From the NCBI RefSeq assembly GCF_032362555.1, contig NC_083526.1, positions 4,050,001-4,114,000 on the forward strand: a DNA stretch of 64,000 nucleotides. The letters are read 5' to 3'. Under the pieces are notes generated by a model. The model searched no databases and was not told where the DNA came from. It was given only the letters and a program-made list of their open reading frames with translations. A program made the position numbers and the translations under genes. The first letter of the stretch is position 1. The number at the start of each line of letters is the position of its first letter. This DNA is from Amyelois transitella. Taxonomy: Eukaryota; Arthropoda; Insecta; Lepidoptera; Pyralidae. Shown piece after piece: positions 1-64,000 of the stretch.

Positions 1-769
1 ATTTTCTCTGTTTGAATCCCTTTCGGGCTGAAACAGTCCCTCGATTGTTTATTCGGTACATGTATATCGAAATAGTTACACAAAGGCCGTAGAACAAAAT
101 AGAGAAATTACAGAAACTTGCAAAGAATTTTGGGAAATATATAAAAAAAAAAAATTCGTAAAGGAATTTATGTACAAGCTGTCTTATAAAAAATAGCGTT
201 GATATTGAAAGGGGGTACTAAGTATATGTATAAGTAGACAGTAATTAAAATTTTATGGAAGTTTTAATTCAAAATGTTATTTGTTAAAAACAAAATATTA
301 TTTGATTCAAGGTCTGGCTTAACTAATATGGCTTACTCAATCAGAGCATAGTCAATGGCGCTCCTAGTGCTCCTCTCCAGAAACATGGGGTAGTAAATGG
401 GTCGCCAAAAGGAAGAACTTTTTGTATAGGTATGTACTTCTGTAAATTTTTATTTAGTACCGATAGACAATGCTAGGCATGTTTACAATATCCGGCAGTG
501 ATTTACAGCTTATAATAAACTATTTGTTGTGTACCGGTTAAGAAAATGATCTGAAAACGTTTACGCCACTGCGAAGGAGGATGTTCAAATTCACTGTTGG
601 CTCTGTCACCATACCAATGTAGAAGACACGTATTTTGTCTGCAATAACACAGGCGTGAAGGATACGAATGAGGAAATAGTTTGATTGCTTACTGATGATA
701 ATGCTATGAACCGTAAGAACACTTACGGTGAGGGAAAACATGAGGAAACCTGCTCCTTCAGGCCACTGA

Positions 770-915
770 ATGTGTAACCATTATCCAATATGCGTCCCTT
801 GCAAAGGTTGCAGAGGTCAGATGAGAGTCTCTTCGTGTAAAAACCTGACTCACCCAATCCAGGGTCATGGTCGTAAAAGTGCATCTCGGGCTCCTGAAGA
901 AGAAGAAGAAGGAAG
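770..915 (-). repeat. Dispersed repeat family D, copy 1
   Basis: It shares the core 'GTTGCAGAGGTCAGATG...AAACCTGACTCACCCAATCCAG' (broken here) with copies at 4728-4900, 43232-43380 and 63345-63535. The last two are in the opposite orientation. It ends in an AGA/GAA-rich run at 895-912. The family name is unknown to me. Confidence 0.65.
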
Positions 916-948
916 AGGCGAGAGTTCCTCACGTGGTAATTTTTTTTT

Positions 949-1172
949 TGACAATTTACACAGATTGAGTTAGCCTCGAAGTAAGCTCGACACTTGTGTT
1001 ACGAGATACTAACTCAACGGTACTATATTTTTATAATAAATACTTATATAGATATACATCCAAGACCTAGGCCAATCAGAGAAAGTTCATTTCTCATCAT
1101 GCCCTGGCCGGGATTCGAACCCGGGACCTCCGGTGTCACAGACAAGCGCACTACCGCTGCGCCACAGAGGTC
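949..1172 (-). mobile_element. tRNA-derived SINE (family A), copy 1
   Basis: On the minus strand the head (1172-1101) is tRNA-like: an A-box-like 'TGGCGCAGCGGTAGT', then a B-box-like 'GGTTCGAATCCCGG'. It is followed by a unique body ending near 'GACAAATTACAC'. The same structure recurs at 28031, 44550 and 56730, so this is a transcribed-then-inserted SINE and not a functional tRNA gene. The body is diverged from the copies at 44550 and 56730. Confidence 0.8.
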
Positions 1173-1224
1173 GTCAATAAACAATTAACAAAACTATCAT
1201 CAGCTTCCAGATGGTCTGGTCTAG

Positions 1225-1492
1225 CGAAGAAAAAACATAGTGCGTGCCAGCTGCTTCTCTTCTCGTGCAAATTATAAAAGTCACTCTTTAGTGACTTTTA
1301 TAATTTGCACTTTAGTTTTTTTTTCCTTTGAAAAGGATTTCAAACTTGGGATTCTTCTTTTTGGCGATAGGTTAACATTCGTCAGTCACTATTTGACTCT
1401 CAATTGCATCGCTAAGCGTGTAAATGTGGCCTTCCAATCATTTCGAGATTGCTGCCTCTGTATACCCCGTAGTAAAGACATGATTAAATGAC
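1225..1492 (-). repeat. Family B relative interrupted by a perfect fold-back
   Basis: The region runs from 'gtgcgtgccagctgcttctc' through 'aaacttgggattcttctttt' to 'cgtagtaaagacatgatta'. It matches the element at 36536-36757 in the same order. At 1265-1310 this copy carries a perfect inverted duplication that the 36536 copy lacks. Confidence 0.6.
1265..1310. repeat. Perfect fold-back, 20-bp arms, 6-nt loop
   Basis: Arm 1 (1265-1284) and arm 2 (1291-1310) are exact reverse complements, and the loop is 'tcttta'. No mismatches are seen. Confidence 0.95.
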
Positions 1493-1914
1493 TATAATGT
1501 ATCATTATCAGTGGCTTTTAACCACTTATATTTTGTATCAAGACACAGCTTTCTAAATTAAAGTATTGTGAAAACCGAGTTTCCGCCGCGTCGCTGTGGT
1601 AATACAAACTTCAAAATGTACATTAATTTTGCTGTGTCCCTGTTGCATTTTAATAGCAGTCATCTACTGGACTAGGACACAGCATACGTACTGTCAGCAA
1701 AAGTTGCGGTGGATTGAGAGTTTTATAAAAAATGTGAGCGCTTGCGACAATTTACATTATTATGTTAGTTTCATTTTTATTCTCATGTATAAGTGAATTT
1801 TTATTACGAACATTTAATTTTATATAATATAAAGGAAGGTCCATAAAAAATATAGTTTATAGTGTATACTTTTTTTTTGACAACATAAAAATTCTAAGTA
1901 GTTGTAAAAAGACC

Positions 1915-2018
1915 ACCTCTTTCCACTTACCACGATCCCTGCTTACTTATTTCGCTTCTCCACATTCATAACTCTCTTCGTGCAAGCTCGTCAGTTTCGG
2001 GTACTTTTGACCTGACCT
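1915..2018 (+). repeat. Dispersed repeat family C, copy 1 (5' truncated)
   Basis: It contains the family C core: 'tttccacttaccacgatccc', then 'cacattcataactctcttcg', 'caagctcgtcagtttcgggt', ending at 'cttttgacctgacc'. A better preserved copy is at 34205-34352. Confidence 0.7.
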
Positions 2019-3086
2019 GTTGCTAGAAAGTCGATAAGATTGAGCGCCTGAATTTTTCAGCGAAACACCGGTCAAGTGTAACGCTCTACTCAACGGCGCG
2101 TCTCAACGGCGTCATTCTGAAACTAGCTTTAGAACACCCCTAGACATATGAAACCTATAAACCAAATTTCAAATCTCTACACCCAGTGGTTTGATCTGAC
2201 CGTTTGATTAATTAATAGGTCAGTCAATCAGTCAGCATCTTCTTTCATCCTTATAGATAAACACATAATGTACGTACAGATTACACGTCAGAGAGATACA
2301 GTCTATAGCCAAATTAATTTCATTAGTAAATTTCATTAGTAGTAAGCACGGCTAGGACTATTTGTTGCTGACCGTCCTTATAGACGCTTCGCTATTTTGG
2401 TGCAAACGGTATATTAATAGGCCACTCAGGACAAAACTTTTTCTGTACTTCTTCTGGAAATTTATGGTCACTAGAGCTCCCTTATTTCTTATGAAAGTTT
2501 CTTAGTACCTACTTGAGAGAATCCATACCTATAAATATATTTTGGGAAATGATGACCTACTGACTTATTTTTCAATGCCAAATCGAAACGTTTATTCGGT
2601 GAATTGATTCATTCATGTGTTAGCAGAATCACGAAGATCAGACGGGAGTTGCTAACACATTCCTTGATCGTGATCATATACGGGCTCTTTTGTCTAGGGA
2701 TAGACAGATACTATATCCTTTCATTTGCCACCACATCTTTTGTTTTGGTAATCCATATTTTATCAATATTTTTATGCGAGCAAGTGTACCTGATTTGAAC
2801 TATTCTCAGACGTCTCCGATTTGATCATGGTACGTTTGACGGACATTTCCATTTACACCTCTTATATTTTAGTTGACCTAATTCCATTCACCTTAACTAA
2901 TATGACTAAACCATCTTTAGTATTTCTCTAAGATGTATAAGCTATGTATTGCTCTAAGTGAAACCTATTTTGAAAACATTTTATGTGTGATGTAGTAGTG
3001 ATAGGTAAACACAGAAACTGCAATTTCTAATTTAATTGTACGTGCGCAAAACTATTAATATTAATTGAATTGTAATTTAATGCATG

Positions 3087-3180
3087 CTTGCATGAAGAGA
3101 ATTATGAATGTGGATGAAACGAAGGAAGTATGCAGAAATCGTGGCAAGTGGAAAGAGGTAGTCTCTTACTACCCCTAGGT
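3087..3180 (-). repeat. Dispersed repeat family C, copy 2
   Basis: This is the reverse-complement core: 'cttgcatgaagagaattatg', then 'gaagtatgcagaaatcgtgg' and 'caagtggaaagagg'. It matches the copies at 26098 and 56191. Confidence 0.7.
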
Positions 3181-4328
3181 ATGTATCGGACTACCGTAAG
3201 ACTGCCTGCTTCCACTAACCATGGAAATTAAGTTATTATAAAGAAAGTCGTCGAACGTACCTGGATTCAAATCCAATCCCACTGCGGCCATATTCCAATC
3301 CAAGTGTGTAAAATTCTGAAAATTTAATAAGAGAAATTCTTATGAAGTAACTGTGAATTTTAACCTAACTATAAATCACGGTCTACAACGCGACAAACTA
3401 GAAAACAATGTATGCAAATTTAATTTTCGCTTGCATACAAATTGGCCGGAATTTTGTCGCTTGTATTTCTCAATGAACAACATGGTTTTAACAGTTTTGT
3501 TAGTTTATAGCGGAGGAATATGTATTCATTCATTCGAATGTTATTTTTATTATGTTGGTACATATGAATGTGCACGGGTCCATGAGCATCGGTTATTTAG
3601 ATGTTCATAGGGCGGAAGCCAATATGAACAGGCTCTTTGGTACCTTTTGTTCTAAAGTGAGATATGAAGATGAACCATTGGGATAATTATTATTTATTTG
3701 AAATGAGAGTACTAAAGGCAAAACCCCTGCAATGATCTCTTCGGCTCAATCTAAAATACTAACGCCAAAGATAAAAATACTAAAGCGACCACACGGCACT
3801 AACTTATATTTGACCATTTGAGTAAAAATTACGACAAAGGCACGAATATGAAGACATAAATGTAATAAAGTATTTCTGAGAATCCATACATGTGCTAAAC
3901 CAGCTAAGTCTTTTCTACATTCAGTCTTCGTTCCGCCACTCACGAAGTGAAACATAACTCTAAGTTCGCATTTGAGTTTAACCGTTGTTATTGCATAATT
4001 TATTTTCTTTATGCAATGTAGCGATGAATTAATTGATTTATGGTTGGTTTTAAAGTCCTATAATTTTCAAAGACGTATTGTGAAAATAGTGCTATTTTAT
4101 GTATTTTAATTATATGATTGAAAAAGTGAGAATAACTAGATGGCTAATTATTTGTTAAAGTACGTTTAGGACGTATAAGTACATGTTTTTGCGGTAACTG
4201 TGGAGATATGAACATTAGTCTTGATGACCTTGATAATCAGTTTAATGGAATTTATACAATTAAGAGATGACTGATGAATCTTTATCAGGTTAATTGGAGA
4301 AATTCAAATTTGTTGTTACCGCCAAATA

Positions 4329-6978
4329 ATGCAAGTCATACGATTGAATAAGAAGATTTTCTCAAGACTTCTGATAACAAGATGGACAAGAAGAAAATAT
4401 ATCCTAATTTTTTTCGTAATATTCTTATGTTTTCTTTCAAGTTTTTATACAATCATACTCGTAAGATCTAGTACGATACTAAGTACTCATAAGAGTAACC
4501 TTTCATACGTGGTGGTGCATTTGGATTTCAAGAGAACTCCATTAAAATTGGATTATCTGAAACGGCTGCTATATGAGTTAAAGAATCATGGTGCAACTGC
4601 GCTTTTGCTAGAATATGAAGATATGTTTCCGTACGAGGGAGAGCTGATTAGTTTGAGAAGCAAACATTATTATACCAAAAAAGAGGTAAATTAAGTTTGA
4701 ATAGTAGTAAATATCGTCATATCGTCAATCATGATCGATCCAGTACTGGTTAGGTTCCCCTGCAAAGGTTGGAGGCGGTGGAGGTCAGGTGGGAGTCGCG
4801 TCGTGCAAAAACCTGACTCATCTAATTCAGGATACATGGTCATAGGCACTCTCCAGAGTGGTGAGGATACAACCGCGACTAAAGCCAAACAGAAGAAGAA
4901 GTAATAAATATCATCATCATAGAGTGTTATTTTTCTTGTCATGTCTCTCTCCACATCTTAATACTAATAAGAAGCTGTTGTTTATTTCATATTTTTTGTC
5001 TTTTATGTACAGCTTAAACAATTTCTAGAACATTCAAATGCATTGGGTCTAGAGATAATTCCACTAATCCAAACCTTTGGTCACCTCGAATTTGTATTGA
5101 AGCACAACAAATTTAGACACCTCAGAGAAAACTTTGCGTACATTGACTCGCTTTGCCCCAGCAAGAAGGAAAGTAGAAGATTAATCAAAAACTTGCTGTT
5201 TCAGGTATTTTTTCATTTCAATTTCAATTTTATAACCTTTTGATGATTGAACCTATGGTACATACATACATATTGTCACGTCTATATCCCTTGCGGGGTA
5301 GGCAGAGCCAACAGTCTTGAAAAGACTGAATGGCCTCGTTCAGCTATTTGGCTTTATGATGATATAAATAGTGACAGGTTGCTAGCCCATCGTTTAAAAA
5401 AAAGAATTCCAATTTTGTAAACCTATCCCTTAGTCGCCTTTTACGACATCCATGGGAAAGAGATGGAGTGGTCCTATTATTTTTTCATTGGTGCCGGGAA
5501 CCACACGGCACTAATGAAAAAGTTTTGATATATTTAGCTAAATGACTTAATGATATAATTGTGATTAAGAAAGATTGTTAACCCATTGCCTTTCTTGAAA
5601 CATTTTATTTTGGATATAAACGTGAACAAAAGACCTTTAGATCAAAAGTCTTTTGAGATTGAATGTAGAATTTATTATAGAAATGATAATGGTGAAAATT
5701 TATTCAATTGTAATCGAAATCTTTTACAGGTTATAGAGTTCCATAAAAGCATTACTCCATTAAAACACTTTCACGTTGGTTGCGACGAAGTGTACAATAT
5801 GAATTCTTGTAAAAATTGTGTGGAACGAAATCTAACCAAGTTGTAAGTACTTATCTATATTGCATCAACAACATTTTATAAACAACATTACTACTAAAAA
5901 CAATTTACCTTATTCTAGTTGTGTTAATGGAGAAACTGGAACAAAACATGTAGCTTGTTGGCTCCCTTTTTCTTTACTGTACTGTACTTTTATGTCTATC
6001 ATCAAATATTTCAGAGAAATCTACTTGGACCACATTCAAACAGTCACTAACATGGTGAAGGACTTTTCTCCAGGAACGACCGTACTTATATGGGATGATA
6101 TGCTTAGAACAGTATCACTTACTAATTGGAACATCAATACTAATATTCCAGTAGAACTGGTTTATTGGAACTACGAAAAATCCTTTCAAGTATCGCATGT
6201 TAACCTTATGAAATATCATAAAACATTTCCAAACATTTGGATCGCAACAGCATACAAGGGCGCTGATGGTATTGAAAGTGTTCTTCCGAACGTTGAAAAA
6301 AGATTCTTGAACCATTTTACTTGGCTGCAAGAAATTTATGACTATACATTTGGAGGTGAGAAAGAAGTGTTTAATTTCAAAGGCATTATTTTAACAGGCT
6401 GGTCCAGATACTTTCACTTAGCGCCGTCTTGCGATCTTTTACCTGCGTCAATACCAAGTCTCATATTAAATTTGTTATTAGTCAAAGATTTCATCACAGG
6501 TGATTTCACGAGTGCTGTAAAAACTAAATGGTTCTTTAAATTAAATGATCCATCTGGTTACTTTCATGAATATTTGAATCATAAACTGGAAAAGTCACTT
6601 CAGTGTGAAAGTGTCGAGGTTTCATTTAGTAACTTTAATAATAAACTAGTAGATTTTGATAATTTACTTCTTAGTAACTGCAATTTTGAAGAATGGAAAT
6701 TTTACGAACATTTGAAGCAATATTTAGAACTTAATTCCAATGTTGTTACCTCACACAAAGTATCAAAGTACATACAGAGAAATAAAGTCATTAATGGAGA
6801 AAATGAAAGTAGTTGGTGCAAAGATGTTTCGAACCAAGTAATTGAAATAAACGCTTCATTAACAAATACCATGAATAAGTACTATGAAACTGACTTTATT
6901 GTTGAATATGTTTCTGATAAAATATCGTATCTAACGAAAACTATTGTAAAAAGCTGTGGTATTTTATATAACACCTAA
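4329..6978 (+). CDS. Hexosaminidase D-like glycosidase (GH20), membrane-anchored, 4 exons
   Basis: Predicted beta-N-acetylhexosaminidase of the HEXDC (hexosaminidase D) branch of GH20, removing terminal GlcNAc or GalNAc. Exons are 4329-4685, 5013-5204, 5730-5842 and 6015-6978 (phases 0, 0, 2), with GT/AG at each junction, giving 541 aa. Residues about 24-45 (ILIFFVIFLCFLSSFY) form one hydrophobic segment after a basic N-terminus, which suggests a type II anchor with a luminal catalytic domain. Family hallmarks follow in order: 'EYEDMFPYEG' in exon 1, 'PLIQTFGHLEFVLK' in exon 2, the GH20 acid motif HVGCDEVY near residues 198-205 (Asp-Glu pair) in exon 3, then 'LIWDDMLR', 'VYWNYEKS' and 'ILTGWSRYFH' in exon 4. 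The catalytic Asp and Glu are intact. The start is the first ATG before the anchor; I saw no earlier coding exon. Intron 1 carries a family D repeat and intron 2 a family B repeat. Activity and specificity are inferred. Confidence 0.88.
4728..4900 (-). repeat. Dispersed repeat family D, copy 2, in hexosaminidase intron 1
   Basis: It shares 'gtggaggtcaggtgggagtc', 'caaaaacctgactca' and the terminal 'agaagaagaagtaataa' with the copy at 770-915. Confidence 0.65.
5261..5512 (+). mobile_element. Family B element, copy 1, in hexosaminidase intron 2
   Basis: It starts at a (CATA)n tract, then 'tcacgtctatatcccttgcg', 'acagtcttgaaaagactgaa', 'gacaggttgctagcccatcg', 'cgccttttacgacatccatg', and ends at 'gtgccgggaaccacacggca'. 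The 3' end contains a GTGCCG/CGGCAC stem and is followed by CTAA. Full-length relatives are at 19277 and 23943. Confidence 0.8.
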
Positions 6979-7118
6979 GTTAGGGCTTTTATTATTTATT
7001 TCAATAAGTATGCTTTTTTTACTGTATTTTGATGTGTATTGCTGATGTTTTTTAGATGAAATGGGAATAGTGGAAAGTATCTTGATCAATTGGGCGACAT
7101 TCTGACTAGTCATCAGTC

Positions 7119-7124
7119 AATAAA
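7119..7124 (+). terminator. Candidate polyadenylation signal AATAAA of the hexosaminidase gene
   Basis: AATAAA lies about 140 nt after the stop codon at 6978, in an otherwise non-coding AT-rich flank. The cleavage site is not determined. Confidence 0.45.
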
Positions 7125-8683
7125 AGGTATAAAAGAAATAATAATACACTTATTAAAGGTCGCATACTCAATGACTTTATAATAAACATTAATATCCCAA
7201 ATATTTCACCAAATATGCAGCCTGCTGTACGTATTTATCTGATCAGGACATAAGGAGCCCGTTAATTAAATTCCTTCTAAGGTCCCAGACTTCCATTAAA
7301 CCACAATGGTTCGAAAAAAATATTATTGGACATCATTGTAAAACAATGATTTAAAAAAATAAAGCAGTTGATTAAATCAAAATAAGAGTAGAAATTTTAT
7401 TGTAACTTAACTATGTACACTTGAAACCAATAAGTGTAAATCATAAGTCTATGACAATGTTGTTAAAGAAATAAAAAGGAAATAGTTCTCACATTGCTAT
7501 GGACTTTTTTTTGCTTTCGTCATAGTCATGTAAAATATTTCTATTAGTTTCGAAGGGCATTTCATTTTCTTGTCTTCTGTATATCAAATTTAAAGATTAT
7601 AATAACCAGTATGGGCTGTGCATCGTTTGTCATTTACTCAGTAACGGAAAAGTTTAAATATATTGATATTGATTATACTTAGCGTTAAGTGCTTTACGTG
7701 TATCCTCTCGGTGTTCCGCAAAGAAATCCATTGAATCACCGGCGCTGGAAAATAAATCCTATGTGAACTCGCCCAGTCTGTTTGTGGTTTGGAAAATGTC
7801 TGTCTATTTGTGCGGTTTTGTTACTCCGATCGTATTGTAAGATACGAACACCAAGTTCAATTTTGTATTTAAAGACCATTGCTCTCGGCTTCAATGGTTT
7901 ATGAAATAATGGATCAGGTTTTATCTTCTTCTGCTTTTTTTTTTGCCTGCGCAATGTTCAGATATTGCCAATTTGAAATGAATTTCGGACGTGTTATGTC
8001 TGCGTATTTAAAAAACTTTTCTGATGTGCTTATTTAAGGAATTATAAAAGTCTCTTATTCTTATCAAAGAGTGTTCACCGACGAGAACATAACGATTTTC
8101 ATTTTTTTAAATGTTATGCTCTATATATCTTGTTAAATGTGCTGTTGGAAATTTTCCTAAAGATTTCAGGCTATGTCAATATGTACACTATTAATATTAT
8201 CTTCTTTGAGACATTCTGACGCCTGGGTACATGAAGGGGTACGTATTAAACAGATATTTAAAGCTTTGTTTTGCATTAAAATTATAAAACTTAAATAATA
8301 AAAACTTTTATTTACACACACAGCAACGATAAAAGTAGAAAACATAATTTCCATAAAATTAGTAACAATATCACCTATAACGCGAGGTTATATAATTAGC
8401 ACCAATTCACTACTAAACTATGAAGTTTAATTCTATGACAGGCAGAAAAACTTTAAAAATTTCTTCTACTAAATTGTAGGCTCTGATGAATTCACTATAT
8501 TTTAGTCAATAATTTATGACACTTCGTCAATTTTACCACATTGTTACGCTCCGATTATGAATGCACGATTTGATGGAGTCAGCATTAAAAAAACTCGATA
8601 TATTTATGCCCGTGTAAGTGACTCTGCTCTTTTATTACATTATTCCCATTAAAAATCGAATTTCAGCTGTAGAACATAATACA

Positions 8684-8738
8684 AATACAACGTAATACGA
8701 ATACAATACAAATTATCTTTATTGCCCATAAACTGAAG
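8684..8738 (-). repeat. LINE 3'-tail-like fragment
   Basis: On the minus strand it reads 'tatgggcaataaagataatt' followed by a TTGTATTGTATT-type repeat tail. The same tail ends the element at 52866-53097 on the plus strand. It is probably a dead 3' fragment of a non-LTR element. Confidence 0.55.
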
Positions 8739-8973
8739 AATAGTCATATACAGCCGTAAAGCGAAATATTCAATATGAAAACATTATTTATCTCATCTCA
8801 AACACAATTTTATCACAATCGTACAAAAATTACTCACTAAATCAATGACTAGCATAACGTTATCACTTTACTATATCTATCTTGTCAATTAGTCGTACAT
8901 TTATAAATGGTACAAATAATGTGTTACCTTAAGTATTTTGTTTTTCTGCCTGCATCAAAAAAACTTAAGAACC

Positions 8974-11900
8974 TTATCTATTTTTTGGATCATCATTTTC
9001 ATCTTTTACTTTACTTTCTTTATTTTTATCTTCTGTGTCATTCCTAGGTTTGTGAACCGGAACTATTTCAGTCGGCGGTGGAGTCATCGGCACTAAGCTA
9101 CCGTCATCTTCAGAAACTTTCAAACCTATAGTCGCTCCTAACTTAGCACTGGCCTGCTTAAATGTATTTGACAATTTAACTTGCACGACATTAATGCACA
9201 TAGATGTTAAAGCCAATCCAAAGACTAAATAGAAAATGGAAGCCATCATGAACATTGGATGATCAGGAACTAAATCGCCAAGTCCTATGGTAGACATTGA
9301 TATGAATACAAAATAAAATGACTCGAAGAAACTCCAAGTTTCCCACATGTTGTAGCCGACGGCACCTATAATTAAATACACGACTAGAATAAAGATGGCT
9401 ACTGAAATTGGCAGGTTGAACTCATCATCTATTTCATACAATGAAGGCGCTGGTGTGTCAGGATCCGTTTCGTTTTCTATATCTTTGATTTGGACAACTT
9501 GGCCAGGTTTAGGGGGAAGGGGCGGAGGGACATCACTTGGTTTTCTCTGAACTACAGGAGGAGTCTCTCCTGTTTTAACTTCCAATTCCTCTTCTGAGAA
9601 GATCTGAGAAGGTCTTCTTACGACGTCGTAGACGATGTTCAGTCCTTTCATTACTTCCTGTAAATATAAAAAGCATACTTTTAATGTCAGTTAATTATGT
9701 TTAATGTCAGTTGTGTTTCATTCGCAATTTTCAGAATGTTACGTTAAACTTTAAACTTTCCAAATTCTACGAAATTTTCCCACGATCTTATTTCATCTCA
9801 ACTCTAATTAATCACTTTTCGTCATAAGTACAGTGTGAACTGACAGCATAAAAATGTAGCTACATTTCTGAAAAATATACTGATTGAAATTGTTTTTTTT
9901 GTTGTTCTAAAGGGCAAGTATGCGGTGATCCTAAAAACATACCGCTCAGCCCGAGGCATAATCATTACTCATTTCTGAATAAAGGAAAACATTCTCATTG
10001 TTTATTTGTCTTACATATTTTTCAGAACAACGCAACGGAGAAAGGAATTTTTTACAAGGTTCTGATTTGTTTTATAAGAACATATACCCATATTATATAT
10101 AAGGAATAAATATTTTATCTTGAATGTTTCTTTATTAAACTTTTTTCTAATTACTTAAGTCTTTAACATCAGTAAAATAAAAATATGTAAGTAAATAAAT
10201 ACGTAAAGTTTTCAGATATCTTAAAGTGATATTGCTGATATTATTAACAACTAGCTTGTACCCTTCGCCTGCGTCAATTTAGTATCTACCACCTACAAAA
10301 AAATACAGGTTTCTCACAAATCCCATGGAAACTATAGTTTTTACCGAGATAAAAAGTACTCTTAATTTTATATACGCAAAATTTTAAAAAAGATTGGTTC
10401 AGTAGTTAACTACCAAAACAATTGGTTGAAGAGACGACAAACTAATAAATGAACTTACATTTGCATTTATTGGTTTACCCAGTGTGTTTTAAACCAATAT
10501 AATTTTGCCTTCACCAAAGAAAGCTTAATCAATGTACCGGTTTTTATCTTTCTGTGTTCAGTTTTTGTTGTGCGTCTCTGTCAGTCAGTCAGACTATAAT
10601 TAATTTTGTACGTGCATATTAATAAGAATCACTTAGCCAACTATATCTATAGGTATCTTAATATTTAAGATCAAAGAGCTTGTACTCAAACGACTCGCAT
10701 GAAGCCTGAGAAAAAGACAGAGACAGATGTAACCATAACTTTGATTTACAAATAAACCAACCTGTACTGGCGCTGTTCTTCTGACCTTCCTGCAGCTTCT
10801 CGTATAATAGAACCTCCTTATGAACGCCCAGAAGAACTTGATGATCCTAGTGAAGAGTTTACCGAAATCAGCCAGGACTATAAGGAAGAGTGGGATTCCA
10901 ACGATAGCGTAGACTATGGTGGCGGCGCGCCCGTACGTCGTCTTTGGAGATATGTGACCGTATCCTGGAATATTTAAGGTTATGTTAGAATCATCATACA
11001 AAAGAATATAAGATTTACCCTTATACTGCTTCAATAAAATATAAAATCACGCCTCTTTTCCCTAAGGAAAGGCAGAGACTACATCTGGTGTCATCCTTGC
11101 TTACTTCTTTCTCTTCGTGTACATTCATTGTCCTCTTTTTGCATGCTCGTTGGTTTATTTTTGGTGATATTTACAATTCACATTATTTAACGCTTTTAGA
11201 ACATAACTTTTACAAAGAAAAAGAGGTCGGAATACCTCGCTCTCTCTTACATACACAAATATTATACACTCATCGCAGTCGAAACCAATTGCATTCCCAA
11301 GTGTAATTTCAAGTCAGGCAAATAGCCCAATATAAAATTTGCAAATTTTTAAAAGCATAAATAAACTGAGATACAAAGAAACTGACTGTGTATGTGACTG
11401 GACATCAGTATCAACGAAGAAGTAAATATACTTCTTAGAAAATTATAATTAGCAATTACTATTTCAGTTTGTCATTGTTGTTTCCATTAATTATCTACAT
11501 TAACATTGATTTGAACTTGTGATTCAATTTAATTTAATTCCCGTAGAGTGTAAAGTTCCCATTAAATGCTAAATTGTGCTGTGTATTTATTTGCCCACCG
11601 CAAATTACCCTGTAATTAGCTTTGATTACTTTTTCATTAAGCTATTGACCATCTGAACCTTCGTACTATTAATAAAATGCATTTTTTAAAATGAATAATT
11701 AACAAAAGTCTGTTAAATCATCTATAAGAAAATTTTGCACAGACATAGTTCTTGAGTTACATAATTGATTTTTTTAAACAGCTAACACACCCATGTACAA
11801 GAAAATAAAATGAAGACCCGTAGAAGTATTATAATCGTATACAAATGCTCCTGAGCTTTTATCCTTAAATATCACAAAAGCTATACATATATATATTATA

Positions 11901-13948
11901 TTGACGTTCTATACAAACATTTAATTTTTCGCTGATAGTGCATTTCACTCTTTTATTGAAAAGCAAATTTTAAGCTAATATTAAATCTTTATTTTTACGT
12001 TTTGAAATCAAATGAAAAAGAAAATAATGAGACGGGGAATTATTCTCAAAAAAAAAAAAAAAAAGTATATAAGTATCCCAAAATCTAGTACACACAGTAC
12101 ATAAGCACCAACTAGGTTTAAAACTTTCACTTATCAGTCGTTGTAATAACTACCTAGGTATAAATAATATTTCCTATATAACGACTCCAGAATACACGAT
12201 TCGCACCGAGATGTTTTGTCATAATGGAATCATACGCGACTCGTATGAACCTATTGAAATCTTCAACAAAAGTACGACGTATCAGTGAGAGTACACCTAT
12301 ATTTTGCGCTGGCAGCGGATATTATTTTTTCCGATCCTTACTAACAATGTTACGTTCATCGATAGATACGAACTACCATGTCAGCATGTCGACCGGTTTT
12401 ATATGATTTTTATCTTTTTCATCGAACGCTGCGCTAAATCAATTCTCTTGAGCACGTACGTATGCTGTTTCATAACGTTTTTTTTTTTACTTTTTCTTGG
12501 CATAAAAGATGAAAAACCTAAACAGAGATGGGAGAAAGCGAATAGGAAATCTACACAAAAAAATATCTATGCATCATCATATATTATTTTTTGGTATAGA
12601 TTTCTTTAAAAGCTATTGCAAGATTGGACGGTAGTCGTCTTCATGTAAAAACTGTCAATGTGGCACAATTGGACTTCGCTCCAGTGAGGTGAAAAAGGAA
12701 GACGAGAAAAAAAATACCAAGATAAATAAATAAGTAATTAATCTTACCAACAGTTGTAATTAACGTCAAGCAATAAACAAAAGAGTTCATGAAATTCCAG
12801 GATCTCTGTCCGCTATATGACGTCACTCCCGCCTCGTGTGCAGTATGCAGCTGCTCCTCAAATTCATACAACTTTTTCCTAGCCATTGATTTCCAATCCT
12901 CTTCCTTCATATAGTGGCTGCCCCTCCACAAACTCTCAATGAAATCTCTTTTCACACCCCTAGTTCCACACTTATAAGCGTTTTCAAATGATCCTTCCAA
13001 AGACTTGAACATCATGCCCCCTAAACCACACATTATTATTAACAACAGTAAATCACATATACATCTGTTACATTGTAACTTTATTTTAATGTAATCTTGC
13101 TCGTATTCTTGTCTGAATTCCTGCCAATTCGATATTAATTTCCATCTACTTTTAATGGGTTTATTTTTATCAACTGATTTTGATTTAATTTTTTTAAGAT
13201 CTCCTTTTTCCATGTCTTTGCTTTCTTTCATTACCCCGTTTTTATTATCTACAATAGATCGCTTTCTAAGACTAGACTTTGGTTCAATCTGATCATCTTT
13301 TAGTACAGTGTCATAACTATCTTTTGAAAGAAGTATATTACTAAGAGTTTCTCGCTGATCTGCTTCTTGGCTTAAAATATTTAACTTCCGAGTCAATTCA
13401 GCCGTTCTTTCTGATAAATCAAAATCGAATTCATTTTCACTTGGTGATGTTGAATAACAACTTGATGTATATTCAGATTGACTTGCATCTATATATCCAG
13501 AACTTCTCCTTCTTCTTGCAGGTTTTTGAGGTTTTGTTGCTTGTTTTTGACTGACATTTAATCCTGATAAAATTTCTTTATCGCTTATAATTTGAATAGT
13601 TTTAGGGCATGAAATACCTCGAGCATGCCTCGGCGTTGATGGGGTTTTAGTTGGTGTTTGTAAATTTTTATTATAATTTTTGTACTCTGATGGAAGCCGA
13701 GGATCATCTTTTGGTATTGAAAGACTTCGCGCTCGAGCTTTTTGCATCAATTCGATTATTTCTCGGCTTGTTTGACTCATACCTGTACCTGTTTTATCTA
13801 TGACTTGAACTAAATCTGCTCGATTAACGGATTGAGACCTATTTGCTCTTGGAGATCTACTTCTGACAAATCTTCTTGGAGTAGGTACTGCTTTGCGCCT
13901 CGTTCCAGCGACATTCGTATTCTGAAGAATTGCCTGATCCTCACTCAT
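8974..13948 (-). CDS. Same K2P channel, proximal-start isoform with a different TM1/pore 1
   Basis: The alternative front half is one exon, 13969-12748, with ATG at 13948. It joins the shared exons 10964-10762 and 9657-8974 for 695 aa. The exon ends ACTGTTG|GTAAGAT in phase 1, exactly like the exon ending at 18147, so LITTVG joins YGHISP. Its N-terminus (about 290 aa) is basic, Ser/Thr-rich and probably disordered ('RRFVRSRSPRANRSQSVNRA'). TM1 follows (CDLLLLIIMCGLGGMMFKSLEG), then a cap ('FENAYKCGTRG') and pore helix 1 (FMNSFVYCLTLITTVG). The exon opens with an acceptor (ttacag at 13970), so an upstream exon exists. The 21 nt before the ATG are in frame and open. The two front halves have no obvious sequence similarity outside TM1 and the pore. 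Confidence 0.82.
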
Positions 13949-16900
13949 CTCACTCTCACTAGTTTTACTCTGTAAATATTATTATGGATAAAATATTAGT
14001 TATTCTTCTTATGCTAAGTAATCGACAAGATCACCATACTTTGACAATATTTAAGTCAGTTGAAAATATATTGCTATTAACAAAGCGACAAACAAAATCA
14101 CAACTAATTTGATGTAAAAACTGACCCCAAATCTAGTTGCTGATTTACTTCTCGCTGGTTTCACGGGAGGCACTTTACTTTGTTGTTCTTCTCTAGTTTG
14201 CTTTTGTGGTTGTTGTTTATTAATAACCGGCTTTATATCTGTTGACATCTTTCTGCTAGGAGTTCTAACAATACGCTCCCGCACTTCAACTACTGGCTTC
14301 TTTTCCGGAATTAATTTCTTGCTTGGGGTTCTTTCAATAGCTATAACCTTTGTTACAAGTTCACCAGGAGCCGGAGCTGGTGTTTCTGGTGTTTTTGGTG
14401 TTGTAACTTTATTATTTTGTTTAATATCTTTCTCGTCGAAACTGAAGACTTGTTCATTTTTCACTGGAGTTTTAGATTTTTTCTCTGAGTCATCTGACTT
14501 TTTTTCATCTGGGTATACCATTTCTTCTAACTTTTTAGGAGTAGTTGGCATTGGGAAATTAAATTCACTTTCTTTTGGTAATCCGCTGCTTGATAAAGGA
14601 GGTGACAAAGAATTTCGTCTTTCTTTAGGTGACTCGATAGTAAGAGAATTACGTCGAGTAGGTTCTTCATCTTTGAGATTTAAAGTGTAATTCGTACTTA
14701 ACAGTTTATTTGTTGGATCAATAAAACTTCCTTTTCTTTGTAATAGCACAAGTTCTTCTTTATCGGGAATTGCGAACGGTGAAACACTTCTTCGTCTCCT
14801 TTCATTAGCAGCCATAGCCCTAGCTTCTAAAACTTCTTCTGTGTTCAAATCGTAAACAGGATCTTTAACATTACATTTTTCTTGAACCATGCGCCGCATT
14901 TCTTCATACGTTTTATCCGCTTCAATTTCTCTTGAATTTCGCTGTGGTTTAAAATCTTCATCATCGGATGTAGTTGTGTCTTCATGTGGTACAAGCGTTC
15001 TGCCAGGTTCTGGAGTCTTCTCTCTTTGTCTTGCCGCTTGAGTTCTATTTTTTGATAAGTTTCTACGTTTTCTGATTGACATTTGCTGTTTCTGTTCAGT
15101 GTCCATTTCGTCGGGTTCTTTTTTATCAGGAGATTTTGAAACTAATTGACCACTGGTTTGTGTCTCGGATTCTGCTTTTATTGTAGGGATTTTTAGGGTA
15201 AGGACATTCTTTTCTTCCTTCCTCACTTCACTCATTACCTATCTTCTCCTTTACGTTGCGACTGTAAAAAAAAACACGCGTGAATTAGATAACAGCGAAT
15301 CGATACTGATTATTCGAACACAAAGAGCCGCTAATTTTGGCATCCATCAATAGGTCTTCTGCCAATGTTGTATGAGATGACAACAGCAATCTACACAGCA
15401 CTCAATACTACTTACCGTTTCTGTATCGGCCGATATAAACTTCAACGGGGTCAAATCAGATGCCTAAGAAAAGAATCTATTTTGGACGCCTCATCGTGAC
15501 ACGCGTAAACAAACATGTGCGGGACACATTATTTTTGTCACTCTTCCTAGTGGATATCACTTTACACTTTCTATGTCTTGATAAAAGTCTTTATTTATCG
15601 ACGTTTCGATTCGTAAACATGGATTGTCGTGAAATTTCTAAATGCACTCTTCGGTTCAAGCTTGCAGTAACTGAGCGAAAAGCCAAGCCGCTGGGCACTG
15701 ATCCAAATTTAAAACAACTATTACTACATTCACGTTAGTTCGTATAGCGTACACTGATAATAATAAGCACGACCAAAATAATCAGACATTCGTCGTATGC
15801 TAAAAGCAATCAAATAACAAAGAGACTAGTGTGATCCCACATCGTGAATAGTTCAGGTTAAATTGGGTCCACATTGGAGCGCTTTTGTCAATATATGCAG
15901 GGAAAAATTGCGTTTCATTTTTATTTTCCACTCCATGTTCATCATGTCATGTGTACGAGTATATTTATCAAATTGTCACAGTTGGATATATTTTAAGGGT
16001 TTTCGTTATTATTTGCTATTTTCTAAAGAAATCTCTACCAGTGAATGTCAGAAATTCATTAAAGTTATACATAAGTAAAGGTAGTGAAAAATTACGAATA
16101 GGAAAAAAATACCAAGTCAACTATCCTGAATAGGCCATTGAGACGTTAAATAATACAACTTCCAATATTTTTATCCAACTTAATAGGAAGTAGAATAGTT
16201 TTTTTATTTCATTACTGTTGTTGTGAGTTAAAACAGAAAGGAAAATAACGAGCTAAATAAATATCGCGTTTGAAATATTTCAACGGGAAACAAAGAATTT
16301 TCTTTCTAACGCATCCGAACCGCTTTGTGTAAGCTTTTGTGGGGCCAAATATAAACATTGTCGCGTTTCTAAAGAAATAAATAAGTTAACTTTCATTTCA
16401 AAGACTACAATTGTTGATGGCACTACTATTATTAGTGTGAATTCCTTTGTTTTGTCGACGCTTAAGAAACGCCTGCTGTTTTAAAATGAAATCCAAGAGG
16501 TGCTTTTGCAGTATTGCTATGAAAATAATTCAGGCGAAAAGGTATTTCAATTCAGAAACTTCTTTGTTGAAAAGATAAATATAACTGTGATAAATCTATT
16601 TTTGTTCTATCAACTGTTTAAGCAAAATATAATGACTCTTATAGATGACTTGGATAAACACAAATTGTATCTACTAATTATTTTATTGATAATTTTTTTT
16701 TATTAACCGACGGAAGCAAACATAATAATTATCTTCTAACTCTGGGAAGCTCTTCATAAGATGTCTAGGACTCTGTTTTAAACTTACAGTATATAAGTAT
16801 ATACTGTACGAATAACAGGTAAGTACCTGAATGAGTATTTTGATCCAATTAGACTTGTGACCCACTTATGGTAGACTGACCGTTAACGTAACTAAATCAC

Positions 16901-19900
16901 TGGCATCCATGCTAATCCACACTTCCATTTTAATGAATATCCACATCCATAAAGAAAGTCAAATATTTGTATCTTTCTCTTTTAATACTATTCGTTTGCG
17001 AATATTACACGTACTCCCATATTTCTGCATAGATTTTATTGAAATTTGGCACACACAGAACAAACTTTCAGAAAAAAAAAATGTCTACTTTTATATTTTT
17101 TGATAGGTTATTCCCATAAGGTCCCGGTTCATTCCCGGGCAAAAAGCTAGTTAATGCTAGCCATCTATATGCTAAAAACCGCGAGAGTCGTTAATTTTAT
17201 TGAAGCAGATGGACTATGGAAATTTTTATGAGAAAATTACTTTTCAACTTCACCTTATAAAATTTTTAAAGACTGTAAACTTAGCGAATTGAATCTACCC
17301 AAAGGTAATTAAGGTTCTTGTAAGGAAGCCATTACATCTAAAATTATAATTTATCGAAAAATATTATAGGAATATAATGAAACGTAATTTTGTTTGTTAA
17401 TAAAGTCGGTAAAAAACCTATTTTGTTCTCAGATTGTATTTTGTTTTTAATTAACTGAAAATTGTAGCATCGTATAATATATTCTATATTGGCTTTCGAT
17501 ATTTATGTCATTTCAAATTAAGAAAAAAAACTAGAATCTCCTGTTTTCAATATATTTTCTTACAAGATTGCCTTTTCGGAAAATGTGGATTCGCCAATGA
17601 CCACATGACGGAAAATTTAGTATTTGTTATTAAATTTTCATTGTCTAAAACTATAAAGGACTTGTTGTTTTTTACGGTGGGCTATCGGCATATAAAAAAA
17701 TTCGCCTTGAAAATTTCTGATGCACAATTTATCAATACTTTTTATGACATCAATTAGGACTTGATTTTGTTCCATTCTATTCTGCCGGCTTAAATACAGA
17801 CTTACCATCATTGTCATGTCTGGGGAAGGACCGGGATCCCAAAGCGGACTGGTCAGATATACGAGTATATACTGTGTTACTTTCATCTTATCTCTATATC
17901 TCTTTCCCAGGTGAACATAACCCACCATTATTACACCATGTTACACCATGATCAATTACCTACTTTCCTCATATTAGTTAAGCGCTTTTGAAGTCGTAAA
18001 ATCAATCGGGCTAGCAACCTGTTACTATGTAAATAACAATTTCATCACTAAGCATTACAACGTACCCTTTTAGTCTTCTCATTACTGTTGGCTCTATCTA
18101 GCCTGTAAGGGATAAAGACGTGATTTGTATGAGATAAATAACTTACCAATTGTAGTGTAAATGGTTCCAGCGTAGAATAAAGAGTTCCAGAAGGTCCAAG
18201 TCTTCTTTTTGGAGCCGTCATTGTTGGTATGCTTCATGCATTCTGTGTAGTTCGCTTCGTAGGCTTTTAGATCTTCTACGATTGCACTAAGAATATCGAA
18301 GTTTCTGTCCTGTAGAAAGAGAGTTGCTTTTTTAGAAGTGAAGGTTATGTCAATCCCATTTTAATCAAAATTGCGACTGTATTTGTATAGAAAAATGGTT
18401 AAGATTTGCAAGATGCCTCGAACAGACTATTACGAATAAGGAATCAATTTTATTTCTAAAACAAAAAACCTTCTATGTGATGATTCTTATGTTATTTTGA
18501 TGATATGCTTTGCTTGCATCCTATCATATAGGATGCAGGATCAAATAATTACTAAATATTACCCCTTTTTATCAGAAACTTTAAGTAACAAAATGTTCAA
18601 CAAAGCGAAACGTCTCATGAGCTATCTGCCTGCCTAGTAATCAACCATGTAGCAAAACTTCTATCAAGAGGGCTGATTATATAACGTTATATTTCCTACT
18701 TTAATACTTCCATAAAAATAATTTATATTTCTCTCGTCTATAATATTTGAGTCACTAATTTGAAAAAAAAAACACTTGGTATATATTTGTACATAAACTC
18801 TAACACCAAAGGATGCAGGATCTATTGGCCTCGGTAAGTAGTAAATAAAATTGATTGTTCAGTTATAGGTAGGTACTCACTTGGAATCGTGTGTGATTTC
18901 TAAATATTGATTCATGTATCTTCATCGCCATTTCTTCTCTGACAAGCGTTATGTTCTTCACATAATTTTCTTCGTGTGGGCCTGAAACAAGAAAGTTTAA
19001 CTGTCAAATAGGTAACTGTCAATATATAATTGGGTTTACGTATTCTAGGGTATGATTATTTACAAACTAATTGCGCCCCGGGGCTTCGCTCTCGAGGGAA
19101 TTTCGGGATTGAAAGAAGATAGATACTTATTATGATTTTCCAGGTTATATTCTACCGGTATACAAAATTTCGTCAAATCAGTAGATTTCGCGTGAATGAG
19201 TATCTAACAAACTCACATCCATACATCCTTATAAATTTCATATTAATTTATTATATACGTCTATGTCACGAATTAATCACGTCTATATCCCTTTCGGGGT
19301 CGACAGAGCCAGCAGTCTTAAAAAGACTGATAGACGTTCAAATGTTTGGCTAAATGAAAGAATTCAGATTCGAATAGTGACAGGTTGCAAGCCCATCGCC
19401 TAAAAGAAGAATTTCAAGTTTAGCCTATCCCTTAGTCACCTTTTATGACATGGAAAAGAGATGGAGGGGTCCTATTCTTTTTTCTATTGGTGCCGGGAAC
19501 CACACGGCATTTATTATATTAGAAGGTTTATATTATCATATCGTAGCGCATTTCTGATAGCATCATTGTTATCAATCATAATATTTTCAAAGAACTGTGA
19601 TCATAAGCTTAGATCTACTTTTAACTGTAAAGTAACTTGATGACGGATACAAAGTCTAACTATAGATATACTTAATAACTATACAAATTGGAATAATTAT
19701 GAGTACTTTTAAAAATAATAACTAAGTTTCATTTTTATTTCTACGAATATATATCAAACGAATAGAAAAGTTCAAAATAAGGGTCAATATTTGTATAACA
19801 TGACTGAGATTTGAAGCCCAACCCCCAAAGTTCAAAGGGAAAAACATTACCAGTATGCCAAAGATGTTTCATAACTTACATTATGAAATCTTTGGAGTCT

Positions 19901-22900
19901 TAAGAAGAAATCGCTATTGGCTAACCCTTCTCAATAGATTAACTATCCATTTGTCACACATCACTCAACTACACACACAAGCTAATTTAATTTACTGTTC
20001 ATCTCATATGACAGAAGAAAAAAAAAACAGAAATAAACATTTAACCCACTGACCTACTTTCCTAGATGTCTGAAGAAAGATATTTCAGAAGTTATTCATT
20101 TTTGAACAGCTTTCTGAATTTACATGTTAGTGACATGAAGTGCTTTAGAGGTGCTGAATTAAGCGGAATATTATTCAGGTGAGACTATGTTTAAATATGA
20201 AGAGAGAATGTTTACTTGTATCAAATCTCGTTTATCTTCTATACAGACAATAAGTTGTCTCTTACAAGTTTATTTTTGATAGATAGTCCATTTGCGAAAT
20301 AAAGTCAACAAAAAAAAAACGAACTTGTAACGACTTTTTGTTAAAAAATATATATTTTTTTAATTACTGCCTTGAGAAGTAAATGCAAAATGAAACAGAT
20401 ATATCATAATGCATTACTTTTGCCATTAACTGTACTTTATTTCACAAAATATTTTTTTGTTTATTTTTTTACACTTTTTTTGCAGATAACCAATGGTTTA
20501 TGGGAATGTCTAGGGTCTTGGGCTCGTGACGCTGTCTACTGGGGAACCTAGCAAAATAAGTTACTTTTATAGTTACATTTACTAGGCTAGAAGGTTTCTC
20601 ACGTAAGAAGCATCGGTGATTGAATATTTCTCATAAAAAAATCTTAAAAGAGATAAGATTCGAAGCCGGTACATCTCCCACATGAATTGTATTCTTTAAT
20701 CACTCTACCACTGACAAAAAACATACCTTTGTACCGCGAATAATACCAACAATAGAAGCGCCTTTACACTCCAAAGATCATGTTAGAAGATTCACAAACT
20801 TTCTTACCGAATGTTTTCCTAAAACAAAGGGAACTGAGCCCCAATTATCTTTTATCTTTTACGTTAAAAACATCAGTCTGGAGTTGGCAATCATAAAACT
20901 CGATAAAGGTACACGTTTTATCCATTTGGCTCGGCTTAAGCTATCAGACAAATATATACAAACGATATTCAATTTTTAATATCATCTTTTGAGCTGGGAA
21001 GGTTTTATTAGGATTCCGGTAGGTATTCATGCAGTGTCGAAATAGAACGTTGGCATAGGATTACCATAATGATAAGTGCTAAACTGTCATGGTCCGAGTG
21101 GACCCTGGCTCTTGAGAATAGTCTATCTTTTTACGTGGATTTTGTGAAAGTCGACTAAGGCAATAGGAACATTGATCTAGTGCAAGCTTCCATGCTCGTC
21201 TGATAGAGAAAAAAATGTAATTTCGGCCACTTGTCTTCACTTTGTAATGTAAAAAATAATCAAGGAAAAGCAAATGAACTTGAGGTTCTTTTAGGCGATG
21301 TGTAAGCAACCGTAATGTGTGCTGGGTGGTTCCCAGCACTAATACAAAAAAAAATATGATATGACTACTCCATCACTTTCCCATGGATGTCGTAAAAGGC
21401 GACTAAGAGATACAATCTTGGGATTCTTTTTTAGGCGACAGGCTAGCGACCTGTTACTATTTGAATCTCAATGCTATCTTAAGCCAAATAGCTGAACGTG
21501 GCCTACCAGTCTTTTCAAGACTGTTGGCGCTATCTACCCCACAAGGGATATAGACGTGACCATTATGTATGTATGTAAGCAACAGTAGGTATATCACTAT
21601 CTGGATCGCTAATTTTCGAATAAATAAATTTCGAATTTTCGAGACTATTAGCTCTGTCTACCACGTAACGGGTTAAGTTGCGATATATGTATCTACTCTC
21701 TACCTAAGGGCGTGCAGTGTAACTTGTATTACTTCATTTATTTTCCCCTGAGGCGTCATTGTAAAAGACAACCAATGTAAATACATCCCTATAACAAAAG
21801 CCTGTAGACACAAAATCAGAACAGCATAATTTAATATACTTGTATATTATATTGTTTGAAGTGAACCTGGAAGGTTTCGTGAAATATCACGTGAGTATTT
21901 TAGACAACGATAAAACATAATAATATGGCTGGTCTTTGCTCGGCGCTTGAATCTCGTACAAAAATTCCAGAAAAGACGCATAAGTAAATTTTATCTATAC
22001 TTACTTGCAAAATTCCATCAATATCAGATTTGTATTCGGAGTAGTCTGGGAACTTGGTCTGATGATAGAAACTTTTTTAAATTTTAAAGTTTTTTTTTTT
22101 TATTTGCATTATAGTTTTGTGTTCGTGTTTGAGTTAAAGCATCTGTATTTTTTTTTTTGTTTTTCGTTTTCAGAAGGTTTACTGGTGAATAGGTTTTCAG
22201 TTTTGTGGATAAATAAATAAAAAAAAAATCTTAAGTTGAACGGAAAAATGCCGTCATTTTCAATCTGGTAAATCATTTGTAATTAAAGTCTATTCTGTAC
22301 TATTTATAAATGGATCTTCAATTGTTTTTATCTATGCGAAAAAGTGAACACTGTCGAATGTGTTAATCCGCTAAATGCGAGTTAAGCCTCTTTAATCTGC
22401 AAGGGTTTGTGGAAAATGGATAGGGAATATAACAATTTCAAACTGGAGTTTTAAGCAATAATCTGCTGTCTGTGAATCAGATCGTGTGGATCTGTGAATA
22501 AGACTGTATTGAATTTCGGAAGTTTATTTGGAGACCGACCAAGCGAGCCAACAACACTCCCTTTATACATACATAAAATCACGCCTCTTTCCCGGAGGGG
22601 TAGGCAGAGACTACATTTTTCCACTTGTCTCCCTTTATTTTTGTATTTAGTACTTCGTCATTATATTAGGAGGTTGGATTAATTTTTTTGTTAGACAATA
22701 AACATTAATACATTGGATTAAATTGTTTTTAAGACAATAAATTATCTTTAGTTACTAAAGGATTTTTTTTGTTACTTTCTCATCCATAGAGACTCTCTAT
22801 TTCGCCCTAGAATCATAAAAATAAGTTACATAGACATTTTTCTTATAGTGTTCCCAGTACAATGGACAGTCTAGCAAGATATTATTATTTGCTTATTCTG

Positions 22901-25900
22901 AACTAAAGGGTTGATATGCATTCACCTTTACCCAGCCTAACAGCCTCCGCCGCAGATGGCGACTTCCTGAACCCACCCTCCGGAAGTAGGTGTGCTACAT
23001 TTGTTATTCTCATAACAACGTCTGTATAGCTATGCGTACTGACATCTTTTTAATTTAATTCTTTAGAAGATTTCAATTGTGAAGATGAATTATATCAGAA
23101 ATCATTATAGAGGAAGTTTTTTTCATATAGATGACTGTCTACCCCATAAGGGATAAAGAAGTGATTGTAGGTATATATGTATATTTAAAAAAAACTTTCA
23201 AGGATCGTAGCAAATGGAAATCCATAGTCTTTTAATGGGAGATCGGCGTGATAGTATGTATGTATGTTTAAAAAACAATAGCGTTTTGGTTTCCTGTCTC
23301 GGAATATTCTATAAACGGAATATACGTATACCTAAACATTAACATACATACATAAACCACGTATTTATCTCTTACGGGGTAGACAAAGCCAACAGTCTTT
23401 TAACAACTTTATTACTACGTCAGATATAAAGCTTTAGAATGGAATCGAGATTTAAATAAGCAGTAACAGGTTGCTAGCCCATCGTTTAAAAGAAAGTTTA
23501 TTTGCCATTCCCTTGATTGCTTTTTACGATCTGCACTATTTTCTTTTCCCTGTCATACCAGGACGAAACCACGGAAGGTATACCTGAACAATATCTAACA
23601 TTTAACACGGAAATAACATCCAGCTTAAACGGTACATTTCCTCGTCTTAAACATACAATATGTCTACCACGAGTCTTTCCAGAGTCGCTAACGATTGTAG
23701 TCATTTGTAGATGCACAAATTATCTATCAGAAGAAAATTTTTTTTTTGTATGTTTGTAAAGCGTTAACTTAAAACCGTTGGTCTGACTGATGAAGACTGA
23801 AATTTAGTAAAAAACAACAAAATCAGTTCGAATAATTTCAAGGTAATAATGATAATGACTGTAATACAAAAGTTCTTACTTAGGTGGTGCCGAAAATAAA
23901 AGCGAGATCCATGTTCGTGGCGAACGATCTGTTTTTATAATTATACATACATACATACATATCATCACGTCTATATCCCTTACGGGGTAGACAGAGCCAA
24001 CAGTCTTGAAAAGACTGAAAGGCCACGTTCAGCTATTTGGCTTAATGAGAGAATTGAGATTCAAATAGTGACAGGTTGCTAGCCTGTCGCCTAAAGAAGA
24101 ATCCCAAGTTTGTAAGCCTATCCCTTAGTCGCCTTTTACGACATCCATGGGAAAGAGATGGAGTGGTCCTATTCTCTTTTGTATTGGTGCCGGGAACCAC
24201 ACGGCATATATAATTATATTCATAATTATGAATAAATTATTTTGATGACACAATTTTCAATGTAGATTGTAAAAACTAATTAATCCAAGATAAAGGCTAA
24301 TACATGGTATTCTTCTTTCAGACGATAGGGTAGCAACCTGACGCTATCTGAATTTCTACTCCTCTTCAAGTTGTTACTTTTGGTCCTACCCCGTACGGAA
24401 CAAAGACGTGATTATAAAATATTATATCGTCAAACTGTCTCAAGCGACTAAAGTTTTCTAAAACCAGTGGTAGAGCTACAGAATTGTTAAATTTCTCGCT
24501 CGTATTCTCGTAGCTAGAAATGTGTCAAGATTTCTGCCTTCAATGTGCACATTTAATCTTACAAATTTGGCTGCAAATTTTCAGTGCGAGGATACTGGAA
24601 ACCATTACTTCGCACCGTAGTTTTCCCTGAAAATACTCTTCTGATATGGAATTTCCTTTATTTATTTTTGTTTTCTCTCTTTCTGCAGTATCCACTAGTA
24701 AACTTCAAAGGTCAATATGAAGGTACTAATTTTTTCGCTTTTTCACCCAAAGTGAATGAATCTTCGGACACCAATTTTGTTAAGATCAAGTATCAGTATA
24801 TATCAGTACAACACGATCAATCAGAGAGTTGGAAAATAAATTTGTTTTGCCTTGATGGATGGCCATTCGTGTAAAGGTGATCATTGACAAATGGACGAAC
24901 ATCCGGGGTGAACTAGCGTTTATAGTCTATGGCTAGCTTTGTGGCACGATTTTGAAATATTTATTTATCCCGGTATGTACTTCAGTTACTGGGACTTTCG
25001 GAATTGACTAGATTATCTGTGTCATCACTAACGCCACCTTCATCGCTGTTTTTTTCCAACTTTTTTCCAACAAAAAAAAAAGTTCACTAATTCTTTGTGC
25101 TCTATTTCATTGGCATGTTCCTTTATGTGATCTATATAGGAATGCACTAAGACATGATTCACTGAATTCCCACGTTTATAAACGAACGTTAATAAACGGG
25201 AATTTTTACTGTACGTTTCTGCGGGAGAAGCCGCTGGCGTCCTCTAGTCAACGTTACGATTGTATTTTGTTTACTCCCGTAGTCAAAGGGACTGGATTGT
25301 CAGTAAAAATAAACAGTTTTAAAACCACCATTTGTTTACACAAAACCTACGTCGTTGTGCAAACATTGGTTTACAGTTAACGGAATTATTTACATTTTGT
25401 TAATTAAACAAAGGCTTTACAACATTTAAGGCTGAAACAATAACCTTCTCAAATTTGCATGTATCAACCAATTCAAAATTGTCGTTCGCTGTAAATGATA
25501 CTCTAGGAGTTATTCTTTACATACTTACATACATACCATCACGCCTGTTTTCCATTGGGGTAGGCAAAGACTATGGATTTCCACTTACTACGAAAAACCT
25601 ATATTCTTTTGGCGCTAAATTTACACGTGTAGACGGCACTAAATTCGCGCTAGTCTAAGATAAATAACAAAACAGTTTGTAAGGAACTTTATATTGTGAC
25701 AAATATTTATGAAAAATTTACTTTTACATCTACCTCATTTGAACTATACTGTAACACGAGCGAAAAGCAACTTTTAAACAGCGCACCAAAAACTTTATCC
25801 GCAGAAAGCGATACAGAAGCAGATTTGACTGATGCAATAGATTACTCCCAGACTGAGGTAGAAGAGAAGTGGTATAGATCTTCCAACGATAAAAAAGAGG

Positions 25901-28900
25901 TAGGAACAGATGTAAGACATGACTTCTTTGAAGCTGAATATTTTATCGGCACGTCTGCCGTCGCATATGTCATACTCCTTGTATCCTGGAAAAGGAACGT
26001 TGAATTTATAGGTACTACTTAAATAAGCCCTTTAGGTTAGGCTAGTCAGTGGTTACCGCTACCATGGATACGTACAAAGTTTTAATTTAATTGCCCAGCT
26101 TGCATGAAGAGAGTTATGAATGTGCATGAGGCGAAAGAAGTATGCAGAGATCATGGCAAGTGGATAGATGTGGTCTGTGCCTACCCCTCATGTAATTTAC
26201 GTATAAGTGTTATGGAGTTTATACTGACTTATATTATTCCGATTTTATGACGAAAATAATCTGCAGAAAAATTACCAAACTCATTAGGAGGGATAGTGTC
26301 TCTGCAGGGAACTGTTCTATTTTAACTCAATTTGATTAGCGGAATTATAAGATTACAACTAGAACTTGGACACCAAAGTATATCAACTTGTCGCAATAAA
26401 AGCGGTCCATCAGTTAGTACAGTCAACCACATATTAGGTTACCCTGCATGGAACTCTAAGACGTGGTAATAGTGACGAATTTGCAATAAATTTCTGTATT
26501 GATGTTATATTTCTACGGCACAAATCTCAATAGCGAGTAACCTATATCACCCAAGTAAAGTGTCTAAAAATTGGAGGTTCAGTCGGTTGTTAAACTGACT
26601 GAATTTTGTTGCTCACATTACTTCTTTTTTTTAATTATAATAACAAATGTCAATTCTATTCTTAAATAACTAACGTAATAAAAATAACGTAGAAAAACTT
26701 ACTAGCCATGATGACGGACGGGTTAATTGGGATTATTGCTTCAAAACGTCTTCCTAAATTTAGAAAATGTTTTATTTCTTTATTTTTTCAATTATTTCAT
26801 TATTCTAGGGATTTTTTTTAGTTTTAACTTAATAAATATTTTGCTATTGTAAAATTTGTAAAGCCCACATTTTTGAAATGATCTGACACTCAGCTATGTC
26901 AACATTTTTCTTTTCTATCAATGTTTCGAAAAAAAATCATTAAAAACGTAGGTATTCTTGTTTAAGAATTTTATTATTAAAAATGTACCCATTGGGCATT
27001 CTGACAAATTTTTGCACGTAAATGTTACAAAATTAGTAATAATTAAAGTAATGCTACTAAGGTTTCCTTGACTAATATTTTGATTTTTGTAAATATCTGT
27101 TGCTGCAATAAAATTCAATATATATTATGTGGCTTACTCATACAATAAATTAAAAATGTACAACCTACGTATAAAAACCTTGGAAAAGGTTATCGGCTCA
27201 ATGATTTTCATATACTAGCGTCGTTTTATTATTATAACATTCTAAAGTTAATTTTAGACTATCAAATCTAATTTTGTTGGATCTCGAAATCATAAATACC
27301 AGAGTTTCTCATTTGAGTGCGTCAACTCTTGCAACTATTCACATTTAAAATTAATTTAAAAGATTCGTTTCCGACAAGAAGAAAATGATGAAAACTTCTG
27401 GTGGCTTTCACAAAGGTCTGTGGCCTAAATTCGTCTGAAGAACTTCTTTTCGTAAATAGAAAAAAAAAACAAATCGGGGTTATCCTGGCGATAGGTCAGC
27501 TTCCCCCTTAAAGCTGGAAAGATGTAGTCCCATAATTTTATGTTTGAATCTGGGGTACCTAAACTCAAGTAAAATTAAAGCAGATCGAATTTGTAGTCAC
27601 TTCAAATTAATATTCTGGCCCAGATAAAAGACACAATAACTTATATTTCGATATTATTATGTCCCACAATTTCTATATAAAGTGTGATATTTACGATTAT
27701 TTTATTAAACTCTGAAACATTTATAGGTCATTGTGTTATATTATTATGGTTTATTGATAGTTAATACTACGAGGGTTGTTACATAAGTATAGTCATAATA
27801 ATAAGATTGTGATATAAATTACAGCCTGGCAAACATTTTTATGTCTCTGTCCATAGAGTCATGATAGTAGTATGCAATAGACATGTTAGGTACATTACTA
27901 AATGAAAGTTGACATCGTGCCCCGGATATCCTACCACCAATACCCAAGGATCTATACTATACTTATAGTCCAAGTTACTACATATACTCCGCTCTTGCTC
28001 TATTACATACATCTGATAATGCAATATTAGTGGCGCAGCGGCAGTACGCATGTTGTGACACCGGAGGTCCCGGGTTCGAATCCCGGCCAGGGGATGATTA
28101 GAAAAGAACTTTTTCTGATTGGCTTGGGTCTTGGATGTTTATCTATACCTATAAGTATTTATTACAAAATATAGTATCGTTGAGTTAGTATCTCGTAACA
28201 CAAGTTTTGAACTTACTTCGAGGCTAACTCAATCTGTGTAATTTGTCCCGTATATATTTATTTATTAGTGGCTAAATGACTAAACAATTACACTATATTA
28301 GTGAATGATGTATGAACCGATGAATCGACTAAAAAGAGTAAATTTCCATTAGACCTTCATTAAGCATCTACTACATTAATACATAAATATTCTGGACACA
28401 ATTCTTTATTTTGCTGTAAACGCAACATATAATTTTATTTAAAAAATACGGCATATTTTTGTAGTGTTCCACTAGTTTAAAGCATAATGTCATCTCTAAA
28501 CTAACGTAAACCACCAGATTTGACTATGTGACTAACAAACCGACGTCCTGCATTCCATAGTGACGTCTAACACGTAGGATTGAAAGTTCAGTTTAAAAAT
28601 AAAAGTGTATGCTTTCGTTGTGTGTTGTAAAATGATTTAAGTAGTTATAAATAGACAATTAATATTGTTGTTTATTTACAAAGACAATAGGTAGGTAAGG
28701 AATATTAGGAACTATATTCATCAAACCAAAAGCCCAGGTTGACCGATTAAAGAAACACGTAAAGTTGTTTCCCAATATATAAATATGATCCATTGATTAC
28801 GTCTTTATCCCTTTCAAGGTAGAGAAAGCTGACAGTTTTGAAAGGCCTACTGGGAACATGAAAATGTACGTAAATCAAAGACATTTTAAAATAACATAAC

Positions 28901-31900
28901 TCTCAACTGCAAATGTTTCAAAAAAGGTTCATGTTTCAACAGCAAACATTGGCGGGAAATAACGACAAAATTAATGGACACCTTTCATTTGATAGCCCAA
29001 AAATGTGGTCTCCTTCAGTAAATAATAAAATTTATCACAATCATCAAAATCTACTTTCCATTTTCGACTCTGCAGCCTTTAGATAAGTTCGAGTTACGAA
29101 TCAAATTTCAAAAGCAATGGTTACTGCAGGAATGTCATAAAAGATTTGACGACTGAAGTATAAATTAATGAAAACACAGAAGCCCTTTTTTTACAAGGTG
29201 TAGGTGGAGACTATGTCCTTCTTGCCACGGTTTCCTACATATATACGTGTGTAGGGTACTCTTGACTCTTGACTTGACTTGATTCACAAGAACATTCCCG
29301 ATTTAAACACACACGTTATTCTGAACGTGACCTTCCAACGTTACCAGTTACACTGTCCATGTAAATGCTTTGTTAATCGACTTACTAAAATTCAAACCAT
29401 AATTTAACAAACGTCTGGTCTTTCGCTATTTAGGTAGATTTTTGTTACTGATCTTACTTCTTAACCTGAAATCTCGCGATCGAACTCAATCAGGTTAATA
29501 TGAAAATTGGATTTCGTCATTCAAATTCACTTCGGTTTTGATTATTTTATATAATATAATTATTGAGTCACAATCCCGATGAAATTAATAAGATCGAGAA
29601 ATTTCTATTCTCTCGTTATTTTTAAACAAGGTTCAGGCAAATAAACGGCCACAAACAGATACTTTTTAATATGCCATGAAATGACATAGTTAATTTAACA
29701 TTCGGATGTTTCAATAGAAAACATCGATATTTAGGGTGTGTGGTAAATCGCGTTACATATTGAAAGACATAATAAATTATGAATACGCTTCACTTTAAAA
29801 AATATAAAATCCACAACATACTAGTCGAACATTGTAACAAAGCCTTTTGTATTATAATATTATGTTCGTTCTTTTACAAAAAGTGACCAATCTTAAAATA
29901 AAGATGAGTCATAATGAAAATTCAAGAGAATCAGCTATATCCAGAGGTATCATTAAACTAATGACCCATGATATAAGTCAATTTCCAAGTAAAACCCAAA
30001 GCCCAGGGGCCATGTGACCTCATCCGTGAAATTCGCGCCTTCTCAGAAATCGCTGTTCCCGAGCCAAATTATATAGATTTAAAAATATCACTTTTAATTT
30101 CATTACTCATAGGCCGTTGACTCAAAGTCGTGTGATGTTTAGAAATTAATCATTTATATTAAATAATAAATCGTCCTAGATTCGGTTTGATTGGATAATT
30201 TTCCTTTGAAAATATACCTGTCTCTTAATGCTTCTTTTTTCTACATCAGCGTACCTATTCGAAGAAATAAGTAACGTTTTTATCGTTCTTCTTCGTCCTG
30301 GCAGTCCTGGTATAGTAGTCCTAGTTACATCCTTCTTTCTCTGGTGAGGAGGCCGGGATGCTCCTTCTATCTATTATCCTGGATTGGGTTTAGTTAGCCG
30401 TGTGCAGTGTATAGTGCCGTATGGTTCCCAGCACCAAAAGAAAAAAGAATAGGATCATTTCATCTCCTTTCCATGGATATTGTAAAAGGCGACTAAGGGC
30501 TAGCCTTATAAATTGGGATTCTTCTTTTAGGCGACAGGCTAGCAACCTGTCGCTACTTGAATCTCAGTTCTATCATAAGGCCAAACAGCTGAATGTGGCC
30601 TATCAGTCTCTTCAGAACTGTTAGCTATATCTACCCCACAAGGGATTTAGACGTGACTATTATATGTGTACATATATGTTTGGGTTAGTCAGCGATGTTA
30701 GCATGGCACGCGCGACGCTGTTTTTATCGCGCGATAATCGATTCGCCTTTTATTATGACGTGAAACGGGATAGCGATAGTTTATCGCGCGATATGAAGCG
30801 CCTCTAATCTAACCTCCGCATATTATAGTATATATTGTAGGTATAGTCCGCATAATTGTAGTAGGTACGATTTTCGTACACAGTGAAGGAATAAAGAGTA
30901 CTAATCTTGTTTTCAATTTTTCATGAATGTGATGCACATTCATGAAAATTTAAAACAAGACTAGTCCAGCATAGAGTAATGAAGTAAAACCCAAATAAAC
31001 AGTGGCCCGCGCCTCTCGGCGGGTCGCCAACAATTTGACGGTCTGTCTGGACGCACACGAAAACTACACCAACTAATAACAGTTTAAAATAGTAATTATA
31101 ACTTGGAGGACAGTGTTAATTGTATTTTTGTACTCTGGTTATATTTGGCTGGCCAAAGTCTATCAATTCCAATTGCTTAAGCTACTCGTATGTAACTTAA
31201 AAAGCGTGCCCGTTTCATGGTGTACATTAATTTTGAACCATAAATCCTACTTCCTACTAATATTATAAATGCGCAAGTTTGTGAGTATGTCAGGATGTCA
31301 GTATGGATGTTTGTTTCTCTTTCACGCAAAAACTACTAAACCGATTACGATGAAATTTGGTTTGGTAGCTGAAGATCCAGAATAATAGGCAACTTTTTTC
31401 TTTATAGGTTCCCGCGGGAATGGTTATTATATTCCCGCGGGAACCTATAAAGTAAAAATATAAATAAATAAATATATACGGGACAAATTACACTGATTGA
31501 GTTAGCCTCGAAGTAAGTTCGAAACTTGTGTAAAAAAATATATATTCAGGACATAGCTATGCCATTCGTGTGGTTAATAGTTCCTTATATGGTAAATGCG
31601 AAAGTAAATTTTGTTTGTTTGTTATATTTTCACGCGTTATATACTGAACCAATCTTCTTGGAAATTCGCGATATATATAATTAAAAGCCTGACATATGAA
31701 GAAGGACATAGGGTACCTTTAATTCCGGTAAATACCGTCATAGTTTGAATCTGTATTCTTTCGTAGGTGGCGCTAAATTCGTGCGGACGGATCCGCGGGT
31801 AAAAGCTAGTTGAATATATTTCGTATTTCCACACAACTAATTCAGCTTTATGTTTAGACAATCTGCCTTTTAATCTGAAGGCATCTGGTTATTAAAAATG

Positions 31901-34900
31901 TATGGAAGGCATGCAATAATTCAAACTATCTGTTCTTATCATACGAAATATGCTCTCTTTACGGGTCTTTAAGCTTTGAAGACAATCCAAAAAAAGAAAG
32001 ATAATCTCTTTCATTAGAGCTTATTTGGGATTTCCCTTGTAAACGACTATAAGCCTAAGAAAAATTACCCAGTCAATGTTTGTAGGGGCTTATTTTTCCA
32101 TTAGAATAAGCAAATCTCTTTATAAATTCTCAATGGGATAACAATGCCCGCAAAAGCAAATCTGTATGGTACAGTGTTGAGACAATTACAAAAAAAAAAG
32201 AATTATAATTGGTGCATTGAACTTCGACGACAAAAATACAACTCTATCATTACACAATCACGTAATAAGAGAGTACTAATGTACAGAAAGGACATTCAGG
32301 CCACCAGATATAGTACTCGTGACCAATCTGCTGGTCTATACTTTGGGCAAAAAGTAATTCTTTCTGTTCAAAGGGTCAATGCAACTAAAAATTTTGGATA
32401 CTTTGAAGGTTGTCCCTAGTACATTCTAGTAAATAGCGACCCGCCCCGGCTTCGGACGGATAGCATTTAAACATAAGAAATTTCCAATATTTCAAACTAG
32501 AACAAAATCCGTCCACATCTTTCCGAGATTAACCTATACATACATAGATAGTTCTTCGTTTTAACGTCTAATCCAACGGTTTCTCCAACTTACAAAAATC
32601 CTTGTTGGGAAATGGATTTACTTCGAACACTCGACAAATGACAAACTACAACCTAAATTCTTATCTTATCCAATTAAACATGATTACTTATCTGATTGCT
32701 TATAAAATCATGAAAAGCTTTCACGGCAAGCTTTTAACCAAATTCAGAACATAGTCACCAGGTAACTGTTATCAAACAAATGATATAGATATTAAATACC
32801 TGGAAAGCATGGATAGATACGAGTATATTCATGCCTTTCCTCCCAAAAAGATAACTAGATTTAAAAAGCTTACCCAAATTTTACAAATGCGAAATATATG
32901 GTAGTGTTAAACATATATCAGTTTGCACACGACGAAACAAGACAGGTGCAGTTCTAAAAATAATATTTAAAAAAATATTTCATAATGTTTGTCAAGAGCA
33001 AGGCGTAAAATAGGATGAATCACAACCTCCAAAATATAGTTTATTTTACTGCGGCGCTTAAGCACCTAATCTGCTTTTATGAGCGTGCCAAAACTGACAA
33101 TTAGTTAACTCTTGTTAATATTGATCGTATTCAGTTATTATTTTTTATAAAACTTTATTGAACTCTTACAATACAACAGCTGAAAGGATCTTCTCTCAGT
33201 TATCGTTTAGAAAGCTAACGAACGAATACATAGGTACATATCAATTTAAAATATCAAGACACAGAACGGTCAGAAAAGTTTTAACATTGTAAAATTGTAC
33301 GAGTATGTAAGTAACTTCCTTCTGACATTTGCCCCGGTAGAAAAGCTGACCCCAAATAAGTGATAGGAAAATACACATAACTAACAATTCTTATAGGTAA
33401 ACTAATAAAGTTGGGATTATTTTAGGCGATGCGCTAGGAACCATTATTTGAACCTTAATTCCATTAATAAGCCATACAGATGAAAGTGGCCTTTCTAATG
33501 ACGTGATTATATGAATGTATGCCCTTAAGCAGTCCAGATTAGCGAAAGCGTTAATAGTGATAACAATAACTGTACGTCGATCATATAATCGTTTACTTGT
33601 ATTGTTTATGTTAACGATCTGTGACGTAGTCACCTTGGCATACTGAAATATCGGAGATAAATTTAACACGCCCGGCCCTGACTTTATAATACCCTGAAAT
33701 TCCCTAAAAACCCTCATAAAAGATAAAAATTATAAAAGAAAGCACTTCTTAAAAACAAATGTGGGTTCCGCAGCCGGTTGCATTTAAATATCACATTTAA
33801 GGGGTTAATAGATGCAACAGTCACGAAAAGACTTAAAGGCCACGTTTAGCTAAAAAGATGGTGACGAGGTCGCTAGTGAAAATAATTTTAATTCTAAAAT
33901 CCAAGTTTAATTACTTTTTAACATTTCAAGATACAAGCACCAAGATCTTATGACATTATTTATTTCTCTTAATTCCCATTACAGATCGTGAAAAATCAGA
34001 AGTTCGTTACATCACTATAATACCTACCATAATACCCATATTAGACAAAGCACCAACGACGACATTTTTGTTCGCCATTTACATAAATGAATAATGAGAG
34101 CCCGCATAATTTTATATTTCTCGTAATTTGACGTAGGGCTTCCTTCTTGGATAAAGATTAAGATTAGGTAGTAACAGTCAATCTGAAAAAAGTATAATAC
34201 AATACATATGTACATAAACCACGCCTTTTTCTCGGGGGGCAGGCAGAGACTACTTCTTTCCACTTGCCACGATCCCTGCATACTTCTTTCGCTCATCCAC
34301 ATTCAAAGCTCTCTTCATGCAAGCTCTTCGGTTTCGGGTACTCTTGACCTGAAGAACGTACGAGTATCTTGATCAAATAGGATACATTCTGGCAAAATTT
34401 ACTCAATCCGAGATGCGGGCAAGGCTAGTAAGTAATATTATATATTGTCATGAAAAAATATAGGTCAAGAAATTATGGTTAAATTAAAACACAGGGTTTC
34501 ACCGTATGATCTAAATATACATAAGTTAGATACAATACGCCTCTTTCACAGAGGGGTAGGCAGAGACTACATTCCACTTGCCACGATAACTATATACTTC
34601 TTTCGCTTCAACCACATTCATAACCCATGCAAGATGACATAAAAATAGACCAAATCTATTTATTCTGAAGTTTCTAATATGGAACCCTAAAATAGCGTAG
34701 AGAATCTTTTCCTCATCTTATTTTAACAACTCCGAAACTTCTCTAAAAGTCTGTTAACACACTGAGTACTTCCCAACATGGGAACATTATAACTTTTTAA
34801 TAATAAAACCGAATGGCTTAAGTTGCGAATTAAACTTGGTAATCTGTTGCGATCAAGGTTAATATTATATAATGTTTTTTATTAAAAGTTTAGGTTGTAC

Positions 34901-37900
34901 CAACCTTTAACCAAAACTTGTTCTGTATTCTATTAAAATCCTAGACAACAGTCGGAAAATTGGAATTAAGTTTACAGGCACTGTCATGTTTACATTGTTT
35001 ATTTTTTCACGAAATAACAAATAATATAAATCTGATATTTTTTATCATTTGTTGTTACTAGCTACTATACCGAACTTCTTGAAATTTCGCACATGAGTTG
35101 GAAGTAAGATACAGAATATCATCATCACTACATAGTATAAAACAAAGTCGCCCATTTTGTCTGTAGTCCCTTCGTATGCATAAAACTTTAAAACTACGCA
35201 ACGGATTTTGATGCGGTTTTCACTAATAGAAAGAGTATTTTCTCCGACAGGTTTTTATATATATGAAATACATTGAAACTATATTAGCTGAGTTATAGCG
35301 ATTTATGTCCAAGAAGTCAGAAAAAAAATCTAATTGAAGATTGCATTTGTGCGTGCGCCGCTTTTACCGTTGGATACAAGTAAGAACAATGTATAGCAAA
35401 AACATTGGTCTTTATTAGTTCTACAAAAAAGTCCGCGATGCAGCTTTTTTATTTAAGTCACAAAAACTACTTTTCTGTATTAAAAAAACATTTAATTCGT
35501 TGGGTGATGTTTAACTGGTGATATAACCAATAATACATATATCCTTATCAAAATAAGTAAGTTCATCATCACGAGCATTTAATTTAGATTATTTTTGCAG
35601 TTTACAGTGTGTTATTTAGACATATAGTTTAGGAGATATGGGAAAGAGAAGTTATTGTGAATTGAAAATTAGTATCCAATATGTGTTGGTGCGTTGACTG
35701 TATTTGTCGAAGTAGCGGGATACACGCAAACGAAGTTGCGCGGGTCAGCTAGTTATCCAATAAGAAAATACTGACTCATGGGATGTCCTATAATTTTAAA
35801 ATAAATAGTTGCTCATCAAATAATCATCACGGCTTCCTGCTTTTTAAATTAATAAAAAATCCGATGTATAAAATTTGCCAACATTTACTTGATACCAGTA
35901 AAAAATGTTTTTCTACTAAATACTTTTAAGCATTTAAACACCCAATAAGTCGCTTAAAATAAGTAAGTACTTAATGCTATCAAAAATAATACCTCCCACA
36001 TAGACGCGTTCAGATTGTAAAAGCAATTTCCTGTTTACTCAGTCTCCCTGTCGACAGAAAAGTGAGAGTCCATTCTGTAGATTACTTTAAAGATGAAAAG
36101 TCCTGTGGGCTGAACATCGAAACAAACAAGATAAGAAACAAATAATTATTCTTTTACTGAAACCAATATCGAAAGGAAAAAAAAAAATCTTATTTAAAAC
36201 TGTTGGCTAGTTTCGAAAGTGGCCGAAAGGGAAAAATTACATACAATTGTAATATGTTCATGGCTTTACCCCGTACGGGGTGGACAGAGCTAACTGTGTC
36301 GGTAAGACTGAAAGGCCACGTTCAGCCAAAGAGCAGCAACTGGCACACACTATGTTTTTCTTTGCTCTTCGCGTCTTTTATCCTTATGGGATAGACAGTC
36401 TACAGTCTCGAAAGGGCCCGAAAGCCACGTTCGCCAACTAAGGTAATGATTGATTAGGTACGTACGTAAATAATAGTAATTTACATACATATAGTCACGT
36501 CTTTATTCCTTGTGGGGTAGACATGAAGTATACCCATTCGGTACAAAAACATAATGAGTGCCAGCAGTTTTTCTTTTCATGCAGATTGTAAAACTCAATC
36601 AAAGGTAAGACTGTTAAATTTGGGATTCTTCTTTCAAGCTCTAGCTAGCGTCTAGTAACCTGTTTCTATTTGAATCTTATGGCCTTTCAATCTTTTGAGA
36701 CTGTTGTCTTTGTCTACCCCTGAGGTCTACCCCATAAAGGATAAAGACGTGATTATACGTAATGTAAACGTATACAAGTGTGTTGATACATATTTCAATA
36801 TTCCCTAAGCGTCAGAATATAGCACTAAAACTACTTATAAGACATAAGCGGATGTACGTAACCCAAGTAAAGTTTTAGCAACTAGGACGTGTGTTATGTC
36901 CAATATACCCAGCCCGCTGAAACTTAACGTATTCCTTACGGGGCAGAGGTCGCAGGGCTGCCAAATAAACACATTTTATGTAACATCAACATCATTTTCT
37001 TTGATGTACATACTCGTAAATATATAAATAAATCAACGTAGGTATAAAAAAGGAAATTGACTGACATATTTACGCACAACCCAAACCGCTGGGTCTGGAG
37101 ACTTTAAAATTGGCATGATGTTAAGAATAAGTAATTAGGGTTTTCCTAAATTCGTGGTAACGTAACTTGTCGCACTTTTTTCGTTTCACGCGAGCACTTC
37201 CACAGACGTATCTTCTTAAGTTAAACATATTTATAAGCATTAGGTTAACATAGCATCATGCACATAATTTCGATTTTTTATGAACATTTCGTTCAAAAAA
37301 GTCATAAACTGGCACCTTTTGCATATCATTCTCCAGCCATTTGTTTATTTAAGTAGGTAGGTACTTGGTCCACCTATAATCACTACTTATATTGAAATAG
37401 GGAGATCAAATAATTACCCAGAGCGACACCAGTCTTAATTATCTCCTAATCCTAACCCATTTTGAAATATGGTTACACTTTCCGTTGCCCGAAATGTGCA
37501 GTAGATATGTCTGTCTACCCCTACGCGAAAGAGGCGTGATTTTATTTATATATCTTTGTATCCTTACAGCCCTGTGACAGTAGAAGTTCAAGGATTGCAG
37601 TACGAACTTGTGATTGTCTTAGATTGATTTCGTTGTTTGAGCGCTCGCTCGGAATATACAGTTCAAAGCTACGACGGAGAACTTAAATAAACTACTTATC
37701 AATTTAGCAGTAATTTCGCTAATTGATCTAAAAATATTCGTGAACGATGAAAGCTCAAAGTAAATGATTATATTAGTTTTGAGTTTTGACAGACGGATCA
37801 GACGGCTTCAATAAATAAATTTATTGCGCATACAAAACACAAATAGCCAAGTAGATGCACAAATGCACATACTAAGATTTAAACGAATAGTGGGTTAGAA

Positions 37901-38980
37901 ATTTTAATATAAAAAAATAAATATTTACATCTGTAGTGATTGTTAAAATTTCATAGTACTTACCTAAATTTTAATGATTCTTGAAACACGTCATGTACCT
38001 ACGTAGAAATACCTACATATAAAAAAGTATTAACACATATCTTGCTGCTATTTAAATAAATTCTTGTAAAACAATACATACCTGCTTGTTCTTAAATATA
38101 GCATAACATTACAGCGAAAATAAAGTACGAGGCTTCGTTCGCGTAAAAATTTAAAGATGTTCTCCAGATAATGCCTACCATACCATATCATATCATTAGG
38201 TATACATGAGTATAAATATTTTCTAGATTTCACAAAATTTATCTTGATCAGTATATTTTTTATGTCAATCACCTTTTTATGCACACTAGATTATGATTGT
38301 GGCCGCAGCTATGCCTTGGGAACTAAAAATCTCATTATTACTCTTTCTCTTCGCTAGGAACCCAATACACTTCTCAAGAAAAAGACATGCCAAGTTTCAG
38401 CTTCCTATGCCTACTGAACGTAACATTTCAGGTTACACAACTGAAGACCTAAATAATAATGATTGATGACGACAAATTTTAACTTGAATACAAGGTATAA
38501 AAATAATAAACATGAAAACTTACCTTCTAAAGCCATAAACATAGCAGCTCCCATAAAACTGTACAGCGCCAAACAAATAGTCAAAAAGAAATGCGTAAAC
38601 CACTTTTTGGACCACAACCTTAACTTATTATAGAACCAGAACGCGCTCTTTTCACCAACACTTAAACCACTTTTAGCCGTATTCATAGTAAAATCTTTGA
38701 AACCTTCAAATTGCTTGAACATGAATTCTGAAGCCTTGTTATGGTACATATGAAGGAAGGGGTTAAAGTATGGGTTTTGTGGGTCGGAGATGTGAGAAGC
38801 GGGGGTGCCTGCTGGCCTTCCATGGTATCTATTTGGTCCCCAGTAAACAGACGTGGCTGTGGGCGGCCCTCGTGGACTGGCATGACTTGAAGCATCAGGA
38901 ATCTGCAGTGTTATCTTTGGCCGGACTATCTTTTTCGGCGGCGGGGGTGGCGCGTACTCCGGGGGTACTTCCAGACTCAT
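8974..38980 (-). CDS. Two-pore-domain (K2P/TWIK-type) potassium channel, distal-start isoform, 5 exons
   Basis: Potassium leak channel subunit of the plasma membrane, working as a dimer. Exons on the minus strand are 38980-38524, 18981-18881, 18309-18147, 10964-10762 and 9657-8974. Phases are 1, 0, 1, 0 and the product is 535 aa. The order is: a Pro-rich N-terminus (PPEYAPPPPPKK); TM1 near 127-148 ending FMALEG; an extracellular cap with two N-glycosylation sequons (NIT, NYT) and a Cys; pore 1 with TTIG|YGHISP split by the last phase-1 intron; TM2 (YAIVGIPLFLIVLADFGKLF); a cytosolic loop with PPPLPPKPG; TM3 (ISVAIFILVVYLIIGAVGY); pore 2 with STIGLGD near 431-436; TM4; and an acidic/basic C-tail. 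The donor at 10761 is gttggt, a weaker match than the others. A 19.5-kb intron follows exon 1. I cannot say which insect K2P this orthologues. Confidence 0.88.
9658..10761 (-). other. Last intron of the K2P gene
   Basis: The sequence at 10250-10452 ('ctagcttgtacccttcgcct', then 'ttggttcagtagttaact') resembles the decayed non-autonomous element family E. The remainder is unassigned, and I saw no extra exon. Confidence 0.5.
10965..12747 (-). other. K2P intron between the proximal pore-1 exon and the filter/TM2 exon
   Basis: It contains a family C copy at 11044-11163 and AT-rich DNA. Two short plus-strand open frames near 12224-12609 lack any family resemblance or splice context. No exon was found. 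Confidence 0.5.
11044..11163 (+). repeat. Dispersed repeat family C, copy 8 (degenerate)
   Basis: It reads 'aatcacgcctcttttcccta', 'ggcagagactacatctggtg' and 'cttgcttacttctttctctt', ending 'gcatgctcgttggttt'. It aligns in order with the copy at 34205 but is diverged. Confidence 0.6.
14051..15235 (-). CDS. Disordered protein with a C-terminal membrane anchor; alternatively the N-terminal extension of the K2P channel
   Basis: I do not recognise this 394-aa protein. The ORF is uninterrupted. It is preceded by a polypyrimidine tract and acceptor (tttacag, AG at 15263-15262) with in-frame stops between acceptor and ATG, so a non-coding exon lies upstream and ATG 15235 is the likely start. Residues 1-370 are charged, Pro/Ser/Thr-rich and low-complexity, with repeated basic-Ser patches ('RRNSLTIESPKERRNSLSPP'). 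Residues about 374-391 (FYIKLVVILFVALLIAIYF) form one hydrophobic helix ending three residues before the stop, as in tail-anchored proteins. A candidate donor, GTCAGT at 14125-14120, sits in phase 0 immediately before this helix. Splicing it to the acceptor at 13970 keeps frame and would give a 1,072-aa channel. A separate gene is also possible. Confidence 0.6.
   Translation of the reverse strand: MSEVRKEEKNVLTLKIPTIKAESETQTSGQLVSKSPDKKEPDEMDTEQKQQMSIRKRRNLSKNRTQAARQREKTPEPGRTLVPHEDTTTSDDEDFKPQRNSREIEADKTYEEMRRMVQEKCNVKDPVYDLNTEEVLEARAMAANERRRRSVSPFAIPDKEELVLLQRKGSFIDPTNKLLSTNYTLNLKDEEPTRRNSLTIESPKERRNSLSPPLSSSGLPKESEFNFPMPTTPKKLEEMVYPDEKKSDDSEKKSKTPVKNEQVFSFDEKDIKQNNKVTTPKTPETPAPAPGELVTKVIAIERTPSKKLIPEKKPVVEVRERIVRTPSRKMSTDIKPVINKQQPQKQTREEQQSKVPPVKPARSKSATRFGVSFYIKLVVILFVALLIAIYFQLT
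15262..18146 (-). other. K2P intron/intergenic stretch
   Basis: No exon was recognised here. A reverse family B fragment lies at 17995-18125, directly beside the pore-1 exon ending at 18147. An undetected 5' UTR exon for the 15235 start could lie here or farther upstream. Confidence 0.45.
17995..18125 (-). repeat. Family B fragment
   Basis: It reads 'cgggctagcaacctgttact', then 'cttctcattactgttggctc' and 'gggataaagacgtgatt', the reverse-complement front half of family B. Confidence 0.6.
19061..19250 (+). repeat. Decayed family E element
   Basis: It contains 'gcgccccggggcttcgctct', 'gggaatttcgggattgaaag', and later 'tcgtcaaatcagtagatttc' and 'gaatgagtatctaacaaact'. This is the usual layout of very common lepidopteran non-autonomous elements. 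A family B copy follows it directly. Confidence 0.5.
19277..19509 (+). mobile_element. Family B element, copy 2
   Basis: Near full length: 'tcacgtctatatccctttcg', 'gccagcagtcttaaaaagac', 'gacaggttgcaagcccatcg', 'gtgccgggaaccacacggca'. It has the same order as the copies at 5261 and 23943. Confidence 0.8.
21319..21576 (-). mobile_element. Family B element, copy 3
   Basis: The reverse-complement order is intact: 'gtgctgggtggttcccagca', 'cccatggatgtcgtaaaagg', 'cgacaggctagcgacctgtt', 'cttttcaagactgttggcgc', 'gggatatagacgtgacc', then ATGTATGTATGT. Confidence 0.8.
22565..22629 (+). repeat. Dispersed repeat family C, 5' fragment
   Basis: It reads 'atacatacataaaatcacgc' then 'ctctttcccggaggggtagg' and 'cagagactacatttttccac'. 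The right part is missing. Confidence 0.65.
23341..23560 (+). repeat. Family B element, degenerate copy
   Basis: (CATA)n is followed by 'aaccacgtatttatctctta', 'gacaaagccaacagtctttt' and 'aacaggttgctagcccatcg'. The 3' half is diverged. Confidence 0.6.
23943..24207 (+). mobile_element. Family B element, copy 4 (well preserved)
   Basis: A (CATA)n start leads into 'tcatcacgtctatatccctt', 'acggggtagacagagccaac', 'aaaggccacgttcagctatt', 'gacaggttgctagcctgtcg', 'gtcgccttttacgacatcca' and 'gtgccgggaaccacacggca'. It serves as the reference copy in this window. Confidence 0.85.
24293..24418 (-). repeat. Family B fragment
   Basis: It reads 'ggtattcttctttcagacga', 'gggtagcaacctgacgctat' and 'ccgtacggaacaaagacgtg', a reverse-oriented left half of the family. 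Confidence 0.55.
26098..26190 (-). repeat. Dispersed repeat family C, copy 3
   Basis: It reads 'gcttgcatgaagagagttat', 'gaagtatgcagagatcatgg', 'caagtggatagatgtggtct' and 'gcctacccctca'. Confidence 0.7.
28031..28266 (+). mobile_element. tRNA-derived SINE (family A), copy 2, 5'-truncated
   Basis: It has the A-box region 'tggcgcagcggcagtacgc' and B box 'gggttcgaatcccggccag', then the unique body ending 'gtgtaatttgtcccgtatat'. It lacks the first GGCCTC of the 44550 and 56730 copies. Confidence 0.8.
30414..30665 (-). mobile_element. Family B element, copy 5
   Basis: Reverse-complement order is kept: 'gtgccgtatggttcccagca', 'ccatggatattgtaaaaggc', 'gcgacaggctagcaacctgt', 'accccacaagggatttagac'. 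It is nearly full length. Confidence 0.8.
30906..30959. repeat. Near-perfect fold-back, about 25-bp arms, 3-nt spacer
   Basis: Arm 1 30906-30931 and arm 2 30935-30959 are reverse complements apart from one substitution and one 1-nt length difference. Pairing can extend a few bases outward (ACTAATCTTG against CAAGACTAGT). Confidence 0.85.
31244..31415 (+). repeat. Family E element (right part)
   Basis: It contains 'cctactaatattataaatgc', 'catgttt'-like and 'ctctttcacgcaaaaactac', 'taaaccgattacgatgaaat'. It ends in the fold-back at 31400. The reverse-oriented equivalent is at 47757-47975. Confidence 0.6.
31400..31452. repeat. Perfect fold-back, 22-bp arms, 9-nt loop
   Basis: Arm 1 31400-31421 and arm 2 31431-31452 are exact reverse complements. 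Each contains the inner palindrome TTCCCGCGGGAA. It lies at the junction of a family E element and a reversed SINE tail. Confidence 0.95.
31461..31531 (-). mobile_element. tRNA-derived SINE (family A), 3'-tail fragment
   Basis: On the minus strand it reads 'acacaagtttcgaacttact', 'tcgaggctaactcaatcagt', 'gtaatttgtcccgtatatat'. Only the 3' end of the SINE is present and there is no tRNA-like head. Confidence 0.7.
31620..31812 (+). repeat. Family E element fragment
   Basis: It starts near 'atattttcacgcgttatata' and ends 'gtgcggacggatccgcgggt' plus 'aaaagctagtt', a typical terminus of decayed lepidopteran non-autonomous elements. Confidence 0.5.
34205..34352 (+). mobile_element. Dispersed repeat family C, copy 4 (best preserved)
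   Basis: It reads 'catatgtacataaaccacgc', 'gcaggcagagactacttctt', 'tccacttgccacgatccctg', 'catacttctttcgctcatcc' and 'cttcggtttcgggtactctt', ending in 'gacctgaa'. It begins at a CATA-like tract as family B does. Confidence 0.75.
34517..34634 (+). repeat. Dispersed repeat family C, copy 5
   Basis: It reads 'gcctctttcacagaggggta', 'ggcagagactacattccact' and 'ttctttcgcttcaaccacat', and is truncated after 'aacccatgcaag'. Confidence 0.7.
35130..35755 (+). repeat. Family E-type element, long copy
   Basis: It begins 'agtataaaacaaagtcgccc', continues 'actacgcaacggattttgat' and ends 'gaagttgcgcgggtcagcta'. These boundaries are characteristic of common lepidopteran non-autonomous elements. It has no coding capacity. 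Confidence 0.55.
36536..36757 (-). repeat. Family B relative without fold-back
   Basis: It reads 'taatgagtgccagcagtttt', 'catgcagattgtaaaactca', 'atttgggattcttctttcaa' and 'aaaggataaagacgtgatta'. It is the sister copy of 1225-1492 and shows what that copy looked like before its inverted duplication. Confidence 0.6.
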
Positions 38981-41532
38981 GTTTACGCGGCGCCGGCGCC
39001 TAAGTCACGCGAATGATGACAATTTTGTTTTACTCTCATATAAATACAGACGTCCGCGAATGCCCGTCGTGACTGTACACTGATTTTATAAATAAAGCCG
39101 GCGCTTCCCGTTGTGTCATCGTTTTCGTTCGGGGGTTCTGTGAAACTGCTCTTACGGTGATACATGAATTAAAAGATGTGCAGATGTTCGACTCCATCAT
39201 GCTATGTGTGGTCCATGGGTAAGTGAGACTCGCTGCACATGAGACTTACTACAGATGAAAAGATAATTCCTCCACCATTCTGCTTCAGTGAATGTGGTCC
39301 GCTTTCCGCCATTGTCTTTTTACCTTCTCCGATCTACAACGTCTTCAGTAGGACCCAATGTCTTTAACGTCGCCAAGCCAAGTTTTATTTGGCCTGATCT
39401 TTCTTACTGCTCCTGACGGAGGGGTCACGGCTAGACATTTGTCATAAAGATACGACATAAGTACATATAGGTAATCACATTTATATCCCACAGGGTACGC
39501 TGAGCTAATAGTCTTGAAAAGACTGAGAAGCCACATTCAGCTTCATGACTTAATGATAGAATTGAGATTTAAATAATGATAGGATGCTAGCCACCGCCTA
39601 CAAAATGAATCCCAAGTTTATTAGCCTTCTCCTTAGTTACCTTTTACGACATCCATAAGAAAGATATGGAGCGGTCCTCTTAAGTGCCGGGAACCACACG
39701 TCACACTTGTACTTATGATAGTCTGCTTGTTAGACCTACTCCATTTCTGTCCACGAAATATTTTGAACACATAGTGAGTGTTCTTGCACTACATTAACAG
39801 ATCGTTAAACGCTCGTTCGACGCCCGTGCCATTGCAGACTCTAAATATTTGTAAATTCGCTTACATCTATTTTTATCAGAATACGGATGGGAGCATAGGT
39901 CAACTTTTGTCTACATATCTAGGTACATACTTAAATCTTTATAAGTACTAGAATTTGCAGCCATGATCATCATGAGCGTACTCATCATCATTTTTTTTTA
40001 TGACAGGGCTGATCTTTTCGGAATTCTGATGGGCAAACAAATTATTCTGGATGGGCCTTAATATTAAATTTACTAGGTAAGTAGGTAGGTAATATCTTAT
40101 ACAACTAAAGTGCATTACTAGCACTTCCTAATCTAATACAAAGCAAACTTTATGCTGACTTTCAACTTGATAAGTCATAAGTTAGCATGTAACTGTCAGA
40201 AGAAGATAGGTACATTATTATTACATTATGTTATTAGGGTTGTTTAATAATTATATGTCATCATCCTCCTGGCTTTTATTTGGGTTTTTGTATTTTCGTT
40301 TGTAACGAAACGAATAACTCAAAAACTCCGTGACCGATTTTGACGAAGTTTGGCACAGAAAATTAAAATTACTGTCAGAGAATTAACTTCTTAGACGCGG
40401 ATAATAAATAACACTGTTGGTCATGAGTGTAAGTCAACGCGGAAAAAACCGTGCGTGTAGGTACTTATTTGACGAGCCTTGACGAGCCTTTTTTGATGAT
40501 TCCTTGTTTTTTTAAATACCTTTACTCCTGCTTGAGAAGATCCCAAAATAAATAGATCTCGATCAGATGGAAATTTCGATTAATCAAGGAAATTCCACAT
40601 ATTTTAAAGGTACCTATGTATTAAAATTGGTTTCAATAAAAAAAAAATAAAGATGGATTATTTGAAAAAAAAAAGAAACAAACTTGCTTACTCATTTACA
40701 GCTGTTCTCAATAACAATCGACGGTTTTGCCTACAGTTAAAAAACTAATGTCTGGTAACGGCTCATTAGTCACCATAAACTATTTTTACTTTGAATAAGT
40801 CATTGATTGATATTCAGGACATAACGGGTGCCACGCCACATAAAATCTCGACAATAAAGAACCTTGCGGGACTCCGGCTTATACGGGCTTCACTTCCGAG
40901 TATAAACCATCGTAACCCAATTATCATAAGTAACTGATAATTTGATCATTCGGCGATGCTTAATATATTATTGATGATTACGGGTATGCCCTGTTAGAGA
41001 AAGCAAAAGTGAGGGCAGAGCACCTTACCCATCTATAGCTCGTATAGTTATACTATTTGATGAATATCTTTGGTTAATACATTCAGTATATACTAACAAG
41101 GCAATTCCTATAACATAGCAATTATACCTACTCAGTTGCTCCTACTCCGCCTCAATCTTTCTCCATGTGCATCGGTATTCTGAGATGACAGTTATTGAAT
41201 GTGGATGATGTCGAACCTACACACGGGAAGAATAAGAGAAAATTGAGTAGGTAAAATTGTTAGTACGGGTAGGAAATTGTGCTTTCATTGCCACTTTTCT
41301 ATCTTTTCTATATTATGGCTTCCACCGAACTTTCGGTGATTCTGCCAATGTCATGGTTTGAAGAGATCATTGCCACTTAAAAATATACGACGTATTTTTT
41401 TAAGTATGTCTCTGTCAATTCAATAGTGTCAATGTCAGTCTATTTATTCAGCACATTATTCAGCGAAACTTCTTTTTAGAAAATATAATATTATTGATTT
41501 AAATTAAATAGTCTGGGAAGCACGGGAACGGG
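38981..41532. other. Divergent promoter region between the K2P distal start and KCTD9
   Basis: Transcription leaves this 2.55-kb stretch in both directions. The first about 60 nt beside the K2P start are GC-rich ('ggcgccggcgcc'). A family B copy lies at 39472-39704. I could not identify a TATA box or initiator with confidence, and no other gene is seen. Confidence 0.5.
39472..39704 (+). repeat. Family B element, copy 8
   Basis: It reads 'taatcacatttatatcccac', 'aatagtcttgaaaagactga', 'ataggatgctagccaccgcc', 'gttaccttttacgacatcca' and 'gtgccgggaaccacacgtca'. Full length but diverged. Confidence 0.75.
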
Positions 41533-44500
41533 ATGAAACGAGCATATGTGTACAGAAACAAAGAAGAACAAGATGGTAAAGTTTTAGCGGTGGATAACTC
41601 GATTGAGGAGTTCAAAGCAGAAATATCTAAACACTTTCAACAGCCCTATGAAAATATTAAGTTATTTTCCTCAAACGGTTGTGAAATCACTGATGCCAGA
41701 GTCATAAGAGACGAAGAGAGAATATACTTGAGTTTAGACAGTAGAAGTGTTACAAAAAGCTGTGATACAATAGAAAAATCAATAGCGAATTTGAACGTCG
41801 GCGATGGAGATTCGCGATCAGTTTCAGATTGGATTACGCTAAACGTTGGCGGGAAACACTTCACAACATCCAGGTCTACGATCCTGGCCAAAGAACCTCT
41901 TTCAATGCTAGCTAGAATGTTTGCTGATGACAATAATGTGTATTTAATGACTCCAAGTGCCACGGATGAGAAAGGCGCGTATTTGATTGATAGAAGTCCG
42001 GAATATTTCGATCCTATTTTGAATTATTTGAGGCATGGTGAAGTTATATTTGATAATAATGTGAACCCTAGAGGTGTCCTAGAAGAAGCAGTATTTTATG
42101 GTAATATTCCACTATTTGTACATCTTAAGTAAAATGTATGCTTAACCACTCAGAATAAATTAAAACGCGAAATAAAAGGGAAATGTAGCTCTTATTTATA
42201 TAAACATAAAGTAAATCGTTTTTTATTCACTTAGTCAAAATACATGCACAATAAAACTGTATGAAAGCTGGTGTTATTTCCAGTTGCATTCTCAACTTTG
42301 AAAAGAAACCCCTGATGGGCTAATGAGCTTGTTCCAGATTTTTCTTATGCTGTTATCAAACATCAACTTTTCAGGCATAGAGTCTATGGTGCCACAACTG
42401 CATCAACTCATTGAGGAGTCTAAATGTAGCCTTGGCAAGAACCAGGCTCTGACAAGGATGGACGTAGTCCGCTCAATCATCATGACTTCTCACAGTACCG
42501 AGTTAAGGTTCCAGGGTGTAAATCTGGCTGGCGCAGATTTGAATAGACTGGATTTGAGGAATATTAACTTCAAGGTGGGTTTTTAATTAAATTCAAAAGG
42601 TTTAATGATAGCTATGGCACAGTATTATGTATGAGTTATTTACTATATCATCACGTCTTTATCCCATACAGTGTAGACAGACCCAAAAGACTTAAAAAGA
42701 CTGAAAGTCCCTTTTTCATTGCATGGCTATATACATATGTACATACATATGGTCACGTCTATATCCCTTGCGGGGTAGACAGAGCCAACAGTCTTGAAAA
42801 GAGTAGTAGGGAAAGAAAGGAGAGTAGTTCAGCTGTTCGAATACTAGTCAATTACGTACAAAACAGTCTGTTTAAATAAATTTCTTTTGCTTTTTTAATT
42901 TCTACAAAGAAATGAATATTTATGGTACAAATTATTCACTTTTTCACAGTATGCCTGTTTATCCAGATGCAACTTAAGCGGTGCGAATCTATCTCACTGT
43001 TGCTTGGAGAGAGCGGACCTGTCGCATGCCAACTTGGAAGGTGCTCAACTACCAGGCGTTAAAGCCTTGTGTGCTAATATGGAAGGTTGATATTACTTCT
43101 GAAATGTTCAATATTGTTCAATTCTATCATTAAGCCAAATAGCTGAACATGGCCATTCAGGACTTTTGGTTTTGTCTACCCCGCAAGTGATATAGACGTG
43201 ACCATATGTATGTATGTTCAATATTATCTTCTTCCTCCTGGCTACTCTAGAGAGCAGCCCAGGGTGAGCCTTTTGACCATAATCTAGGATTGGATGAGTC
43301 AGGTTTTTTACATGAAGTGACACCCATCCAACCTCTGCAACCCTTGCAGTGGAACCTTTCTCATTTAGATTAGATCATGGTTAAATCTACACTAAAAATA
43401 CTAAATGAATGCACCTATTGTGTCATGCGTAGAAATGGAGTGGCTTTATTATAGTTTTGGAACCATACAGTGTGAAGGACCAATATTATTTCTACCTTGA
43501 AAGAATATACAATATAACATGAAGCCCTTGTAGAAGTGCAAGAGGCGACTAAGATATTTAAATAGATAAACTCTTTAATGCACCAAGAAAAAAAAAAGCA
43601 AATATCAGAAGTACAAAAAAAAGGATATGAGGTACAAAGGCGGACTTATTGGTAATGCAATCTTTCAATTATTATATTTTATTTAGCACTTTTATCTAGT
43701 TCATCACCCATTATCTTAACTAGTAATGTGGAGAAGGTGTTGCAGTGTTTAATTACCTGACTGATCATAAATCTACCATTTTAGGTGCAAATTTGAAGGG
43801 ATGTAACATGGAAGACCCTTCAGGGTCGAGGGCTGTGATGGAAGGCGTCAATTTAAAAGGTAAGTCTTAGGTTTGCTGTTACTCTCGAGAATAAATTCTA
43901 TTTTAAAATCCCGGGGAAAAAAAATATGGGGTGTTATAAGTTTGACTATCGGTGGCATCGTATCTCGAATGGATGAACCGATTATGATTAGTTTTAAGTA
44001 TTTGTCTGTAAGGTTAATTAGTAGAGAGTGTTCTTATGCTATGTTTGATAAAAGCGCCAGGAAAAATTATCTCAATTCATTCAATATGACTATTAAATAA
44101 AATAATCATCATTAGTAAAATAATACTGTGCAGAATGATAAAATTGTGTCGGCGGTAAATTGTTAATATTTAATTATTTAAAGAAGATACAAATTATACC
44201 GAAAGCATTTTAAATTTTGTTAAGCATTTTAAATTAAATTGATTGATCGTTTCATTTGTTTTACAGGTGCTAATTTAGAGGGCAGTAATATGCCCGGTGT
44301 CAATTTGAGGGTGGCAACACTGAAGAATGCCAACCTTCAAAATTGTGATCTCAGAAGTGCTGTTTTAGCGGGAGCGGATTTAGAGGTGAACTTATTTCCC
44401 TTTCGGACATTTCATGTCTCGTAACAAAACTAAATACTGTTTTAGAGTATAACACGCCAGACATTAATGCTTAAATGATAGAATTGAAATTTAATGGTGA

Positions 44501-45113
44501 CAGGTTGCTAGCCTATCGTCTAAAACAAGAATCCCAAGTTTATAATGACGGCCTCTGTGGCTCAGCGGTAGTACGCTTGTCTGTGACACCGGAGGTCCCG
44601 GATTCGAATCCCGGCCAGGGCATGATGAGAAAAGAACTTTTTCTGATTGTCCTGGGTCTTGGATGTTTATCTATATAAGTATTATATTATAAAATATAGT
44701 ATCGTTGAGTTAGTATCTCGTAACACAAGTTTCGAACTTACTTCGAGGCTAACTCAATCTGTGTAATTTGTCCCGTATATATCTATATATTTATTTATTT
44801 ATATTTATAATAACCGAATACCTTAGTCGCCTTTTATGACATGTAAACTTGAGACTGAGTCGTCCTATTTTTTTTTATTAGTGCAGGGAACTGCACTGCA
44901 CAATGAAACGATAAAGTGCACATTTTTGAAAAATAAAATAATGTGGAATTAACAATACGACGGTATAAAAGTATAAAAACTTTTTTATGATTACAGTGTT
45001 GCGACCTCTCAGGAAGCGATCTCCACGAAGCCAATTTGCGTGGCGCCAATCTGAAGGACGCCGCGTTCGAACTCATGTTGACTCCGCTCCACATGTCCCA
45101 GACTATTAGATAA
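41533..45113 (+). CDS. KCTD9: BTB/POZ and pentapeptide-repeat protein KCTD9, 6 exons
   Basis: Orthologue of KCTD9, a BTB adaptor of the KCTD family; members typically assemble as oligomers and many bind cullin-3. Exons are 41533-42100, 42375-42574, 42950-43085, 43785-43859, 44267-44385 and 44997-45113 (phases 1, 0, 1, 1, 0), giving 404 aa against 389 in human. Residues 1-95 form the KHA-like N-terminal domain. The BTB domain runs from about 99 to 200 (DWITLNVGGKHFTTSRSTIL, then IDRSPEYFDPILNYLRHGE). Pentapeptide repeats of the A(N/D)LxG type run from about 255 to 385 (GANLSHCCLERADLSHANLE; ANLQNCDLRSAVLAGADLE). The last residues, MLTPLHMSQTIR, match the vertebrate C-terminus closely. Intron 5 holds a SINE inserted into an older family B element. 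Reading through the first donor would add nine residues and a stop at 42132, giving a BTB-only form. Confidence 0.95.
42640..42800 (+). repeat. Two family B left-end fragments in KCTD9 intron 2
   Basis: 'atcatcacgtctttatccca' with 'agacttaaaaagactgaaag' is followed by a second start, 'acatatggtcacgtctatat' with 'cccttgcggggtagacagag'. Both are cut off shortly after. Confidence 0.6.
43122..43216 (-). repeat. Family B fragment in KCTD9 intron 3
   Basis: It reads 'tctatcattaagccaaatag', 'ctgaacatggccattcagga' and 'gcaagtgatatagacgtgac', ending at ATGTATGTATG. Confidence 0.6.
43232..43380 (+). repeat. Dispersed repeat family D, copy 3
   Basis: It begins 'cttcttcctcctggctactc', then 'ggattggatgagtcaggttt' and 'cccatccaacctctgcaacc'. 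It is in the opposite orientation to the copies at 770 and 4728. Confidence 0.65.
44477..44902 (+). mobile_element. Family B element split by a SINE
   Basis: The left part is 44477-44549 ('atagaattgaaatttaatgg', 'caggttgctagcctatcgtc', 'agaatcccaagtttata'). The right part is 44822-44902 ('ttagtcgccttttatgacat', 'gtgcagggaactgcactgca'). Joined across the SINE at 44550-44810 they restore the family B order. Confidence 0.75.
44550..44810 (+). mobile_element. tRNA-derived SINE (family A), copy 4, full length
   Basis: Head: 'ggcctctgtggctcagcggt' and B box 'ggattcgaatcccggccagg'. Body: 'aaagaactttttctgattgt', 'cctgggtcttggatgtttat', 'aatatagtatcgttgagtta'. It ends in a TATTTATTTATA-type tail. It is nearly identical to the copy at 56730. 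Confidence 0.9.
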
Positions 45114-46444
45114 ATTAGCTTTATATTCAATCGTGGGTAACACTAGTTATTCGCCAAATGGCTGAAATTGTGTAGTGGGCGAAGGTTTTCTATGAAGATG
45201 GGAGTAACGTTTCTCCAAGCGGCTGAACCGATATATTTCATATCTTTGCCATGAACTTGCAACCCAAAAAATTGGATATGTTTTGGGTTAGCACGCTTTA
45301 CAGGCCGTAACAAAAAAAGAATCATGGTTTTTTCGAGACTCTTGGCTCTATCTACTCCCTCTTTTTAATTGAAAGGCTATTTTAACCCTTTCGCTGCGAC
45401 ATATGGATGTATAAAGGACAGGTACCCATCACCCACCTTCTCACGGGAAGTGGTCCAAAATATTTGAGTAAAATTTGATCTTTAAAATTGCTCCGGAGCT
45501 GTTTACGCTCTTTTAGTTACAACCTTAAAGATGTCGTTTCTTGCCGCCTTTTTATATGCAGTGTATTTGCATTAAAATATGTATAACTTTATATTTAAAT
45601 GCCTACATATTTGTTATTCTTAAACTGTATTTAATACGGACTCGATAAAAATGTGTACTTACCATAAATAATAAATAAATTAATATATTTACTCTTTTGC
45701 TTTCAAATGTTATTTTTATTTCCTGTATCCCGTCGATAAAGCAGTACCATATACAATACAGTTAAGAAGCGCAATCAATATACATTTTAGTTTGTGTGTA
45801 TTCATCCTAGCGACAGATTGCTAGCCCATCGCTTAAAATAAGAATTCCAAGTTTATTAGCTTTTCCCTTGATTTACCTTTACACATACTTTTACATTCTT
45901 GGTCGGAATAAAAATCTACTTTAATTAGTGTTTTGATTACTAACAAAATTACTGACTAGTTTTATTTTAAAGAATTGATTTTGAATTTAGCGCTCTTAAA
46001 CAACATCCGCTTCTGCTTTATAGTGTTGCTATCGTTGACAATGGTAAAATAATGTTGCTATTACTGATTATGCAGTTGTCACATATTTTTATCGTAGTAG
46101 AATATATCAAATAAACAATTTGGCAAATGTAGAAGAGAATTAAATATTTGCCTAAATTTTTTTTTATTGTTTCACCAATTTAACCTGTCAATTGGTGAAA
46201 ACAACAGAAATCAATAAACATCAAATTTATAAATAAGAACGTATTTATATTTTATCGTAATGTTGACAGTACCGACATATTCTGGCCGTCAAGTTGGACA
46301 CATTTGTTTTTTATTCGCGTTCTATTTTTGTGTGTGACGGTTCCGTCCGGCTGAAGAAAGATATTTTTTCCAAAATCTTGATGAATTTCATTTAGATTAC
46401 CGAATTATTTCGAGGACATCTCCAGATTGCACTAAAATATCGAT
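45114..46444. other. KCTD9 3' flank and MTHFSD upstream region
   Basis: It contains the KCTD9 polyadenylation signal at 45670 and a short family B fragment near 45810-45880 ('agattgctagcccatcgctt'). The 5' UTR and promoter of the next gene should lie in the last few hundred bases, but no clear core promoter element is recognised. Confidence 0.5.
45670..45675 (+). terminator. Candidate KCTD9 polyadenylation signal AATAAA
   Basis: AATAAA lies in 'accataaataataaataaat', about 560 nt after the stop. A T-rich stretch follows. The site is inferred. Confidence 0.45.
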
Positions 46445-49400
46445 ATGCAGAACGGAGAGAGTACATTGGCGGCCGGGGAAACCAGTAAGTTTCACATTTT
46501 GTTGTCAGATTATTGGAATAACAATCATTGTTCCGCTGTTTTCTTGCAATTAATAAGAAAATACCGCTTCGATAGCCTTAGGAAATGCGAATAATTAACA
46601 AATTTGATAGATTCCAGCATGTATATGCGAATACCCACATCTTGAAATATCGATGTGTACTATAAATGCTATTGTTATACCTATAGTAGATGATGAATTT
46701 AATTGCAGTTTTAATTTCACTTGCATTTGTTGAAATAGTTTATCGTGCATATGTTAACGATTTCGTCTACTTTTGATCAATGATACTGTGGGTAGAATAA
46801 TTGGAGTGTGAACGTGAGTCACATTCCAGTGTGCAGCCCACTACTTTCCGTAAAAATGATTTAGGTAGGTAAATAAGCGATGCAATGCATTGCATTTGCG
46901 CGACCGATTTATTAATCGTAATGCGTAAAAAATACAGCATGAAATATTGAAGTCGCGACGATTTTTGCGTTTGATTTTTTTTCTACCTTCACATTACAAA
47001 AATGTCAATGGCTAAGGTCATTATATTTTCATTTGTTCTGAATCATCACAGTGAAGGCTATGCCGTACAAGCAGAGATATTAGCTCATCAGAAAAGTTAC
47101 CTGTTGCATAGATAACTGTCTGTTAGTCTGTATTTACACGCATATAATTATGTAGAGTAGACAGAGCCAACAGTCTTTAAAGACTTAAAGGCCAAGTCTA
47201 GCTGTATGGTTAATATATATTTTTTAATAAAGGCTGATATTTTTTTATTCAATTGTAATAGGTCAATAATTATGTATCTAACCTAATGGGCTTATCAAGT
47301 AGGTAGGTAGGTACATAAATATGTACCTACCTACTTGATAAGCCCACCAAACAATATCTGGAGGAAATCCTCCAGATATTGTTTGGTGGATACAATTTCT
47401 GAGATAATGAACGAAAAATCAAAGTTATCAAATATTATATCAAAGTTATTAAAATTGTATATTACCCAAGTTTTTATACATACATATAATTATGTCTTAA
47501 TCCCTAAAATGGTAGACAGAGCCAACAATTTCAAAGACTGAAATGTCTTATTCAGCTAGGTATACTAGCTCATTATTATTATTTATATTGTCCAGTGTTT
47601 AAATCTCAATTCTATTAATAAGTCAAACAGCTGAATGTGGCCTGTCAGTCATTTCAAGACAGATGGCTCTGTCTACCCCACAAAGGATATAGCTATGTAT
47701 ACCTACTAGCTCATTGCCTAAAAGATGTTTATTTCCAAGTTTTAAATTTATTTGAAACTAGAGGCCGCTCGCGTCTTCGTCCGCATGGAAACCCTATCAA
47801 TTCCGCGGGAACTCTGGGATAAAAAGTACCCTGTATGTAATTCTGGGTCTAGCTACCAACATACCAAATTTCATAGTAATCGGTTCAGTAGTTTTTGCGT
47901 GAAAGAGTAACAAACATCCACACTGACATCCTGACATACTAACAAACTTTCGCATTTATAATATTAGTAGAATGTTAATGTGGATCCATAAAATATACAA
48001 ATTTTAATTGTACCTTTATTGCACTTGATAAAAAATTCCTTTGTTAAATCTAAACATTGAACAGCTATTGTATAACTTTTAAGTGAACAAGTGTTCAAAT
48101 ACCTACTTTATTAATGTCGTCATTTGGTTCCTCAAAAATACGATCAACAAGATTAAATTGTCTTGAATATTTCTGTGCTAGAATACTAATACTTTTTGAT
48201 TCTCAACAAACACAAACATTTGTTTGTTTGTTGAGAATATTCCTCTCTAAGCATTCACTGATTTAGTAAATATTAGCTAAATAGCTAAGCAAATGAATTT
48301 ACAGATAATGAAATTATATGATTGTTCATTGCTAGAAGAATAAATAGTTATAGTGGAAATCACACTGTGCTAAATTTAATTCACAATATCAACTCTTCAG
48401 TACCTATATGTGGGGCTATTTATTATATAGAGATCAATGACCTTACAACCTAGTAGATATTGAAATGAGTACAAATACCTTCAGATCTATGAAAAGAATG
48501 CTCAGTGAAATAAAATGGTTGGTTTCTTTTTTCAAATATTTTCGTAATATTCCTGCAGATTGGGTTACATTGCTATCTTGTGATGTGACATAGTAAATAC
48601 TGATAAACATGTTTATTTTGTTTTTTTTTGGGTAGTGCATATAATTTCCCTATTTGAAAACAATTAAGTAATATGTATCTTATCATTTAATTTTTATCAG
48701 CCACAAGTTCAATTGTATCTATGTAGATAACACAGGAAAGTTATAAAAATAATTGTAAAATAATGAAAGGACAGAATTCAGACTTACAGTACAGCCTGTT
48801 TATTTTAACAAAATTTTTACATATGGTGTTGTGTATACTATATAGTGTCTTGTGGTTTCTGGCACTTTTGAATAGACCATTCTATACACATTTTCCCATA
48901 GATGCTGTAAAAGGCTACTAAGGGAAATTCGAATAAACTTGGTATTCTTTTAGGCGATGGGCTAGGAGCAACATGGCACTATTTATATCTCAATTTCATC
49001 ATTAGGCCAAACAGCTGAACATAAATGTTCAGTCTTTTCTAAACTGTTCTCTCTGTTTACTCCGCTACGAATATAGGCGTGATTATATCTATGTGTATAT
49101 CAACTTGATTCACATGTTAACAATTGGGGACTTAAATTTAAGTTAAAATTAACTTATTAACTTCATTACTTAATACATATAGACAGGGTATGTATTAACA
49201 AATGCGTTTTGTTTTACACTTGATGAAGAATATTTTAGTAGTAAAAAAGGTAGCTACCTTGTCTGTACAATTGTAGCACCCAAACAAAGTGTGATTTTGA
49301 TGATGATTGTTTTCTCAAAGGGCCTTTTTTGTTTTAGGCAATTGTTAGGTATTATTGATGATCTTCTCAAGTATGTGTGGGCAGAAATAAAATCAGTAAA

Positions 49401-52400
49401 CTGAACATGCTTTAGTTGTTTAGGTAAATGTTATAAGTTTAACGGTTTAAATTTAGTTTATTCCACTTTCGTCAACTGGTTGTTCAAATTTAAATTAAAT
49501 GAAAATTAAAATAATGTCATATTAAATGTTCTTGTCAAAATTTATTTTTTATCGAAATATTCGTCAACGGTATAAAACGATTTTTCGATAAGCCATAGTT
49601 TAAATTTAGTTTTAAAGGCATTCAATTTGTAAATTATATAGGTTTAGTTGAGAAAATCCAAACTTTGAATTGTGTGTATCTGTGTTCTTATTATTCTACT
49701 ATTGTTCTATATTATAGGTGTACACAAGTGTTGAATTTCAACGTACACTAGGTACATCACCTTGAGCAACGAAGCGAAACTGGTTGTACATAACAAACTT
49801 GAATGTACAATTATAAATTGATCTATTATCAATTTTTGCACTTTTATGATAAGGCGGTAATCGAGAATTTTTATAAAAAAAGCACGCCTTTTTCCCGGAG
49901 GAGTTTTCTTTTCCTACCAAAGACTACTTACTTACACTTTCCAATCTTCCGGACAATTTGTAATGTGTATTAATGTTTTTAATATGAAGATCAAGCTTCC
50001 TATACGCCACAATTTTTTTTATGAAACTTATACAACATTTTTATTTATTTATTGTTCTGCCAGAAATGTTGAAATTGAGGACCGTGCTGTGAAGGGAGGT
50101 GTTGCCTAGACTAATATAATTTGTTCTATGCAGTATGTTATGTTACAATTCCTTCAACATTTCTGAGCAGATTGTAAATATCACTTTTAGCCGAATGGGC
50201 TAGACACCTATCTCTAAATCTCGCATCGAATACTAGATGTCTGATATGTATGTATATGGAATGTTTCTTCAACATGTCCAGCCAAGAAGCAGGTGCCGGA
50301 GGAGATAACGAAGCAATCCTTTCGCCACAAAGTATGGCGGCACCTTGAGAGCAACAGCCTGGCCTTGTTCCCCAGGCCCGTGTACAACAGGATCCCGAAC
50401 TTCAAGGGAGCCAACGAGGCGGCAGCCAAGCTAGCTGAATTGGACGTCTTCAAGAACGCCACCACGATCAAAGTGAACCCTGATAAGCCGCAGGAGCCTG
50501 TGAGGTATTTTTGTTTTTTATTAATACACTAGCTTCCGACCGCGACTCCGTCCGCGCGGATGTCGGTCTTCGCGTGGATGGTTTATTTCTCCATTTTGAG
50601 TAACTCGGAAAATGACATCTTATTACGGCGCTGAATCCACTGCGGGTAACGCAACGTGTGTTCGCGGTTCTACAGAACAACGTCTATGGATAAAACTGAA
50701 AAATTAAGATTTTTTTTTTCTTTCTTGTGGGAATTGTTTAAGTAGGTTAGTTTTTTTACACAACAAAATACAAATTTTGTGTTTCTATAATATTACCAGC
50801 TTTTGCCCGCGGCTTCGCTGACGTACGTCATTCATTGGAACCGTTTACGTTTTCCGCGATAAAATGTTAATTAACATGTCCTTCTTAATACTTCTATTTT
50901 TGTGCGATATTTCATGGAGATTGGTCGAAAGTAGAAAGAGTGATGAAAAAACAAATTCACTTCACATTTATAGTATAGTTTCAAAGTTAATTCTAAAATT
51001 GAGTCTTAGTGTGAATTCGATACAGTGCTGGTATGTTTAAGTTATGCAAGCGGCCAATATCTTGGGTAATGCGTTCCGCATATATCGTTTTATAACTATA
51101 GTTATGTAAAATCCAACAATTACTCTCTAGAAGTGTGATTAGAAGCTAGTAAATTGTCATTTTTCATTTTAGAGATATTTAATCCATGCTTGTTTAGATT
51201 GAGAGAGGCTTTAATCATTAGGGATTCCCCGGATTTGACCTAAATTTAGGGGTGTCATAGCGGCCGCACTTTTAGCGGATAAGTCATGAAATGAAGGGAA
51301 GAAACTCTAAAAAAGTGCCCACTCCAATTTTTATTAACAGATTGATCTAGGTCTAGTTAGTGTGGCGATAGTCTGAACATACATGTATATAATCACATCT
51401 TTATCCCTTACGGGGTAGACAGAGCCGACAGTCTCGCCAAGACTGAGGTGCCAGGTTCAGCTGTATGGCTTAATGATGGAGTTGAGATTCAATGGGTCAA
51501 GTTGCTAGCCAATCGCGCCTAATAGAAGAAACCAAGTTTATTAGACTAAACCTAAAACTAAACTAAACTAGGTTCCCCAGGCATAACACCTAGCCTGGCG
51601 AAAGATCTTCATCTTAGTTGCATTTTACAAAATTCATGGAGAAGAAATGGAATGGTCCTATTCTCAAGTCCTATGCCGGGAACCACACGGCACTAGTCTG
51701 AACAATGAAATACTTTTTTTTTTGTACAATTATAAATATCTTTTTTACAGTCTACCCCCACCCTAATAGTCTAGACAGGTGCTAACTTCAGATTCAAAAT
51801 CTGCTTTTCCCCTTCTGTTCTGAAGTTTTCGTTTGGCGTTGGTTATTTAAGCGTTGGCAGCCCTATTATATCTGGGTATTATACATATAATATCCTGTTG
51901 AATTCCTAGTGCGATAAAATGTGAGATGATACAAATGTAGAAGTGCACAACATTGTTTATGTAATCGATAACCTGGAGTCAATGTAACTTGATTACAATT
52001 GCAAGGTTGGAGAACTTCTTACTTATTTTTAAATCTGGAACAACTTAAGTCGAGCTGATGACTCTTATAACAATCCTCCTGATGTCCCGGTTGTATTTGA
52101 AAAGGAGAAAGATCAAGTTTATCAGTTAATTTGACATTTTGACTTTTTTATTTTTGTGTTTTAAGACTGTCATGTTTTAGTAACTAGAATACGCACGCGT
52201 AAATTGATGAACATTAATTCCCTCTCCAGCGGGAATTTCGAGAAATCCTCTTATTGAACCCCTCAACAATATAAGGAGCCTATATACCTACCTTCTAAAT
52301 TTAAAATAACTAGAGTCATAGTTCTGGGCCTTTAGGCGCGAATGGTCCAATTTAGAGGAAACTAATTGCCATCAGTCCAATGCACGATTGGACTAAAAAT

Positions 52401-55400
52401 GACCTTAACTCGCTCACTGCGTCAGTCCACTGACTGCGGCAGCGAGCTCCTCTTAATACTAAGATAATAAAATAAGCTGTATGAATAAACTACATTCTTG
52501 CAGAGTGCTGTGCTTAGAACAGAAGAAGACACTGTATGTGCCAGTGCCTCGGCTTCAGAACGGGTTCCTGAACCGTCTTGAGTTACCCGAAGAGGAGAAT
52601 GGACAGGCAGCCATCAAGCAGGCCGTCTCCAGGAAAGGAATGGAGACATTTGGGAAACCAATTGGTAAATATGCGTACCTACACTTGAGTGTCTACGCTA
52701 AAAAATCTCGGTGATTTCCGCGGGAATTCCGGGAAATACATTCCCAGTCCATGTTTATGGTCCACACAACACTTTGGTGTTGCGAGCTTGATTCACTGAT
52801 TTTGAAATTTTGTGTTTTGACACAAAATGTCAAATCTCTAGAATCAGTTAATCAAGCTCGCGAATGTCATTTGGTTTTAAATTCCTTTGTACTACGTATA
52901 TTTGTGCAATTAAGTTTTGAACACCATACGCATTGTATTAGAGGATGGAGGATTTTACCTTTGACTACCCAAAGGTTGGCTGGAAGAGATTGCTTAGCGA
53001 TAAGTCCGCCTTTGCTCAACATGTTCATAATGTATGTTTCTACTACGTATGTATTTTTTATGGGCAATAAAGATAATTTGTATTGTATTGTATTGTAAAT
53101 ATTTTTAAAATTAATGAATAACTGAAATTAATTATTGTTACATTAGACCACAGTAAAACGTAGTAGTTTTGTAATCGTAATTAAATTAATTTCCAGGTAT
53201 TGAAGAGTCAGTCTCACTCGATTTGGTCGTGATGGGCTCTGTTGCCGTCTCCAAAGAGGGGTATCGCATCGGCAAAGGAAGAGGTACATCCTTTTAATAC
53301 AGCATTACACAGAGTGATTAAATCAACGAATTAATAAAACAAAATAAAAAAAAATTACAGTCTTAATAAACTTATAAGGCAATGTATAAAAACATAAGTA
53401 TAAAGCATTATGTAGGCAAAAAAGTATTTTTTGTGTATCCCTTCAGTAAAGAGGCATAATTTCATTAAATTAAAGATAATTTGTTTGCAAGTTCATCGAT
53501 GAAGATTATGAAGTGACAAAGTAAAAAAGCTTTAAAATTCTTTTTTACAGGCTACGGCGACTTGGAGTTCGGTCTGATGATGCACATGAAGGCTATAAAG
53601 CCCAACACCATAGTGGTGACCACCGTTCATGATTGTCAGGTAACTAAAAGTAGTTTATTAGCAGTATTGATATTTTGAAATGAACAAGACAAAGTGTTTC
53701 TATTTTTTTTTGCTCATTTGAAGATAATGGTAATATCACCTTAAAAATATATCTACTGTTGCATTATTAGTTTATATTTCCTAAACACGAATATATTACT
53801 ATTTTTCTAACCGTGTAAATTTCTGTGCAATACAGATATTACCAAACTACAATTTAACTGATTGCATTTTCTTAGTACTTTTTTTTTAATTTAAAGTAGT
53901 AGCCTATTTCTAAACTAAATATTGTATTATCCTTCCTTAGGTATTTGACACGCTGCCTGCTGAGCTGTTTGGCCCGCACGATGTCCCTATCGACATCATC
54001 GTCACGCCAACCGAGGTATATGTCAAAACTTTTTAAACTTTTTTTTTCTTTTTGTGCAATAAAGTGTTTATCTATATATCGATCTTATTACTATTTGTTT
54101 GTACCTATTTTTTATTACAATGGCACAACCTTCTTTGTAATATATACTAGACACTGGCAGTAAGTTTATATAAAACAATTTTCGCTTGCTTTAGTCTATT
54201 GAGAATGTTCTTACCCAACTTCAGAAAAGAAAGAGGTTTTCAATGCGACCGTATTTTATCTGATTTACTAATAGGTTTTTGAATTCTCTTACACAGGCCT
54301 GGAGTAGGAGTCATTAAATTATTAAGAAATGAGGATATATAATTGTATTTTTAGTATGTCTAAATCGAAATTATTTCAGGTGATTGAAACCCAGCGCATG
54401 AGTCAGCGTCCGGTGGGCATTTTGTGGCATCTGCTGTCCAACCGCCGGCTGCAGCTCATGCCTGTGCTGGGTCAGCTGAGGGACATCGAGATGCTGTGAG
54501 TGTTATTTGTTCACTACAGAACGCCCGCAGGCAGGTCCATCCGTGTTAAACTAAAAATTCCTTGTTACTTCTGTTCCCGCAGGAATTTCGAAAAAATCCT
54601 CTATAAATGCACCCCTAGAGTACATAAAGAACTAAAATGTCAAATTTCAAGTTTGTCAACCCAGCGGTTTGGGCTGTGTTTCAGTCAGTCCCGTAAGAGA
54701 TTTGTATACCTATAAAGATTTATCTCTTGACTAATTTTGCTATCAGGATTCTTCTGTCTGGGTCGACTCGGGTCTGACCTCCCTGACCCTGGCGAGAAAC
54801 TTAAGACCTAATTCAGCTTGGATCTTATAATATTCATTTCTTATTATTCAATCTTAACATCTGTTATGTCAATATTTTGATTGATTAGTATGCCATACGC
54901 CATTAAGTCCTCTGTATTGTCCTTTATTTGTTACCTAAAATTTTATTGATATATTTACCTATGCGATAAATAATTTGGTAATGATATTGTACAGTGCCGG
55001 GCGTTCCTGCGTGCTGAAGGAAGTGGACACGGACGTGGAGGACCGCGGCACCACGCGCCCGCGCAAGCTGCGCCGCCGCACGCGGTCTCACAAGAGCCAT
55101 AGCGAAGGGGAGGTGAGAAACTTATAAATATCTTTAATATTTTGTTCAATAACTAGCTGTCCCGGTTAACGTTGTTTTGCATTTTGTGTCTATGAAAAAT
55201 AGATGGCCGATTCTCAGACCTACTCAGTATGCTTACAAAATTCATGATAATCGGTTAAGCCGTTTCGGAGCAGTACGGGAACGAACATTGTGACACGAGA
55301 ATTTTATCTATAAGAAGTTGTAGCGAGAGCGATACTTCGGGCTTGACTACCACAAAGGGGAAGATCTTCCGCCAGGCTGGTTTTTGCCTGGCCAACCGCG

Positions 55401-57942
55401 CGATAGACTATGTTGAAAAAATTATTTATATAGAAGAAATCATCGCGAACACACTGTCTGGCCACATGCTGTCATAATTTCACCTATAGATGTTGCGTTT
55501 AAGCCTTTATTTTTACCCAGTGATTTACATTTGTACCGACAGGGCAATATATTATAGGTACGTTAATACACTTGTTTATATATACATTTGTTCCGCAGGG
55601 CAACACGACGGAAGGCGACGACGCGAAGTCGGGCAAGCCGCGGCGCGCCAGCCGCCGCCGCAACAGCCACAAGGCCGCCGCCAACACCGCCGCCGCCAGG
55701 GACGACGGCAAGCGGGACGAGCGACACAGGAGGCCCAAGCGGCCCAAGCCTGTCATCGACTTCTCCGTCAAGGTTATATATCATTCTTCTTCGATATCGC
55801 CCGAAGTTAAAGAGGCTGAGTCCAAATAACGAGACATGTCAGCAAACACATGTTTATACATACAACTACGTTTTTATGACTTACGGAGTAAGTAGAGCCA
55901 ACGATCTCGTAAAGCCACAACTTTGCCAAAGAGATCAAACTGGCCCAAACCCGCCATCGACTGTTCTGCAAAATCTGATATTTCCATACATATTTAAAAT
56001 CTTGTCTTTTTTTCCTTACGGAGTAGACGTTAGGAGAGAAAGCCCTACCTTGATCAAGTCCCAGCTCAAGGTCAGGTCAGGAGTACCCTAAACTGGCGAG
56101 CTTACGTTTATTTATTTAACTAATCTTTGAGTGGAAACGCCTAGACGAATATATCTTGATCAAATTGTCTCCAATTTGGCAAAAAGTCATGAGTTCCCGA
56201 AACAGACAAGCTTGCATGAAGAATAGAATGTGGATGAAGCTAAAGAAGTATGCTGGGATTGTGGCAAGTGAAAGGATGTAATCCCTGTCCACCCTTCCAG
56301 GAAAAAAGCGTGATAACAAACGCAATAAACTTAATTACAATATTTGGCTATTAAAATGGGATTTTTGTAGGCGGCGGGCCAGCGACCTGTCACTATTTTA
56401 ATCTCAATTATATCATTGAGCCACACAGCTGAACCCCGTATGTATGTTTACGCTAAGACTTTTTCTATCAATCAATTTGATTAATACTTACCTGTATGTA
56501 TTCCGTTTGTCCAACAGATATCCAACATTGGCCCGAACACCCGAGTTCGCGACCTGAAGCAAGCGTTGTCTGAACGCGGAGTGAAACCTCAAGTGATGGT
56601 GTGGAAGGGCTTCCGGGGATTCTGCTACCTGCACTTCTTCAAGCCTGGCCCGCAGAAGGTGAGGATAGTTTGATATGAGTAGATCAGTAATCAGAAGAAA
56701 AAAAAACAAAGTTCATGTTTAAAATAATCGGCCTCTGTGGCGCAGCGGTAGTACGCTTGTCTGTGACACCGGAGGTCCCGGGTTCGAATCCCGGCCAGGG
56801 CATGATGAGAAAAGAACTTTTTCTGATTGCCCTGGGTCTTGGATGTTTATCTATATAAGTATTTATTATAAAATATAGTATCGTTGAGTTAGTATCTCGT
56901 AACACAAGTTTCGAACTTACTTCGAGGCTAACTCAATCAGTGTAATTTGTCCCATATATATTTATATATATTTATATTTATTTATTTATAATAATCAAAT
57001 TGTTGTGAAACAGACATGAAAGTTTCAACTTCAATAACAAACACGCTTTTGACATTAATCTTATAATTTAAATTTTCTAACGTTGTGTGCATGATTACAA
57101 GACGTTAATTTTGTGAAAATGTAAACGTTTGCATATAGCATTCAGATCAATTTGCAAATTGATAATTTTTCACCTTTTTTAAGGTTCCGTTCTTCAAAAG
57201 GGAAAAAACGAACCCCATAAAGGATCGATTGTTTAAGTGAACGCGATTAAAATATACAACTATTTATTTCGAAAATTTAGTAAAATTTTGTGATTGCATA
57301 TGGGTTTTTTGCATTAGTGATAGGCTAATAAACTTGGGAGTTTTCTTTTGGGCGATGGGCTAGCAACCTGTCACGATTTAAATTTCAATTATTATATTAA
57401 TTAATATATTAATTATAAACTAAACTTGTTTGTTAATTTACCTTTAAATGTATTTATACTGCATCTTGCACGCAACGACATACCTACATTTGTATATTCT
57501 AAGCCTAGATTCTAAGTTCTCATGTAAGTGAATATTTTTCTTATGAGAATAAAGATTTCTTAACCCGAATTACACCATTAGGCCGTACAGATAAACAGTC
57601 GTGCCGTACATAGAGGTGAGGATGCAACCGGGACTAAAGCCAGGAGTCAGAGTGTATATATGTATGTTTATAAATCCAGGGCGAGGGCGACGCGGCGGCG
57701 GGCGCGGCCAGCATGGCGGGCGTGCTGGCGGCGCTGGCCGCCATGTCGCTGGGCGGCGCCGACGACGACAAGCCGCGCCTGCTCACCGTGGAGCCCGCGC
57801 CGCCGCGGAACGCCGAGGTGAGCTAGCACGCACGGTCACGTTACGACTTACACAATAAAAGATCCAAGTGGGCTCTCCAAATTATCTATCTCTCTCTCTT
57901 TCTATCTCTCTCTCTCTCTCTCTCTTTCTATCTCTCTCTCTT

Positions 57943-57989
<47 letters not shown>

Positions 57990-58565
57990 ATATATATCTC
58001 TCTCTCTTTCTATCTCTCTCTTTCTCTCTCTCTCTCTCTCATGTTATCATGAATAATGCCAGAGAAATTAGAAGAGTGAGTGAATGCCGTGGATTGACTA
58101 ACAAGATAGCTGGAGCAAAAGCGAACGTGAAGCGCGTCTGCTCACTGGTAGACCCGCGAGGAACAGTGTTCCAGGTGAGGTTGACTGTCGAGAAAAAATA
58201 GATGGGGTACTATAATTTTACCCTTTAGAAATAACCTGAGGTCTTCAGGATAACAGATTCGAGTGATGGCATAGAGTATTAATACGAGTCGGCAGACTAA
58301 AGAGAGGGCGCTGTTAGAGAAAGCAGCTAATCAGAAAGTCAGTAAAGGCCCTTGCCTGGTGGGTTATTAGGTGAAGGTTGTGAAACAGCTTAAATTACGA
58401 TGATCACATTGGTTTTTTTTTTTTTTTTGCAATACCATCAAATTACCTAGGAACGTTTCGCTTAATTCTTAAATCTACTAGATTTTTATTCTTCCTTTAT
58501 TGTTCTTTACTTAACGAAATGTTTAATTCCAGGCGAATCAGGAGCCGGTGGCCGTCGCCCAATGA
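46445..58565 (+). CDS. MTHFSD: Methenyltetrahydrofolate synthetase domain-containing protein (MTHFSD), 12 exons
   Basis: Orthologue of MTHFSD, a 5-formyl-THF cyclo-ligase-like domain joined to an RNA-recognition-like domain; it is thought to bind RNA, and its enzyme activity is unproven. Exons: 46445-46484, 50282-50504, 52504-52664, 53197-53283, 53551-53639, 53941-54015, 54380-54495, 54995-55112, 55599-55772, 56518-56658, 57680-57817, 58533-58565. All phases close, giving 464 aa. Family signatures are 'FPRPVYNRIPNFKGANEAA', 'VRVLCLEQKKTLYVPVPRL', 'DLVVMGSVAVSKEGYRIGKG' with 'RGYGDLEFGLMM', 'VVTTVHDCQVFD' and 'DIIVTPTEVIETQRMSQRP'. Exons 8-9 encode a strongly basic Arg/Lys/Ala linker. Exon 10 holds the RRM-like start (ISNIGPNTRVRDLKQALSER, then KGFRGFCYLHFF). 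Exon 11 is Ala/Gly-rich and very GC-rich. Start: ATG at 46445 in a tiny 13-codon exon before a 3.8-kb intron; this exon is the least certain. The donors at 55773 (gttata) and 52665 (gtaaat) are weak. Confidence 0.92.
47288..47345. repeat. Fold-back 1 of an adjacent pair
   Basis: Arm 1 47288-47316 and arm 2 47321-47345 are reverse complements, except that arm 1 has one more AGGT unit. The loop is AAAT. Arm 2 runs directly into the next fold-back. Confidence 0.9.
47344..47389. repeat. Fold-back 2 of an adjacent pair, perfect 22-bp arms, 2-nt loop
   Basis: Arms 47344-47365 and 47368-47389 are exact reverse complements separated by AA. It overlaps the end of fold-back 1 by two bases. Confidence 0.95.
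47757..47975 (-). repeat. Family E element, near full length
   Basis: It reads 'ctagaggccgctcgcgtctt', 'caattccgcgggaactctgg', 'ttcagtagtttttgcgtgaa' and 'tcgcatttataatattagta', the reverse orientation of 31244-31415. Confidence 0.6.
48199..48238. repeat. Imperfect short-loop fold-back
   Basis: ATTCTCAACAAACA (48199-48212) pairs with TGTTTGTTGAGAAT (48225-48238). The inner CAAACA/TGTTTG bases also pair with a small shift. Confidence 0.8.
48848..49087 (-). repeat. Family B element, degenerate copy 6
   Basis: It reads 'gtggtttctggcacttttga', 'cccatagatgctgtaaaagg', 'tcattaggccaaacagctga' and 'tacgaatataggcgtgatta'. Confidence 0.65.
50505..52503 (+). other. MTHFSD intron 2 with family E and B elements
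   Basis: Family E fragments are near 50527-50690 ('ctagcttccgaccgcgactc') and 50798-50960 ('ccagcttttgcccgcggctt'). A family B copy is at 51381-51694. Family E-like sequence is at 52215-52300. No exon was recognised. Confidence 0.55.
51381..51694 (+). mobile_element. Family B element, copy 7, with an internal insertion
   Basis: It reads 'acatctttatcccttacggg', 'gacagtctcgccaagactga', then after extra sequence of about 60 nt near 51540-51600 'cctatgccgggaaccacacg'. It is followed by CTAG. Confidence 0.75.
52782..52861. repeat. Long near-perfect hairpin in MTHFSD intron 3
   Basis: The outer arms 52782-52801 and 52842-52861 differ at one position. Inner bases (TTGAAATTTTGTG against CACAAAATGTCAA) continue the stem with one mismatch around a TTTTGA loop. 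Confidence 0.8.
52866..53097 (+). repeat. LINE 3'-end fragment with TTGTA-type tail
   Basis: It contains 'ggctggaagagattgcttag', 'cgataagtccgcctttgctc', and ends 'gggcaataaagataatttgt' plus a repeated ATTGT tail, a pattern common at lepidopteran non-LTR element ends. A second tail is at 8684-8738. The open frame in it is not a gene. Confidence 0.6.
55153..55325 (+). repeat. Family E subfamily element in MTHFSD intron 8
   Basis: It reads 'actagctgtcccggttaacg', 'atggccgattctcagaccta', 'gtttcggagcagtacgggaa' and 'cattgtgacacgagaatttt'. The same order occurs at 62553-62790. Confidence 0.7.
56191..56317 (-). repeat. Dispersed repeat family C, copy 6, in MTHFSD intron 9
   Basis: It reads 'aagcttgcatgaagaataga', 'gtatgctgggattgtggcaa' and 'ccacccttccaggaaaaaag', ending 'cgtgat'. 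Confidence 0.7.
56730..56990 (+). mobile_element. tRNA-derived SINE (family A), copy 5, full length
   Basis: Head 'ggcctctgtggcgcagcggt' has an intact A box, with B box 'gggttcgaatcccggccagg'. The body and TATTTATTTATA tail match the copy at 44550 almost base for base. It lies 70 nt after exon 10 of MTHFSD. Confidence 0.9.
57885..58040 (+). repeat. Long (CT)n simple repeat
   Basis: About 155 nt of TCTC with occasional TTTCTA units, in the last MTHFSD intron. Its open frame is low-complexity and not a gene. Confidence 0.95.
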
Positions 58566-60960
58566 CTTGTTACAGCCGACAACGACTTGACACGAACCCC
58601 TTTTGTTTCCGATACACGCATATAAAACGTTGCTCGCTTGGTTGCACCGGAAACGGCTTAGCCGTCGCATTCCGACACTAATCGTTTAGAGTTAAGGTTG
58701 ATTTTCCTTTGGCCCGGCCGTTAAGAGCGATTGCCGGTCGTATAGTACTCGATTTCCAAGTTTAGAAATGTTTGAAATTACTATATTTCTCGTCATTTGG
58801 TTGGTTATTTTACTAATGATCTTTTATTTGTCTAAAATAATAACTTAGACCTAATAGTTGAATAGGCAGATAAAATATATTCAATAGATAAATTGCAAAA
58901 AGGACAAAAACAAAAGTAATGTCTTAAAGTAATGGTTACTTTTTCACTACTACACTACTTTTGATTTTAGCCGTATTGCCATTTATTATAAAAATTTAGT
59001 CTTTTGAAAATTTGGTTTTTTGAAATCTATTTTAATCGTTTTTCGTTGTAAAAGGTGTCTCGTTTACAAGTTGATTACAATTATGATTTTATTACAAAGA
59101 GGTATTTTATACAGATTTAAAATAAAAAAAAATGTATTAAAAACGATAAATTAGCAAATTATCTAAGCTTAGAACACATTCGTCACTACTATAAGAAGCA
59201 TTAGTGTTAAAGTAATGTGTCAAAATCGGGTGCTATGCAATCGGCAATAAAAAGTTGTAGTTGAATTATAAAAACCCGAATAAACGTAAAGTTAATATCA
59301 GTGGTTCTACAAATTGAGGTCTATCATTTGTTAATAAATGATTTGAGAGTAAAATTTATATTACTTAATGTGAGGGTTTTACAATTTAGAATCACGTAAA
59401 TGTTAGTTTTACGTTATTGGGATAAGTAATCAGCTGCGACTATTTTGCCGATGCGATTTTAAGTTTGATTTTCGATTTGTTCGCTAGATGGTCTTTTGTT
59501 CTTGTCGCTCCTAAGGCCGGCCCTGTGTTAGAGAGAGTGAGCTATAGTTTAGAAGACACTTAACGGAAATCTGTATCTCTTTATGGATGTTTTAGTTTTC
59601 TCTAGTCTAAAGTTAGATGTACCGCTGTGTAACTAGGTTTATTTACGATTGTTTGCAATGCCGGTACGTTTTAAGCATTCTTCCATAATTATTACGATAA
59701 AGAAGCTATATTTTTAGTATGATAGTATAGAAAAACTAAAAGGAAAGTAATATATTTTTTAAACTATTAAGGTGCTTAAGAGCGGGGTTCTAAAATTCTC
59801 ATAGAGGTTAGTTTGGAAGGATTTGACTAGTGTTAAGTATATTTATTTTAAATTTGAAGTTTGGGACCCCGTTTTTCGTCCTATTGTATATTTGTGCCAA
59901 CTTGGAGTTCATATATTGCAATAACTTTAAAATTCGCTGTTCCCTACCGTAGAATTTGAATGAATCTATAACATATCTCATTTATGTAAGTTTGTGTAAT
60001 GGCCACTTGATGTCAGATAACTTTTTCAGTATTAGGCTATATATTTATAATGTAAGACTTTTAACAAAGTAATTTATTAATGGTAGTACAGATTGCGAGT
60101 GTATTTTCATATAAGCGGTGTTGAGTAAATAAATCGGATCAACCAGGTTTACTGTGATTGGTCGATTTCTGTTGTTGACTTTGCTTCTGTGAGAATACAC
60201 CCTAACTGTGATTATATGTCTTCTAGCGAACGCGAGTTCGGAATTATTGGTCTCTTAGAGTAAACAAAGATGTATTTTATATAGAAACAGTGGATTTGTA
60301 TTGTTGTATTTTTCTAAATTATTGGATTGAATTCGGCAGCATAATAAATATATCTCTTATTCTATAAGGTAATAGCAACAAGGTTTCGTGAGCAAAGAGC
60401 GTTTAACTGGCAATTTTACTAAAACGTGTGTTCCCAAAATAGTTCGTACGCGCTTCAAAGAAGTTCCAAAAAGTAATATTTTAACAAAATTATATAACCT
60501 GTTCTCTCGTACTCGAGTCTCTGGGGTTCGTTAATTTTTAATGATTATTTAAAGTATTTAACCTTAACGGGAAATGTATAATGTATATCAAGTTTTACAT
60601 CTGATATTGCTGTATTTCATAAAAATTTTGATTTTATTAGATGTTGTCTCTGCCTACCCTTTAGGGAAGAAGGCGTAAAAATATGTATACGGGCTGTATT
60701 TAGACGCTCTTTCTTCCGAAACTCCTGCGGCTGAGCATTATACTAAGCATTTTTCTAACGTAGTCAAGGTATCATTCGCACAGGGGGATTCCCCCGCATA
60801 TTGTTACTCTCTTGCAATTTTAAGCACTCGATATTTATGTATATAACTTGTTAACATTAATATTTTTTTAGTTTATTTTGTAATCTACGTTGAAATAGCA
60901 GCATGGATGAGTTTTTTTTTGTTTTGTATTTTTTTTTAATAAATTTATTAAACACTTTTT
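58566..60960 (+). other. MTHFSD 3' UTR and flank
   Basis: It has no coding content. Candidate AATAAA signals are at 59246 and 59279 (proximal) and 60938 (distal, followed by a T-rich element). Relatively few dispersed repeats are present compared with the flanks, which fits transcribed UTR. A family C end-like piece is near 60640-60690. Confidence 0.5.
60938..60943 (+). terminator. Candidate distal MTHFSD polyadenylation signal
   Basis: AATAAA at the end of a T-run, followed within about 20 nt by 'cacttttttgtttttcacct'. The proximal AATAAA at 59246 and 59279 are alternatives. Confidence 0.4.
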
Positions 60961-62265
60961 TGTTTTTCACCTTTTTCATTCATTGTTCGGTGATTATGGG
61001 CCCGTGCTAAGGTAGTTTTGACGTTAATGTTGTGATTGTATTAATATTTCTCGCCGTAGGGTTGAGGGTCAAATTAAATTCTATTTTTCTAGCCAATGGC
61101 TGTTTCATTCCTAAATAATGCTAAGTGTTATTATAACGTGAGATTTAATTTTGTTTGAAACATCCACCACGGGTTATATTACCCAACTACGACAAAGCAA
61201 AAAGGAGGACTGATTTTGACCTATATGTTTGTATGTGCGTATTGATGTTCATCTGTTCCCTCATAACTAGTTATCATAATTAGATACATGAGGTGTCGTA
61301 AGAAGCCTCTTGACGTCCACTGGTTATAGACTACTGACTTCACGTTAAATTGATTTTATATTTTACGTTAATTTGATTGATTGATAGCACATTTCAAAAT
61401 ATGTTAACATTATATTAACTGTTGCTGACGGCTTTCCTTGACATAACCTGATGAGAATTTATAATATCTTCTAAACTAGTTGGGGTAGGTACCTATCATA
61501 AATAAGATAAGTAGTCAAAAACTAAAACCTAAAGGTGCGTAAAGATTGTATATCTTAACATATTAAATAACGATGTTGTAAGACATGTTCCAGTTGTGTG
61601 ACTTTGTGATAAAGAAAAAAGGCTACGTTCAACTGTATGGCTTTATGATGGAGTTTATATATTTACATATTCATAAGAGAGATTTAAAGATGTCTCACAT
61701 TGTTATGCAACAAAATTATCCAACATAAAACAGAATCTGTACACACCTTTTACTGCTATATTTGGTTTGCTCTGGATAATTAATACTTTTAAATCTAACA
61801 CGAATTCACATAAAATTAAAATATCTAATTAAAATAAAATTAAACTTTAAAATCCCTTTATCACCGGGCGATGCAGGGGTCAACCTTTTCAGTGAACTGT
61901 TGCGGCGAACGAAGTGGCTGGCAATAGCCAGTAAATAATATAATATGTACATACTTATTTTGTGAGACAACCAAGAATCTACACTTCTCCCTACGTCAAA
62001 GACGGGGCGAACATCGGTGTTGCCAGGCTAAACCCAGCGATGCTAACAAAACTGATCTCACGACTTTTTCCTAGGGTACTAACATTACAACAACAGCTTA
62101 TAATAAATTCATATTAAATGTAACAAAGTCCTTTGTTGATCGCTTCTCTTGATACACGACAGATAAAAATAATTCTACAACGTGTTAGACATATCAGATT
62201 CCACACGCAACCATTAATAGCGTTTATAAAACTGTGAAGGCTTCCAATAATTACATTTCGCAGCT
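60961..62265. other. Intergenic region upstream of the secreted-protein gene
   Basis: I see no gene or well-formed repeat. It must contain the promoter of the gene starting at 62266. Confidence 0.5.
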
Positions 62266-63766
62266 ATGTCTAGTTTTGAAATGATCATATTTTTAGTTTT
62301 GTTCAGTTTTATAGGATTATGTAAGGGTCAGGCAGGGGGCGATGCAGGAGGGGGTCAGGTAAGGCTTTTTATTTAAGGTTCCGTATTCAGTGGTATAAGT
62401 ATATATATATATATAATAGGTACTGCTACTGAGGCTTCTTACCATGTATAGTAGGTACCTATATTTATTTTATATCAGTTCCGTAAATAGACTTCAATGC
62501 TATTTAGGATACTATCCATACCTGTTAGGTTACCTATATAATAAAGAGACAAGCTGTCCTGGTAAACGTTGTTTCGCCATATAAATATTTTTAAGTAATT
62601 TGTAGTTAAAAATAAAAAGTTAAGGGTGGACAACCCTTATCACTAAAGGGTGTGAAAAATAGATGTTGGCCGATTCTCAGACCTACTCAATATGCTTACA
62701 AAATTTCATGAGAATCGAATCGATCAAGTTGTTTCGGAGGAGTACGGGAACGAACATTGTGACACGAGAATTTTATATATACTAGCCGTCCCGCCAAACG
62801 TTGCTACGTTGTCGTCTAGCCTTCGAGTTAAACTACTTTTCTGTCTCCCTTGTAAAGATGTCATTACGTGTATGTTCGAATACAAATGGTGAGTATATAT
62901 AATAGGCTTCCATAAAGAGATACATAATAATTGTTTTTATTTATTTTAAGTCAGGAGCGAAATATGTTTTGAACTTCAACTCTGCCATATATGGGTGCTC
63001 CGACGACATCAGTGTTGCCAGTGTTAACACTTCCGAGCTCGAAGTAATAAGTCATAATGAGACCTTCTCCACGATTAGCGGGATAATGCTGTTCAAGAAG
63101 TCGCTGCCGGAAAAGGCATTCCGAGTAAGTACTTAAAATAAAAAGTTCAAAGTAATCAATATACCTACGTACCTACTTGATAAACGGAAGTGTGGCGTGA
63201 GGTTAGTTAATTTTTGGCGAGCGAAGTCGCGGGTAACATAAGTTCCTACTTCTGCTTAAGATATAAAGTTTTTTAGGCCTAAAATGTTTACATTTTCTCC
63301 ATTTTATAAAGTTTGACTGGCTGATAATGCTGCATTAAGCTCACATTCTTCTTCCTCCTCACGTTAATTCCGGTGACATTCTCACCTCCCTGGTGAGGTA
63401 GCTTGGCGTGCGTGCGCATTTGATAATGATTCTGGATTGGGTTAGTCAGGTCTTTACAGGAAGCGACTCCCATCTGACCTCCGCAACACTTTCAGGGGTA
63501 CTAAACCTGTATTGAATCATGATAAAATTTCACCTGCATGTACTTAGGTCTAAATTAAAAAAAATAAGGTAAAACAGAAAACTTTTGAAGTCACAACAAC
63601 CGACATGTTTCAGATTGAGATAATCGTGCAAAAAAAAGTATCAGGGAGCTACGAAACGCTATTAACTAAAGAGATTTGCGACCTGTGTGACGAATTGGGC
63701 CCAAATAGCGACTTAGCGAAGTATTTGGTTTATTTTGGAGTGCCTAAAGAGTGTCCTTTTCCAGCG
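62266..63766 (+). CDS. Secreted DUF1091/MD-2-like protein, first three exons (3' end outside window)
   Basis: Small extracellular protein, probably of the insect DUF1091 (MD-2-related lipid-recognition-like) family; function unknown. Exons are 62266-62358, 62951-63124 and 63614-63766, all phase 0, with donors gtaagg, gtaagt and gtaagt. Exon 1 is a signal peptide (MSSFEMIIFLVLFSFIGLCK) followed by a Gly-rich linker (GQAGGDAGGGQ). Exon 2 starts the beta-rich domain ('YVLNFNSAIYGCSD') and has a glycosylation sequon (NET). Exon 3 ends with the Cys-spaced pattern 'ICDLCDELG...YFGVPKECPFPA', typical of the family just before a final G-x-Y strand. The last exon, with the stop, is not in the window: 63767-64000 is intron with a family B fragment. 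Alternative: another ML-superfamily protein. The 140 codons seen are about 70-80% of the usual length. Confidence 0.7.
62553..62790 (+). repeat. Family E subfamily element in intron 1 of the secreted-protein gene
   Basis: It reads 'aagctgtcctggtaaacgtt', 'gttggccgattctcagacct', 'gtttcggaggagtacgggaa' and 'cattgtgacacgagaatttt'. It is the partner of 55153-55325. Confidence 0.7.
63345..63535 (+). repeat. Dispersed repeat family D, copy 4 (best preserved)
   Basis: It reads 'cttcttcctcctcacgttaa', 'ctccctggtgaggtagcttg', 'ggattgggttagtcaggtct', 'gcgactcccatctgacctcc', and ends 'attgaatcatgat'. It lies in intron 2 of the secreted-protein gene. Confidence 0.7.
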
Positions 63767-63897
63767 GTAAGTTTCTCCATTATTAGAAAGAAAGAAAGAA
63801 ATACCTACGTTTAGTTTATTATGAATTCCAAATTCAAAGCATAGGTATCTACTTATAAAACACAAAGAAAGTAAATAATTTAAACATACATACTTAC

Positions 63898-64000
63898 ATC
63901 ACTATTTGAATCTCATTTCTATCATTAAGCCATACATCTGAACGTGGCTCTGTCTACCCCGCAAGGGACAAAGACGAGATTATATGTATGTACATTAAAT
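63898..64000 (-). repeat. Family B fragment at the window edge
   Basis: It reads 'atcactatttgaatctcatt', 'taagccatacatctgaacgt' and 'gcaagggacaaagacgagat', ending in ATGTATGTAC. Confidence 0.6.

Follow-up and report, generated by a model that had tools for sequence, protein, structure and literature searches.

Gene organization of the locus

The analysed window, a 64,000-nt stretch of the Amyelois transitella genome (contig NC_083526.1, positions 4,050,001 to 4,114,000), carries on its minus strand what is likely a single gene for a two-pore leak K+ (K2P) channel, in which each of two alternative promoters drives a complete front module of its own, the two modules being mutually exclusive. 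Open frames, splice sites and phases were observed at the locus, and a single partner exon common to both fronts was found in the scans. By sequence comparison, both fronts and the back half are homologous to K2P channels. This anatomy agrees with the preliminary description, in which each front supplied its own N-terminus, TM1, extracellular cap and pore helix 1 to one common back half. The phase-1 ends claimed for the first glycine of filter 1 were recovered exactly, at 18147 (TTI|G, distal) and 12748 (TTV|G, proximal), and so was the difference in filter residue, TTIGYG in the distal form and TTVGYG in the proximal form. A motif scan of the 64-kb window for pore-helix-1 donors returned these two known ones only. 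The frames were intact over 240 codons in the distal front and 777 codons in the proximal front.

The back half consisted of two exons. The first, s1 (10762–10964), opens ag|GATACGGTCAC, read in phase 1 as (G)YGHISP, and thereby completes filter 1 (G|YG) before encoding TM2 with its GIP motif (VGIPLFLIV), the glycine hinge of K2P TM2 as described in extracts from PMC6377628. The second, s2 (8974–9657), encodes the TM2–TM3 loop, TM3, pore 2 (STIGLGD), TM4, the C-tail and the stop codon (PF07885, E 1.2e-17), and the first poly(A) signal downstream of it lies at 8723. The segment from TM2 through TM3, pore 2, TM4 and the C-tail to the poly(A) region would be common to both transcripts. One scan each of bacterial/archaeal and of viral contigs with a piece of s2 revealed no relatives.

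Distal front

The distal front extended well beyond the limit of 18309 given earlier, since its start codon was located at 38980. It comprised three coding exons with a 19.5-kb intron and led to a 535-aa channel. Exon d1 (38524–38980) contains the ATG, a cytosolic N-terminus of approximately 129 residues and TM1, a hydrophobic segment ending GAAMFMALEG; it ends LE|G in phase 1 at a gtaagt donor. Exon d2 (18881–18981; acceptor ttgtttcag, donor gtgagt, phase 0 end) encodes the part of the cap reading GPHEENYVKNIT...NHTRFQ, could be aligned in register with TREK-1 and TRAAK, and carries two sequons. The remaining cap and pore helix 1 are encoded by d3 (18147–18309; acceptor tttctacag, donor gtaagt), which ends TTI|G in phase 1 and adds a further sequon. 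The distal cap thus has three sequons (NIT 162, NHT 181 and NYT 206) and not the two counted at first, and it may be glycosylated.

The distal front as a whole matched TREK-1 (E 2.3e-5) and TRAAK (E 5e-5), both in register, and approximately 70 residues of cap precede P1. Two P domains with the filters TTIGYG and STIGLGD, both of the form T-x-G-[YFL]-G, were present in the distal form, and PF07885 covered two stretches of the whole protein (E 4.3e-39). On the distal front alone, the same profile fell over pore helix 1 with an E value of 1.7e-4, just under the family cut-off, half of the domain being present. In the proposed mechanism, a distal promoter upstream of 38980 would yield the 535-aa channel with its short proline-rich N-terminus and predicted glycosylatable cap, and splicing of 18147 to 10964 would skip the entire proximal module. 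The dependence of this form on a 19.5-kb intron was counted against the single-gene reading.

Proximal front and its candidate promoter

The proximal front probably consists of a 5′UTR exon followed by coding exons 15235–14126 and 13969–12748, according to the gene model. It had been described as unspliced, which is probably wrong: the stretch 13969–12748 is preceded by a good acceptor (tatttacag), and its frame follows on in phase 0 from that of exon 15235–14126. A start at the first ATG within 13969–12748 is a less likely possibility. The modelled 5′UTR exon (15416–15699) ends at a gtaagt donor at 15415, and an intron at 15415–15262 separates it from exon p1 (14126–15261), which has the acceptor tttttttttacag, the end of the 5′UTR and an ATG at 15235. 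The spliced 5′UTR contained four upstream ORFs of 5, 9, 12 and 21 codons. Exon p1 encodes 370 codons of a charged, low-complexity cytosolic N-terminus and ends in phase 0 at a gtcagt donor, whose difference from gtaagt was counted against the single-gene reading. Exon p2 (12748–13969) supplies the rest of the N-terminus, TM1, the cap and pore helix 1, ending TTV|G in phase 1 at a gtaaga donor. The modelled product is a 1072-aa channel with a charged, low-complexity cytosolic N-terminus of approximately 670 residues, and examination of the predicted protein revealed no sequons in the proximal cap.

A candidate core promoter for the proximal transcript was located at 15668–15701 (minus strand), where an Inr (TCAGT, with the A at 15699) is combined with a DPE (AGTTA at +28 to +32). 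Its position just upstream of the proximal 5′UTR donor was counted in favour of the single-gene reading. The pair is weak by itself, because a Markov model predicted 1.19 such pairs per strand, and two were found on the minus strand of the 64 kb. A scan of the window revealed no Inr+DPE pair at the distal start. If used, a promoter at about 15699, inside the intron of the distal form, would give rise to the 1072-aa channel, with 12748 spliced to 10964.

Coding statistics pointed to protein-coding sequence in both proximal exons. The in-frame codon score of p1 was 0.219 against a maximum of 0.071 among 500 intron windows of the same length; one of its other frames reached 0.100, also above every intron window, and this was counted against the reading. 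Scores of 0.117 for the N-terminal part of p2 and 0.126 for its front exceeded all 500 intron windows, which were longer than the p2 stretches themselves, a point likewise counted against the reading. Furthermore, stop-free stretches on this strand of the 19.5-kb intron reached at most 112 codons, compared with 370 and 407 codons in the proximal exons. The distal exons served as training data for the codon score, and it is homology that supports them.

The proximal front matched the K2P front at C21:194 kb (38% identity over query residues 66–136, E 5.9e-4). TWIK-1 could be aligned weakly, yet in register (residues 41–136 on 23–109, E 0.0076, no individual stretch being significant), and the best solved match, TASK-1 (E 0.0022), arose mostly through the second pore of TASK-1 and not the first. 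PF07885 fell over pore helix 1 of the proximal front alone with an E value of 0.0012, just under the family cut-off, again with half of the domain present. Alignment with four paralogue fronts revealed 13 invariant columns, including those of the cap residues E73, W76, W87 and F98 and of the pore-helix residue W119. The helices predicted for this front, at low confidence, match TM1, two cap helices and the pore helix, and the structure model was poor (mean pLDDT 61.5, pTM 0.32). The paralogue alignment, the C21:194 kb match and these low-confidence helices together indicate TM1 and a long extracellular cap before P1. The proximal form has two P domains, TTVGYG (completed by s1) and STIGLGD (s2); the PF07885 scan of this form covered 845 aa ending after s1 and contained one P domain, while the s2 domain was scanned in the distal form.

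The intron between p1 and p2

Retention of the 156-nt intron that separates these exons (13970–14125) would allow a different reading, because it would add VSFYIKLVVILFVALLIAIYFQLT and a stop codon, a tail-anchor-like ending. Tails as hydrophobic as this one occurred in 12 of 5000 Markov introns and at none of 1235 intronic GT sites. Accordingly, p1 could be a separate gene or product, a tail-anchored protein ending VSFYIKLVVILFVALLIAIYFQLT (stop at about 14051), with the proximal channel starting at an ATG within 13969–12748. Such an ATG lies approximately 20 bases from the start of p2, the p1 donor is off consensus, and seven AATAAA/ATTAAA sites within p2 offer possible RNA ends. However, the donor, the acceptor and phase 0 suit an ordinary short intron, neither AATAAA nor ATTAAA occurs downstream of the p1 stop before p2 begins, the codon score of the tail is not coding-like (−0.080 over 72 nt), and a genome search at E <= 0.1 gave no relative of p1 at any other locus. 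A separate p1 product, with the channel starting inside p2, is judged improbable. A nested 65-aa peptide compared with NCBIfam and Pfam reached no family above cut-off.

Joining of the two fronts to one back half

Both fronts are assigned to one back half because of the reading phase and because no other pore-1/TM2 exon was found in the scans. The claim that 10964–10762 is the sole partner was borne out: a search of this strand across all 64 kb for exon starts of the form AG|GN-(TAY/TTY/CAY)-GG with an open frame of at least 8 residues returned one, at 10964. A separate GYG/TM2 exon serving one front, named earlier as one finding that would overturn the description, was seen neither in this acceptor scan of the window nor on the contig with PF07885 at E <= 0.001. 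The genome-wide profile search at that threshold gave 40 matches, of which two fall on this contig (C22), each within the back half; a weak half-domain could escape it, because the two front pore helices were themselves absent there.

Joins between the modules were also considered. Splicing of d3 to the proximal 5′UTR exon meets a stop after three residues, and d3 to p2 or d1 to p2 after one residue; direct joining of d1 to s1 leaves the frame open, but would produce a channel without cap and pore helix 1. Mutual exclusivity of the fronts would follow from promoter choice, the lack of an alternative pore-1/TM2 exon and the reading phase. Both promoters would be used and both junctions would be present in RNA, and the two K2P forms may differ in gating or partners. 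K2P channels are dimers and the back half is common to both forms, so that mixed dimers of the distal and proximal forms are possible.

The filter intron in K2P paralogues

An intron at the filter position had been described as known in K2P genes, and in this genome the first filter glycine was interrupted by a phase-1 intron at 11 of the 13 K2P pore-1 sites read. Among these 11 sites, this gene included, donor and acceptor were seen at nine and the acceptor only at two (C7:145 kb and C14:1.185 Mb); C9:1.328 Mb and C17:7.474 Mb were without the intron. The count includes the C21:193-kb site (GHG), added by eye, and excludes several PF07885 places, including C15:5495 kb, C31:3424 kb, C31:6555 kb, C14:10936 kb, C4, C3 and C2. 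Among the rows listed it also leaves out chance frames and L004, L006, L027, L040 and L043, which we take to be voltage-gated or Slo-like channels. Since the intron is family-wide, the filter junction is ordinary; the unusual part is the second complete front inside the filter intron.

A motif scan covering 1.5 kb either side of most K2P loci revealed no other paired fronts, and the front of C7_145k was absent from the 10 kb read upstream. The region C21:411–413 kb was considered as a second two-front locus and rejected; it holds two pore-1 exon copies differing at 2 of 47 residues, which flank a GC-rich minisatellite and both precede a single YGHLSP exon.

Relation to known channel variants

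N-terminal variants of TREK-1 and TREK-2 arise through an alternative promoter, splicing or start codon. These variants are not known to swap TM1, the cap and the pore helix, and the likeness to the present gene lies in their being N-terminal variants of a K2P channel. Among the top-ranked matches of a literature search limited to open-licence papers, a scope that makes for a weak absence, no paper described a K2P gene swapping its whole front half. In C. elegans, excerpts of the twk-40 report (PMC9049526) describe isoforms a, b and c from alternative first exons of one K2P gene. As in the present locus, alternative upstream exons and promoters create N-terminal isoforms, for which the same excerpts give evidence of different behavioural roles; however, a 393-aa channel is common to the twk-40 isoforms and only N-terminal residues are added, whereas the present gene would swap TM1, the cap and pore helix 1. 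Exchange of pore exons is described for NALCN (filter residue) and invertebrate Cav3 (extracellular turret) in sections of PMC4436565, alternative exons altering the pore region while the remainder is common. Those are internal exons of 24-TM channels, whereas the present gene exchanges the whole front half of a 4-TM subunit together with its own N-terminus and likely its promoter.

Should both junctions occur in RNA, a single cassette running from the N-terminus through TM1 and the cap to the pore helix would be exchanged while TM2–TM4 stay constant. This would be a natural experiment on which K2P half governs gating, glycosylation and the sensing of pH or stretch, and would reveal what the family-wide intron in the filter glycine can serve for. 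At that glycine, every front ending in phase 1 fits every back half, and therefore evolution can mix fronts.

Origin of the two fronts

The distal (D) and proximal (P) fronts shared approximately 26% identity. In the best front tree, from which the partial row C12 was omitted, P grouped with C21_194k/4922k/4755k (99/98) and D with C21_411k/C9_1328k. Pairwise scores concurred: P was best with C21_194k (z 21.0) and D with C21_411k (z 23.5), compared with z 11.0–12.4 between D and P. Exon structure differed as well, P running from TM1 to the pore helix in a single exon, as in the C21_194k, 4922k and 4755k fronts, and D in three. These comparisons suggest that the fronts come from different K2P subfamilies. 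The locus might then be a natural chimera, with fronts of two subfamilies joined to one back half inside filter 1, such that a single gene yields two channels that differ in cap, filter and N-terminus (possibly also mixed dimers), plus a third, tail-anchored product through the kept 156-nt intron; taken as a whole, this extended reading is tentative and on the unlikely side.

Duplication in place of one ancestral front, leaving ordinary alternative first modules and no two-subfamily chimera, concerns the origin only and is compatible with the single-gene reading. A tree with D and P forced into one clade was not rejected (AU p 0.0916), the branches are very long, and the placement of D was weak when P was omitted (57/30). 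The separation of P from D in the best tree, the concurring z scores and the different exon structures speak against such a duplication, which is a real possibility, although short of an even chance.

Alternatively, one front only may be functional, the other being the degenerating remnant of an adjacent K2P gene that no longer has its back half. Tandem K2P genes, one losing its back half, would yield the same layout, and the divergent fronts grouping with different paralogues are in line with this. So old a relic should be frame-broken, however, whereas both frames are intact, usable splice sites are present at all joins with the right phase into s1, the proximal front retains K2P residues, and the distal front is in register with TREK-1. 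A relic is considered improbable.

The shared part gave conflicting signals and did not settle the matter of origin: the YG exon s1 scored highest with C21_413k (18/35 identical) but had the most identities with C7_145k (20/35). In the back-half tree, from which the partial rows C21_411k and C12 were omitted, this gene joined C5 (92/93).

Structure of the K2P channel gene

The K2P channel gene was located on the minus strand, from approximately 39 kb down to 8.7 kb of the window, which is part of contig C22 of the 327-Mb genome G000 (33 contigs). It sits between two plus-strand genes, which we take from their sequences to be a KCTD9-like gene (from approximately 41.5 kb) and a hexosaminidase-D-like gene (approximately 4.3–7.0 kb). 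Rereading of the sequence returned exactly the coordinates 18147, 12748, and 10964–10762 at which the preliminary description had joined two front halves to one back half. Exon 18309–18147 and exon 13969–12748 both stop one base into the first glycine codon of filter 1, and exon 10964–10762 supplied the remainder of the filter, (G)YGHISPKTTYGRAATIVYAIVGIP. The last shared exon (9657–8974, minus strand) encodes TM3, pore 2 (STIGLGD), TM4, and the tail. That both fronts fit only exon 10964–10762 was borne out, as no second exon start that follows AG, has the form GN-TAY/TTY/CAY-GG, and stays open for eight residues or more was found on the minus strand of the window. A motif scan of the window revealed no pore-helix-1 donors beyond the two known. 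The PF07885 search of the genome (E ≤ 0.001) gave 40 matches, two of them on C22 and both within the back half of this gene; it did not list the half-domains of the two fronts and would therefore overlook further half-domains as well. The described sequence was thus right in its observation but required three corrections, and the distal front extends to 39 kb, beyond the description.

TM1 of the distal front could be placed in exon 38980–38524, one of the ten matches listed for the strand by a search for small-xx-hydrophobic-xx-acid motifs preceded by a hydrophobic segment. This minus-strand exon ends after LE, inside the following G codon (phase 1), and joins exon 18981–18881 (GPHEENYVKNIT...NHTRFQ). 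The latter is in turn spliced in phase 0 to exon 18309–18147. The distal channel is 535 aa long, and its cap has three N-glycosylation sequons instead of the two previously counted. Among solved structures, the distal front was closest to TREK-1 (E 2.3e-5) and TRAAK (E 5e-5), in register from TM1 to the filter.

The proximal front, previously regarded as unspliced, probably has introns according to the best gene model, in which a 5'UTR exon ending at 15416 is followed by intron 15415–15262, coding exon p1 (15261–14126; ATG at 15235), and coding exon p2 (13969–12748), joined from p1 in phase 0, all on the minus strand. The resulting channel has 1072 aa, with approximately 670 residues ahead of TM1, and no N-glycosylation sequons in its cap. 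Four short upstream ORFs were present within the 5'UTR. An initiator TCAGT (A at 15699) with a DPE AGTTA at +28 lies just upstream of the 5'UTR donor; two such pairs were observed on the minus strand of the 64 kb against 1.19 expected, so this placement is suggestive only. The same minus-strand scan revealed no such pair at the distal start. Near their starts on the minus strand, the distal (ITLQIP, 38980) and proximal (LTLKIP, 15235) N-termini resemble each other, which may be chance.

In-frame codon scores, trained on the other exons including the distal and shared ones, were 0.219 for p1, 0.117 for the N-terminal part of p2, and 0.126 for the p2 front, while 500 intron windows of 1110 nt averaged -0.028 and reached 0.071 at most; both p2 stretches are shorter than these windows, which makes their margin less certain. 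One off-frame of p1 reached 0.100. The proximal front matched the K2P front at C21:194 kb with 38% identity (query 66–136, E 5.9e-4), and 13 invariant columns were common to it and four paralogue fronts, including cap E73, W76, W87, and F98 and pore helix W119. Weak matches were obtained to TASK-1 (E 0.0022), mostly through its second pore, and to TWIK-1 (E 0.0076), in register with no single stretch significant. AlphaFold2 (five sequences) predicted helices at 3–56, 65–79, 84–110, and 121–135, consistent with TM1, two cap helices, and the pore helix; this fit is read no further, as confidence was low (mean pLDDT 61.5, pTM 0.32).

The filter junction and the proposed choice between fronts

An intron at the filter is known in K2P genes, as the preliminary description held, and a phase-1 intron interrupting the first glycine of the filter was found at 11 of the 13 K2P pore-1 sites read, a count covering part of the PF07885 places of the genome and excluding channels judged non-K2P. 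These were this gene, C21 (4.92 Mb, 4.755 Mb, 413 kb, and 193 kb), C7 (145 kb and 1.148 Mb), C5, C12, C24, and C14, with both donor and acceptor seen in nine and, for C7:145 kb and C14, the acceptor only. No such intron was present in C17 or in C9:1.328 Mb, which is a single open frame. Both fronts therefore join the back half at the standard family boundary: the junction is ordinary, and the second complete front is unusual. No second two-front K2P gene was found in the sequence read, which for most loci covered 1.5 kb on each flank of the match. C21:411–413 kb was rejected as such a gene, since a paralogue pore-1 exon is duplicated there (approximately C21:411256–412898) almost identically on the flanks of a GC-rich minisatellite, either a recent tandem duplication or an assembly artefact. 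The paralogue nearest to the proximal front (C21:193–195 kb) has GHG instead of GYG as its first filter.

Joining exon 18309–18147 to the proximal 5'UTR exon gave a stop after three residues, and joining either it or exon 38980–38524 to p2 gave a stop after one residue; the mixtures of both fronts tried thus give no channel. A direct join of 38980–38524 to 10964–10762 stays open, and its product would lack the cap and pore helix 1. That the gene makes two channels is the best supported reading and appears likely. Separate transcription starts would then provide a simple switch, the front being chosen by the promoter. Moth genome annotations may already hold both isoforms.

Isoform-specific upstream exons lengthen a common 393-aa channel in C. 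elegans twk-40 (PMC9049526), and pore exons of NALCN and Cav3 are exchanged in invertebrates (PMC4436565). The GIP hinge and how TM2 is numbered are described in PMC6377628. K2P genes with alternative promoters and first exons are known, and whole-front exchange is the unusual point; the literature search revealed no K2P gene swapping its whole front half at the filter among the matches listed.

Origin of the two fronts

The distal and proximal fronts shared approximately 26% identity (query 21–132, E 0.46). Shuffled pairwise scores gave z 21.0 for the proximal front with the C21:194 kb front, 23.5 for the distal front with the C21:411 kb front, and 11.0 to 12.4 for the two fronts with each other. 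The best tree of seven fronts set them apart (99/98), and a single-exon layout was common to the proximal front and the C21 fronts at 194 kb, 4922 kb, and 4755 kb. A chimera of two K2P subfamilies is regarded as no more than a candidate reading, because branches were very long, a clade of both fronts was not rejected (AU p 0.0916), the position of the distal front was weak once the proximal one was removed, and back-half comparisons favoured neither front as native.

A possible third product and other elements

Retention of the 156-nt intron 14125–13970 (minus strand) would possibly end p1 with VSFYIKLVVILFVALLIAIYFQLT and a stop, as the in-frame intron encodes a hydrophobic helix followed by a stop; the channel N-terminus would then become a protein of tail-anchored layout. 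An equally hydrophobic tail occurred in 12 of 5000 Markov introns and at none of 1235 intronic GT sites. Against this product, the tail codon score of -0.080 was not coding-like, and no AATAAA/ATTAAA was present from the tail stop to the p2 start; seven such sites lie farther on, within p2.

A small possible nested gene was observed at approximately 26708–25797, within the 19.5-kb intron and on the same strand as the K2P gene. Joining ATGGCTA to an exon from approximately 25985 gave a predicted 65-aa membrane peptide (MARYKEYDICDGRRADK...), for which the family search gave no match above the cut-off. Three tRNA-like elements, at 1100–1171 (minus), 44551–44622 (plus), and 56731–56802 (plus), reached the Rfam threshold, two of them being tRNA-His by ARAGORN, and may belong to a dispersed repeat of tRNA origin.
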